Origin: SAR202 cluster bacterium
GTDB lineage: Bacteria > Chloroflexota > Dehalococcoidia > Lucifugimonadales > VGZY01
DNA length: 48,539 bases
Direction of reading: 5' to 3'
Assembly (NCBI GenBank): GCA_016872355.1
Contig: VGZY01000013.1
Location: 1-48,539 of the forward strand
Of this stretch, positions 1-48,539 are shown piece after piece; within the stretch, counting starts at the first letter, position 1, and the number at the start of each line of letters is the position of its first letter. The position numbers and the translations under genes are program-made. The notes under the pieces were generated by a model. It was not told the DNA's origin and did not search any database. It saw only the letters and a program-made list of their open reading frames with translations.

Positions 1-195
1 GACCTTTCTCATCCCCAATCTTCACTCGGTGAGCAGCCAAAACCCGAAGCGCAGGAGTCTCCCACCGGAATTCAACCGAAACCTCGGGCGAGAGGACTCA
101 GTCCCTATCCGGCTAAGTCCACCGCCCATAAGCCAGCTGCAGACCACCCATGGAGACGAACCGTACTGACAAAATCACTGCACCCTAAACACTGA
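1..195 (+). CDS. Probable transposase C-terminal fragment (partial at window start)
   Basis: Frame 1 is open from the window edge to a TGA at 193-195, giving about 64 residues. The composition is rich in Pro, Lys and Arg, and the segment near the end reads PAADHPWRR. A tail with HPWR just before the stop is a pattern I associate with the C-termini of some insertion-sequence transposases. The stop lies inside short direct repeats (165-180 and 191-206), as expected if the gene runs to the end of an element. No catalytic domain is in view, so the family (IS481, IS21 or IS3-like) cannot be decided. It could also be a chance open frame. Confidence 0.45.
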   Translation, partial: DLSHPQSSLGEQPKPEAQESPTGIQPKPRARGLSPYPAKSTAHKPAADHPWRRTVLTKSLHPKH

Positions 196-213
196 CAGAT
201 TCACTGCCCCTTG
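165..213. repeat. Tandem degenerate repeats, possible insertion-sequence end
   Basis: Two copies of a 16-base unit, ACTGACAAAATCACTG (165-180) and ACTGACAGATTCACTG (191-206), differ at two positions and are followed by a third partial TTGACAG at 211-217. Repeated terminal binding sites of this kind occur at the ends of several insertion-sequence families. The position at the end of the probable transposase frame supports that reading, but the element boundary is not established. Confidence 0.4.
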
Positions 214-231
214 ACAGTTTAACGGCAGGGC

Positions 232-645
232 TCAACCGGGAAGATTTTCCAGATCATCCAGGTCCTTGAATCTACCGGCTGCCCGCTTGTTGGCCCTCAG
301 GCTTTCCAAGTCGATGATATTAGTGCGGACGCCGTCAAGTTCCGTCACAACTCGCTTCCCGTAGCACGCCCTGAACTCCACTCCGGAAATGCTTGTCAAT
401 ACCTCAAGCCTGACCGGAGGGACTCCCATTCTGAGGATATGCGATTCACGAATCAGAAGACCAGGGGTTAACTGGGGCATGTCAAACCCAAAGGCACGGA
501 GGGCTTCAACGGTCCGTTCCGCGTTGTCAGGGCTCGCAGCGACCCAGACGTCAAGGTCGGCAGTCGCCCTGGGATACCCGTGGTACGCGACCGCGTACCC
601 GCCGACAATCAGATACTCAACCTTGTGGGTGTTCAACAACCTCAA
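232..645 (-). CDS. MNT-type nucleotidyltransferase (DUF6036-like)
   Basis: This 137-residue protein has the nucleotidyltransferase-fold signature near its N-terminus: GG at residues 15-16, an invariant-looking HG at 22-23, and a DLD metal-binding pair at 30-32 preceded by R26/T28. A third acidic residue is probably in the RLEVL stretch. Such minimal nucleotidyltransferases transfer an NMP to unknown targets, and some act as antitoxins or toxins. The gene overlaps by 29 bases the end of a small upstream gene on the same strand, so the two are translationally coupled. The family call is firm, the biological role is not known. Confidence 0.8.
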   Translation of the reverse strand: MRLLNTHKVEYLIVGGYAVAYHGYPRATADLDVWVAASPDNAERTVEALRAFGFDMPQLTPGLLIRESHILRMGVPPVRLEVLTSISGVEFRACYGKRVVTELDGVRTNIIDLESLRANKRAAGRFKDLDDLENLPG

Positions 646-829
646 GAACTCTTAGAAGTCTGGGGCCAGGCGGATGGTACCCATAGTTAATTTGTCGCAA
701 GGTTTCGAGCGCGGTGAGGCGCTCCTCAGGGGTTATTGACCACCAGTATTCGCGGTCATCCGGCGGGTCGACCAGGCGGGCGACCTTCATAGACCGACGG
801 TCCAGTCGCATAGTCTCAAGTTCTTCCAT
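617..829 (-). CDS. Small conserved partner protein of the nucleotidyltransferase
   Basis: This 70-residue acidic/basic mixed protein contains a WWSITPEERLTALETLRQ stretch. A short protein with a W-x(3)-PEERL-x(2)-LE-x-LR core is frequently found directly upstream of this class of nucleotidyltransferase, in the same order and overlap. I infer the two act as a pair, possibly toxin-antitoxin-like, but no function is demonstrated. An alternative start at 811 (MRLDRR) exists. Neither start has a strong ribosome binding site. Confidence 0.6.
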   Translation of the reverse strand: MEELETMRLDRRSMKVARLVDPPDDREYWWSITPEERLTALETLRQINYGYHPPGPRLLRVLEVVEHPQG

Positions 830-897
830 GTCCGTATGCTAACATATGGCCCATGTCTTCGCAGCAGGACTGGAACGTCCAGGTCAGAAATTGCCTA

Positions 898-926
898 TTG
901 ACGGCGGTTAGAGCGGTGGCTATAAT
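898..926 (+). promoter_or_regulatory. Sigma-70 promoter of the 5S rRNA gene
   Basis: A -35 TTGACG (898-903), an exact 17-base spacer and a perfect -10 TATAAT (921-926) point to a start near 933, about 58 bases before the 5S gene. The leader contains a 5-bp hairpin closed by a GAAA tetraloop at 961-974. This is one of the best promoter matches in the window and shows the 5S is transcribed on its own. Confidence 0.75.
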
Positions 927-990
927 AACGAAGCTGTCGCAAGATACGGCCACGGCAACCGCAGCGAAAGCTGCCTTACCAACGTAAAAA

Positions 991-1111
991 CCCCCTGGTA
1001 GTTTGAGCGAAGTGGTCCCACCCGTTCCCATCCCGAACACGGAAGTGAAACGCTTCAGCGCCGACGATACTGCATGCGCAAGTATGTGGGAAAATAAGTC
1101 ACCGCCAGGGG
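991..1111 (+). rRNA. rrf: 5S ribosomal RNA
   Basis: The interval has the conserved 5S core (GTCCCACCCGTTCCCATCCCGAACACGGAAGTGAAAC type block at about 1015-1051, ending before the CGCCGACGATACTGC segment) and a terminal helix formed by CCCCTGG (992-998) with CCAGGGG (1105-1111). Length is about 120 bases, normal for 5S. No 23S gene lies upstream: the preceding 160 bases are leader and promoter, and before that is an oppositely oriented protein-gene pair. Confidence 0.93.
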
Positions 1112-1124
1112 TTTTTTTGTTTTT
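1105..1124 (+). terminator. Terminator formed by the 3' end of 5S and a T-tract
   Basis: The terminal helix of the 5S RNA is followed immediately by TTTTTTTGTTTTT (1112-1124), so the closing stem of the RNA itself precedes a T-run and can serve as an intrinsic terminator. No downstream RNA gene follows. Confidence 0.65.
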
Positions 1125-1488
1125 ATCCCACCGGCGTCCTTTTTCCCCTTCGTAACATGGCCGCTCGTTCCATTTCCCATTTCTCCACGATCGTCACCCG
1201 TCACCGCCTGGGTCAATGCCTTTGTCGGTTACGAATTCCGCAAGTCCACGCGCAGCTTGCAGCCAGAATCATTCGCCTTCCCCTTGGTACACCATAGGCA
1301 CGCGAGGTAGCGCGCCCCATCTCTCGCGATTTATAGGTATAAACAGCTTTTTTTGGTACACCCCCTGTGTTACAATTAACTTGGCTTCGTAAGGGGCGCC
1401 AGCCCCGCTAACGTCCAGGCTACCGAAGCCGTTTCCCACTTCCTCTTTTGTTCCCGATAGCGTAAGCAGATACCGTACATTTCTAAAC
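1125..1488. other. Non-coding stretch with a nested stem-loop upstream of rpsA
   Basis: No convincing gene is visible on either strand. A nested structure occurs at 1383-1430: outer arms GGCTTCG (1383-1389) and CGAAGCC (1424-1430), inner arms GGGGC (1393-1397) and GCCCC (1402-1406). A 10-base direct repeat TTGGTACACC occurs near 1286 and 1353. The structure lies upstream of the likely rpsA promoter, so it is outside the mRNA leader unless an upstream promoter is used. Confidence 0.4.
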
Positions 1489-1518
1489 TTTACACCCTCG
1501 CATCTGCATACCTATAAT
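1489..1518 (+). promoter_or_regulatory. Sigma-70 promoter of rpsA
   Basis: TTTACA at 1489-1494 (one mismatch to TTGACA), an 18-base spacer and TATAAT at 1513-1518 place the start near 1525, giving a short leader of about 35 bases before the GTG start of the S1 gene. Confidence 0.6.
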
Positions 1519-1559
1519 TGAAAAAGCCAGGACTACATCTTTAAGGGCGGTAACGGAAC

Positions 1560-2693
1560 GTGAGTTCAATTCAGCAGGATGCCGGCAGCACGCAGGACAT
1601 GGGGGAACTGCTCGACTCCTTTGAGCCCATGAAGCCACTTCGCTGGGGCGAGGTGATCCAGGGAATCGTTATGCGCTCGGACGCCGACGGCGTGCTCGTA
1701 AACATCGGGCACAAGGCCGAAGGCATAGTCCCGGCCGCAGAGATGCGGACTCTCGACAGGGCCGCCCTCGAGAAGATCAAAGTAGGCGATGAAATCCTCG
1801 CGATGGTCATAAAGGGCGAGTCAGCAGAGGGTGCAGCTATCCTCTCGATCGACAAAGCCCTGGGCGAGCTCGGCTGGCGCACGCTTGAAAAGTCCGTTGA
1901 CAGCGGCGTTGTCCTGAAAGGGAAAATCATTGGATTTAACCGGGGCGGCGCTATAGTAGAGGTGGAGGGCGTTCAGGGGTTTGTACCCATGTCCCAGATC
2001 ATAAGCGTCTCGCGAGAGCACTTCAAGGACAAGCCTGAGGGCGCGCCGGATACCACGTCATCCGAGATCGGCAAAGACCTGTCCCTCAAAGTCCTCGAAG
2101 TGAACCGGAGCCGCAACCGAGCCATCCTTTCCGAGCGGCAGGCGGTCCAGGAGCGCAGGGAAGAGAAGAAGGCCAAGCTGATACAGGACCTGGCCGAGGG
2201 CCAGGTGAGGAAGGGGCGGGTCACCGGCATCAGCTCCTTCGGCGCTTTCGTTGATCTGGGCGGCGCGGACGGGCTCATCCATATCTCCGAGCTCTCATGG
2301 AATACGGTGAGCGCACCGGACCAGGTAGTAAAGGTAGGGCAGGAGCTTGAGGTGTACGTCTTGAGGGTGGACCCGGACAACAAGAAGATCGCCCTGAGCC
2401 TCAAGCGACTGCAGCCAGAGCCGTGGGAGACGATTACCCAGCGGTACAACGTCGGCGATGTTGTGGACGCGGTTATCACCAAACTGACTGACTTCGGCGC
2501 GTTTGCCAGGGTGGAGGGCTCTGTAGAGGGGCTTGTCCACATCTCCGAGTTGACGCAGAAGATGATCAGCCATCCGCGGGAGGTTGTGGGGGAGGGAGAC
2601 AATGTGAGGCTGAAGATCCTTCGCATTGAGCCGGAGAGGCGCCGACTCGGGCTCAGCTTGAAGCAGGCGGTCGAGGAGCAGGGCCAGGTGTAA
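1560..2693 (+). CDS. rpsA: 30S ribosomal protein S1 (four S1 domains)
   Basis: This 377-residue protein is built of four OB-fold S1 RNA-binding repeats at roughly 29-98, 118-195, 213-283 and 297-370. Repeats three and four carry the typical FGAFVDLGG-x-DGLIHISELS and FGAFARVEG...GLVHISELT pattern, and the first two are more divergent. S1 helps the 30S subunit bind mRNA. The length matches the four-repeat S1 proteins of many Gram-positive and Chloroflexota lineages rather than the six-repeat proteobacterial form. It starts with GTG, with a weak GGGCGG ribosome site. clpC follows 53 bases downstream on the same strand. Confidence 0.9.
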   Translation: MSSIQQDAGSTQDMGELLDSFEPMKPLRWGEVIQGIVMRSDADGVLVNIGHKAEGIVPAAEMRTLDRAALEKIKVGDEILAMVIKGESAEGAAILSIDKALGELGWRTLEKSVDSGVVLKGKIIGFNRGGAIVEVEGVQGFVPMSQIISVSREHFKDKPEGAPDTTSSEIGKDLSLKVLEVNRSRNRAILSERQAVQERREEKKAKLIQDLAEGQVRKGRVTGISSFGAFVDLGGADGLIHISELSWNTVSAPDQVVKVGQELEVYVLRVDPDNKKIALSLKRLQPEPWETITQRYNVGDVVDAVITKLTDFGAFARVEGSVEGLVHISELTQKMISHPREVVGEGDNVRLKILRIEPERRRLGLSLKQAVEEQGQV

Positions 2694-2746
2694 GGTCCCA
2701 GCCGCTTCGGCAGGAAATTCGCACACTCCGTGCAGGAGATCACCAA

Positions 2747-5221
2747 ATGACAAGCAGGTTTGAAAAGTTTTCCGAGAGGGCTCGCCGGGTCCTGTCTCTG
2801 GCCCAGGAAGAAGCCCAGCGGTTCAACCATAACTATATTGGAACGGAGCACATCCTGCTCGGGCTGGTCCGGGAGTCAGACGGCGTTGCCGCCAAGGTCC
2901 TCTCCAACCTCGGAGTAGAGCTCAACAAGGTCCGGTCCGCCGTCGAATTCATCATCGGCAGGGGTGAGCGCAGCACTTCCGGCGAGATCGGCCTCACGCC
3001 GCGCGCAAAGAAGGTGATCGAGCTGGCAGTGGATGAAGCCCGCAGGCTCAACCACCACTACATCGGCACAGAGCACCTCCTGATCGGCCTCATGCGCGAG
3101 GGCGAAGGCGTCGCGGCAGGCGTCCTGGAAAGCCTCGGCATCAACCTGGACAAGGTCCGCGCCGAGACCAGCCGTATCCTCACGCAGACCTTCCAGCACT
3201 CCCAGGGCGGCACGGCATCAAAGCCCGCCACCCGCACCCCTACGCTCGACCAGCTCGGCATCGACCTTACGGCCGCCGCGCGCGCCGGCAAGCTTGACCC
3301 TACGGTCGGTCGCGAAAAGGAGATCCAGCGCGTCACGCAGATCCTCAGCCGCCGCACCAAGAACAACCCCGTCCTCGTCGGCGAGCCGGGCGTCGGCAAG
3401 ACCGCCATCGTCGAAGCTCTGGCACAGCAGATAGCCTCCAACGAAGTCCCGTCCACTCTCCAGGGCAAGCGACTGGTGACTCTGGACATGGGCGCGCTCG
3501 TCGCCGGCACCAAGTACCGCGGCGAGTTCGAAGAGCGCCTCAAGAAGGTCATAGAAGAGATCAAGGCCTCCGAGAACTGCGTCCTCTTTATCGATGAGAT
3601 CCATACCATGGTCGGCGCCGGCGCTGCTGAGGGCGCCGTGGACGCCGCCAATATCCTGAAGCCCTCCCTCGCCCGCGGCGAGCTGCAGTGCGTAGGCGCC
3701 ACGACGCTCGACGATTACCGCAAGTATGTAGAGCGCGACCCGGCCCTGGAGCGCAGGTTCCAGCCGGTGACCGTCGAGGAGCCGACCGTCGACATGACGA
3801 TTGAGATCCTCAAGGGCATTCGCTCCCGGTACGAGGAGCACCACCAACTTGAGATCACCGACGACGCTCTCCGCGCCGCCGCAACCCTGGCCGCCCGGTA
3901 CATCCCGGACCGGTTCATGCCGGACAAGGCAATTGACCTGGTTGACGAGGCTGCATCGCGCGTCCGCATCAACTACAGCACCGCGCCGCTGACGCTCAAA
4001 GAGACTTCCAAGGCGCTGAACACGGTGCGGACGGAGAAGGACGAGGCGATCTCGTCCCGCCAGTACGAGTACGCCGCCGAGCTCCGCGACCGCGAGACAC
4101 AGCTCGCCGAGAAGCTCATGGGCCTTGAGAAGGCATGGCAGGAGGAGCGCGGGAAGGACAAGCCGAAGGTCTCCGAGAAGGACATTGAAGAGGTTGTCTC
4201 GATGTGGACGGGCATCCCTGTGACCCGCCTGTCCGCCAGCGAGATGGAGCGCCTGAAGAATATGGAAGAGGAGCTCCACAGGCACGTCGTCGGCCAGGAG
4301 GAGGCGGTCACGATCGTCTCCAAGGCCACCCGCCGCGCTCGCGCCGGCCTCAAGAATCCCAAGCGCCCCACGGGTGTGTTCATCTTCGCCGGCCCTACAG
4401 GCGTGGGCAAGACGCACCTGGTGCAGAAGCTGGCGCAATTCCTCTTCGGCACCGAGGACGCCGTCATCCGCGTCGACATGTCGGAGTTCATGGAGCGCCA
4501 CGCCGTCGCGAGGCTTGTCGGCGCGCCTCCGGGCTACGTTGGCTACGATGAGGGCGGCCAGCTCACAGAGGCCGTCCGCCGCAAGTCCTACTGCGTCATC
4601 CTGCTGGACGAGATCGAGAAGGCCCACCCTGAGGTCTTCAACATCCTGCTCCAGATATTCGATGACGGCCACCTGACCGATTCGCGTGGCCGGAAGGTGG
4701 ACTTCCGCAACACGCTGATCGTCATGACGAGCAACATCGGCTCGGACCTGATCCGCCAGGACAAGTCGCTCGGCTTCAATACGAAGGTCGGCGACGAGGG
4801 CAAGAGCAAGGCCGATTACGAGCGCATGAAGGGCAACGTGCTGGATGAGATCAAGCGCTTCTTCCGCCCGGAGTTCCTGAACAGGATCGACGGCACGGTC
4901 GTATTCCACCCGCTGACCCGCGACCAGGTCCACAAGATCGTGGACATCGAGACGAAGAAGGTGGCCTTCAACCTGGTGGAGAAGGGCATCTCGCTGGAGA
5001 TAACCGACGCCGCCAAGGCGTGGATCGCAAACAAGGGCTACGATCCCCTGTTCGGCGCGAGGCCGCTGCGCCGCGTCATCCAGGACGAGGTTGAGGACCG
5101 GCTGTCCGACGCTCTCCTGGACGGCAGGTTCAAGACCGGGGACACCGCGCTCATCGATATCGAGAACGAGGTCCTCACCGTCAAGGCGAAGGCCCGCACG
5201 GAGCCTGTTGCCTCCAACTGA
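2747..5221 (+). CDS. clpC: ATP-dependent Clp protease ATP-binding subunit ClpC
   Basis: This 824-residue Hsp100 unfoldase feeds substrates to ClpP. It has two Clp-N repeats (residues about 1-145), a first AAA+ module with Walker A GEPGVGKT near 212 and Walker B LFIDEIH, a central UVR-type coiled segment (about 425-465), and a second AAA+ module with Walker A GPTGVGKT near 549, then the C-terminal D2-small domain. The UVR segment marks ClpC rather than ClpA or ClpB. AGGAG lies 8 bases before the ATG. No ctsR or mcsAB genes are adjacent, unlike Firmicutes. clpP is not in the window. Confidence 0.95.
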
Positions 5222-5244
5222 GGTAACCGTAGATTGATGATGGG

Positions 5245-5285
5245 AGGGCCCGGGCCGTACGCAACGGCCCGGGCCCTCTGCTTTT
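5245..5285 (+). terminator. Intrinsic terminator after clpC
   Basis: A perfect 14-bp stem (arms 5245-5258 and 5264-5277, loop ACGCA) is followed by CTGCTTTT. It lies 24 bases after the clpC stop and ends the rpsA/clpC transcript. Confidence 0.85.
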
Positions 5286-5333
5286 GATAGAATGTGGCGG
5301 CAAATACGTTTTCCGCAGAGCAGGAGCAGGGCT

Positions 5334-6236
5334 ATGGAGCAGGAACGGATAGTCTATCTGAACGGCAAGATGGTGCCTGACAGCCAGGCGCTTGTCTCAA
5401 TTGAAGACCGCGGGTTCCTTCTGGGCGACGGCTGCTTTGACACAACCCGCACATTCAACCACAAGATATTCAAGCTGAGCGAGCACCTCGACAGGTGGTT
5501 CGACTCCCTCCAGTATCTCCGCATAGATATAGGAATGGACAAGGCGAAGGTCGCCGACCTGACGATGCAGGTGCTCGAGGCTAACCTGCCGATGATCGGC
5601 AAAGAGGACGACCTCTGGGTTACCCAGAAGGCCACCCGCGGTCTGCGCGGCGTGACGGAGAAGCCGAAGCCGACCGTGATCATAGAAACGCGCGCCATCC
5701 CCTTCAAGTCGCGCGGTCACTACTACAGCGAAGGCATCCCGCTGATCGTGGCCTCCGTGCGCCGAACGCCCCCGGAGTCGCTCAGCCCAAGGGTGAAGTC
5801 GCACAACTACCTCAACCTGATCATGGCAGACCTTGAGGTCAAGTCCCGCGATCCCAATGCGTGGGCAATTACGCTTGACGTCAACGGCAACCTCGCGGAG
5901 GGAGACGGCAGCAACATCTTCGTCGTCAAGAACGGAGCGGTCTTCACGCCGCGCACGAATTTCGTTCTGGGCGGCATCAGCAGGCAGACGACCATCGAGC
6001 TTGCCCACGAGATCGGCATAGAGATGGTGGAGAAGGACATCGACCTGTTCGATGCCTATACGGCGGACGAGATGTTCGTCACGGCGACCAGTATCTGCAT
6101 CTGCCCGGTGTCCAGCATCAACGGCGCGAAGATCGCCTCCGGCAAGGTGCCTGGCCCCATCACGTCCCGCCTCCTGGAGGCGTACAGCGGACTCGTGGGC
6201 AAGGACATCGTCCGCCAGTTCACCCGCGAGCTCTAA
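5334..6236 (+). CDS. Class IV PLP-dependent aminotransferase (branched-chain/D-amino-acid type)
   Basis: This 300-residue fold-type IV enzyme has the N-terminal VYLNGKMVP and IEDRGFLLGDGCFDTTR motifs, the PLP lysine K155 in VKSHNYLN, and the cofactor-binding segment EGDGSNIFVV. Members are IlvE, D-alanine aminotransferase or aminodeoxychorismate lyase; the sequence does not decide between them, although the length and LGDGCFDTTR favour the IlvE/D-amino-acid group. A longer frame begins at 5292, but the ATG at 5334 has an AGGAG-like site and matches the usual family N-terminus. A phosphotriesterase-like gene follows 22 bases later. Confidence 0.85.
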   Translation: MEQERIVYLNGKMVPDSQALVSIEDRGFLLGDGCFDTTRTFNHKIFKLSEHLDRWFDSLQYLRIDIGMDKAKVADLTMQVLEANLPMIGKEDDLWVTQKATRGLRGVTEKPKPTVIIETRAIPFKSRGHYYSEGIPLIVASVRRTPPESLSPRVKSHNYLNLIMADLEVKSRDPNAWAITLDVNGNLAEGDGSNIFVVKNGAVFTPRTNFVLGGISRQTTIELAHEIGIEMVEKDIDLFDAYTADEMFVTATSICICPVSSINGAKIASGKVPGPITSRLLEAYSGLVGKDIVRQFTREL

Positions 6237-6258
6237 CAACGGAATCGAAGGAAGCGTA

Positions 6259-7206
6259 ATGCCAACCGTAATGACCGTAAACGGCCCTGTAGACTCGTCG
6301 AAGCTCGGATTCACCCTCATCCACGAGCACATATTCCTCGACCTTCGGATCGACGTATGGCTCAGCGACAGGATGCTCAATGTGCCGGAAACCGCGTTCT
6401 CCGAGCTGATGCTCTTCAAGAACGCCGGCGGCGTTACGCTCGTGGACCAGACTCCCGGTGGGCTGCGCGGCAACAAAAACCGCATACTTCCTATCAAGCA
6501 CCCGCTCGCCATCCGGGAGATGGCGCGCCGCACCGGGCTGAACATCGTCCTCGGCTGCGGCTGGTACCGCGAGCCGTATTACGAGCCGTACCTGCACCGC
6601 GCGAAGACCGACGAGATCGCCGAGGAGATTGTGCGCGACGTTACGGTCGGCATCGAGGGGACGGACGTGAAGGCCGGGATCATCGGGGAGATCGGCGCTC
6701 ACAGCAACTTCGTGTCCGCGGTGGAGGAGCGCGTCCTTCGCGCAGCCGCCAGGGCGCAGAAGCAAACGGGAGTGTCGCTCTCAACGCACCAGTCGGAGGG
6801 CGACATCGCCTTCGACCAGCTGGATATCCTGGAGCACGAGGGCGTGGACCTGCGCCGCGTAATCTGTAGCCACATCGCCAGCGGCCCCAGCCACGAGTAC
6901 GCCGTCGCGGTCGCAAAACGCGGCCCCTTCGTTTCTATTGAGGGCATCGGGAGCTTCCGACCGGCCTACCAGGAGAACGTCATCCGACGCATCCTGCACA
7001 TAATCGAGAAGGGCTACATCGACCAGCTTCTCCTGTCGCACGATGTGTGCGTCCAGCCCATGTACACCGTCAACGGCGGCGGAGGCTATGCCTATATCTC
7101 AACGCAGTGGCTGCCGCTCCTGAAGCAGCGCGGCCTAAGCGACGAGCAGCTCCACAGGATAATGGTAGAGAACCCGCGCAGGGCGCTCACAGGGGAGCGG
7201 GTGTAG
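6259..7206 (+). CDS. Phosphotriesterase-family amidohydrolase
   Basis: This 315-residue TIM-barrel metal hydrolase has metal ligands H22 and H24 in IHEHIF, a bridging acidic residue in GIIGEIGAHS, further histidines in STHQSEGD and VICSHIAS, and an aspartate in LLSHDVC. The bridging position is Glu (GEIG) rather than the carboxylated lysine of the classical phosphotriesterase, as in the PHP/lactonase-like branch. The real substrate could be a lactone, ester or phosphoester. The ATG at 6259 has GAAGGAAG upstream; the open frame extends further upstream, but that part overlaps the aminotransferase gene. It ends 17 bases before radA. Confidence 0.82.
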   Translation: MPTVMTVNGPVDSSKLGFTLIHEHIFLDLRIDVWLSDRMLNVPETAFSELMLFKNAGGVTLVDQTPGGLRGNKNRILPIKHPLAIREMARRTGLNIVLGCGWYREPYYEPYLHRAKTDEIAEEIVRDVTVGIEGTDVKAGIIGEIGAHSNFVSAVEERVLRAAARAQKQTGVSLSTHQSEGDIAFDQLDILEHEGVDLRRVICSHIASGPSHEYAVAVAKRGPFVSIEGIGSFRPAYQENVIRRILHIIEKGYIDQLLLSHDVCVQPMYTVNGGGGYAYISTQWLPLLKQRGLSDEQLHRIMVENPRRALTGERV

Positions 7207-7223
7207 GAAGAGGGCAGGGACAG

Positions 7224-8612
7224 ATGGCGAAACGGTCCGAAAAGACACAATTCATGTGTGAGAGCTGCGGCGCAGATAGCCCGAAGTGGTCGGGCCAGTG
7301 CCCGGGCTGCGGCCAGTGGAATACCATGGTGGAGTTTCGCCCGGGCGCCGCGCGGCCGTCTGGGCGCGGCGGCGCCAGGGCGTCCGCTTCCGCCGTGCCG
7401 GCGCAAGAGCTGTCTGAAGTCTCCGTTGAGCGCGTTCTCAGGATGGATGTCGCCTCGGACGAGGTGAACCGCGTCCTGGGCGGCGGCCTTGTGCCGGGCT
7501 CGCTTGTCGTCATAGCCGGCGACCCCGGCATCGGCAAGTCGACCCTCCTGCTCCGTATCGCCGCGGAGATCGCGTCACGGCAGGGCAAGGCGCTCTACGT
7601 CACCGGCGAGGAGTCGATGGCGCAGGTGAAAATGCGGGCCGACCGCCTGGGCATCAAGGGCAACGGCCTCATTCTCCTGCAGACGACGCTCCTGAACGAC
7701 GTGATCTCCCATCTGGAGCAGGTCCGGCCCGCGGCGGCCGTCGTGGACTCCATCCAGACGATGTTCGACGATGGCCTCACATCGCCTGCGGGGAGCGTGG
7801 CGCAGATACGCGAGTGCACGCGTATCCTGATGGAGTGGGCGAAGGTGCACGACGTCCCGCTCATCCTCACCGGCCACGTAACCAAGGGCGGCGAGATCGC
7901 CGGACCCAAGGTCCTTGAGCACATGGTAGACGTGGTCCTTTACCTCGAAGGCGACCCGGTAAGCTCGTGGCGTTTGCTGCGTGCCGTGAAGAACCGCTTC
8001 GGCTCGACGAACGAGGTGGGCGTGTTTGAAATGGCCGAGCGCGGCCTGATAGAGGTCTCGGACCCATCCAGCGCGTTCCTTGCCGAGCACCGCGAGGGTG
8101 CCGTGGGCTCGGCCATCGTGCCCGTGATGGAGGGCAGCAGGCCGATGCTCGTCGAGGTGCAGGCCCTGACGAGTCCATCGGTGCAGCCGATACCCAGGCG
8201 TGTGGCGACGGGAATCGATCTCAACAGGCTGCTCCTCGTTTGCGCGGTCTTGAGCCGGCGCGTCGGCGTATCGCTCGCCACGCAGGACGTCATCGTGAAC
8301 GTCGCGGGCGGCCTGCGGATTTCAGAGCCCGCGGCAGACCTGGCCGTCGCGCTGGCCATAGCGTCCAGCGTGAAGAATGTGCCGGTCTCGTCCGGTACCA
8401 TAGCAATTGGAGAGATCGGCCTGAGCGGGGAGGTCCGCCGCGTGCCGCACCTGCAGCGTCGCATCTCTGAGGCCGCGCGCCTTGGACTCCGAAAGTGCAT
8501 CGTCCCCGCAGGGGGAGAGATGGGCGCGGACAGGGCCGTAGTGGACGGCACGCCCGTCGAGACCCTCGTCCACGCTCTCTCCCTTGCCCTGCCCAGAGGC
8601 AGAGAATCGTAG
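7224..8612 (+). CDS. radA: DNA repair protein RadA
   Basis: This 462-residue protein processes branched recombination intermediates. It has a C4 zinc finger (C12, C15, C26, C29), a RecA-like ATPase core with Walker A GDPGIGKST at 99-107, the RadA-specific KNRFGS motif at 256-261, and a C-terminal Lon-protease-like domain from about 300. The ATG at 7224 fits the family start and has an AGGG-type site. In Firmicutes radA follows clpC; here two metabolic genes lie between them. Confidence 0.95.
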   Translation: MAKRSEKTQFMCESCGADSPKWSGQCPGCGQWNTMVEFRPGAARPSGRGGARASASAVPAQELSEVSVERVLRMDVASDEVNRVLGGGLVPGSLVVIAGDPGIGKSTLLLRIAAEIASRQGKALYVTGEESMAQVKMRADRLGIKGNGLILLQTTLLNDVISHLEQVRPAAAVVDSIQTMFDDGLTSPAGSVAQIRECTRILMEWAKVHDVPLILTGHVTKGGEIAGPKVLEHMVDVVLYLEGDPVSSWRLLRAVKNRFGSTNEVGVFEMAERGLIEVSDPSSAFLAEHREGAVGSAIVPVMEGSRPMLVEVQALTSPSVQPIPRRVATGIDLNRLLLVCAVLSRRVGVSLATQDVIVNVAGGLRISEPAADLAVALAIASSVKNVPVSSGTIAIGEIGLSGEVRRVPHLQRRISEAARLGLRKCIVPAGGEMGADRAVVDGTPVETLVHALSLALPRGRES

Positions 8613-8651
8613 CGCCGGGCGGTCCCAAGATTTCTCCCAGAGGTTACACAA

Positions 8652-9860
8652 CTGCGAGTCGCATACCTTAACTGCACCGGCGGCGTAAGCGGCGACATGT
8701 TGCTGGGCGCGATCATCCACGCCGGCGTGCCTGTTGACGCGCTTGCATCCGAGCTCGCGAAGCTGAACGTGCCGGGCGTTGCGCTATCCGCCGCGCCGTC
8801 TGAACGCAACGGCGTTCACGGCATCCATGTCGTCGTGAAGCAGGACGCCTCTGTCCGCAAGGCACGCACAGTGGACGAGCTTGTCTCTATCATCGACTCC
8901 TCACCCCTCGCGGCCGCTGTGAAAGAGCGCAGCACGGCAGTCCTGCGCCGCCTGGATCAGGCGGAAGCCATTGCGCACGGTGTGGAGATCGGCCAGACGC
9001 ACCTGCACGAGCTGGGCGAAATGGATACGCTCTACGACGTCGCAGGCGCCGTCATCGGCCTCGACATGCTCGGAGTGGAAAAGCTGTACTGCTCTCCGCT
9101 GCCGACCGGCTCAGGCACGGTGAAGACCGCGCACGGCGTGCTGCCCGTGCCGTCGCCCGCGACCGCGGCCCTTTTCGCTATCGCAGGCGCGCCCACAACT
9201 CCTCCGCCGGGCAATATCCCGGACTCCGGCGAGATGGTCACGCCGACAGGGGCGGCAATTGTCACGACGCTGGCGGAGCTACGCCAGCCGCGCATGAGCG
9301 TTGAGCGGGTAGGGTACGGCCTCGGCACACGCAATCCGAAAGGATACCCGAACGTCGTCGCCATCTGGCTGGGCGATAAGGCTGACGAAGCTGGGGACGC
9401 CGGGATGTCTCTGCTGGACACGAACCTGGACGACATTTCGGCAGAGGTCCTTGGATACACACAGGAGCGGCTTTTCGCGCTCGGGGCGCGGGACGTGTGG
9501 TTCACCCCCATACAGATGAAGAAAAACCGGCCGGCGACGATGCTAAGCGCTCTCGTCCCTTCGAACCTGGAGCAGGTCGCCGCGAATCTAATCCTGCGAG
9601 AGACAACCAGCCTCGGCGTCCGCGTGCGCCCGATAACCAGGTACGAAGCCGGCAGGGAATACGTCCGGTTTGTCTCGTCCCTGGGCGAGGTAGGCGTTAA
9701 GATAAAGAGTATCGACGGCGCGCCGGTTTCGGTCTCGGCCGAGTACGAAGACTGCCGGAGAATAGCCCTGGATACCGGCCGGCCGCTACAGGATGTGATA
9801 AGAGTGATAGAGGCGGAAGCATGGGCCCGGCGCCTCCTGGAAGGGACTCAGCCCAAATGA
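8652..9860 (+). CDS. larC: LarC, nickel insertion protein for the nickel-pincer cofactor (CTG start proposed)
   Basis: LarC inserts nickel into the bisthiocarboxylic pyridinium mononucleotide that becomes the nickel-pincer cofactor of lactate racemase and related enzymes. The first ATG (8697) would remove the conserved N-terminus. In the same frame upstream the codons read [16 protein letters not shown], the family's standard start, and no ATG, GTG or TTG precedes it. A CTG at 8652 sits 8 bases after AGAGG. From there the protein is 402 residues, full length and not split into LarC1/LarC2. larB, larE and larA are not in the window. It overlaps the cysteine desulfurase gene by 4 bases (ATGA). 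Confidence 0.85.
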
Positions 9861-11044
9861 CCAGCTCGAACAAGCTCATCTACATGGACCATGCGGCAAC
9901 CACGGCGCTGCGGCCGGAAGCCCTGCAGAAGATGCTCCCGTACTTCACGCAGAGCTTCGGCAACCCGTCCAGCATCTACACCCTGGCGCAGGAGAGCCGC
10001 AAGGCCCTCGACGAGGCGCGCGACGTGGTGGCGAAGGTGCTCGGCGCACGGAGCACGGAGATCGTCTTCACCAGTGGCGGCACGGAATCGGACAACGCCG
10101 CCGTCAAGGGCGCGGCCCTCGCCCTGAAGAGCACCGGCAACCACGTTATCACATCATCCATTGAGCACCACGCCGTTCTCCACTCTGTCCACCAGCTTGA
10201 GCAGGCGGGCTACGAGGCGACGTACCTTACCGTGGACGAATTCGGCCGCGTCTCCCCGGAAGACGTGCGCCGGGCGATAACGGACAGGACGGCCGTTGTC
10301 AGCATCATGTATGCCAATAACGAGATAGGCACGGTGCAGCCTATTGCGGAGATTTCCCGGGTGGTGAAGGAAGAGGCGAAGCGACGGGGTCGGACGATCG
10401 TGTTCCACACGGACGCCGTGCAGGCCGCCGGACTGCTTGACCTGAATACCCGGACGCTCGGTGTGGACATGCTGAGCCTCTCCGGCCACAAGTTCCACGG
10501 CCCAAAGGGGACCGGCGTGCTGTTCGTGAGGCGCGGGACGCCCTTTGAGCCCCTGCAGGTCGGGGGCGGGCAAGAGAAGCAGCGCCGGTCCGGCACGGAG
10601 AACGTCCCGGGCATTATCGGGCTCGCTGAAGCGCTCCGTATCGCGGAAGAAGAGCGGGAGCACACCGTCGCCCAGTGCACCGTCCTGCGGGACCGGATAA
10701 TCTCCACCGTTCTGGACAGCGTCTCCGGAGTCCGCCTGAATGGGCACCCCACCGAGCGACTGGCGAACAACGTCAACTTCTCGTTCGAGAATATCGAGGG
10801 CGAGCCGGTCTTGCTCGGCCTGGACTTCGCGGGCATCGCCGCCTCCAGCGGGAGCGCATGCTCCTCGGCGTCGCTCGAGCCTTCGCACGTCTTGACGGCC
10901 ATTGGGCTACCGGCTAACATCGCGCAGGGCAGCCTGCGTATCACGCTCGGGGCGGAGAACACCGGGGAGGAAATTGATTACCTCCTTTCCATCTTGCCCG
11001 GCCTGATTACGAGGCTCCGGGGCATGCCGTCTCTGAGGAATTGA
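9857..11044 (+). CDS. Cysteine desulfurase (NifS/IscS family)
   Basis: This 395-residue class V PLP enzyme moves sulfur from cysteine to acceptor proteins. Visible are MDHAATT at the N-terminus, the PLP lysine K212 in [12 protein letters not shown], and the persulfide cysteine C335 in [15 protein letters not shown]. The short active-site loop is the NifS/IscS (group I) type. The ATG at 9857 has GGAAGGG upstream and overlaps the larC stop; the open frame from 9821 lies inside larC. Linkage to larC suggests sulfur supply for nickel-pincer cofactor synthesis, tRNA thiolation or Fe-S assembly; no IscU partner is present. Confidence 0.9.
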
Positions 11045-11144
11045 ACCTCCACGACAGAGACGCGCATCTGAATTAGTGTAGTGTGACAATACGCAAAGTC
11101 CACGGCCCGCAAATGGGCCTAGCCTTAATCTTCGGGAGGATTTG

Positions 11145-11480
11145 ATGGGGACCCCAAAGCACGTTAGCGACGCTTCGTTTGAGCAGGATGTACTGAAGTC
11201 CGACCTGCCTGTGCTGGTCGACTTCTGGGCCGAGTGGTGCGGGCCGTGCAAAATGATCGCGCCGGTAGTAGAAGAGCTTGCCAAAGAGTACGACGGCAAG
11301 GTTACTTTCGCAAAGCTGGACGTTGACAGCAACCCCCGCGCCGCGATGAAGTACGGCGTGCGCGGAATTCCGACCCTGCTCCTGTTCCGGGGCGGCGCGC
11401 CTATCGACCAGGTCGTCGGCGCAGTACCCAAGTCGCGGCTCAAAAACGTGCTCGACAAGGCCCTGGCCCGAACGGCCTGA
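11145..11480 (+). CDS. trxA: Thioredoxin
   Basis: This 111-residue protein has the thioredoxin fold with WCGPCK (C32, C35), a buried Asp in LVDFW (D26) and the cis-proline motif RGIPTLLLF. It reduces cytosolic disulfides. GGAGG lies 5 bases before the ATG; a TTG three bases upstream is less likely. The gene is followed by a strong terminator, and lies about 100 bases after the cysteine desulfurase gene. Confidence 0.95.
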
Positions 11481-11498
11481 CAGCCTCCTTGGATAGTT

Positions 11499-11537
11499 AA
11501 AGGACACCTCCGGCCCTATGGAGGTGTCCTTTATTTT
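11499..11537 (+). terminator. Intrinsic terminator after trxA
   Basis: A 13-bp perfect stem, AAAGGACACCTCC (11499-11511) with GGAGGTGTCCTTT (11520-11532), followed by ATTTTG. It lies just after the thioredoxin stop. Confidence 0.88.
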
Positions 11538-11875
11538 GCCCTGCAAGTAGTCAATGTTTACGTTGACCCAGACTAGTTGCGGTGGTAGGATGGTTCGTGT
11601 CTTCTAAGTAACTTTTCTGTCGCCAACCCGCTCAAATACCACAGTCCGGCTCGGTTATCACCGCACCATACCCAGAGAATTGCTAATTTGGCTTGCCGGC
11701 CTGTGCTATTATTGCGTGCGTTTCAGGCTTAACTCAAAGCTGACAGAAATAGGGACGTTGACGTTGTAGGTTCTGTCACATCGATAATGTCCTGTCGTGT
11801 TTGACGCAGATTAGGTACGCAGCGTATTTGCGCTATCAACATAAGGGACCTGAACTGCGGAGTCTTCGAACGTAA
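11538..11875. other. Non-coding region upstream of the ABC exporter, with an inverted repeat
   Basis: No gene is visible. An inverted repeat TGACAGAA (11741-11748) / TTCTGTCA (11771-11778) brackets a GACGTTGACGTT direct repeat and may be an operator. A possible promoter is TTGACG (11801-11806), 18-base spacer, TATTTG (11825-11830), with a weak -10. The region probably carries the exporter promoter and its control site. Confidence 0.4.
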
Positions 11876-13636
11876 ATGAAAATTCTGTACCGTGCCGCCG
11901 CGTACGGTTTCCGACATAAGCTCCTCATCACAGGCTCGTACGCCAGCACCTTTTCGGCTACCTTCCTCGGACTCCTGACGCCCCTCCTCCTTGGTTCGTC
12001 AATCGACTCCGTCATTGATAGCGGGGTAAGCAGCCGTCTCTGGCTTTACGGTGGGGCAGTGCTCCTCGTGGCCTTCCTGCGGAGCATGTCCACCTACGCC
12101 CAGTCGTTCCTTTCCGAGGCTGTGTCCCAACGGGCGGCGTTCGACATTCGCAACGACTTCTTCCGCAAGCTCCAGCACCTGAGCTTCGGGTTCTACGACA
12201 AGCACCAGACCGGAAACCTGATGTCCCGCGCCACGTCGGACATTGAGAACATCCGGGGCTGGGCCAGCGGCGGCTTGCTGCAGATCTTCACCATCACGTT
12301 CACGGTTATTTCCGTCTCGGCAATCCTGTTTACGACGAACTGGAAGCTGACGCTCGTCTCCCTCAGCGTGACTCCGATCGTCGGCAGGCTTTTCGGGAAG
12401 GGCATGCCGAAGCGGCTGAACGATATGTGGCACAAGGTCCAGGTAGAGACCGGCCACATGACCACAGTCCTGCAGGAAAACCTCACGGGCATGCGCGTCG
12501 TCAAGGCGTTCGGCGGCCGCCAGTTTGAGCAGGCGAAGTTCAAGGACAAGTCCGTGATTGTGGCGGACGAGACCTACCACGCGAACGCGCTCCAGATTTC
12601 CCGCGGCGCGATTATGACGTTCGTCTATACGGGCGTCACAGGCGCGCTGCTTCTCGTCGGCGGCATGGAAGTGGCGGACGGGCGACTGACGCCGGGCGAG
12701 TTGGCAACCTTCCTCCTGATGACGAACCAGATCCTGAACCCTGTGCGCCAGCTTTCCGGCGTGATCACCAACGTATCCCGCACCATGGCAGCCGGTAACC
12801 GCGTTTTCGAGATACTGGACGCCATATCCCCAGTGGAAGAGAAGAAGAACGCCATCGTTCTGCCGCGCGCAAAAGGGAAGGTCAAGTTCGATCACGTCTC
12901 CCTCAGCTACGACGGCAAGGCGGCGGCGCTGGACGACATCGACTTCGAGGTGGAGCCTGGCCAGCTTGTGGCGATCCTCGGCGGCCCGGGCGCAGGCAAG
13001 AGCAGCCTGGTGCACCTGATCCCGCGCTTCTACGACGCGACGAAGGGCCGCATTACGGTGGACGGCACTGACATCAGGGACGTGACGCTGAACTCCCTGC
13101 GGACCAACGTCGGCATCGTTCAGCAGGACGTATTCATGTTCGCCGCTACAATCAAGGAGAATATCGCCTACGGCCTCGAAGGCGCGTCGATGGACGACAT
13201 TGAAAGGGCATCGAAGATCGCCCAACTCCACAACTACATCATGACGCTCCCGCACGACTACGATACGTGGGTGGGTGAGCGCGGCATAACGCTCTCCGGC
13301 GGCCAGCGCCAGCGCCTGGCGATCGCGCGCACGGTCCTCCTGGACCCTCCCATCCTTGTGCTGGACGACTCCACCGCCAGCGTGGACGCGCATACCGAGG
13401 CGCTCATCCAGCAGGCGCTGGGCGAAGTGGTCAATGGGCGCACAACGTTCGTAATCGCCCACAGGCTCTCCAGCATCCGCCGCGCGAACCTGGTCCTGGT
13501 CCTGGAGCATGGCAAAATCGTCGAGCGAGGCACGCACCAGGAGCTGATGGCTCTGGGCGGCTTCTATCGCAAGATCTACGACCTCCAGTTCCGGCCGCAA
13601 GAAGAGAAGGCCGCCCAAAACCCCGCGGTCCATTAA
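11876..13636 (+). CDS. ABC exporter, subunit A (degenerate nucleotide-binding site)
   Basis: This 586-residue half-transporter has an N-terminal six-helix exporter domain (residues about 15-310) and an ATPase domain. The ATPase has Walker A GGPGAGKS (369-376), signature LSGGQ near 477 and Walker B LVLDDST, where Asp498 replaces the catalytic glutamate. That substitution marks the degenerate-site subunit of heterodimeric exporters such as TM287/288 and BmrCD. The partner gene begins 15 bases downstream. Substrate is unknown; lipid or multidrug export is typical. The ATG has no clear ribosome binding site. Confidence 0.9.
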   Translation: MKILYRAAAYGFRHKLLITGSYASTFSATFLGLLTPLLLGSSIDSVIDSGVSSRLWLYGGAVLLVAFLRSMSTYAQSFLSEAVSQRAAFDIRNDFFRKLQHLSFGFYDKHQTGNLMSRATSDIENIRGWASGGLLQIFTITFTVISVSAILFTTNWKLTLVSLSVTPIVGRLFGKGMPKRLNDMWHKVQVETGHMTTVLQENLTGMRVVKAFGGRQFEQAKFKDKSVIVADETYHANALQISRGAIMTFVYTGVTGALLLVGGMEVADGRLTPGELATFLLMTNQILNPVRQLSGVITNVSRTMAAGNRVFEILDAISPVEEKKNAIVLPRAKGKVKFDHVSLSYDGKAAALDDIDFEVEPGQLVAILGGPGAGKSSLVHLIPRFYDATKGRITVDGTDIRDVTLNSLRTNVGIVQQDVFMFAATIKENIAYGLEGASMDDIERASKIAQLHNYIMTLPHDYDTWVGERGITLSGGQRQRLAIARTVLLDPPILVLDDSTASVDAHTEALIQQALGEVVNGRTTFVIAHRLSSIRRANLVLVLEHGKIVERGTHQELMALGGFYRKIYDLQFRPQEEKAAQNPAVH

Positions 13637-13651
13637 GAGGCATACTCACAG

Positions 13652-15517
13652 ATGTTCATCAAAGGGCGGACCCCCGTCCGTCTCGAATCAAAGCGGGGCA
13701 TCAGGATCGAGGACGATACGGTCGGCGCAAAGATCGTCGACCGCAAGATCATCCTTCGCATGGGCAAGTACTTCAAGCCCCATTCGAAGCAGGTCTTGCT
13801 CATCCTCATCGGCATGATCGTCTACACGGCGACCGTCGTGGCCATGCCGAAGCTGATCGAGATCGTCATCAACGACTACATCACCACGCAGGACATGTCC
13901 GGCCTCTACTGGGCAGTCGCCGCGTTCGTGGGAATTGCCGCGGTCCAGATGGTCTCCGAAATGTTCCACCGCCGGCTGATGAACCGCGTCGGCCAGGACA
14001 TCCTGATGGAGATGCGGGTGGACCTGTTCAACCACCTGCAGAAGCTCTCGATGTCTTACTTCGACAGGAACGAGGTCGGCAAGGTGATGTCGCGCGTGCA
14101 GAACGACGTGCGGCAGCTCCAGGAGCTCCTTGCGATCGCCGTCGTGACCCTCGCTGACGTGTTCAGCCTTGCCGGCATCGTCGCGATCATGCTCTACACA
14201 AACGCGAAGTTGTCCGTTCTGACGTTCCTGGTCATCCCGCCGCTCGCGGCTCTCATGGTATCGTGGCAGCGATTCGCCCGCCGGGCATACATGCGCGTGC
14301 GGCTGGCCGCTGCGGACGTCAACTCCGACCTGCAAGAGAACATTTCGGGCATCCGTGTAGTGCAAAGCCTCAACCGAGAGTCCGCGAACTTCCGCAGGTT
14401 CGGCGAGGCCAACCGCGAGAACTTCCGCGCCAACATGTACGCGCAGATGTATGCCGCGATGATCTCTCCGGCAATCGAAATACTCGCAGCCATATCGCTT
14501 GCAACGGTTATCGTAATCGGCGGCAGCCTGGCGATCAGCGGGACGGTAGAGGTCGGCGTCATCGTCGCGTTCGCCCTGTACATCCAGCGCTTCTTCGGCC
14601 CGGTGCAGAGCCTGTCCGGCCAGTACGCATCACTCCAGCGCGCAATGGTGGCCGGGGAGCGCATCTTCGAGCTCCTGGACACGAAGCCGGACGTAATGGA
14701 AAAGCCGGGCGCCCTGGAGCTTCCCAAGGTTAGGGGCGAGATTGTCTACGATCACGTAGAGTTCCACTACACACCGGACAGGCCTGTGCTGCGTGGCATA
14801 AACCTGCATATTCCTGCCGGGTACACCGTTGCGCTGGTCGGTCCTACAGGGGCGGGAAAGACAAGTATTATGTCGCTCCTGATGCGCCTTTATGACGTAA
14901 CGAAGGGCCGCATCACGATCGACGGGCATGACGTACGCGACGTTTCGCTGGACAGCCTGGCGCACCAGATGAGCGTGGTGCCCCAGGAGCCGTATCTCTT
15001 CTCCGGGTCCACTCTCAAGGAGAACATCAGGTACTGCAGGACGTATGTAACGGACGAGGATATTGTTCGCTCCGCAAAGGCGGTTGGGGCGCACGATTTC
15101 ATAATGAAGTTGGAGAAGGGCTACGACACGCCTCTGCAGGAGCGCGGCGGCAACCTGAGCACGGGCCAGCGCCAGCTAATCAGCTTCGCCCGCGCAATCG
15201 CAGCCAATCCGCAGATCCTGCTGCTGGACGAAGCGACGGCGAATATAGACACGCAGTCTGAGGTAATGATCCAGAAGGCCCTGGACGAGATGCTCAAGGA
15301 CCGCACGGCTGTTATCATTGCTCACCGCCTGTCGACGATTCGCCATGCAGACCTGATCCTGGTCCTGGAACGCGGTCAGATTGTGGAGCGCGGCAAGCAC
15401 GATGAGCTTATTGCGAAAGGCGGCCTCTACGCGAAGCTCAGCTCATACAACATGATCGGCGACGAGATCGAGCCCTCTGCAGACGGCAGCGAGAACGGGA
15501 ACAGGGGCCACACCTAG
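13652..15517 (+). CDS. ABC exporter, subunit B (catalytic Walker B)
   Basis: This 621-residue partner has a cytoplasmic N-terminal extension of about 45 residues, six predicted membrane helices, then an ATPase domain with Walker A GPTGAGKT (397-404), a variant signature LSTGQ (502-506), Walker B LLLDEAT with catalytic E527, and the H-loop IAHRLST. The normal Glu here and the altered signature complement subunit A: this Walker motif pairs with subunit A's canonical LSGGQ for the active site, and the altered LSTGQ pairs with subunit A's D498 for the degenerate one. The two form a heterodimeric exporter of the B family. Confidence 0.92.
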   Translation: MFIKGRTPVRLESKRGIRIEDDTVGAKIVDRKIILRMGKYFKPHSKQVLLILIGMIVYTATVVAMPKLIEIVINDYITTQDMSGLYWAVAAFVGIAAVQMVSEMFHRRLMNRVGQDILMEMRVDLFNHLQKLSMSYFDRNEVGKVMSRVQNDVRQLQELLAIAVVTLADVFSLAGIVAIMLYTNAKLSVLTFLVIPPLAALMVSWQRFARRAYMRVRLAAADVNSDLQENISGIRVVQSLNRESANFRRFGEANRENFRANMYAQMYAAMISPAIEILAAISLATVIVIGGSLAISGTVEVGVIVAFALYIQRFFGPVQSLSGQYASLQRAMVAGERIFELLDTKPDVMEKPGALELPKVRGEIVYDHVEFHYTPDRPVLRGINLHIPAGYTVALVGPTGAGKTSIMSLLMRLYDVTKGRITIDGHDVRDVSLDSLAHQMSVVPQEPYLFSGSTLKENIRYCRTYVTDEDIVRSAKAVGAHDFIMKLEKGYDTPLQERGGNLSTGQRQLISFARAIAANPQILLLDEATANIDTQSEVMIQKALDEMLKDRTAVIIAHRLSTIRHADLILVLERGQIVERGKHDELIAKGGLYAKLSSYNMIGDEIEPSADGSENGNRGHT

Positions 15518-15526
15518 AGACGCGGC

Positions 15527-16600
15527 TCAGGGCCGCTGCAGCTTCTCCACGCCCAACTCTTCGCAGATCCTGTCGAACCACTCCACCACCTCAAGGTGCA
15601 ACGGAATGCCATTTGCGCGACGCTCGAGCTCGGTCTCGAACTCCGGCAGGCCCGGATAGAACACACGGTCATGACCGGGGGCCGGCCTCGTCTCCCTGAG
15701 CGTCTTCAGCCTCCTGTCCATGTCTGTCTTGAACTTATCCACGTCCGTGAACGCTGCGATGTTGAACGCCGCGAAGAAGTGGCCGCCTGATGGGCTATCG
15801 GTGAACGGGAAGTTGAGAAAGCCCGCGAGCGTTTCCACCATCATGTTCAGCCCGTAACCCTTGTGGGACCCCATCTCCCTTGTGGAGCCCAGCAGCAGCT
15901 TGTAGTACTTGCCCGATGGCACCGGGACTTCTTTCATGATCGGGACACCGTTTTCGTCCGCTATCCACCCCGGCATCATTTTTGCGCCGAGCCTGCGCGC
16001 GATATTGATCTTGTTGCTCGGCACCTGCGATGTTGCTGCGTCGAACATCAGAGGCGCCTCGTTGCGGGCGGGAGCGGCGAAGGAGATGGGGTTCGTGCCA
16101 AGCCTCGGCTCTGCGCCGAAGGTAGGCAGAACGCCGCCTCCCCAGTTAGTGGCGGACATACCCACCATATCTTGCTTTGCGGCAAGCATTGCGTGGTAAC
16201 CGACTCCCCCTGCGTGCCCGCAGTTAAAGACAGTGACCGCCGCGACGCCGGTGGTTCGGGCCTTCTCGATCGCCATCTCCATCGCCCGCGGCCCGACGAC
16301 GCTGCCGTGTCCCTTATCGCCGTCGATGACGGCGGAGCCGGGGAATTCCCTTACGATTCTCACGTTCGGGCGCGGATTGATGTGGCCGGTTCGAAGGCTC
16401 TGTATGTAGCCGCGCAGCTCATTGGAGACGCCGTGGGACTCGTTTCCCCAGAGGTCCGTCGTGACGATCACGTCCGTGGCAAGAGCGGCGTCTTCCGGAG
16501 GCATTCCGGTCTTCAGATAGAGCGCGTTGATGGTCGCCCGAAACGACCGCTCCGGGATACGGACCTGGATTTCTTCAGGGACTTTGAAGCGCTCAAGCAT
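15527..16600 (-). CDS. Ldh2-family malate/lactate-type NAD(P)-dependent dehydrogenase
   Basis: This 357-residue enzyme belongs to the Ldh2/YlbC/ComC family, which oxidises malate, sulfolactate, ureidoglycolate or similar 2-hydroxyacids and does not use the Rossmann lactate-dehydrogenase fold. Supporting segments are the ESHGVSNELRGY catalytic region, VFNCGHAGGVGYHAMLA, TNWGGGVLPTFGAEPRLGTNPISFAAP and GSHKGYGLNMMVE. The open frame reaches 16627, but the ATG at 16600 has AGGAG 10 bases upstream and overlaps the end of the hydrolase gene by 8 bases. The substrate is not predictable from sequence. Confidence 0.88.
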   Translation of the reverse strand: MLERFKVPEEIQVRIPERSFRATINALYLKTGMPPEDAALATDVIVTTDLWGNESHGVSNELRGYIQSLRTGHINPRPNVRIVREFPGSAVIDGDKGHGSVVGPRAMEMAIEKARTTGVAAVTVFNCGHAGGVGYHAMLAAKQDMVGMSATNWGGGVLPTFGAEPRLGTNPISFAAPARNEAPLMFDAATSQVPSNKINIARRLGAKMMPGWIADENGVPIMKEVPVPSGKYYKLLLGSTREMGSHKGYGLNMMVETLAGFLNFPFTDSPSGGHFFAAFNIAAFTDVDKFKTDMDRRLKTLRETRPAPGHDRVFYPGLPEFETELERRANGIPLHLEVVEWFDRICEELGVEKLQRP

Positions 16601-17414
16601 TGGGACCGGACTCCTGGAGTACATCATTTTCGAGGAACCGCTCGATCATGGAGACCACCCGGGCGGGTACCTGGAGCTGGAGGAAGTGACCGGAGTCGAG
16701 CGTCTGCCCGGTTACGAGCCCTGGGCAAAGGCGGCTAAGACGGTCCAGGTCGGTCATGTGACCGCCGGCGGACGCGACGGCAAGGACTGGCACGCTTACG
16801 GGCGGCGTTGTGGCGGCGGAGGCGCTCCGGCTTAGTAGCATGTGTTCCATTGCCGAAGCGATAACATGCTGCGGCCGGGAGCTCATCCCTTCGACGATTC
16901 GCGCCTGCATATCGGCGTCGTCTGTCGGCAAGAACATCCCGCGCACGTGGTCTTTGACGAGCTCGCGGTACTCCGGCGCGTGGAACCGGCGGCGTAGTGG
17001 ACGCATTGCGCGGACGCGTAAGTCGTCCATCGCAAGAGGAGAATCGAGCGCGACTATAGCCCGGGCCAGTCCTGGGTGGCGCGCGGCGGCTTCGTACGCG
17101 ACAACGCCGCCCATGCTGTGGCCTATGATCACGGGCGAGCGAATGCCTAGCCGGTCGCACAGCCATGCCACATCGTCTGCGAAGCCGTCGATCGTGTAGT
17201 CCTGGGCGGGGCAGTCGCTCTCTCCGTGGCCACGGAGGTCGACCGACACGACCCTGTAGCGAGCGGCGAAGTGCCTGAACAGCGGGGCCATGTAGGTGTG
17301 GTCGCACGCCCAGCCGTGAACGAGCACGAGCGCCCCGATGGGCTCCGGGGCGCTCGATTCTTCGAATGCAAGGTCTACGTCGCGTAGCAGCTTGCGCATA
17401 CGGCGCTCCGTCAC
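16593..17414 (-). CDS. Alpha/beta hydrolase
   Basis: This 273-residue alpha/beta hydrolase has the oxyanion HGWACDH, DLRGHGESD, nucleophile elbow GHSMGG, an acid-bearing strand toward the C-terminus, and the catalytic histidine in LDSGHFLQL. It resembles the lactonase/esterase/C-C hydrolase group without a specific subfamily call. A GTG start at 17414 overlaps the cyclophilin stop as GTGA; an ATG at 17399 (MRKLL) is an alternative. It forms a tight minus-strand operon with the cyclophilin upstream and the Ldh2 gene downstream. Confidence 0.82.
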   Translation of the reverse strand: MTERRMRKLLRDVDLAFEESSAPEPIGALVLVHGWACDHTYMAPLFRHFAARYRVVSVDLRGHGESDCPAQDYTIDGFADDVAWLCDRLGIRSPVIIGHSMGGVVAYEAAARHPGLARAIVALDSPLAMDDLRVRAMRPLRRRFHAPEYRELVKDHVRGMFLPTDDADMQARIVEGMSSRPQHVIASAMEHMLLSRSASAATTPPVSVPVLAVASAGGHMTDLDRLSRLCPGLVTGQTLDSGHFLQLQVPARVVSMIERFLENDVLQESGPNA

Positions 17415-17917
17415 GCCTTGGGCGTCGCCTTGATCTCGATCTTCTTGATCGTGGGCGCCGCGACGGGGCTGGACTTCTCGCCGCCCGGCCCGGCGGTCAC
17501 GGGCGTGTTGGCAAGATCGTCGATGACCTTAGTGCCGTCCTTTGCCCGGCCGAAGATCGTGTAGTTCTTGGGAAGGCCGGCGTCCTTGGCGTGGACGATG
17601 AAGAACTGGCTGCCGTTCGTGTTCGGGCCGGCGTTTGCCATCGCGAGCGTGCCTGCAACGTAGTTGCGCTTGACGGGCTCGTCCTTGAACCGGTAGCCGG
17701 GTCCGCCGCGGCCGGACCCTTCGGGGTCGCCGCTCTGGACCATGAAGCCCTTGATTATGCGGTGAAAGATGACGCCGTTGTAGAATCCGTCCCTGGCAAG
17801 AAAGACGAAGTTATTTACCGTGACCGGCGCTTCGTCCGCGAACAGGTCGAAGGTAATTGTGCCCTTCGACGTCTCGATGACGGCGGTGTAGGTCTCCTTG
17901 GCGGGATCGATGACCAT
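17411..17917 (-). CDS. Cyclophilin-type peptidyl-prolyl cis-trans isomerase (start uncertain)
   Basis: This protein of about 168 residues catalyses proline isomerisation. It has VNNFVFLARDGFYNGVIFHRIIKGFMVQSGDP (central Arg in FHRI), GTGRGGPGYRFKDE-type and TNGSQFFI segments. From the ATG at 17917 it begins MVIDPAKETYTAVIETSKG. Homologs usually carry a few more residues (MKIYxxPP-M-ID). Here the matching codons lie upstream but begin with ATC at 17944, 8 bases after AGGAG, so initiation could be at the ATC. There is no signal peptide. It is the first gene of the cyclophilin-hydrolase-Ldh2 operon. Confidence 0.88.
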   Translation of the reverse strand: MVIDPAKETYTAVIETSKGTITFDLFADEAPVTVNNFVFLARDGFYNGVIFHRIIKGFMVQSGDPEGSGRGGPGYRFKDEPVKRNYVAGTLAMANAGPNTNGSQFFIVHAKDAGLPKNYTIFGRAKDGTKVIDDLANTPVTAGPGGEKSSPVAAPTIKKIEIKATPKA

Positions 17918-18053
17918 CGCTGGGGGGCCCTTGTAGATCTTGATGGCGGTAGCTCCTGAGAAGATGTTCGGGACTATGGTACATGGGGAATTGGGGAAGG
18001 TCAAAGCGGGAAATGGGAGAATGCGATAGGGTGAGCGATGTGTCAATGGCTTC

Positions 18054-18146
18054 GTAGGGGCGTTCTATGAACGCCCTGGTTGGTTACGAATACGGTTCCA
18101 CTAACCATATTCCACGCCGTCGAGGGCGTTCATAGAACGCCCCTAC
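18054..18146. repeat. REPIN-like inverted pair of GTAG-headed palindromes
   Basis: Two perfectly inverted 24-base copies, at 18054-18077 and 18123-18146, each start at their outer end with GTAG and contain the internal palindrome GGGCGTTC-TAT-GAACGCCC. The 45-base spacer has an inner 6-bp stem, TGGTTA (18081-18086) with TAACCA (18102-18107). A 5' GTAG tetranucleotide followed by a palindrome, two copies head to head, is the layout of REP doublets mobilised by RAYT transposases. It lies between the cyclophilin and NHL genes. Confidence 0.75.
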
Positions 18147-18163
18147 GGCATGCGCAATCCGCG

Positions 18164-19186
18164 CTAGTTCGCGGACAGCGACGGCGCCTTTAGCTCGGGG
18201 CCGATCTCTTCCTGGGTGAGGGGGACCGCCTGCTTCTGGTATACCTGGATGCGGTACGACTCATGATCGGCCACGTACATGCGGCCCTTTTTGTCCAGGC
18301 GCACGGAGCGCGGACCCTGGAAGCGCTTCTCCGTCTCCATGTTCGCCATCTCGCGCAGGCGAAGGACGCGCTTCTGGTTCTTGATGAGCTGGATGGCAGA
18401 CTTCGACAGGGTTGCGTCGCCGATGAACTTCTGGACGAACCGGCCGCCTTTGTTGTACAGGTTAACCCTGTTGTTACCCCAGTCGGCGACGTAGATATCG
18501 CCGTCGTCGTCTACTTCGATGCCTGCGGGCCTGGTTAGCTCCCCGTCGCCCGTCCCGGACTTCCCGAACTCGAATATGAAGCGGCCGTCGCAGGTGAACT
18601 TCTGGACACGGTCATTGCGCCAGTCGCTGACGTAGAGGTCTCCGAACTTGTCTTCTGCGATGCCCCAGGGGGTGTCGAATTCGCCGGGGCGGTTCCCCTG
18701 CGAGCCGAAGCTCATGATGAACCTTCCGTCTTTGGTGAACTTCTGCACCCGGTGGTTGAGAGCGTCGACGACGAACACGTCCTCTTTCGCATCGAACGCG
18801 ATGCCGGCGGGCCGGTTAAGCTGGCCCTCCTTCGAGCCGTGCTGCCCCCAGTGGCCGAGGAACTGGCCTTCCTTCGAGTACATAGTGATCCTGTGACAGG
18901 CCTCGTCCGTGATGTAGAGGTTATCCTCTCCATCCAGGACGACCTGGATGGGCCACATCATCTCGTCTTCGCCGACGCCCTTCCGGTCGCGGCCCCACGC
19001 AAGCTTCCCGAATGTCCGCACGACCTGTTCGTCGAACGTGATCACTCGTATCGGCGCGGTGCACAGCACGTAGATCAGCCCGTCCTTGCCGATGGCGAGG
19101 TCCATGGGGAAGTCTGTGATCCTCTTGCAGGCGAGCGTTGTGAGGTACGGGAAGCCGACGCGGAGAAGGGCGTAGGGGAAGGTCAT
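18164..19186 (-). CDS. NHL-repeat beta-propeller protein
   Basis: This 340-residue protein consists of repeated blades of the form P-x-GIA-x(2)-xxxDxYVxDxxNxRVQKFxxDG, with clear copies near residues 85-125, 130-175, 180-220 and 228-265, and a divergent last blade around 290-330. It is probably a six-bladed propeller used for binding or as a lyase-like scaffold. No signal peptide is obvious. GGAGG lies 8 bases before the ATG. It sits downstream of the DUF1800 and DUF1501 genes in the same direction, suggesting a shared process. Confidence 0.85.
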   Translation of the reverse strand: MTFPYALLRVGFPYLTTLACKRITDFPMDLAIGKDGLIYVLCTAPIRVITFDEQVVRTFGKLAWGRDRKGVGEDEMMWPIQVVLDGEDNLYITDEACHRITMYSKEGQFLGHWGQHGSKEGQLNRPAGIAFDAKEDVFVVDALNHRVQKFTKDGRFIMSFGSQGNRPGEFDTPWGIAEDKFGDLYVSDWRNDRVQKFTCDGRFIFEFGKSGTGDGELTRPAGIEVDDDGDIYVADWGNNRVNLYNKGGRFVQKFIGDATLSKSAIQLIKNQKRVLRLREMANMETEKRFQGPRSVRLDKKGRMYVADHESYRIQVYQKQAVPLTQEEIGPELKAPSLSAN

Positions 19187-19215
19187 TCTGGCGCCTCCGT
19201 GTGCAGTGAAAAAAA

Positions 19216-19294
19216 GTAGTCGCTCGGTACATCGCTCCTCGCATTCGCCATCGCTGACCGTTGGCGAAGCAGGCGCGATGAATCCCGCGACTAC
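19216..19294. repeat. Second REPIN-like element (GTAGTCGC arms)
   Basis: Three nested inverted arms occur in order: GTAGTCGC (19216-19223) with GCGACTAC (19287-19294), CATCGC (about 19230) with GCGATG (about 19275), and TTCGCCA (19244-19250) with TGGCGAA (19262-19268). Each half starts with GTAG at its outside end. It fills the gap between the NHL and DUF1501 genes. The family differs from the element at 18054. Confidence 0.65.
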
Positions 19295-19316
19295 AGAAGT
19301 CAGATCCGTTCAGTTT

Positions 19317-20453
19317 CTACTTGAAAATGGGTAGCTGCTCGAACTTGCCGTTCACTATGGGCACGGAGTCGAGGCCCATCACCTGTTCCAGGATCGACGC
19401 GTACATGCCGCGATAGTCGTAGGTGTGCTTCAAGTCCTCGCCATCGGCCAGGTCCGGCTGCTTGAGCGAGGGGTACTCGGCGTAGAAGCCGCCCTTGACG
19501 TTGTCGCCGATGATGAACGCGCCGCCGCCCGCGCCGTGGTCGGTGCCGCTGCCGTTGTCCGCAACGCGGCGGCCGAACTCTGTGAAGACGAGCATCGTGA
19601 CGTTGTCCGCGGCATCATGGTCGCGCAGGTCGCGGAAGAAGTCGCTGATCGCACGGGTGAGGTCACTCAGCAGGATCTGGTGCATGGGGGCCTGGTTGGA
19701 GTGCGTGTCGTAGCCGCCGTGGTTGACGTAGAAGATGCGTGTGCCCAGGTCAGCCAGGTGAACGCGGGCGACGTCGCGCAGGCCACGCGCGATCTCGTTG
19801 CCGGCGTACTCAACTTTGGACTTGTACATCTCCGGGGCCTTCTTGATGATCTCAGCGCCCTGGAGCACGCTATTGCCGGTCTCGGACAGGTAGTCCATGA
19901 CAGGGCCGGTGCCCATTGCGGGAGCGTACATCTCCTTGAAGCGGTCCAGCGCCTCCATGCGCTGCTCCTCAACGGTCAGGCCCGTCATCAGGCCGTAGTT
20001 GTCCAGGTCGCCTACGGAGGTTACCGGGACGCCCTTGGAGACAAGCGCCTGCGGGAGGCCGCGGCCGAAGTTGACGGAGGTGAGGACGTTCTCTTTCTTG
20101 GGGTCGAGCATCTTCGTCACGATGCCCAGCCACCCTTCGGTGGAGATTTTCACGGGCTCGCAGGTGTGCCAGATGTACATGCTGCGGAAGTGGGAGCGGC
20201 TGCCGCCGGGGTAGCCGATGCCCTGGACGATGGCCATTTTGCCGGAATCCCAGAACTGCTTCAGGGGCGCCGCCGCAGGATGGAAGCCCACCTGGTCGTT
20301 GATCTTGACGACCTTGTCCTCTTTGACGCCCATCGTGGGACGATAGTCGTAGTAAAGCGGGTTTGCGAAAGGCACTATAGTGTTCATAAAGTCGTTGCCG
20401 CCCGCGAGCTGCACGACCACGAGGACTGGGGGCTTCTTAACGCTTGTGACCAT
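19317..20453 (-). CDS. DUF1501 domain-containing protein
   Basis: This 378-residue protein has the DUF1501 hallmarks: LVVVQLAGGNDFMNTIVPF, RPTMGV, VGFHPAAAPLKQFW, RSHFRSMYIWHT, the histidine-rich VNHGGYDTHSNQ and VFTEFGRRVADNGSGTDHGAGG. The fold relates to the alkaline phosphatase/sulfatase superfamily, with conserved His and Asp probably binding metal. Many relatives begin with a Tat signal, which is absent here. It is paired with the DUF1800 gene 22 bases upstream, a widespread pairing of unknown function. Confidence 0.88.
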   Translation of the reverse strand: MVTSVKKPPVLVVVQLAGGNDFMNTIVPFANPLYYDYRPTMGVKEDKVVKINDQVGFHPAAAPLKQFWDSGKMAIVQGIGYPGGSRSHFRSMYIWHTCEPVKISTEGWLGIVTKMLDPKKENVLTSVNFGRGLPQALVSKGVPVTSVGDLDNYGLMTGLTVEEQRMEALDRFKEMYAPAMGTGPVMDYLSETGNSVLQGAEIIKKAPEMYKSKVEYAGNEIARGLRDVARVHLADLGTRIFYVNHGGYDTHSNQAPMHQILLSDLTRAISDFFRDLRDHDAADNVTMLVFTEFGRRVADNGSGTDHGAGGGAFIIGDNVKGGFYAEYPSLKQPDLADGEDLKHTYDYRGMYASILEQVMGLDSVPIVNGKFEQLPIFK

Positions 20454-20474
20454 CTGTACACGCCTCCTGGGGGG

Positions 20475-21935
20475 TTAATAGAATTGATATTCCCTTGCCG
20501 ACACCACTAGCTGTAACATCTTGCCGACCCGGGTTTCGCTCATTGCCCGATCGGCTGCGCTACGAAACTTAATAGGGCCGCCCGCGTGGGCGTGAGACAG
20601 CAGTCCCGCCCTTGTCTCCTTACTGACGGTTGACAGCCCCGCATGCTCCAGGCACAGGTCAACAAAGCGCTCCAGCGACACCGATTCCCCGTCTGTGCCA
20701 AGCCTGTCTATCAGGTCCTGGGTCCCGGGGACGCTCGTGTCCGCTATCTCGTTAACCGCGTAGTTGACCCTTTCGTTGAGGGTGCCGCCGTCTATCCATC
20801 CCTGGCCGGTTATCCAGCCCTCGACAGTCAGCGGGTTCATCAGCGTCTGCCCCATGGAGCCCATGGCGTTCAGGTGCTTGCCGATGCCGATCTCCGGCTC
20901 TTTGAAGGTGCCCATGATGCGGGCGAGGCCAGCGACCAGGTCGGTCGGGCTCTTTACCTTCTGGAACATTGCTTCCTTGAAGAAGTCAGATGTGAAAAGG
21001 GTGTGCATCAGGGGCCGCATCTCGCCGCGATGGCTGAAATAGGCCTCTGAGAGGGTTTCGATTGCTTCGATATTCCTGGGCGGGAGCTGGCTCCACGCTG
21101 AGACAGGCGGCTCGTCGGCCACGAAGAAGTTGTACAGGTGCCTGGCTACAAACCGTGCGGTCGCGGGCTGCCTGCAGATGATATCTATGATGTCCTCGCC
21201 GTTAAAGCGCCCGGTCTCTCCAAGGAACGTCTTCTCGGAGTCGTCGTGGTCTTCCGGGTGGTAGACGAATTTCGTCGGCCACTTCCCGTAAACGGTCCCG
21301 ACCAGCGGCTGGTCGAACGTCCAGCCCGTGAACGCCTGTGTGGACGCCTTGACATCAGCCTCAGTGTAGTTGCCGGCGCCCATGGAGAAGAGCTCGAGGA
21401 GCTCCCGCCCGTAGTTTTCGTTCGGCTCGACTCGATGGTTCTCGTTGTTGTCCAGCCAGAAGATCATCGCGGGGTCTTTCGAGACCTCCACGAGGACTGT
21501 GCGAAGGTTCGTGAGGCCCACGCGCCTGAACGTCTCTATCTGGCGGCGGTTGGAGCGCGGGTGGCCCGCCTTGGAGCCGCCGCAGGCGAAGAGTTGGTGG
21601 CAGAACAGGGCCATCCGCTCTTTAAGAGGGTCGTGGCTGTTGAGCATCCGATAGAGCCACTTGGCGACGAAGCCGCCCTCGGCCCTGCTGATGTCAGGGT
21701 AGTAACGAAGGAGAAGGTCCTCGCCCGGGAAGCGGTGGTCGTCCGGCGGGAGGTTGCCCAGGTAGTAGCGCTGGAGGATATCGGGCTCGTCCAGGGCGCG
21801 AGGCGTGGGATAGACGAGCTCGCGCACGGTGGCGTCATAGCCCATGGCCGTGAACTCATCCAACTCTTCCTGAGTCGCACCGAATCCGGCGCGGCGGAGC
21901 AGGTGGGCGATTTGCGCCTTTTCAGTCTCAGGCAT
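20475..21935 (-). CDS. DUF1800 domain-containing protein
   Basis: This protein of about 486 residues begins METEKAQ-like (MPETEKAQIAHLLRRAGFGAT), the standard DUF1800 start. Further family blocks are RMALFCHQLFACGGSK, DPAMIFWLDNNENHR-x-PNENYGRELLELFSMG, FTGWTF, KTFLGETG and the C-terminal TSVPGTQDLIDRLG region. The open frame extends to 22004 with a TTG, but the ATG at 21935 matches homologs. Function is unknown. It is co-transcribed with the DUF1501 gene and probably with the NHL gene. Confidence 0.88.
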   Translation of the reverse strand: MPETEKAQIAHLLRRAGFGATQEELDEFTAMGYDATVRELVYPTPRALDEPDILQRYYLGNLPPDDHRFPGEDLLLRYYPDISRAEGGFVAKWLYRMLNSHDPLKERMALFCHQLFACGGSKAGHPRSNRRQIETFRRVGLTNLRTVLVEVSKDPAMIFWLDNNENHRVEPNENYGRELLELFSMGAGNYTEADVKASTQAFTGWTFDQPLVGTVYGKWPTKFVYHPEDHDDSEKTFLGETGRFNGEDIIDIICRQPATARFVARHLYNFFVADEPPVSAWSQLPPRNIEAIETLSEAYFSHRGEMRPLMHTLFTSDFFKEAMFQKVKSPTDLVAGLARIMGTFKEPEIGIGKHLNAMGSMGQTLMNPLTVEGWITGQGWIDGGTLNERVNYAVNEIADTSVPGTQDLIDRLGTDGESVSLERFVDLCLEHAGLSTVSKETRAGLLSHAHAGGPIKFRSAADRAMSETRVGKMLQLVVSAREYQFY

Positions 21936-22004
21936 GGGCAGACTTCGTCCCAGGTTGTTCGGGCTTAGATACCGCTTTTTATCACGGCGGTTTCCGGCTG
22001 TCAA

Positions 22005-22288
22005 GGCCGCAAACGCTGCAACTATTTGCCGTGGCGAATATTATACGCTTCGATTATGATTTGTGCACTTCGAGGGAACACCAGCCGAATAGCGTAAGCC
22101 TCGGACCGGGGCTGAACGGAATAGTTCATACACTTTAATTATACGCTCGCCGTCGAAGTTTGGACTTTCACCTCGCGTCCGATGGCCCGGCGAGCGCGCA
22201 CTGTGGTAAATTCACCGTTGAAGCGTCGGCGCGCCGTTCTGTCGTCGTGAGGCACTTTCGAGACAATATTAACCTGGAGTCATGACTG
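22005..22288. other. Divergent intergenic region with two minus-strand -10 boxes
   Basis: The region separates the DUF1800 operon (minus) from the Gfo/Idh/MocA gene (plus). On the minus strand there is TGCACA (22062-22067), 16 bases, TATAAT (22040-22045), a plausible promoter for the DUF1800 operon. A second TATAAT in the same GCGTATAAT context occurs at 22138-22143 with a poor -35. No gene is visible. Confidence 0.5.
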
Positions 22289-23353
22289 ATGAAGAAGATA
22301 AGGGTGGGCATTATCGGCATTGGACAGGTAGCGCAGGCACGGCACATCCCGCGTCTCAAGCAGGACCCTGATGTGGAGCTCGTCTCCGCGTGGGCGCCGA
22401 AGGCCGAGAAGGCGCGCGCCGCTGCGGAGAAGGCCGGAATCAAGCACACGGCCGCATCGTGGGAGGAGATCGCCCGTTCCGGCGAAGTGGACGCGGTGGT
22501 CATTGCGACGCCGCCCGTTCTTCACCTCCCGGCAACGAAGCTCGCTCTGGAGTCCGGCAAGCACGTCCTCTCCCAGGCGCGCATGGCGCGGAACCTGAAA
22601 GAGTCGCACGAGATGTTGCGGCTTGCGAAGCAGCACAGCAAGCTCGTCACGGCGCTTTACCCCCCGCTACCCGGGTTGAAAGGCGACAGGGTTATGGAGA
22701 GGCTTATTAAGAAGGAAGGGTTCGTTGGAGAGATTCGGGAGGTAAGGGTAACGGGCCTGGCCTACAGCCCTGCGTCGGATGAGTACAACTGGCGCTACGA
22801 CCCGGAGGCATCAGGCGTTAACGCGATGACTCTCGGCATGTGGGCGGAGGTGCTGCACCGTTGGGTTGGCCCTGCAAAAACTGTTGCGGCGATCGGGCGG
22901 ACGTACTCAAAGACCCGCAAGGACCGCGACGGTAAGGCCGTGCCTGCCGGCGTGCCTGATTCCATTGGCATAACGGCGCAGCTTGAGAACGGGGCTATTG
23001 CCACCTACCACTTCGCCACCGGCGCGGCGGCCGCTCCCGACCAGGCGATAGAGATTTACGGGTCGAAGGGCGCGCTGGTCTACAAGCTCTTTGGGGACGA
23101 GATCCGCGCCGGCGCCGCGGGCGCAAAGGCGCTGGAGCCCATAGAGATTCCGGCCGCCGAGGTGCGAAATCAGACAACCGACCTGGAATGGATAAGGGCG
23201 ATCCGTGACGGTACGCCGGTGAGGCCTGACTTTGATGAGGGCGTCCGCTACATGGAGTTCTCCGAGGCCGTTGCTCTGTCCATGAAGTCCGGGAAGACAG
23301 TGACGTTGCCGATGCAGCCCTCAATGGACTCCTGGGGCAAGCTGATAGGCTGA
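22289..23353 (+). CDS. Gfo/Idh/MocA-family oxidoreductase lacking the EKP lysine
   Basis: This 354-residue protein has an N-terminal Rossmann domain with GIIGIGQVAQARHIP and the strand VDAVVIATPPVLHLP, and a C-terminal alpha/beta domain. At the place of the family motif EKP, residues 96-98 read QAR (HVLSQARMARN), so the usual catalytic/cofactor lysine is Ala97. This points to a divergent subfamily with altered chemistry or a non-redox role. GGAG lies 9 bases before the ATG. The gene stands first on the plus strand after the divergent intergenic region. Confidence 0.85.
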   Translation: MKKIRVGIIGIGQVAQARHIPRLKQDPDVELVSAWAPKAEKARAAAEKAGIKHTAASWEEIARSGEVDAVVIATPPVLHLPATKLALESGKHVLSQARMARNLKESHEMLRLAKQHSKLVTALYPPLPGLKGDRVMERLIKKEGFVGEIREVRVTGLAYSPASDEYNWRYDPEASGVNAMTLGMWAEVLHRWVGPAKTVAAIGRTYSKTRKDRDGKAVPAGVPDSIGITAQLENGAIATYHFATGAAAAPDQAIEIYGSKGALVYKLFGDEIRAGAAGAKALEPIEIPAAEVRNQTTDLEWIRAIRDGTPVRPDFDEGVRYMEFSEAVALSMKSGKTVTLPMQPSMDSWGKLIG

Positions 23354-23387
23354 CCCGTGCGCGATGCCGCGCCAGCGAGGTGCGATA

Positions 23388-24104
23388 ATGTCGACCACTC
23401 CGTCCCCCGGCGAGGAGAATACGCAGGACCTGCCGCAACCGCAGCCGCGCGCGCCGGACAATTCGCTGGTCGCCTGGGAGCCATCGAAGCCAAAAAGCGG
23501 TAGCCTTCCAACGACCTGCCTCGGCGTCCTGGTCGCCCCTGTCCAGACGTTGCGGCGTGTCGTTGAGCACCGGCCTACCGGGTGGGCAATAAATATCATC
23601 GTGTTCCTGGGAGCGCTGGACGGCGTCATTGACTGGTCAACAGGCAACGCCTGGACACGCGCTTTCGGCGCCGAGGGGCCGGACAATGGCTTTTCGATAG
23701 GCGCAGCTATGGCCGGTGCGGTCATCAGCCCGGCCGTCCTCACCATCCTAATCGCGTTCTTCGCCGCCGTTGTCACGGCATCCAGCAGGGTGCTGGGCGG
23801 CAAGGGGCCGTACGCTGGGCTCTTCTCCGGGTTCGTTTTCGCGTACCTTCCCTCCTTGTTGTTTTCCCCATTTCAACTGGCGGCCATGGTGCTCGGGCTC
23901 TCGGAATCCGGCCTGCCGGGAGTTGTCGTGCTAGGCCTGTGGCTGTGGAGCCTGGTGCTGGCCGTGATCGCAGTTCGAGAGAATAACGGTTTCCGAACCC
24001 TTACAGCAATCGCAGCATTTGTCATTCCTACGGCGATGCTGATGGTATTCCTGTTCGCTCTCCTCGTATTTGCCGTCTTTTACCTTGCTCCCGCGCTCCA
24101 ATAG
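23388..24104 (+). CDS. Yip1-like membrane protein
   Basis: This 238-residue protein has a proline-rich cytosolic N-terminus (about 45 residues) and then five likely membrane helices starting near VLVAPVQTLRRVVEHRPTGWAIN, a segment typical of Yip1/YIF1-like bacterial proteins. The ATG at 23388 has GAGGTG 8 bases upstream and is preferred to 23364. Function is unknown. It lies 34 bases after the oxidoreductase and is convergent with the MFS gene. Confidence 0.7.
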   Translation: MSTTPSPGEENTQDLPQPQPRAPDNSLVAWEPSKPKSGSLPTTCLGVLVAPVQTLRRVVEHRPTGWAINIIVFLGALDGVIDWSTGNAWTRAFGAEGPDNGFSIGAAMAGAVISPAVLTILIAFFAAVVTASSRVLGGKGPYAGLFSGFVFAYLPSLLFSPFQLAAMVLGLSESGLPGVVVLGLWLWSLVLAVIAVRENNGFRTLTAIAAFVIPTAMLMVFLFALLVFAVFYLAPALQ

Positions 24105-24236
24105 CCAGGTGTCTCCACAGCATGTTCGTCTGCCCAATTGGGGTATTCCCCGGATAATAATTGATCCTGGGCGCGCTCATTTCAGCGCCGGGCTCGTACT
24201 GAACAATGCGCTTGTCAATAACGGTGCCGGCTCTAT

Positions 24237-25493
24237 CTAGCGGCTGGCAATCCGCGGGTACATGACGGCGAACGCGATAAGACGCAGCGTTGTTGAGATC
24301 AGGAACAGGGACATGATCTGGTGCTCCAGAATTCTGGGCATGAAAGGCGCGATAATGCCGCCGAGCGCCAGTCCGAAGAAGCCGCCGGTTGAGACCATAG
24401 CCTTGAAGAGCCCTATCATCGAGGGCCGGTCGCCCTCGCCTGACTTCTGCACTATAAAGTTGTATCCCGCCAGCACCCAACCTGAGTACGTCGCGCCGGC
24501 CACCATGTGCACTGGGACCAGCCACCACACGTTCGGAGCGAGGATGAAGGCGGTGGGCCACACGCAGACAGGCGGGATTGTTAGCAGCACCACAAAAAGG
24601 CTGCCACGCGAGTCTACCAGGCGTCCCCAGAACGGCATCGCCACGGCCGTGGATAGGCTGGAGGCGAGGCCGAGCATGACGAAGGTCAGGTAGCTTACCT
24701 CCAGTATGCGAAGCAGGTAGACGGCGAAGAATGGCGAGGCGATGCCCATGAAAAAGTGGAACGTCGCCGCAAAGCGTATGAAGCGGCCCGTTGCGGTCCC
24801 CCTCAGGGCGGCATACTGTTTCCACGGCGCGACCGGCGGGGAGAGCCGGGCCTCCGGCCTCGGGTCAGGGACGCGCGTGAAGAAGGCCGCGGAGGTCAGC
24901 CGCGCCAGCAGCGCAAGTACGAACAGGCCGGCGAAGCCCCAGAGCACCGCGCCATCCAGCCGGTCCAGCACGGCCGCGCCGGTGATCGCCACGACGGTAG
25001 ACGCCAGAGTCACCGTGGAGCCGCGCACGCCGAGGTACCGCCCTCGCCGGTGAGACGGCACCAGGTCCGCCATCCAGCTTCCCCAGATGGGCTCAATGAG
25101 GACGAGGAGGGCGTATGCAAGGGCGCCGCACGGGATGAGGACCCAGACCTGGTAGGCGGTTGGCAGCAGCGGGACCAGGCAGAGCAGCGCCCACGGGAGC
25201 GCGCCCAGCAGCGTGGCGAGCACGACCATTCGCTTGCGCCCGCCCAGCCAGCCCTGGAGTCTGGCGGCCATGAGCTGGGATATGGCGGAGAATAGCTCCG
25301 CAGCGGCGACGAGGAGGCCCATCTGCAGGTTCGTCGCCCCCATGCGGATCGCCATGGGACTCACGAAGTTGCTGTGGACTCCGAGGGCGACGGCGCCGAC
25401 GCCCGATTCGCCCAGAAGCAGGCGAGAGCCGCGCTTGAGGGCCGCATCACTTGCGGTTGCCGCCTTTGTTGGAGAGGTCTCGGATGAGGTCAT
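24237..25493 (-). CDS. Major facilitator superfamily transporter
   Basis: This 418-residue protein has about 12 hydrophobic helices and MFS landmarks: the loop after helix 2 (RLQGWLGGRKRMVV), SHRRGRYLGVRGS in helix 5 and GRLVDSRGS in the second half. The N-terminal 25 residues are cytosolic. Substrate is not predictable. The DUF1801 gene ends 15 bases upstream on the same strand. No strong ribosome site is visible before the ATG. Confidence 0.85.
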   Translation of the reverse strand: MTSSETSPTKAATASDAALKRGSRLLLGESGVGAVALGVHSNFVSPMAIRMGATNLQMGLLVAAAELFSAISQLMAARLQGWLGGRKRMVVLATLLGALPWALLCLVPLLPTAYQVWVLIPCGALAYALLVLIEPIWGSWMADLVPSHRRGRYLGVRGSTVTLASTVVAITGAAVLDRLDGAVLWGFAGLFVLALLARLTSAAFFTRVPDPRPEARLSPPVAPWKQYAALRGTATGRFIRFAATFHFFMGIASPFFAVYLLRILEVSYLTFVMLGLASSLSTAVAMPFWGRLVDSRGSLFVVLLTIPPVCVWPTAFILAPNVWWLVPVHMVAGATYSGWVLAGYNFIVQKSGEGDRPSMIGLFKAMVSTGGFFGLALGGIIAPFMPRILEHQIMSLFLISTTLRLIAFAVMYPRIASR

Positions 25494-25508
25494 AAGTGCG
25501 GCTGGCCG

Positions 25509-25958
25509 CTACGCTTCGCCGCGGCCCTTCTTGTAGCGGGCAATGTGCTCCTTTACCGGAGTCCGCGCGACAAGCTCCGCAACCACTTCGAGCGGAAGGT
25601 CATCCAGCCTTTTGAAGCGTACGCAAGACTTTCCCATGTCCAGCTTCTTGCCTGAGGCCTCGTACCTGGATACAAACCACTCCTCTTCATGTTTGTCCAT
25701 GTACACGGGGACGTAGAGGGACATGTAGTTCTTCTGGGAGGCCAGGGCAATGTATCCCAGCGGTTGGCCGTTATAGGTCTTCGGCAGCACGCTGAACGGG
25801 ACGTACCAGCAAATCATGCCGTACGCCATGCCTTCCTCGTACCCCGGCGGCAGGTTGTCCCGGACCACTTTGCGGACCCTCACGATTGCTTCCTTCCGCT
25901 CCGGCGGGAGTGATGCTATGTAGTCTTCTACGGTGACGTCTCCGTATTTTTTCGGCAT
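25509..25958 (-). CDS. DUF1801 domain-containing protein
   Basis: This 149-residue protein has the YdhG/DUF1801 pattern: DYIASLPPERKEAIVRVRKVVRDNLPPGYEEGMAYGMICWYVP, then PLGYIALASQKNYMSLY, GKSCVRFKRLDDLPLE. The fold resembles iron chaperones (frataxin-like Fra/YdhG), but the function is uncertain. The ATG at 25958 has AAGGAG 10 bases upstream and is preferred to the longer frame from 26027. Confidence 0.85.
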   Translation of the reverse strand: MPKKYGDVTVEDYIASLPPERKEAIVRVRKVVRDNLPPGYEEGMAYGMICWYVPFSVLPKTYNGQPLGYIALASQKNYMSLYVPVYMDKHEEEWFVSRYEASGKKLDMGKSCVRFKRLDDLPLEVVAELVARTPVKEHIARYKKGRGEA

Positions 25959-26041
25959 GCGGTTGGCTCCTTGGTCGGGCACGGGTTGGCGAAACAAGTC
26001 TACAGGATGAGACTGTGTAGCGGCCACCAGGCATTAATCGG

Positions 26042-26725
26042 TCATCTGACTTGAACGTTCAGTCGTTCACTCCTTCGCCGGTGCACGAAGATGGCTGTAG
26101 CGTAAGCGACTACCATTCCAACGGCCCAGATTTTAGCGATACTGAAGGATGGGATGGCGCCATTGCCCCAGAGGAAGAATGGGACTAGAAAGGGAGCTAC
26201 CCCGAGCACGGATAAGATCACAGCCGTGGCAACGTGCCTGCTCCCGAAGGTCCTTCGGTCTTCCGGAAAGGACGCTGCAGCAATGAGGAATGCGACAAAG
26301 CCCGCAGCGACGGCAATCAGTATGGCTGGAAGGTACAGCAGACCCTTACTCGCGCCGTGCTGGCCGGCGGTAGGAATGACGCCTATTAGAGAAGCCGCCC
26401 ACGGGATACTCGTGAATACTATTACGGCTGCACCCCATACTCCGGACCGAGTGACGTACCCGGCGAAGACGAGAAAAAGGACCATTGGCAAGGTGGCGGC
26501 GTGAAAGATAATAACCCATGTGAGGCTGAACACTTGCCTGGTGCCATACTTAACCGGATAGTATGGACCGACTGTCGACCAGGCGGTTGCCCCCGATGGC
26601 TCCATAACCACCACTCCGTCCTGGCCTATGGCGAACAGCACGTTTCCGCTTCGGTCGTCCCATATGCCATCCGTAGGCACTGCCCTCACAATGCGACCGT
26701 CGAAGTCCTCACCCACACTCGGCAA
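26042..26725 (-). CDS. C-terminal part of a split membrane/beta-propeller protein
   Basis: This 227-residue frame begins in a propeller-like segment (DGIWDDRSGNVLFAIGQDGVVVMEP, one BNR/Ycf48-like blade) and continues into about five membrane helices. It is in exactly the same frame as the gene upstream (26738-27544) and is separated from it by one TAA at 26738-26740 and four codons. The start used here is a TTG. Read through the stop, both would make one 500-residue protein with membrane, propeller and membrane parts. It may be a decayed half or an independently started protein. Confidence 0.65.
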   Translation of the reverse strand: MPSVGEDFDGRIVRAVPTDGIWDDRSGNVLFAIGQDGVVVMEPSGATAWSTVGPYYPVKYGTRQVFSLTWVIIFHAATLPMVLFLVFAGYVTRSGVWGAAVIVFTSIPWAASLIGVIPTAGQHGASKGLLYLPAILIAVAAGFVAFLIAAASFPEDRRTFGSRHVATAVILSVLGVAPFLVPFFLWGNGAIPSFSIAKIWAVGMVVAYATAIFVHRRRSERLNVQVR

Positions 26726-26737
26726 CGTGGTCTCAAT

Positions 26738-27544
26738 TTAGTACGCCCGCGCCTCCATCGTTAACGCAGCAGTGTCGACCAGCTTTGTCCAGGTCGCCCC
26801 GCCATCCGTAGAACGGTCGATTCCCGCGCCCCGAGCAAACCTGTACTGAATTCGGCTGTCGGGAATGCTGACGACACCGGCGTGTCGGCTGTCGTAGTCG
26901 CAGGCTGCATCTGCCCATGGCGCGACCCACGTCCAGGTCAGCCCTCCGTCGTCAGTTGAGTAAACCTCATCGAGTTCTGGACCGACGAGGGCATTTATGA
27001 CGCCATCTTTTTCAACAAAGCAGTAGACTCCCAAAGTATAGTCTCCATAGCTCGTCGCCACGGTGGCAAGGGCGCAGAGGCTAGCCACGATCCAGCCGCG
27101 CGTCTCGAGCCATGGGCGCGGCTGGATCGGCCGCAGCCACACCCAGACGGAAACGGCGAGCCCGATGGGAATGGCGATCACGTCCGTCGCATCGCGGGCC
27201 ATGAAGACTTCCCAGCCGGAGAGGACCGACAGCAGACGCAGCGTGGCGACGTGCGCCGGAGCCGAAAGGTTGTAGAGGGCGTACCACACCCCGACGGTGC
27301 CCAACGCGATGGCGGCTATCGTTCGCTCCGAGCCCCGGAATCGCCGGGGCGCGATGAGCGAGAGCGCCGCGGCGAAGATGAAAGGCGTGAAGACCACCCA
27401 GGCGACGTCGCTCAGCTTCCCGGTCCACCACGAGTCCCACAGCCGCTTGAAGACGTGGTCGTTTGCGAGCATCACCACCACGGCAAGGATGGTGGCGGGG
27501 TGAGATAGCGCCAGGATGGACCGTCTTAAACCGGGGTTGCCCAT
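26738..27544 (-). CDS. N-terminal part of a split membrane/beta-propeller protein
   Basis: This 268-residue frame has about five N-terminal membrane helices (from SHPATILAVVVMLANDHVFK to about residue 165) and then an extracytoplasmic region with two BNR-type turns, STDDGGLTW and STDGGATWTKL. It stops at TAA directly after MEARAY, in the middle of what looks like a propeller, and the same frame continues downstream as another blade plus membrane helices. WxxGKLSDVAW near residue 43 is a conserved-looking motif. I do not recognise a named family. Confidence 0.65.
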   Translation of the reverse strand: MGNPGLRRSILALSHPATILAVVVMLANDHVFKRLWDSWWTGKLSDVAWVVFTPFIFAAALSLIAPRRFRGSERTIAAIALGTVGVWYALYNLSAPAHVATLRLLSVLSGWEVFMARDATDVIAIPIGLAVSVWVWLRPIQPRPWLETRGWIVASLCALATVATSYGDYTLGVYCFVEKDGVINALVGPELDEVYSTDDGGLTWTWVAPWADAACDYDSRHAGVVSIPDSRIQYRFARGAGIDRSTDGGATWTKLVDTAALTMEARAY

Positions 27545-27615
27545 CGGTCACTCGGAGTGCGCAGTGTGCGGCTCGTCTGAATTCAAATACGAACGCGGCG
27601 CAATATCGGATTGGG

Positions 27616-28500
27616 CTATTCCAGGCTCTCGGCAGGGGTGGCCGGCGCCGGCGCGCCCACGGCGCGGTAGAACACCAAAGCCATTGCGAAGCTGGCGGCC
27701 GCAACCACCAGGAAAGGAGCGCCGGTCAGGGGGTCAATTCCATCGTCCTTTACGAACGGCGAGGCGATCCAGGTTGTTAGCGTTATCAACATAACAGCAG
27801 CGAAAGTAACGGTGACGGCGGCGAGGATATAGCCCCAGGGGGACCTCTTCATCACCAGGTAACCGGACGTTAGTGCCAGCGGCACAACCATCCCGAGGTC
27901 CAGTGCCTGCATCTCCAGTGTGGAAATGCCATCCATCGCGTCATCGAAAAGCCCGCTGGTAGTCACGCTGACGATCAGGCGAGACCAGAATGCAACGAGT
28001 ATAGCGGCAATCAGTACCGTGTAACCAAAGTAAAGTCGCCGCGGGAATTTCGGGGAGATTCTTCCTGACAAGTCGCGGAAGTCCACGGCGCCGAGATTCA
28101 AGAATAGGCCGATTGCACTACAGCCAAGAATGGCAACGTACACAGGGAACATTGGGTTGAAAGCCAGCATTACCGCATACATGAGATAGACATAGAAGAA
28201 GTACGCCATCAGGCCCGCGACGATCAGCCTGCCGCGCAGAGAGCCGCGTGAAGTGAGGAAGAGGGACGCCACGATTGCCGGGACCCCGATCGTCAGATTG
28301 ACGATATCCCAAACAAGCCCAGCACGCGCTACCTGCACGTCGTCGAAGCGGTACAGCCCGCTGCCCTGGATCGTCGAAAGCTGGCCCCGGGCCGTGACGA
28401 GGCTCCTGTGAGGCTCGTCAGTCTGATAAAGGACCGCCGAGGATGTGGCGATTAAGATAAGCCCTATTACAATGGCGGGAAACGCGAGGGTGGCCTTCAT
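27616..28500 (-). CDS. Polytopic membrane protein of unknown function
   Basis: This 294-residue protein has about eight hydrophobic segments and begins MKATLAFPAIVIGLILIATSSAVLY, an N-terminal helix or signal anchor. The open frame extends to 28605, but the ATG at 28500 gives the natural membrane-protein start. The region after the first helix (LVTARGQ... LYRFDDVQVARAGLVWDIVNL) looks extracytoplasmic. I do not recognise the family. It lies downstream of tRNA-Ala on the same strand. Confidence 0.65.
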   Translation of the reverse strand: MKATLAFPAIVIGLILIATSSAVLYQTDEPHRSLVTARGQLSTIQGSGLYRFDDVQVARAGLVWDIVNLTIGVPAIVASLFLTSRGSLRGRLIVAGLMAYFFYVYLMYAVMLAFNPMFPVYVAILGCSAIGLFLNLGAVDFRDLSGRISPKFPRRLYFGYTVLIAAILVAFWSRLIVSVTTSGLFDDAMDGISTLEMQALDLGMVVPLALTSGYLVMKRSPWGYILAAVTVTFAAVMLITLTTWIASPFVKDDGIDPLTGAPFLVVAAASFAMALVFYRAVGAPAPATPAESLE

Positions 28501-28715
28501 AGCGCGTATACCCCAGAGAAGTTGCAGGCGCTGCTGCGCAGCGACCCATAATCGCAGTCTATGGCACGACCGATTACGCGGTGTGAAAAGAGACGGCAGG
28601 GACATGCATAAAGCGTGAAGAAATCCAACAGGGTTGAGTGAATGACACGTGCGTTGCCAGTGGGCGTGGGCGCCTGGTCAAAATTGCGGAGTGGCGATGT
28701 TGTTGAAGAAATCGG

Positions 28716-28791
<76 letters not shown>

Positions 28792-28868
28792 ACGATGGAC
28801 CGGACGGTTGGATGGTCGCTCCCCCGTGGCACCCGGGATGGTGCAGGGGAGAGGACCGAGGCAGTTCT

Positions 28869-28897
28869 ATTGTAAATGGCGGTTGGAGGAATGGAAA
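28869..28897 (-). promoter_or_regulatory. Possible promoter for tRNA-Ala
   Basis: On the minus strand TTTCCA (28892-28897), 17 bases, TACAAT (28869-28874) precede the tRNA by about 80 bases, just after the 16S terminator. The -35 is weak. It would allow tRNA-Ala to be made independently of 16S. Confidence 0.4.
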
Positions 28898-28918
28898 GGG
28901 CCCCGGAGACCGGGGCCC
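28892..28918 (-). terminator. Terminator between 16S and tRNA-Ala
   Basis: A 9-bp GC stem (28898-28906 with 28910-28918, loop of three) is followed on the minus strand by TTTCC. It follows the 16S trailer and suggests that 16S transcription stops before the tRNA. The T-tract is short, so read-through is likely in part. Confidence 0.6.
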
Positions 28919-28922
28919 TGGG

Positions 28923-28951
28923 CCTTAACCTCTGAATAGTGGAAGGAAACC
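28923..28951 (-). repeat. 3' arm of the 16S processing stem
   Basis: This stretch is complementary to 30638-30666 upstream of 16S: 20 bases perfect (28932-28951) and 27 of 29 overall. The two arms flank the 16S gene and would form the long helix that RNase III cuts in pre-16S RNA. Confidence 0.8.
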
Positions 28952-29138
28952 AATGTGTTTGCTCTCAATGTTACTTGGAGCGTCGAAAATTCGGTGGGCT
29001 TTCTTGGAGCGCTCCATTGGCTGACCGAGGAGCTCCTCTTCCGATTGCTCGGATAGATCATGCTACTACTCGCGCTTAAGGTTTGGCGCTGCCCCACCGA
29101 CCGACCTGGGCTCTGGTGAGACCAGAGACCCTACTCCC

Positions 29139-30633
<1,495 letters not shown>

Positions 30634-30637
30634 TAAC

Positions 30638-30666
30638 GGTTTCCTTCCACTATTCAGTTGTTAAGG
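30638..30666 (-). repeat. 5' arm of the 16S processing stem
   Basis: Pairs with 28923-28951 across the 16S gene. It begins immediately upstream of the mature 16S 5' end and lies inside the transcribed leader. Confidence 0.8.
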
Positions 30667-30716
30667 TGATTGCGCCTTAGACTCGCGATGGCCGCTTATC
30701 TCGGCGCAGTTTTAAC

Positions 30717-30745
30717 ATTCTATCAAATCTGCGGGACCCTGTCAA
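30717..30745 (-). promoter_or_regulatory. Sigma-70 promoter of the 16S gene
   Basis: On the minus strand a perfect TTGACA (30740-30745), 17 bases and TAGAAT (30717-30722) put the start near 30710, leaving a leader of about 75 bases that contains the processing-stem arm. Confidence 0.8.
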
Positions 30746-31028
30746 CAGTGCATCTTAACTCACTTTGACCTACCCTTGACCGGTGTCTGCACACCACATC
30801 TTGAGCGTCCGCCCCACCGATTCGCTAGCTGTTGCGCCTGAAATTCATCAGAGCAACTTTCTAATTCTAGCACCGGTTTTGGGCCATGTCTATAGCCAGC
30901 CCGGCCTCATTCCGGTCACCGGCAGCCATCGGTCAAAACGGCCTGTCCGAAGACAGCCGGATGATTCTAGCGCGCGCGTCCGCAGAATTCAATACTTGTA
31001 TGGGAACATTTGGCAACGTCCCAATGCC
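30746..31028. other. Non-coding region between the 16S promoter and the gamma-glutamyltransferase promoter
   Basis: About 280 bases with no supported gene. An open frame at 30783-31136 exists on the plus strand, but it has no recognisable protein features and no ribosome site. The stretch separates two divergent promoters. Confidence 0.5.
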
Positions 31029-31057
31029 TTGACAAGAGACGAGCCAGTCTCTAGCGT
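31029..31057 (+). promoter_or_regulatory. Promoter with an operator-like inverted repeat in the spacer
   Basis: TTGACA (31029-31034), 17 bases and TAGCGT (31052-31057). The spacer is itself an inverted repeat, AGAGAC (31035-31040) / GTCTCT (31047-31052), a natural place for a repressor or activator dimer. It would drive the gamma-glutamyltransferase cassette. Confidence 0.5.
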
Positions 31058-31108
31058 AATCACGTTGCCGAGCCGGGCCGCACAGCTCCGGCCATACAGG
31101 AGACCAGC

Positions 31109-32755
31109 TTGTCAAACACCTTCGCCCACCCGATGACCACACGCCCTGTTGTAATGGGCGTTAACGGCATGGTGACCTCTGCCCACCCACTGTCATCCCT
31201 CGCGGGCGCGCAGGTACTTCAGGATGGCGGCAACGCCGTCGACGCCGCAATTGCGGTCGCGACTACCCTCGGTATTGTAGAGCCGTATATGTCCGGTGCC
31301 GGCGGCATCGGCATGGCGCTGGTCTACATGGCCCGCGAAGGCCGCGTGAGGGCGCTCAACTTCTCCGGCAGGGCGCCCAGGGCGGCAGATACGGCCCGCT
31401 TCACGGACGACACAAAGGAAACGGGAATTCTCGCCCCCCTCATTCCTGGCAACGTGGCGGGCTGGATGGAGCTCCACAGGACCTACGGCTCGCTCGATCG
31501 TGAGCGCCTGTTCCGTCCCGCCGTGGGCTACGCCCGCAACGGCTTCCCAATCACGCACATCAACAGTCTTGTTATTCATCAGAGCGCCGCGCGCCTCCGC
31601 CGCTTTCCGACCTCCGCCGCGTTCATGCTTGAGGCCGGGGGAAAGCCGCCTGCTGCGGGGGTGAAGTTCCGGATGCCCCAGGCCGCCGATACCCTTGAGA
31701 AGATCGCCAGGCACGGTCCGGACATCTTCTATAAAGGAGAGATAGCGGAGAAGCTGGCTAGGTTCAGCAAGGAAATGAACGGGCTGATCACAGCCCAGGA
31801 CCTCGCAGATTACCGCGTGGAGTGGCAGGAGCCCATCGCCATCGACTACCGCGGCTACCGGGTCCACGTAACGCCCCCCAACTCAACGGGCTTCCAGATC
31901 CTCCAGACCCTCAAGGTAATAGAGGGCTTTTCCGGTGCCGACATCACGCACCACGGCATAGAGTCCGTTCACATTCTCATGGAAGCCGTGAAGCTCTGCG
32001 TCACGGACCGCATCAAGTGGGGCGGCGACCCTGACTACACAAAGATCCCCGTCAAGGCCGTGCTATCCGACGGGTACGCAGCCAGGCAGAGGCGGCGCAT
32101 CGACCGTTCCGCCGCCGCCTCTGTGATGGGCGAGCGGTTCGCGCTCAACCGGCCCATGGGCGCGCTGACGCCGGGGAGCCCGGAAGAGTTCGACGGTGGC
32201 ATGACCACCCACTTCGCGGTTGCGGACCGCGACGGCAACGTCGTCTCGGTCACCCAGACGCTGGGCGGATACTTTGGCTCGGGGGTTGTCGTTGGGGACA
32301 CCGGCCTCTTCCTTAATAACATGTGCAGCTATTTCGACCTGGAAGAGGGCAGCTCTAACCGCATTGGGCCATGGAAGCGCGTAGACTTTGTGATCTCGCC
32401 AACACAGACCTTCAAGGACGGCAAGTTCTTTCTTAGCATGGGCACTCCCGGCGGGTGGGGAATCCCTCAGACCACGTCCCAGCTCCTGATGAACGTCCTT
32501 GACCATGGTATGAACGTGCAGCAGGCCGTGGAGGCCCCCCGTTTCCGGTACTATCGCGACCGTTACGTTGAAATGGAAGAGCGCTTCCCGCTGAACCTGA
32601 GGCAGTCGCTGGAGATGAAGGGCCACAAGGTTGGGATCGTTGAGGCATGGTCCCGCAGCGTCGGAGGGGCGCACGCCATCCAGGTGGACGCGGCCTCCGG
32701 AACGTTCCATGGCGGCGCAGACCCTCGACGCGATGGGGTGGCGATAGGGTTGTAG
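31109..32755 (+). CDS. Gamma-glutamyltransferase
   Basis: This 548-residue Ntn hydrolase cleaves gamma-glutamyl bonds in glutathione-like compounds. It has DGGNAVDAAIAVATTLGIVEPYMSGAGGIG in the N-terminal (large) part, the autoprocessing/nucleophile threonine at T366 in GGMTTHFAVADRDGNVVSVTQTLGGYFGSG, and the small-subunit segment STGGWGIPQTTSQ-like (GTPGGWGIPQTTSQ). It starts at a TTG with AGGAG 7 bases upstream. No signal peptide is visible, so it may be cytosolic. It opens a three-gene cassette with a dehydrogenase and a phosphatase-superfamily enzyme. Confidence 0.9.
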   Translation: MSNTFAHPMTTRPVVMGVNGMVTSAHPLSSLAGAQVLQDGGNAVDAAIAVATTLGIVEPYMSGAGGIGMALVYMAREGRVRALNFSGRAPRAADTARFTDDTKETGILAPLIPGNVAGWMELHRTYGSLDRERLFRPAVGYARNGFPITHINSLVIHQSAARLRRFPTSAAFMLEAGGKPPAAGVKFRMPQAADTLEKIARHGPDIFYKGEIAEKLARFSKEMNGLITAQDLADYRVEWQEPIAIDYRGYRVHVTPPNSTGFQILQTLKVIEGFSGADITHHGIESVHILMEAVKLCVTDRIKWGGDPDYTKIPVKAVLSDGYAARQRRRIDRSAAASVMGERFALNRPMGALTPGSPEEFDGGMTTHFAVADRDGNVVSVTQTLGGYFGSGVVVGDTGLFLNNMCSYFDLEEGSSNRIGPWKRVDFVISPTQTFKDGKFFLSMGTPGGWGIPQTTSQLLMNVLDHGMNVQQAVEAPRFRYYRDRYVEMEERFPLNLRQSLEMKGHKVGIVEAWSRSVGGAHAIQVDAASGTFHGGADPRRDGVAIGL

Positions 32756-32787
32756 GGTATCCGTCGGTGTTTGCTTGAGGAGGCAGC

Positions 32788-33765
32788 TTGTCGAAACCGT
32801 CTGTCTTCATTACCCGTGCGCAAAACGAGCCGGCCGCAACCGTGCTGGAAAAGGAGTTCACGGTAGAGATCTGGCCGCTGAACTCACCACCGCCCCGGCA
32901 TGTCATGGAAACGGCGGTGCAGTCCCACAGCGCGCTTCTGACCGAGGCCGGCGACAGGATAGACGCCGCTCTCATCGGCAAGGCGAAGGGGCTGAAGGTC
33001 ATCGCCAACAAGGCAATCGGAACGGACAACGTTGACATCGCCGCTGCCAGCCGCAACGGCATTCGCGTCTCGAATACCCCAGGACTTCTCGAAGAGACGT
33101 GCGCGGATATGGCCTTCGCCCTGATGCTAAACGTCTCGTGCAAGGTATCGTTCGCGGACAGGATGGTGCGCGCGGGGCTCTGGACCTCTTTCGACATCAC
33201 TCCTTACCTTGGGGTCGATGTCCACCACAAGACCATTGGCATCGTCGGCATGGGCGGGATAGCGAAGGGCGTCGCACGGCGCGCGCGAGGCTTCAGCATG
33301 CAGGTCCTTTACTGGTCGCGCACGCGACGGCCGGAAGCCGAGCGGGAGCTGGGCTTGGAATGGACGCCCACGCTGGACAGCCTGCTCGAGTGCTCGGACT
33401 TCGTGTCGCTTCACGTGCCGTTGACCGCCGAGACACGCGGGCTCATTGGCCTCCCGCAGTTCGAGAGAATGCGCAGCACGGCCGTGCTTGTGAACACCGC
33501 CAGGGGGGCCGTTGTCGACCACGCTGCTCTCTACAGCGCGCTCTCGGCGCGGATGATCGCAGGGGCTGGCATCGACGTGGTGGACCCCGAGCCACTGCCG
33601 AAAGACAGCCCTCTCCTGGAGTTGCCGAATATAGTCATAACGCCCCACATAGGCACCGCAAGCAGGGCCACTTTCGAAACGATGATAATGCTCGCGGCCG
33701 CCAACATCAGCGCCGCCCTCTCAGGAAAGCCGATGCCAAGCTGCGTTAACCCGGAGGCAAGATGA
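32788..33765 (+). CDS. D-isomer-specific 2-hydroxyacid dehydrogenase
   Basis: This 325-residue protein has the NAD-binding GIVGMGGIAKGVARRARGF motif, the catalytic arginine region VNTARGAVVDHAAL, an acidic residue in GIDVVDPEPL, and the catalytic histidine in ITPHIGTAS. Members reduce glyoxylate, hydroxypyruvate or other 2-oxoacids. The start is TTG with GAGGAGG upstream. It overlaps the next gene by 4 bases. Confidence 0.9.
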   Translation: MSKPSVFITRAQNEPAATVLEKEFTVEIWPLNSPPPRHVMETAVQSHSALLTEAGDRIDAALIGKAKGLKVIANKAIGTDNVDIAAASRNGIRVSNTPGLLEETCADMAFALMLNVSCKVSFADRMVRAGLWTSFDITPYLGVDVHHKTIGIVGMGGIAKGVARRARGFSMQVLYWSRTRRPEAERELGLEWTPTLDSLLECSDFVSLHVPLTAETRGLIGLPQFERMRSTAVLVNTARGAVVDHAALYSALSARMIAGAGIDVVDPEPLPKDSPLLELPNIVITPHIGTASRATFETMIMLAAANISAALSGKPMPSCVNPEAR

Positions 33766-35213
33766 AGTCAGTCCTGATCATTGGATTCGACGGCCTACAA
33801 CCGTCGCAGGTCACGCCGGAGCTAATGCCCAACCTTGCGAGATTCGCCGCGCGCGGCGTCTTCTTCGAGAATCACCACCCGGTCTACCCGTCGCTCACCC
33901 GCGTGAACGTAGCCTCGATCGCAACCGGCCGGTATCCCGGGAATCACGGGATTGCAGGTAACTCGTTTGTCGCCCGCGAATTCAACGAGTCCAGAGTTCT
34001 CCCGGCCCTTCTGCCCGAGCTGACGGAGCTTCTCAAAGAGACGGGCAGATTCTTGCTGTGTCCTAATCTTGCCCAGGCGGTAACGGGCGCCGGGAAGACG
34101 TTCGTTTCGCTCGGCATGGGTTCCAGCGGCAACGCCTTCATACATGGGTTCTCCCCGGACAGGCCCGGCGCGTACACCTCGCACCCTGAGTTCAGTATGC
34201 CGGACGCACTGAACGTGGGTGTTGAGCACAAGTACGGCAAATGGCCGGAGCGGCAATTTCCCGACCTTGCGCGTTTATCCTACGGCGCCCGGGTAATGGC
34301 CGAGCATCTCCTGCCCGAGTACAGCCCGGACGTTGCAGTCTTCTGGGCGGGCGAGCCGGATGTTTCGCAGCACAAGACCGGGGTCTCCTCCGCTATGGCC
34401 CGAAAGGGGCTGGCGGAGGCTGACCGGGCCTTCGCAACCCTGATGGCCTACCTGGAGAAGTCAGGCAAGGCCTCGGACACTGACGTAATTGTTGTATCCG
34501 ACCACGGGTACTCCCAGGTGACGGACTTCGTTGACGTGAAGCGGCTTGCCGCGGATGCTGGCTTTGGCCCGGAGCCGAGCAAGGGAGGTGTGGTAATCGC
34601 ACCCAACAACGGCTCTGTCTCCTTCTATGTAATTGGCCGAAGTAGGGACGTTGCCGACAGGCTGGCGGCGTGGCTCATGGCCCAGCCGTGGTGCGGCGCG
34701 TTGATTGCGGACGACTCCCTGAGGATCGAAGGGGCCATAGCGGCGTCACGGGTCGCCGTTCATGGAGAGCGCGTGCCGGACATCATGATGTCGTTCGCGT
34801 GGGACTCAAAGCCCAATAGCGCGGGCGTGCCGGGCCACGCCTATAGCTGCGACCACGTAATCGGCGAGGGCGACCACGGGTCAATGAGCGGCCACGAGAT
34901 GCGGAATACGCTCATTGCGGCAGGTCCGAGCTTCAAGTCTCGAATGCGGATAGCCATGCCTACAGGTAACGTGGACGTTGCGCCGACGGTTCTTCACCTG
35001 CTCGGCCTCGCCGGAGGTGAGGCCATGGACGGGCGTGTCGTCCGGGAGGCGATCGCAGGCGGGCCTTCGCCCGAAAGTATCGAATGCAACACGGAAGTAG
35101 TTGAGGCGGGCCGGAAACAGAATGGTCTTGCCTTTTCCCAGTATGTGAAGGTAACTACGGTCGGCAAGACGGTATACGTGGACGAAGGGAACAGAGCAGG
35201 GGCGCCTGCATGA
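33762..35213 (+). CDS. Alkaline phosphatase-superfamily phosphodiesterase/pyrophosphatase
   Basis: This 483-residue enzyme belongs to the type I phosphodiesterase/nucleotide pyrophosphatase group. It has the metal ligand D10 in GFDG, nucleophile T46 in YPSLTRVN, VFWAGEPDVSQHKTG, the metal-binding VVSDHGYS and a last metal region GEGDHGSMSGHE. It hydrolyses phosphodiester or sulfate/phosphonate esters; the exact substrate is unclear. No signal peptide is visible. The ATG overlaps the dehydrogenase stop (ATGA), so the genes form one operon. Confidence 0.87.
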   Translation: MKSVLIIGFDGLQPSQVTPELMPNLARFAARGVFFENHHPVYPSLTRVNVASIATGRYPGNHGIAGNSFVAREFNESRVLPALLPELTELLKETGRFLLCPNLAQAVTGAGKTFVSLGMGSSGNAFIHGFSPDRPGAYTSHPEFSMPDALNVGVEHKYGKWPERQFPDLARLSYGARVMAEHLLPEYSPDVAVFWAGEPDVSQHKTGVSSAMARKGLAEADRAFATLMAYLEKSGKASDTDVIVVSDHGYSQVTDFVDVKRLAADAGFGPEPSKGGVVIAPNNGSVSFYVIGRSRDVADRLAAWLMAQPWCGALIADDSLRIEGAIAASRVAVHGERVPDIMMSFAWDSKPNSAGVPGHAYSCDHVIGEGDHGSMSGHEMRNTLIAAGPSFKSRMRIAMPTGNVDVAPTVLHLLGLAGGEAMDGRVVREAIAGGPSPESIECNTEVVEAGRKQNGLAFSQYVKVTTVGKTVYVDEGNRAGAPA

Positions 35214-35239
35214 ACGCGGCTGGTTGTCCCGGTCCTCTC

Positions 35240-35370
35240 GTAGAGACGCCCCGCTGGGGCGTCTCTACGGTAACCACCGCCACCTTACACACCGACGTAC
35301 GGTTCTTGCGCGGCGTCCATACGTGACGGGCTCTCGCAACGCCTGAGACGCCCCAGCGGGGCGTCTCTAC
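35240..35370. repeat. REPIN-like pair of GTAGAGACGCCCC palindromes
   Basis: A 13-bp palindrome with GCT loop at 35240-35268 (GTAGAGACGCCCC / GGGGCGTCTCTAC) is followed by a second copy in opposite orientation at 35345-35370 (loop AGC, left outer arm partly lost). Both have GTAG at the outer end. The pair lies between convergent genes. Confidence 0.75.
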
Positions 35371-35395
35371 TGAGGGGACAGTTCCGGCGTAATGG

Positions 35396-35431
35396 AGAGA
35401 GGGCGGCGCAAATGATGGCGCCGCCCTCTCT
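35396..35431. terminator. Hairpin between convergent genes
   Basis: A 14-bp perfect stem (35396-35409 with 35418-35431, loop of eight) lies just downstream of the RRM gene end (minus) and the phosphodiesterase (plus). Neither side has a long T-tract, but the position fits a bidirectional terminator. Confidence 0.6.
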
Positions 35432-35455
35432 ATTTAGCCTGAATTCGACCTGGTG

Positions 35456-35728
35456 TTACTGCGTCGCGGGGCGGCCCGCACCGGCCTCTCTGGGCTTGGC
35501 TTCGTTCACTGTGAGGACGCGGCCGCGAAACTCCTTGCTGTTGAGCTCATCGATTGCCTTCTGGCCATCGGCGGCGCTGGACATTTCCACAAAGCCGAAG
35601 CCGCGAGACCTGCCTGTATACCGGTCCACGATCACCCTGGCGGACGTCACTTCGCCGAACGATGAGAAGTGTTGCTGCAGCGCCGCGTCGTTGACTTCAA
35701 AGTTCAGGTTACCGATATAGATATTCAT
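35456..35728 (-). CDS. RRM-type RNA-binding protein
   Basis: This 90-residue protein has a single RNA recognition motif: RNP2 IYIGNL at residues 3-8, RNP1 RGFGFVEM near 43-50, and a short Gly/Pro/Arg tail. Such proteins occur in cyanobacteria and some other bacteria and are often cold-induced. The ATG at 35728 matches the family start. A promoter with an extended -10 lies at 35761-35766. Confidence 0.92.
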   Translation of the reverse strand: MNIYIGNLNFEVNDAALQQHFSSFGEVTSARVIVDRYTGRSRGFGFVEMSSAADGQKAIDELNSKEFRGRVLTVNEAKPREAGAGRPATQ

Positions 35729-35760
35729 GCCGCAAACCTGCTCCATTTCGAAATTGCGCC

Positions 35761-35766
35761 ATTATA
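35761..35766 (-). promoter_or_regulatory. Extended -10 promoter of the RRM gene
   Basis: On the minus strand TGCTATAAT gives a perfect -10 (35761-35766) with an extended TGN element. The -35 is poor. The start would lie about 30 bases before the gene. Confidence 0.5.
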
Positions 35767-35898
35767 GCACCACAATTTCCAGTGCGCCATCCTGCGAAAA
35801 CACGCCGTAAACCGCTATGTTGGCGCTAAAGTGCGGCGAAATAATGAAGAAGTAATCATGATTCCCGCCGCAGTCCGTTCCGTGGTGCCCGGTAGATC

Positions 35899-36954
35899 TT
35901 AACGCCCGGCCGCGAGCGCCTTTCGCACTTCGTCTATCGGAATGCCGTGACGGGTGTTGCCATCCCGGCCCACAAGCGTCTCGGCGCGAAGGACAGAATT
36001 GATGACGGCCTCTTCTGTAGCCTCAACGGCGGCCCTGAAGAGCGGGTTGAGCTCGGCGTCGTCGATGCCGTGCGTGGCCCTGGCGTTCGAGAATGCAATC
36101 ACGAAGTCGCCGCTGCCGTGGTCGGCGATGCCGCCTGCGCGGGCGAGGCCGAGCGCGGTGCGACGTGCGATGCGGCCCATCTGGCGCGCGTCCACCGGCG
36201 CGTCCGTACCGACGACAATGATGATGGAGCCGCCGGGCTTCGAAGGATCGAAGTCGCTCTTCGGCGGCAGCAGCCTCCGGCCGATGCGAACACCGTCCAT
36301 CCGCAGTTCCCGAGGGTCACCCGTGTTCGTGAGGGTCGTGACGCCGAGAGTGTAGCGCGCCTTCCCCATTTCGCAGAGCCGGGACGCCGTGCCGATGCCG
36401 CCCTTCCAGCCGAAGCCGGTCATGCCGGTGCCCGCGCCGACGTTGCCTTCATCGGAGTTGGCCGTGCGCGCTTCCCGTATTGCCTGGAGCACGTGCTCAG
36501 AGCGGACGTGGCGGCCAATGATGTCATTGAGAAAAGAGTCGTTGCACTCTCCCACGAGAGCGTTGAAGGAGAAGACGCCCTTCATTTGACCCGTCGCCCA
36601 GTCCACAAGCGCGTCGGCTGCGCGCCAAATGCTGAGGGTGCTGGTCAGGGGGATGGGGCTCTCGATCACGCCGAGCTCCGCCACCTGGAGGAACCCGAGC
36701 GCCTTGCCGAAGCCGTTGATCACGTGCACCGCCCCGGTAACCTTGCGCTGGAACACATTCTCCCCGTGCGGCATGATTACGGTGACGCCCGTGCGAACGG
36801 GACCTTTGCCGATGGCCAGTGGGCCGTTGCCATCGATCAATGTGACGTGGCCGACAGTCACCTCCGGCACATCCGTTATGGAGTTGTGTGGGCCGCGCGG
36901 CATGATGCCGATCTCGAGGCCGAGGTCCTGCGCGCGGGGCCTGGTGTTTGTCAT
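35899..36954 (-). CDS. P1-family peptidase (DmpA/S58, beta-aminopeptidase-like)
   Basis: This 351-residue protein has the S58 self-cleaving fold: NSITDVPEVTVGHVTL, the central GNVGAGTGMTGFGWKGGIGTAS region and the nucleophile in PGGSIIIVVGTDAP, where Ser243 follows the Gly at which the proenzyme would cleave itself. Relatives are D-aminopeptidase DmpA and beta-peptidyl aminopeptidases. AGGAG lies 9 bases before the ATG. It is divergent from the S9 peptidase gene. Confidence 0.88.
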   Translation of the reverse strand: MTNTRPRAQDLGLEIGIMPRGPHNSITDVPEVTVGHVTLIDGNGPLAIGKGPVRTGVTVIMPHGENVFQRKVTGAVHVINGFGKALGFLQVAELGVIESPIPLTSTLSIWRAADALVDWATGQMKGVFSFNALVGECNDSFLNDIIGRHVRSEHVLQAIREARTANSDEGNVGAGTGMTGFGWKGGIGTASRLCEMGKARYTLGVTTLTNTGDPRELRMDGVRIGRRLLPPKSDFDPSKPGGSIIIVVGTDAPVDARQMGRIARRTALGLARAGGIADHGSGDFVIAFSNARATHGIDDAELNPLFRAAVEATEEAVINSVLRAETLVGRDGNTRHGIPIDEVRKALAAGR

Positions 36955-37085
36955 TAGATTTCTCCTGCTTATTCAACGGTATTTGCTCGCAGGGAAGGAT
37001 ATGCCAACCTGCGTGCGTGGGCAACATCAGCCGGTGCCCTATGTTAAGATCCCGTCCAGAATTCATAGCTGTGAGGTAAGTCCGA

Positions 37086-39053
37086 ATGGCCGGCCTGAAG
37101 CAACTGACTGCGGAAGATGTTCTGAGATTCAAGGGCGTTGGAGACGCCAATGTCTCGCCGGATGGGGAGATGGTCGCGTTCGTAGTCGGAGACTCCTTCG
37201 TACTGGATACGAAGCTGTCCCGGAGCAACATCTGGGTCGTGCCCACTTCCGGTGGGTCGGCGCGCCAGCTTACGACGGGCCCGCGCTCGGACTCCAATCC
37301 GCGGTGGTCGCCGGACGGCCGGTTGCTGGCCTTTCTGTCGGACCGTGAGAAGGACGGGCAGCGCCAGGTGTTCGTGATGGCGCGGGAGGGCGGTGAAGCC
37401 GTGCGGATCACGGACATCGAAGGGGCTATCCCGTCCCCGCGCAGCCTGGACCCGCTGGCGTGGTCGCCGGACGGCTCACGCATCGCGTTCCTCCTTGTTG
37501 ATGCGGACACTGAAGAGGAGAAACGCAAGAAGAAGGAGAAATTCGACCAGATCGAGTTCGAGCAGGACCCAAAGTTCGCGCGGCTGTACGTGATAGACGT
37601 TCCGGACATCTCGCGCGGGCCTGTGGCCGTGCCGCCGGCCCGGTGCGTGTCGCCCGCCGGACTCCAGATCTGGGAGTTCGGATGGTCATCCGACGGCGCG
37701 CAGTTCGCCGCGGTAGTCTCGGGCGAGCCTTTCGAGCAGTCCTGGTACCACTGCCGGCTGGTCGCGTTCCCGGCGGCCGGCGGCGGCGCAGCCAGGACGC
37801 TCCACAAGACCGCGCGGCAGGTCTCCAAGCCGGCGTGGTCGCCGGACGGTGAGCAGATAGCGTTCCTTACCTCTAACTGGAGCGACCGCGGGATCACCGG
37901 TGGCTCGGTCTATGTCGTCCCGGCTGATGGCGGCGAGGCTCGCGACCTGAGCAAAGGGCATGTTGCCAGCGCCGACTACGTCCGGTGGCTGGGCAACGAC
38001 CGCGTCGTCACCACCGCGCAGGAGACCGGCGGATTCGGCGTGGCGGACATCGATGTGGTGTCCGGGAAGCGGCGCTCGCTATGGCGCGGCGACGCGGCTC
38101 TCGCCCAGGCGAGCACGACGTTCAGCATGGACCGCGAAGGGAATGTCGCCGTCGTGAGGGAAGACCCCACGAGCCCGCAGGACGTGTGGCTTATGCGGCG
38201 CAAGGGGCGCGAGGTCGCATGGACTAAGCTGACGGACCTGCACCCGCAGGCGGCGCAGTTCGCCCTGCCGACAGTCCAGGCGCTCAAGTGGAAGGCGCCG
38301 GATGGGCTGGAGATTCAGGGAATCGTCATATTCCCGCCGGGTGACAGGAAGGGCCCATTGCCGACCGTCGTCATTCCGCACGGCGGCCCCACGGGCATGA
38401 CGGCGTGCCGCTTCCCAAACTCCACGCGCTTCTTCGGGATGCTTGCCGCGGCGGGCATGGCGGTCTTCATGCCCAATCCTCGCGGCAGCACTGGCTGGGG
38501 TCTGGAGTTCGCGGAGGCGAACATCGGCGACATGGGCGGGAAGGACTGGGAAGACATCGTTGCCGGCATCGACTACTGCGTTGCGAAGGGTATCGCACAC
38601 CCGGACAGGCTGGGAGTCGGCGGCGGCAGCTACGGCGGGTTCATGACAGGGTGGGCGATCACGCAGACGGACCGCTTCAAGGCGGCGGTGGGCATCGCGG
38701 GCGTGTACGACTGGCGGAGCCAGCACGGAAAGTCTTTCTTGAGCGACTGGGACTCCATTCACTACGGCGGAGCGGACCCCTGGGACCCGGACGGCGTGTA
38801 CAGGAAGTTCTCGCCGATCACGTTCATCAAGCGCGCCAGGACGCCGACGCTGCTGCTGCACGGGGAGATGGACGGAGACGTGCCCGTCGAGCAGTCGTAC
38901 GAGTTCTACCGCGCTCTGAAGGACCACGACGTACAGACGTCCCTTGTCGTCTACCCCCGCGAGCACCACGGCTTCTCCGAGCGCGCCCACCTGATAGACA
39001 TGTACCGGCGGACGGTGGTCTGGTTCCGCGAGAGACTGGTGGTCGGTAGGTAG
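37086..39053 (+). CDS. S9-family (prolyl oligopeptidase-type) peptidase
   Basis: This 655-residue protein has an N-terminal beta-propeller of PD40 repeats (WSPDGRLLAFLSDRE, WSPDGSRIAFL, WSPDGEQIAFLTS) and a C-terminal alpha/beta-hydrolase domain from about 400. The triad is S515 in GGGSYGGFM, D596 in HGEMDGDVP and H628 in EHHGF. It cleaves short peptides, probably acylaminoacyl- or dipeptidyl-type. GAGGTAAG precedes the ATG. No signal peptide is visible. Confidence 0.9.
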   Translation: MAGLKQLTAEDVLRFKGVGDANVSPDGEMVAFVVGDSFVLDTKLSRSNIWVVPTSGGSARQLTTGPRSDSNPRWSPDGRLLAFLSDREKDGQRQVFVMAREGGEAVRITDIEGAIPSPRSLDPLAWSPDGSRIAFLLVDADTEEEKRKKKEKFDQIEFEQDPKFARLYVIDVPDISRGPVAVPPARCVSPAGLQIWEFGWSSDGAQFAAVVSGEPFEQSWYHCRLVAFPAAGGGAARTLHKTARQVSKPAWSPDGEQIAFLTSNWSDRGITGGSVYVVPADGGEARDLSKGHVASADYVRWLGNDRVVTTAQETGGFGVADIDVVSGKRRSLWRGDAALAQASTTFSMDREGNVAVVREDPTSPQDVWLMRRKGREVAWTKLTDLHPQAAQFALPTVQALKWKAPDGLEIQGIVIFPPGDRKGPLPTVVIPHGGPTGMTACRFPNSTRFFGMLAAAGMAVFMPNPRGSTGWGLEFAEANIGDMGGKDWEDIVAGIDYCVAKGIAHPDRLGVGGGSYGGFMTGWAITQTDRFKAAVGIAGVYDWRSQHGKSFLSDWDSIHYGGADPWDPDGVYRKFSPITFIKRARTPTLLLHGEMDGDVPVEQSYEFYRALKDHDVQTSLVVYPREHHGFSERAHLIDMYRRTVVWFRERLVVGR

Positions 39054-40145
39054 CTACACCACGGTAAGGCACCCCGGCGACGGCACGGATACCACCTGGC
39101 CGGAGGGCTCCAGCTTGCCGGTGGCCACGTCTATCCGGAAGACGGTGACGCTGTCGCTCGCCAGGTTGGCGGAGAGCAGGAAGCGGCCCGTGGGGTCGAT
39201 GCCGAAGGCGCGCGGGGTCTTGCCGCCGCTGGTCATATAGCTGGGCGACGATAGGCGGCCGCTCTTCTGGTCTATGGCGTACGCAACGATGCTGTCGTGG
39301 CCGCGGTTGGAGCCGTAGACGAAGCGGCCGGACGGGCCGATGTGGATATCCGCGCAGTAGTTCGGCGCGGTGAAGGCGGCTGGGACGGTCGGCACAGACT
39401 GCAGCTCAGTCAGCACGCCAACGGCGTTGTCGAACTCGTATGCGACCATCGTCGAGTTTAGCTCGTGGATGACGTACATGTAGCGGCCGCCGGGATGAAA
39501 CGCGATGTGTCGCGGGCCTGAGCCGGCCTTCGACCGCGCCCAAGGCGTCGGGGCCGCCGGGATGCGGCCCCGGTCCTCGGCCAGCTCATAGACCATCAGC
39601 TTGTCGATTCCCAGGTCTGCGGCAATCGCCCACTTGCCCGAAGGGTCAATGGCGATGGCGTGGGCATAGGCCTTCGTCTGCCGCTTCGGGTCGATGCTCG
39701 AACCCTCATGCTGGTGGAAGTCTGACGGCGCCCCGAGCGACCGGTCGAACACGATTGGCAGCGCCGTGACGCTCCCGCCGTCGTAGTTCGCGACGAGGGC
39801 CACCTGGCCGGTAACATCCACGCTGACGTAGCACGGGCTCTGGCCCCTGGAAGGCTGAGTGTTAAGGAGCGTCATCGCGCCGCTGGTGCGGTTGAAGCTG
39901 AGGGCGCTTACGGCGCCGTCCGGCCTGCCTTCCACCTTCACCTCCCGGCCGCTGACCGCCCCGTGCACGGCGTAGATGGCGTCGCGCTGCGGGTGGACGG
40001 CTATGTACAGGGGTTGCGGGGTTTCCACGTTGTGGCCGATCTGCTCCAGCCTGCCGCTCTGGACGTCAAACCTGTACGCGTAGATGCCGTCGCTAGCCTT
40101 GTAAGAGCCCACATATACAAGGGTCTCGCCCGACTTCTGGGTCAT
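39054..40145 (-). CDS. Lactonase family beta-propeller protein (6-phosphogluconolactonase-like)
   Basis: This 363-residue seven-bladed propeller has VYVGSYK at the start, repeated HP..D..YAV, AIAIDPSGKWAIAADLGIDKLMVY, GPRHIAFHPGGRYMYVIHELNSTMVAYEFD and RFVYGSNRGHDSIVAY. It resembles YbhE/Pgl lactonases. The ATG at 40145 has AAGAGG 6 bases upstream and is preferred to the longer frame. It is convergent with the S9 gene and ends at the next base. Confidence 0.88.
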   Translation of the reverse strand: MTQKSGETLVYVGSYKASDGIYAYRFDVQSGRLEQIGHNVETPQPLYIAVHPQRDAIYAVHGAVSGREVKVEGRPDGAVSALSFNRTSGAMTLLNTQPSRGQSPCYVSVDVTGQVALVANYDGGSVTALPIVFDRSLGAPSDFHQHEGSSIDPKRQTKAYAHAIAIDPSGKWAIAADLGIDKLMVYELAEDRGRIPAAPTPWARSKAGSGPRHIAFHPGGRYMYVIHELNSTMVAYEFDNAVGVLTELQSVPTVPAAFTAPNYCADIHIGPSGRFVYGSNRGHDSIVAYAIDQKSGRLSSPSYMTSGGKTPRAFGIDPTGRFLLSANLASDSVTVFRIDVATGKLEPSGQVVSVPSPGCLTVV

Positions 40146-40256
40146 CGTCTGCCTCTTGGAAAGATTGGTCCCCACGCCGCGCGGAGCATCTTCGTTTCTG
40201 CCGGTGGACGTGGTAGCCTACATATTAGTTGCACTTCCGCCCAATAGGAAGGTGAA

Positions 40257-41039
40257 ATGTCCCATTCCGAGCTCGATATTGACCGGTTGAAAAGTTCCCT
40301 TGCCGGCGGCCTCATTGGCCGCCGCATCGTGTACGAGCACACGCTGGGCTCCACAATGGACGAAGCGCGGCGGCTTGCCGAAGGCGTCGCCGAGGAGGGG
40401 ACGGTTGTAATAGCCGAGGAGCAGACGAAGGGCAGGGGGCGGTTCGACCGCACATGGCACTCGCCGGTGGGGGAAAACCTGATATTCTCGGTAGTGCTGC
40501 GCCCTACGCAGTGGCAACTCAATTACGTTAATATGGCCGCCACTCTCGCAGTAGCCCAGACTTCAACCGACGCGACGGGCACACCCGCCTCCATCAAGTG
40601 GCCGAACGACGTGCGCATTGGCGGTCGTAAGGTCTGCGGAATCCTCATAGAGACTTCCATCGTCAACGCTGACATAAAATATGCCGTTGTGGGAATCGGG
40701 TTCAATGTCAATTTCGACATATCGAGTATCCCCGAAATAGCAAATACCGCCACCAGCCTCTACCGGGAGACCGGCAGGCGATGGGACAGGACGGACGTGC
40801 TCGGCCGCCTCCTGGGCTATATGGACGGCTATTACGCCTTCGTCCGCTCAGGCAAGTCGATAACGAGCGACTGGTCGAGTCGCATGGATACTCTGGGCCA
40901 GGACATCAGGGTGAAGTGGGGGGAGCAGGTAATGGAGGGCAAGGCGGTGGAGGTGGACGATACCGGGAACCTGGTGCTGGAGCGCCATGATGGCTCCAGG
41001 TTCACAGTCTACGCCGGAGAGGTCACGCTCAGGACGTGA
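40257..41039 (+). CDS. birA: Biotin-[acetyl-CoA carboxylase] ligase, group I
   Basis: This 260-residue enzyme activates biotin and attaches it to carboxylase carrier proteins. It has the adenylate-binding TKGRGRFDRTWHSP, the KWPNDVRIGGRKVCGILIE motif and a C-terminal SH3-like domain. There is no N-terminal HTH domain, so it is the non-repressor form. AGGAAGGTG precedes the ATG. Confidence 0.92.
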   Translation: MSHSELDIDRLKSSLAGGLIGRRIVYEHTLGSTMDEARRLAEGVAEEGTVVIAEEQTKGRGRFDRTWHSPVGENLIFSVVLRPTQWQLNYVNMAATLAVAQTSTDATGTPASIKWPNDVRIGGRKVCGILIETSIVNADIKYAVVGIGFNVNFDISSIPEIANTATSLYRETGRRWDRTDVLGRLLGYMDGYYAFVRSGKSITSDWSSRMDTLGQDIRVKWGEQVMEGKAVEVDDTGNLVLERHDGSRFTVYAGEVTLRT

Positions 41040-41062
41040 CGCAAGGTGGATAATCTAACTAT

Positions 41063-42829
41063 ATGATGAGCGTCTCGTGCTCCTGGTGTGGATACGGCAA
41101 CCGGCCTGCCTCCCGCTATTGCGGCGATTGCGGCCGCTCCCTCACGTTTACGGCGGTGTGCGCGGCGTGCGCCGCGGCTAACCCGCCCGGCGCGCGGTTC
41201 TGCGACGCGTGCGGCGCCGGCATGGCGGGCGCCCAGGCCGGGGCCGCGCTGACGGGTCCCGCGCCTCAGACGGCTGTGGCCTTGACCGGCGGCGCGCCGC
41301 AGCTTGTGGGTACGGCGCCCGTGCCCGCGCTTGCGGGGCACGGTGTGACCAACGGGCAGCACGTTGTCCACGCCGCCCCGTCGCAGTCATCGGGCTTACC
41401 CGCGGCCGCCCTGCCGGCCCCGCCCGCAGGCGGCGTCGCCAGGCTTTCCAACGCGGTTACGCGGCGGCTGGCGGGGACAGGGCTGCTCACCGCGGCCTCC
41501 GCCGCGCTCGCGACGGTTGTCATCCTGTCGCTCCTGCTCAGGCTCGCTTCCCTCGGCGGCACGCCCTCGAACGTCACGGCGGACGAGGCCGATAATCTAC
41601 AGACGGTCTACCACATCCAGGCCGGCACGGGTCCCGGCTTCTTCGGGCTCGACTGGAAGCCTTCGCCGGCAATGAGCATGTACCTGGTTACCGGCTTTCT
41701 CAATCTCTTCGGCAATAGCATCTTTGCCATGCGACTGCCGAGCGCCGTGCTGAGCGTTGTGGCGATTCTTGTCTTCTACCACGTCGTCAGGCCCACGGTC
41801 TCTCGCCCTGCGGCCATTGCCGCCACAGTGCTACTGAGCACTAGCCTGTGGTACCTGCACTTCTCCCGGAGCGGGTGGGAGAACATCCACATTGGGCTCT
41901 ATGGTCTCCTGGCGCTGTTGTGCCTGACGATGGCCCTGCGAGGTCGGAGCCTGCTGCTGTTCGCCGCTTCCGGCTTTTTCGCGGCCGCTGGGCTGTATGG
42001 GTACATAAGCGGCAGCGTTATCATCCTCGGCCTGATCGCCACCCTTCCGGTGGGCCTGTTTCTTTACAGAAAGCGTCTGGGCAGGGTGGCAGCCGGCTAT
42101 GCCCTCCTCCTCGCCGTGTGTTCGGTGCTGTACTACCCACAGATGCAGGAATCATTCGACGAATGGGAGCACTTCACGAACCGCCAGCGCGCCGTCTCCA
42201 TCATGGGGCAGCAGGATGGTTACATGGGGGACGTCGGCCTTCCCTCCATCGTTGCCTCTCAGGTGGTGCGCAACGTCAAGGGCTTCATCCTGATGGACAG
42301 CGGAGTCCACGGCGTGGGACTGAACGCGAGGTACATCGCCCCGGGGCGCGGGGCGCTGGACCTCGGCACAGCCATTATCTTCTGGGTGGGGATGATCGTC
42401 TCGTTCCGGAGGCTCCGCGAGACGGCAATATGGTGGATTATGTTCCTCTTCATGGTGTTACCGATCCAGGTGCTCTCCACCGGCACGCCTGACCTTGCGC
42501 GCGGCGTGGGATCCGCGCCCTTCTTCTTCCTGTTCGTCGCGCTCGGCCTAGACTGGGTCTTCAAGCTGATGCAAGCAAAGGCCATCCAGGACTTCCGGCC
42601 CCTCATGCAGGCCGGGGTGGCAATCAGTCTTGCGCTCATCGTTCTGTGCAACGTAACCGGCTACTTTGGGTGGGTGAACAGCGAGGCCTCGCGCGGCGCA
42701 CGCCAGCCGGCCGTCGAGAATGCTGAGTTTGCCATCTGGCAGTCGCTGCAGATGCAGGACGCCGAGGCGGGCCGGTTTGGTTTCAACGTGAACCAGTGGC
42801 ATGAGATGCGACAGCAGTACATTCGATAG
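41063..42829 (+). CDS. GT39-like membrane glycosyltransferase with N-terminal double zinc ribbon
   Basis: This 588-residue protein begins with two CxxC...CxxC zinc ribbons (CSWCGYGN...YCGDCG and CAACAAAN...FCDACG, residues about 6-52), an Ala/Pro-rich linker (to about 140), and then a polytopic GT-C-type domain with TADEADNLQ in the first loop, where the acidic pair matches the catalytic DE of ArnT/PMT-type transferases. About 10-12 helices follow. It probably moves a sugar from a polyprenyl donor outside the membrane; the ribbon's role is unknown. The next gene is a paralog in the same frame. Confidence 0.82.
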   Translation: MMSVSCSWCGYGNRPASRYCGDCGRSLTFTAVCAACAAANPPGARFCDACGAGMAGAQAGAALTGPAPQTAVALTGGAPQLVGTAPVPALAGHGVTNGQHVVHAAPSQSSGLPAAALPAPPAGGVARLSNAVTRRLAGTGLLTAASAALATVVILSLLLRLASLGGTPSNVTADEADNLQTVYHIQAGTGPGFFGLDWKPSPAMSMYLVTGFLNLFGNSIFAMRLPSAVLSVVAILVFYHVVRPTVSRPAAIAATVLLSTSLWYLHFSRSGWENIHIGLYGLLALLCLTMALRGRSLLLFAASGFFAAAGLYGYISGSVIILGLIATLPVGLFLYRKRLGRVAAGYALLLAVCSVLYYPQMQESFDEWEHFTNRQRAVSIMGQQDGYMGDVGLPSIVASQVVRNVKGFILMDSGVHGVGLNARYIAPGRGALDLGTAIIFWVGMIVSFRRLRETAIWWIMFLFMVLPIQVLSTGTPDLARGVGSAPFFFLFVALGLDWVFKLMQAKAIQDFRPLMQAGVAISLALIVLCNVTGYFGWVNSEASRGARQPAVENAEFAIWQSLQMQDAEAGRFGFNVNQWHEMRQQYIR

Positions 42830-42844
42830 CACCGGAGCCTGGCC

Positions 42845-44395
42845 CTGCCCATTTCATGTCCCTCCTGCAGCTACGATAACCGGTTATCCGCCACGTTTTG
42901 TGGCGGGTGCGGCTCCGCATTGCCCGCAATGGCGCAGTGCCTGACGTGCGGGTCAGCAAACCCGGTGCGACAGCGCCACTGCAACGCGTGCGGGGCGCTC
43001 CAGCCTGGGCTGGTGGCTGCCGCCGTCGGGGGGCATCCCCCCGCGCCTGCACTCCCGGCTGATGTCCCTGCGCTCCCTACGCCAGAGGCGATACCGCTCC
43101 CTGCCGTTCAACGCGTCCCCGCGCCTGTTCAGCAGAGGGTCTGGGCGATCTCCCGTACGCACCTCCTTTTCGCACTGGCGGGGGCCACTTTCCTTGCAGC
43201 GGCGCTTCGGCTCATGGCCCCGGGCAGCCCGCCTGAGGGCGCGCAGCCGATAGAGTCCGGCATCATCGCCGCGGCGAAGGCGATGGGGGACGCAGGGCTG
43301 TGGTCAGACTCGGCGGGTGGCCAGCCGACTGGCTTCATCTACCTGGTGGGTACGTGGCTCGCGCTTCTCCCGGACAGCACTGCCGCTGCCCGCGCGCTGT
43401 CCGCCGTCGCCGGAATCGCATCTGTCGCTGTCTTCTTCCTGTTCGCCCGGCGTGCATGGGGCCAGGGCGTCGCCGTTGCGGGCGCCTTTCTGATGGCCCT
43501 TAGCACATGGCACGTCGCGTTCAGTCGACTGAGCACACCTACAGCGGCCCTGCTGCTGGTGGAGTGCGCCGCCATCTATCTGCTCTCCCGGGCGCTGTCC
43601 TACAGGGACGATGACGCCAGGCAACGCAACTTGCTCATTCTGGCGGGTCTCTCCTTTGGCCTGGGCATCTACATTGCCAATACGTTCTTCATCTTCGCAG
43701 CCTCAATTGTGGTGTTTTGGCTGCGGGAGCTTCTGGCCGCAGAGGTCCCGCTGGCGGTCGGCTACCGCCGCCTGGCGGCTTTCGCCGTCCCGGCACTGAT
43801 CGTTGCCCTGCCTTACCTCTCGTTCATGGCCCTAAAGGCTGACATGTACGTCGAAGAGACGCGCTCCGTCCTGGTGACGAGCTCTCCTCTGTACACGGAA
43901 AAGGCAGGCCGATCCGAGCAGGTACGCTACGTGCTGGCAAAGACCGGGAACACCGCGAAGGCGCTGGTCTGGGGCGACGTGGAAGAGCGCAGCGTAAGGA
44001 ACAGGCGGGTGCTGGACCCGCTCACGGGCTTGCTCCTCGTGACGGGTATCTTCGTTGCCGCGGCGAGATGGCGTGACCGGTGGTGCTTCTTCGCGCTGGC
44101 GCTTCTGGCTGCGGGCGTGATATCCGGCGGGCTCACCCAGGATGCGGGAACGTACGCGCGCCTGGCAGTAACCATGCCGGCGGTTTTCGCGCTGGCCGGC
44201 GTGGCGGCCCAATGGCTCGCATCGTGGTCGGAAGGGCGCCTCACCCGCAACGCCTTGATCGGGACCGCCGTGGCCGCTGGGGCGCTGATCGCCGTCGTCA
44301 ACATCGTCTTCTACTTCAGCGGGCCGCTCGACCCCGCGCCTGACCTCTGGGCGCAAAGTGCAACTTACTCCGAATCCGGGCGATGGTCCGGTTGA
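42845..44395 (+). CDS. Second GT39-like membrane glycosyltransferase with N-terminal double zinc ribbon (CTG start proposed)
   Basis: The paralog has ribbons CPSCSYDN...FCGGCG and CLTCGSAN...HCNACG, then a GT-C-like membrane domain of about 10 helices. The first usable ATG/TTG (42920) would cut off the first ribbon. In frame upstream the codons encode it (LPISCPSCSYDNRL), and the only start-like codons before it are CTG at 42845, 7 bases after GGAG, or ATT at 42851. The acidic pair of the first loop is not conserved (SGIIAAAKAMGDAG), so catalysis is less certain than in the first paralog. From CTG the protein has 516 residues. Confidence 0.78.
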   Translation: MPISCPSCSYDNRLSATFCGGCGSALPAMAQCLTCGSANPVRQRHCNACGALQPGLVAAAVGGHPPAPALPADVPALPTPEAIPLPAVQRVPAPVQQRVWAISRTHLLFALAGATFLAAALRLMAPGSPPEGAQPIESGIIAAAKAMGDAGLWSDSAGGQPTGFIYLVGTWLALLPDSTAAARALSAVAGIASVAVFFLFARRAWGQGVAVAGAFLMALSTWHVAFSRLSTPTAALLLVECAAIYLLSRALSYRDDDARQRNLLILAGLSFGLGIYIANTFFIFAASIVVFWLRELLAAEVPLAVGYRRLAAFAVPALIVALPYLSFMALKADMYVEETRSVLVTSSPLYTEKAGRSEQVRYVLAKTGNTAKALVWGDVEERSVRNRRVLDPLTGLLLVTGIFVAAARWRDRWCFFALALLAAGVISGGLTQDAGTYARLAVTMPAVFALAGVAAQWLASWSEGRLTRNALIGTAVAAGALIAVVNIVFYFSGPLDPAPDLWAQSATYSESGRWSG

Positions 44396-44420
44396 CACCC
44401 GGCCGGCACCGTAATAAGGT
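44392..44420 (+). promoter_or_regulatory. Possible promoter for the TM2/zinc-ribbon genes
   Basis: A perfect TTGACA (44392-44397) overlaps the stop of the second glycosyltransferase, with 17 bases to a weak -10 TAAGGT (44415-44420). Confidence 0.4.
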
Positions 44421-44484
44421 TGCGTTCAAGCTGCGTTCCTGATTGGGCGCAAGCCACACCGCACGGGAACATGGGCGCCACCAG

Positions 44485-44625
44485 ATGTTCTATTCCGAAG
44501 TCCCACGACCCGGCCCAGACGAGATGTACTGCACCAGTTGCGGCAACGTCGTCAAGCGGCGCGCGGTCATCTGCGTAAAGTGTGGAGTGGCGGTGCAGCA
44601 GGCCCTCGGCGCGCCGAAAGGGTAA
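44485..44625 (+). CDS. Zinc-ribbon N-terminal part of a frameshifted TM2 protein
   Basis: This 46-residue frame holds one ribbon (MYCTSCGNVVKRR...CVKCG) and stops at TAA 44623-44625. TM2 proteins normally consist of exactly such a ribbon followed by a TM2 domain, and the TM2 domain follows here in the -1 frame. One added base in the AAAGGG run at 44617-44622 would join them into a protein of about 123 residues. A shorter start at 44524 (MYCTSC) is possible. Confidence 0.6.
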   Translation: MFYSEVPRPGPDEMYCTSCGNVVKRRAVICVKCGVAVQQALGAPKG

Positions 44626-44855
44626 CTGTCTCTCCCAAATCGCGCGTCGCCGCAGGCATCCTGGGCATACTGCTGGGCTGGATAGGCGTCCATCGCTTCT
44701 ACCTGGGCAGTATTGGGATCGGTATCTGCCAGATCGTCGTGACGCTGGTAACCTTTGGGCTCGGCGGGCTGTGGGGATTCGTGGAAGGCATAGTCATCCT
44801 CGCCGGAGGCGAGTGGAAAGACGGCAAGGACCGGGAGCTCGCCAGGTACACTTAG
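44538..44855 (+). CDS. TM2-domain protein (second part of the frameshifted gene)
   Basis: The frame encodes the TM2 domain AAGILGILLGWIGVHRFYLGSIGIGICQ... with the family motif GxHRFYLG and two membrane helices, followed by an EGxxILAGGEWKDGKD loop. The real sequence of this part begins near 44616; the upstream 80 bases of the open frame only shadow the zinc ribbon. It has no good start codon of its own, which argues for a former or programmed fusion with the ribbon frame. Confidence 0.7.
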   Translation: MRQRRQAARGHLRKVWSGGAAGPRRAERVTVSPKSRVAAGILGILLGWIGVHRFYLGSIGIGICQIVVTLVTFGLGGLWGFVEGIVILAGGEWKDGKDRELARYT

Positions 44856-44882
44856 GGCCTTTGCGGAGCGGGGAGGTCGACC

Positions 44883-45059
44883 ATGGCGATGACCGAGGCG
44901 CCGTACCCGGCCCGTGACGAGTTTTACTGCTATAGCTGCGGGTCCATCGTCAAACGGCTGGCGGAGATCTGCATGCGCTGCGGCGTGAGGGTGCGCGGCG
45001 TAGTGGGGGAAGGGGTGGATGCTGGGCCGCGGCCTGAGGCGCCACCGGGGCCTCTGTAA
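44883..45059 (+). CDS. 58-residue zinc-ribbon protein
   Basis: A short gene that begins MAMTEAPYPARDEFYCYSCG and has a second pair CMRCG (C16, C19, C30, C33), ending in a Pro/Gly tail. GGGGAGG lies 6 bases before the ATG, the best ribosome site of the local cluster. It is similar to the ribbon of the TM2 gene (DEMYCTSCG...CVKCG versus DEFYCYSCG...CMRCG). The PrsW-like gene follows in another frame. It is either a free small ribbon protein or the detached N-terminus of that protease. Confidence 0.65.
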   Translation: MAMTEAPYPARDEFYCYSCGSIVKRLAEICMRCGVRVRGVVGEGVDAGPRPEAPPGPL

Positions 45060-45130
45060 GCCGCCCTTGAGCCTCCCACGAATCGGCCGCTCTGGATGGT
45101 GGCGTCCCGCTGGTAGCCCTGCTGGGCGGC

Positions 45131-45586
45131 GTGCTCGGCATGCTCGGGGCATTCTTCAGCGAGATTACCGGAGGAGTCCTCTCCGCGTTCGTGGCAGCGC
45201 CTGTGGGCGAAGAGATCTTCAAGCCCCTGGGCGTGTACTTCCTCTTTGGGCTGCGTCCGTGGGCGGTGCGCAACCGCTTTCAAACGGCGGCGCTGGCGGC
45301 CCTCGGCGGGCTTAGCTTCGCCCTGGTTGAGAGCCTGATATATGTTACTGTGTACTTTCCAAACGAAGGGCCGGAGTATTTGGCCTTCCGTTTCACAGTC
45401 CCCGTCGCGATGCACGTGACATGCAGCCTTATCTTCGGGCTGGGAATAACCAGGCAGGTCTTTTGGAACCTCACGCATGGCAAGGGTCTGCCGGGCCGTA
45501 GCTGGCCGTTCTTCGTGACCGCAATGGCAATTCACGCAGCCTACAACATAACCGTCACCGTCACGGAGATTGCGGATGCAGAGTAA
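45131..45586 (+). CDS. PrsW-like intramembrane metalloprotease (short)
   Basis: This 151-residue membrane protein has the PrsW pattern: GEEIFKPLGVYFLF (the EE..K motif), ALVESLIYV, HVTCSLIFG and IHAAYNITVT, i.e. conserved Glu and His residues in four to five helices. PrsW of Bacillus cleaves anti-sigma factors. It is shorter than usual and the first helix looks incomplete. Starts are poor: GTG at 45131 or ATG at 45140, with an in-frame stop at 45068-45070. It overlaps the DUF167 gene by 11 bases. Confidence 0.7.
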   Translation: MLGMLGAFFSEITGGVLSAFVAAPVGEEIFKPLGVYFLFGLRPWAVRNRFQTAALAALGGLSFALVESLIYVTVYFPNEGPEYLAFRFTVPVAMHVTCSLIFGLGITRQVFWNLTHGKGLPGRSWPFFVTAMAIHAAYNITVTVTEIADAE

Positions 45587-45890
45587 CCGGGGCGGCCAGG
45601 CCAAGCCTTCAGCCCTCGTTGAAGTGCGGGTGCAACCGAAAGCGAGCCGAAACGAGGTGCTTGTCGACGCGCAGGGCAGGGTGAAGGTCTACACAACGAT
45701 TGCCCCCGAGGGCGGGAAGGCCAACGAAGCGGTGGTGGAGGTGCTAGCGGAGCGGCTCGGGCTATCGAAGAGCGCGGTGGGAATAGTGCGGGGGCAGACC
45801 ACGCGGAACAAGCTGGTAAGCATCAAGGGAATGGACGCGACCACGGCTATCGAGAAGATCAGGGCAAGCGCCCGCCGGTCGGGGCGCTAG
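45576..45890 (+). CDS. DUF167/YggU family protein
   Basis: This 104-residue protein has VRVQPKASRNEV, VKVYTTIAPEGGKANEAVVEVLAERLG and SAVGIVRGQTTRNKLVSIKG, the whole DUF167 pattern. Function is unknown. The ATG at 45576 lies within the end of the PrsW gene. Its TAG overlaps the YggT TAG on the other strand, sharing the palindrome CTAG. Confidence 0.88.
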   Translation: MQSNRGGQAKPSALVEVRVQPKASRNEVLVDAQGRVKVYTTIAPEGGKANEAVVEVLAERLGLSKSAVGIVRGQTTRNKLVSIKGMDATTAIEKIRASARRSGR

Positions 45891-46144
45891 TACGCCAGGC
45901 TGCGCACGATCGGCAGCAGGACCATCTGCATGAGCAGCAGCGCGATCATCGGCGTCAAGTCGAACATTCCGAAACGCGGGACTACCTTGCGGATGGGCAT
46001 CAGGACCGGCTCGGTTATCTGGTTCAGGATAACGCTCAGCGGGTCGGTGCCGCGCGGGGATATCCACGACATGATCACACGGCCGAATATCGCCAGCGTG
46101 AGGATGTTAATCAGGATCTCGAAGAACCTTACCGTGAACTCCAT
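45887..46144 (-). CDS. YggT family membrane protein
   Basis: This 85-residue protein has two membrane helices and the motif WISPRGTDPLSVILNQITEPVLMPIRKVVPRFGMFDLTPMIALLL, characteristic of YggT. YggT genes often lie next to proC and DUF167 genes, as here. It overlaps proC by one base (TAATG). Confidence 0.9.
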   Translation of the reverse strand: MEFTVRFFEILINILTLAIFGRVIMSWISPRGTDPLSVILNQITEPVLMPIRKVVPRFGMFDLTPMIALLLMQMVLLPIVRSLAY

Positions 46145-46950
46145 TATTTCTGGCCCCCGAGCGCCCGCGATTTCTGGTATGCCGCAACAATTGCTTCCAG
46201 AATTGTACCCCGAAACGCGTTCTGTTCGAAAACTTTCAGCGCCTCCGCCGTCGTCCCGCCGGGTGACGTGACCATATCCCGCAGCTCCGCCGGGTGCTTG
46301 CCGGACTCCTTTACCATGCGCGTCGTGCCCAGCACGGTCTGCAGCACGAGCTTTCGCGCCATGTCCCGCTGCATCCCCATGTATACGCCCGCGTCGATCA
46401 TCGCCTCAATGAACAGGTACACGTACGCCGGCCCGCTGGCGCTCAGCGCGGTGGACATGTCGATGAACTTCTCATCGGCCACGTACACCTCTTCACCCAG
46501 CGTGGCCAGGATGGACCGGCAGACATCCAGCTTCGACTGCTGCACCTGCGGCGTCGCTGTCCACACGCTCATCCCCGCGCCGATCTGCGATGGCGTGTTG
46601 GGCATGACACGCACGACGGCCTGGTGCCCGAGGCCGGAGGTGAGAGTCTCCATCTTGGCACCCGCGATAATAGAGAGAACGACCTGCTCCTTCTCGAGGT
46701 TGGGCTTGAGCTCGGCCATCACGTCGGCAAGCTGCTGCGGCTTGATCGACAGGACGACGAGATCCGCGCCACTCGCAGCGCCTGCGTTGTCGGCCCGCGC
46801 CTCGATGCCGTACCTGCTGGCCAGGTACGCGCGGCGGTCGGCGAACGGCTCCCCGGCGACCAAGTCCTGCTTGCCGGCAATCCCGGCCTTGAGTATGCCG
46901 CCGATCATCGCCTCCGCCATCATCCCGCCACCGACGAACGCTATGCGCAT
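46144..46950 (-). CDS. proC: Pyrroline-5-carboxylate reductase
   Basis: This 268-residue enzyme makes the last step of proline synthesis. It has the NADP-binding GGGMMAEAMIGGILKAG, VVLSIKPQQ, VVRVMPNTPSQIGAGMSVW, the catalytic ALSASGPAYVYLFIEAMIDAGV and SPGGTTAEALKVFE. Length and motifs are typical. Confidence 0.95.
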   Translation of the reverse strand: MRIAFVGGGMMAEAMIGGILKAGIAGKQDLVAGEPFADRRAYLASRYGIEARADNAGAASGADLVVLSIKPQQLADVMAELKPNLEKEQVVLSIIAGAKMETLTSGLGHQAVVRVMPNTPSQIGAGMSVWTATPQVQQSKLDVCRSILATLGEEVYVADEKFIDMSTALSASGPAYVYLFIEAMIDAGVYMGMQRDMARKLVLQTVLGTTRMVKESGKHPAELRDMVTSPGGTTAEALKVFEQNAFRGTILEAIVAAYQKSRALGGQK

Positions 46951-47314
46951 GGTAGAGATGTCCTCGCTAAATTTCGTCTTCTCACGGCGCGTCGACTGTT
47001 TGACTCCCTCCTCTCCATGAGGGAGAGGCCTACGGGGCCTTATCCGTAGAGCCTGCCCTGAGGCTTTGCGAAGGGGTGAGGGCTATCGGCTCTTTTGCCT
47101 TCGCTCTTTTCGGATCGTACGGGCAGGTCCCCGTGCCTGCCCTGGGCGGGGTCCGGCCCTGCAGCCATCGCCATCCATCCAACAGCCTTAGCCCTCACCC
47201 TTTGCCCGGAGCGGCAAAGGCCTCTCCCTCGGGGAGAGGAGGAAAACCGCCCCTCTGCCTCCCCCCCCCCCGACACCCCCTAGTCGCCCAAAGCGGCGAC
47301 GTCTCCCCCCGACC
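46951..47314. other. Non-coding region with a palindromic repeat pair
   Basis: No gene is supported. The stretch lies between pdxA and proC and is occupied mostly by the repeat pair at 47007-47242 and a C-rich tract (47262-47279). Confidence 0.6.
47007..47242. repeat. Inverted pair of CTCTCC/GGAGAGG palindromic repeats
   Basis: The left element (47007-47085) starts with CCTCCTCTCC...GGGAGAGGCC and ends with AAGGGGTGAGGGCTA. The right element (47189-47242) is its inverted relative, TAGCCCTCACCCTTTG ... GGCCTCTCCCTCGGGGAGAGGAGG. Inside the left element GCCTGCCCTGAGGCTTTGCGAAGGG resembles a widespread intergenic palindrome type. About 100 bases of unrelated sequence separate them. Confidence 0.65.
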
Positions 47315-48319
47315 CTACCTCAGCTTGCTCTCGCTGGCCAGGTCCACGGCGACCACTATCGCCTCCAGCATGCTCTGGTGGTCCGCCACGCCCTTGCCGG
47401 CGATGTCGAACGCCGTGCCGTGGTCCACAGACGTGCGGATGAACGGCAGCCCCAGGTTCACGCTGACGCTCTTTGCCCAGTTGTGCACCTTGATCGCGAT
47501 GTGCCCCTGGTCGTGGTACATTGCCAGCGCTACGTCGTACTTCCCGTTAATCGCCTGGTTGAACACAGTGTCGGCCGGGACCGGGCCAATGGCGTTGATG
47601 CCGGCGGCGCGGGCAGCCTCAACGGCGGGTGCGATGTGCTCGCCCTCCTCGGAGCCGATGAGGCCGCCGTCGCTCGCGTGCGGGTTCAGCGCGGCGACTC
47701 CGATGCGCGGGGAAGGGAAGCCCCAGCGCTTGAAGTTGTCGTGCGTGAGCCTGATCTTGGAGAGAACGTTGTCCTTGGTGACGTAATCGCATGCCTTTCG
47801 GAGCGATTTGTGGGTGGTCATGTGGACGACGCGGAGGGTGTCCGCCATCAGCATCGTGGCGACCTCTGTCGCGCCGGTCTGCCGCTGGAAGATCTCCATG
47901 TGGCCGATGTCCTTGTACCCGGCCATCTTGCAGGACTCTTTGTTGATCGGCGCAGTGACGATGGCCGCGATCTTGGTCCCGGTGGCCATCTCGCCCGCGC
48001 GGAGCACCCACGCCACAGAGGCCTTCCCAGCCTCAGGCGAGTTCTTTCCAATCGCAATCGCCGCCGTGGACACCCCGTCGACTTCCATGACATCGATCGT
48101 CCCGTACGATCCGCGTGCGTCCTCCGCGATCTGTATCTTGCGGACGGCGGCCTTCGACTCGGCTAGCCTCACGGCCGCCTGCATGGTGGCGACGCTTCCG
48201 ACGACAACCGGCCGGCACTTCTCATAAATGTACCGCTCCGCCAGCGCCTTTGCGGTAACCTCTGCGCCTATGCCGGCGGGGTCGCCCATGGTGATTGCGA
48301 GCACGGGTCTGGTGGCCAA
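47315..48319 (-). CDS. pdxA: 4-hydroxythreonine-4-phosphate dehydrogenase (PdxA family)
   Basis: This 334-residue metal- and NAD-dependent enzyme of pyridoxal phosphate synthesis has TMGDPAGIGAE, VTAPINKESCKMAGYKDIGHMEIFQRQTG, metal histidines in GHMEIF, ALNPHASDGG and AMYHDQGH, and TSVDHGTAFDIAGKG. A PdxA2-like D-threonate/erythronate 4-phosphate dehydrogenase is also possible. It starts with TTG (AGGA 9 bases upstream). Confidence 0.9.
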   Translation of the reverse strand: MATRPVLAITMGDPAGIGAEVTAKALAERYIYEKCRPVVVGSVATMQAAVRLAESKAAVRKIQIAEDARGSYGTIDVMEVDGVSTAAIAIGKNSPEAGKASVAWVLRAGEMATGTKIAAIVTAPINKESCKMAGYKDIGHMEIFQRQTGATEVATMLMADTLRVVHMTTHKSLRKACDYVTKDNVLSKIRLTHDNFKRWGFPSPRIGVAALNPHASDGGLIGSEEGEHIAPAVEAARAAGINAIGPVPADTVFNQAINGKYDVALAMYHDQGHIAIKVHNWAKSVSVNLGLPFIRTSVDHGTAFDIAGKGVADHQSMLEAIVVAVDLASESKLR

Positions 48320-48347
48320 GCTATGCGTCCTGGATAGAGTAGCGTCA

Positions 48348-48376
48348 ATTATACGGGCTACGCGCGGGCGGGTACA
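48348..48376 (-). promoter_or_regulatory. Possible promoter of pdxA
   Basis: On the minus strand TGTACC (48371-48376), 17 bases and a perfect TATAAT (48348-48353) precede the TTG start by about 30 bases. The -35 is weak. The rest of the window to 48539 shows no feature. Confidence 0.5.
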
Positions 48377-48539
48377 GGGCTTGTCAGCGTGCCCGTGGAC
48401 GCTTGGAGACTTCTGCCATCTCGCAGCAGTCCCTTACGCTTCTCGGACCATCTTGCCCCAAAGTCAGCCCTCATAACCAAACGGGCCGTTTTTTATACAT
48501 GAATTTTGGGTCAAATTTGTTGAATATCAGTATTGACAA

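Follow-up and report, generated by a model that had tools for sequence, protein, structure and literature searches.

In textbook bacteria the 16S, 23S and 5S rRNA genes are transcribed as one operon, an arrangement that secures their equal supply. The locus studied here raises the question of how a 5S rRNA gene is expressed when no 23S rRNA gene precedes it. The window, as we call the whole stretch of DNA analysed, is a complete contig of 48,539 nucleotides; the draft genome to which it belongs comprises 133 contigs totalling 3.07 Mb and is estimated to be 97.6% complete. A sequence-only reading of the window had proposed that positions 898-1124 carry a stand-alone 5S rRNA gene with its own promoter and terminator. 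From the sequence evidence set out below, we consider it highly probable that this region is a complete private transcription unit of the genome's only 5S rRNA gene, with a sigma-70-type promoter, a boxA-like leader and a T-run end, that the 16S and 23S rRNA genes are private units as well, and that a 23S rRNA gene has been lost from the position upstream.

The three rRNA genes of the genome lie apart

A covariance model search places the 5S rRNA gene at 994-1110 on the forward strand, with model RF00001 matched completely (positions 1-120) at 82.2 bits against a gathering score of 38. No other 5S passes the cut-off in a genome-wide search, which covers the assembled sequence of the 133 contigs; the next candidate scores 14 bits. 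The single 16S rRNA gene found in the genome also lies in the window, at 29142-30633 on the reverse strand (RF00177, 1518 bits), and the single 23S rRNA gene found is at 8214-11177 of another contig (C20). All three genes are thus separate, since the 16S is 28 kb from the 5S on the opposite strand and the 23S is on a different contig. By distance or strand, one promoter cannot serve them all.

Whether a further 5S follows the 23S rRNA gene was a check called for by the sequence-only reading. Downstream of the 23S we find a tRNA-Met, a hairpin that resembles a terminator and has a T-rich tail, and then a coding region on the opposite strand, and no 5S occurs within 1.5 kb behind the 23S on C20. 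In front of the 5S gene, where that reading had seen opposite-strand genes and no 23S, are 993 nt with weak minus-strand open reading frames at 232-645 and 617-829, neither of which has a Pfam match. A further minus-strand frame at 816-1040, overlapping both the promoter and the 5S gene, was judged spurious.

The separation could in principle be an assembly artefact in which truly adjacent 23S and 5S genes were broken apart or misjoined; the genome is a draft of many contigs and rRNA regions often break assemblies. However, each of the two genes is internal to its contig and has unrelated sequence around it, namely the opposite-strand frames before the 5S and the 1.5 kb free of 5S behind the 23S. 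In relatives, too, the two are separate within one contig, and a promoter stands where the 23S would be. We therefore regard an artefact as extremely improbable. The genes appear to be genuinely apart, and five relatives carry 16S, 23S and 5S on one contig, separated by tens of kb, hundreds of kb or more.

A predicted promoter, leader and T-run frame the 5S rRNA gene

The near-consensus promoter noted earlier was recovered by our consensus scan, with a -35 element TTGACG at 898-903 and a -10 element TATAAT at 921-926 on the forward strand, separated by a 17-nt spacer and together matching 11 of 12 consensus positions. The distance of 58 bases to the 5S gene given for it fits a transcription start near 933-936; the -10 box itself ends 67 nt before the gene. 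Such a sigma-70-type promoter would initiate the 5S transcript near 933.

A rival view is that the 5S is read together with other genes from a promoter further upstream and that the match at 898 arose by chance. Sites of lower quality (at least 9/12) are indeed expected by chance, at 0.8 per kb region. Sites of at least 11/12 with a spacing of 16-18 nt are far scarcer: both strands of the window, 97 kb in all, hold just three, at 898 before the 5S gene, at 1489 before the gene for an S1-domain protein and at 30745 on the reverse strand before the 16S gene, in each case ahead of an expected unit. The frames upstream of the 5S are on the other strand, and in relatives promoters are found at corresponding positions. 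A chance match is in our judgement highly improbable, and the predicted motif, together with its recurrence in relatives, argues for independent transcription of the 5S. The site before the S1-domain gene is the promoter-like sequence TTTACA-18-TATAAT (1489-1518, forward strand), so readthrough from the 5S unit is not required for that gene.

From this promoter a leader of about 60 nt (933-993, forward strand) would be transcribed ahead of the 5S. Its predicted fold is more stable than that of shuffled sequences (z = -2.5), and leaders of similar length occur in relatives belonging to one clade of the 23S tree. The GAAA-tetraloop hairpin that had been noted in the leader is present in the predicted fold as GCAGC-GAAA-GCTGC at 961-974. 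It is followed by a degenerate boxA-like element, CTGCCTTACCAACGTAAA, at 971-988, which ends 5 nt before the 5S gene and is the leader's top match to a boxA profile derived from 16S and 23S leaders.

At the other end, the T-run TTTTTTTGTTTTT occupies 1112-1124 on the forward strand, directly after helix I of the 5S, just where it had been described. The predicted fold also pairs AAAAACCCCC with GGGGUUUUU, joining an A-run/C-run before the 5S to a G-run/T-run behind it. With the extended closing helix of the 5S, the T-run is a likely intrinsic terminator, and transcription would stop there. A simple terminator scan allowing loops of 3-8 nt called no site at the 3' end of the 5S; it would miss such a terminator because the "loop" is the entire 5S. 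The terminator hairpin is thus likely to be the modelled 5S structure itself and not a standard short hairpin.

The 16S and 23S rRNA genes as private units

The 16S gene and its flanking elements occupy 28716-30745 on the reverse strand. The gene is headed by a promoter TTGACA-17-TAGAAT (30717-30745) and a boxA, TCACCTTAACAACTGAAT, in the leader (30652-30669), both on the reverse strand, shows complementarity between leader and trailer, and is followed by a G+C-rich terminator-like hairpin near 28890-28920, after which comes a tRNA-Ala. The 23S unit on C20 (positions 1300-4700 of locus L003) has a promoter TTGACT-17-TAGAAT and a boxA in its leader. Judged by these motifs, the 16S and 23S each form a single private unit as well, which would be driven by a promoter with 17-nt spacing and carry a clear boxA leader. 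With three private units built from similar modules, a balanced rRNA supply would rest on the promoter-leader modules and not on co-transcription.

Unlinked 5S rRNA genes recur with their own promoters in the class

Our search for 5S genes took in 148 genomes from the class and 117 from the order; the family of the window genome holds no further genome. The 23S was located by the exact sarcin-ricin-loop sequence AGTACGAGAGGACC, a search that misses about half of the genomes because it accepts exact copies only, and 5S loci were classified as linked or unlinked by blastn with the 23S tail. A 23S tail precedes 30 of the 139 loci read, at a distance of 31-333 nt; the other 109 have none upstream. 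On this sequence survey, separation of 5S from 23S is systematic across the order and the class. The earlier statement that a private 5S gene is much less usual stands for bacteria overall, in which 23S-5S separation is described as very unusual (PMC8172020), and does not hold within this class: unlinked 5S genes are common here and rare in bacteria as a whole.

Other arrangements occur as well. The Dehalococcoides-like family has its 16S apart and its 23S and 5S together, and in a further family, represented by two genomes, the 16S is at most about 2 kb before the 23S with the 5S at another site, which makes a third arrangement in the class. Two or more 5S copies were seen in four genomes, one of which has one linked and one unlinked copy. 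On the 23S tree the linked and unlinked states interchange at least seven times, one of these changes possibly owing to a doubtful genome (G181). Its 16S-23S-5S operon probably lies on a foreign or contaminating contig, the 23S-tree branch being 0.95 long.

Within the 200 nt upstream, a promoter of at least 10/12 is present at 58 of the 103 unlinked loci, where shuffled sequences lead one to expect 3.4, and at 2 of the 30 linked loci. Among the 84 unlinked loci with a promoter of at least 9/12, 58 have a -10 box that ends 5-24 nt upstream of the 5S and 16 have one that ends about 50-75 nt upstream of it; these distances are not random. As far as predicted promoters tell, there are two 5S designs in the relatives, a near-leaderless one, which is the commonest, and one with a leader of 50-80 nt. 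In the near-leaderless design transcription would begin directly at the 5' end of the mature 5S or a few nt upstream of it. The long-leader design, to which the window genome belongs, has a hairpin and a degenerate boxA-like element resembling those of 16S and 23S leaders. All long-leader genomes placed on the 23S tree fall within one clade (support 100), which has near-leaderless members too.

The reading of the locus as a private 5S transcription unit is thus borne out as far as genome comparison reaches: there is no second 5S behind the 23S, promoters recur at unlinked and not at linked 5S genes, and five relatives have all three genes apart. Beyond that reading, our analysis adds the boxA-like element after the hairpin, a conserved locus of 5S, S1-domain and ClpC genes, and the 16S and 23S as single private units.

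A boxA-like signal in long 5S leaders

The boxA profile was built from 16S and 23S leaders, which in this order have a strong common boxA with the consensus GCACCTTAACAACTGAAT, and was then run over the 5S leaders. The match in the window's 5S leader is by itself weak (p about 0.02) and deviates at several positions from the boxA of the 16S and 23S leaders. For the 16 long 5S leaders jointly, the summed score was reached by none of 2000 column-permuted profiles, and the best match lies at most 12 nt from the 5S in 14 of them (4 of 2000 permuted profiles). When each family contributed one leader, 1 of 3000 permuted profiles reached the sum and the preference for position was weaker (113 of 3000). 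Near-leaderless loci gave no boxA signal (62 of 300 permutations) and linked 5S loci a mild one (6 of 300).

This leaves two views of the leader. The hairpin and boxA-like stretch may have no function in antitermination and be either a remnant of an old 23S-5S spacer or plain leader. A gene of 117 nt hardly needs antitermination, most relatives do with almost no leader, the window's own match is weak, and the mild signal at linked loci is what a remnant would lead one to expect. Set against this are the recurrence of the signal across ten families at near-equal distance from the 5S and its strength with one leader per family, above 2999 of the 3000 permuted profiles. We put the non-functional alternative just short of an even chance. 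Our preferred reading, a putative rrn-type boxA transcribed in the 5S leader, would make this element a degenerate counterpart of those ahead of the 16S and 23S.

Two related sequence features were observed along the way. In the Dehalococcoides-like family, the 23S-5S spacers of two loci contain strong boxA-like stretches (CAAGGTTAACAAGTGAAT and TCAGATTAAAAACTTAAT). Many 23S leaders have a long G+C-rich hairpin and a T-rich stretch immediately before boxA, and by its sequence this hairpin looks like a terminator that antitermination would need to pass.

The 5S gene probably kept its place while the 23S left

Downstream of the 5S and on the same strand are a gene for a protein with four S1 stretches (1560-2693), a conserved neighbour of the 5S, and a second conserved neighbour encoding a ClpC-type ATPase (2747-5221), both assigned by Pfam. 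Searched against named genomes, the S1-domain protein had distant matches alone, in Firmicutes and Thermotogae. One or the other of these lies downstream on the same strand at 83 of 107 unlinked loci and at 14 of 29 linked loci, the latter having mostly been read over 500 nt only; 24 of the 107 unlinked loci have neither neighbour in the stretch read. Because the order 5S-S1-ClpC is common to linked and unlinked genomes, it was probably the 23S that left, the 5S remaining in place. The ancestral order was then probably 23S-5S-S1-ClpC, as far as gene order can indicate the direction of the move, and the window's 5S would still occupy its original position ahead of the S1 and ClpC genes, the 23S having been lost from upstream.

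RNase E/G and RNase M5 were not found in 20 genomes

Neither RNase E/G (PF10150) nor RNase M5 (TIGR00334) was found in any of 20 genomes searched, linked and unlinked, although control genomes were positive. These absences alone do not explain the separation of the 5S, since linked relatives lack both enzymes too; they may have given an advantage to a near-leaderless 5S. In the window genome, the leader of about 60 nt would need another nuclease for its trimming. A wider reading, which we hold to be possible rather than probable, is that the class freed its 5S genes from the rRNA operon in lineages without RNase E/G and RNase M5, that in most of these the placement of the promoter fixes, or comes close to fixing, the 5' end of the mature 5S, and that one clade, including the window genome, runs its 5S as a miniature rrn operon with a hairpin-boxA leader.

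Discussion

Separate 5S genes are known elsewhere. In TACK archaea the 5S is usually separate and independently transcribed, and in Thermoplasma acidophilum no two of the three rRNA genes are linked (PMC8339473). There, as here, the 5S is physically apart, with its own transcription there and predicted transcription here; the archaea use archaeal promoters and processing, whereas our loci have a bacterial sigma-70-type promoter, a T-run and in part a boxA-like leader. Among bacteria, Mycoplasma hyopneumoniae and M. flocculare also have a 5S apart from the 16S-23S operon (PMC5609426, PMC4357767), but in reduced, host-bound genomes with 16S and 23S still linked; here the genome measures 3.1 Mb, all three genes are apart and many families are involved. 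Unlinked rRNA genes, as in the window genome, have been reported from CPR bacteria, sometimes with 23S and 5S apart (PMC8172020), and recorded for Dehalococcoides (PMC7761764); unlike the window genome, loci of the Dehalococcoides-like family retain the 23S-5S linkage. The E. coli rrn leaders carry boxB, boxA and boxC in that order, with a second set before the 23S (PMC10250234). The likeness is a hairpin and then a boxA ahead of rRNA, and the difference is that here a degenerate, putative boxA precedes a lone 5S. Against the open-licence literature, four things appear to be new: how widely the separation extends through the class, the conservation of the locus, the existence of two promoter designs and a 5S leader of rrn-like kind.

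Taken together, these results describe an entire bacterial lineage, with genomes of ordinary size, in which the rRNA operon has been fully dismantled. With the operon taken apart, equal supply of the three rRNAs must depend on three separate promoters. As both known families of 5S-maturation endonucleases are apparently absent, the lineage makes it directly testable whether the start and stop of transcription take the place of 5S processing. What boxA does where no long rRNA follows can likewise be asked in these natural cases.
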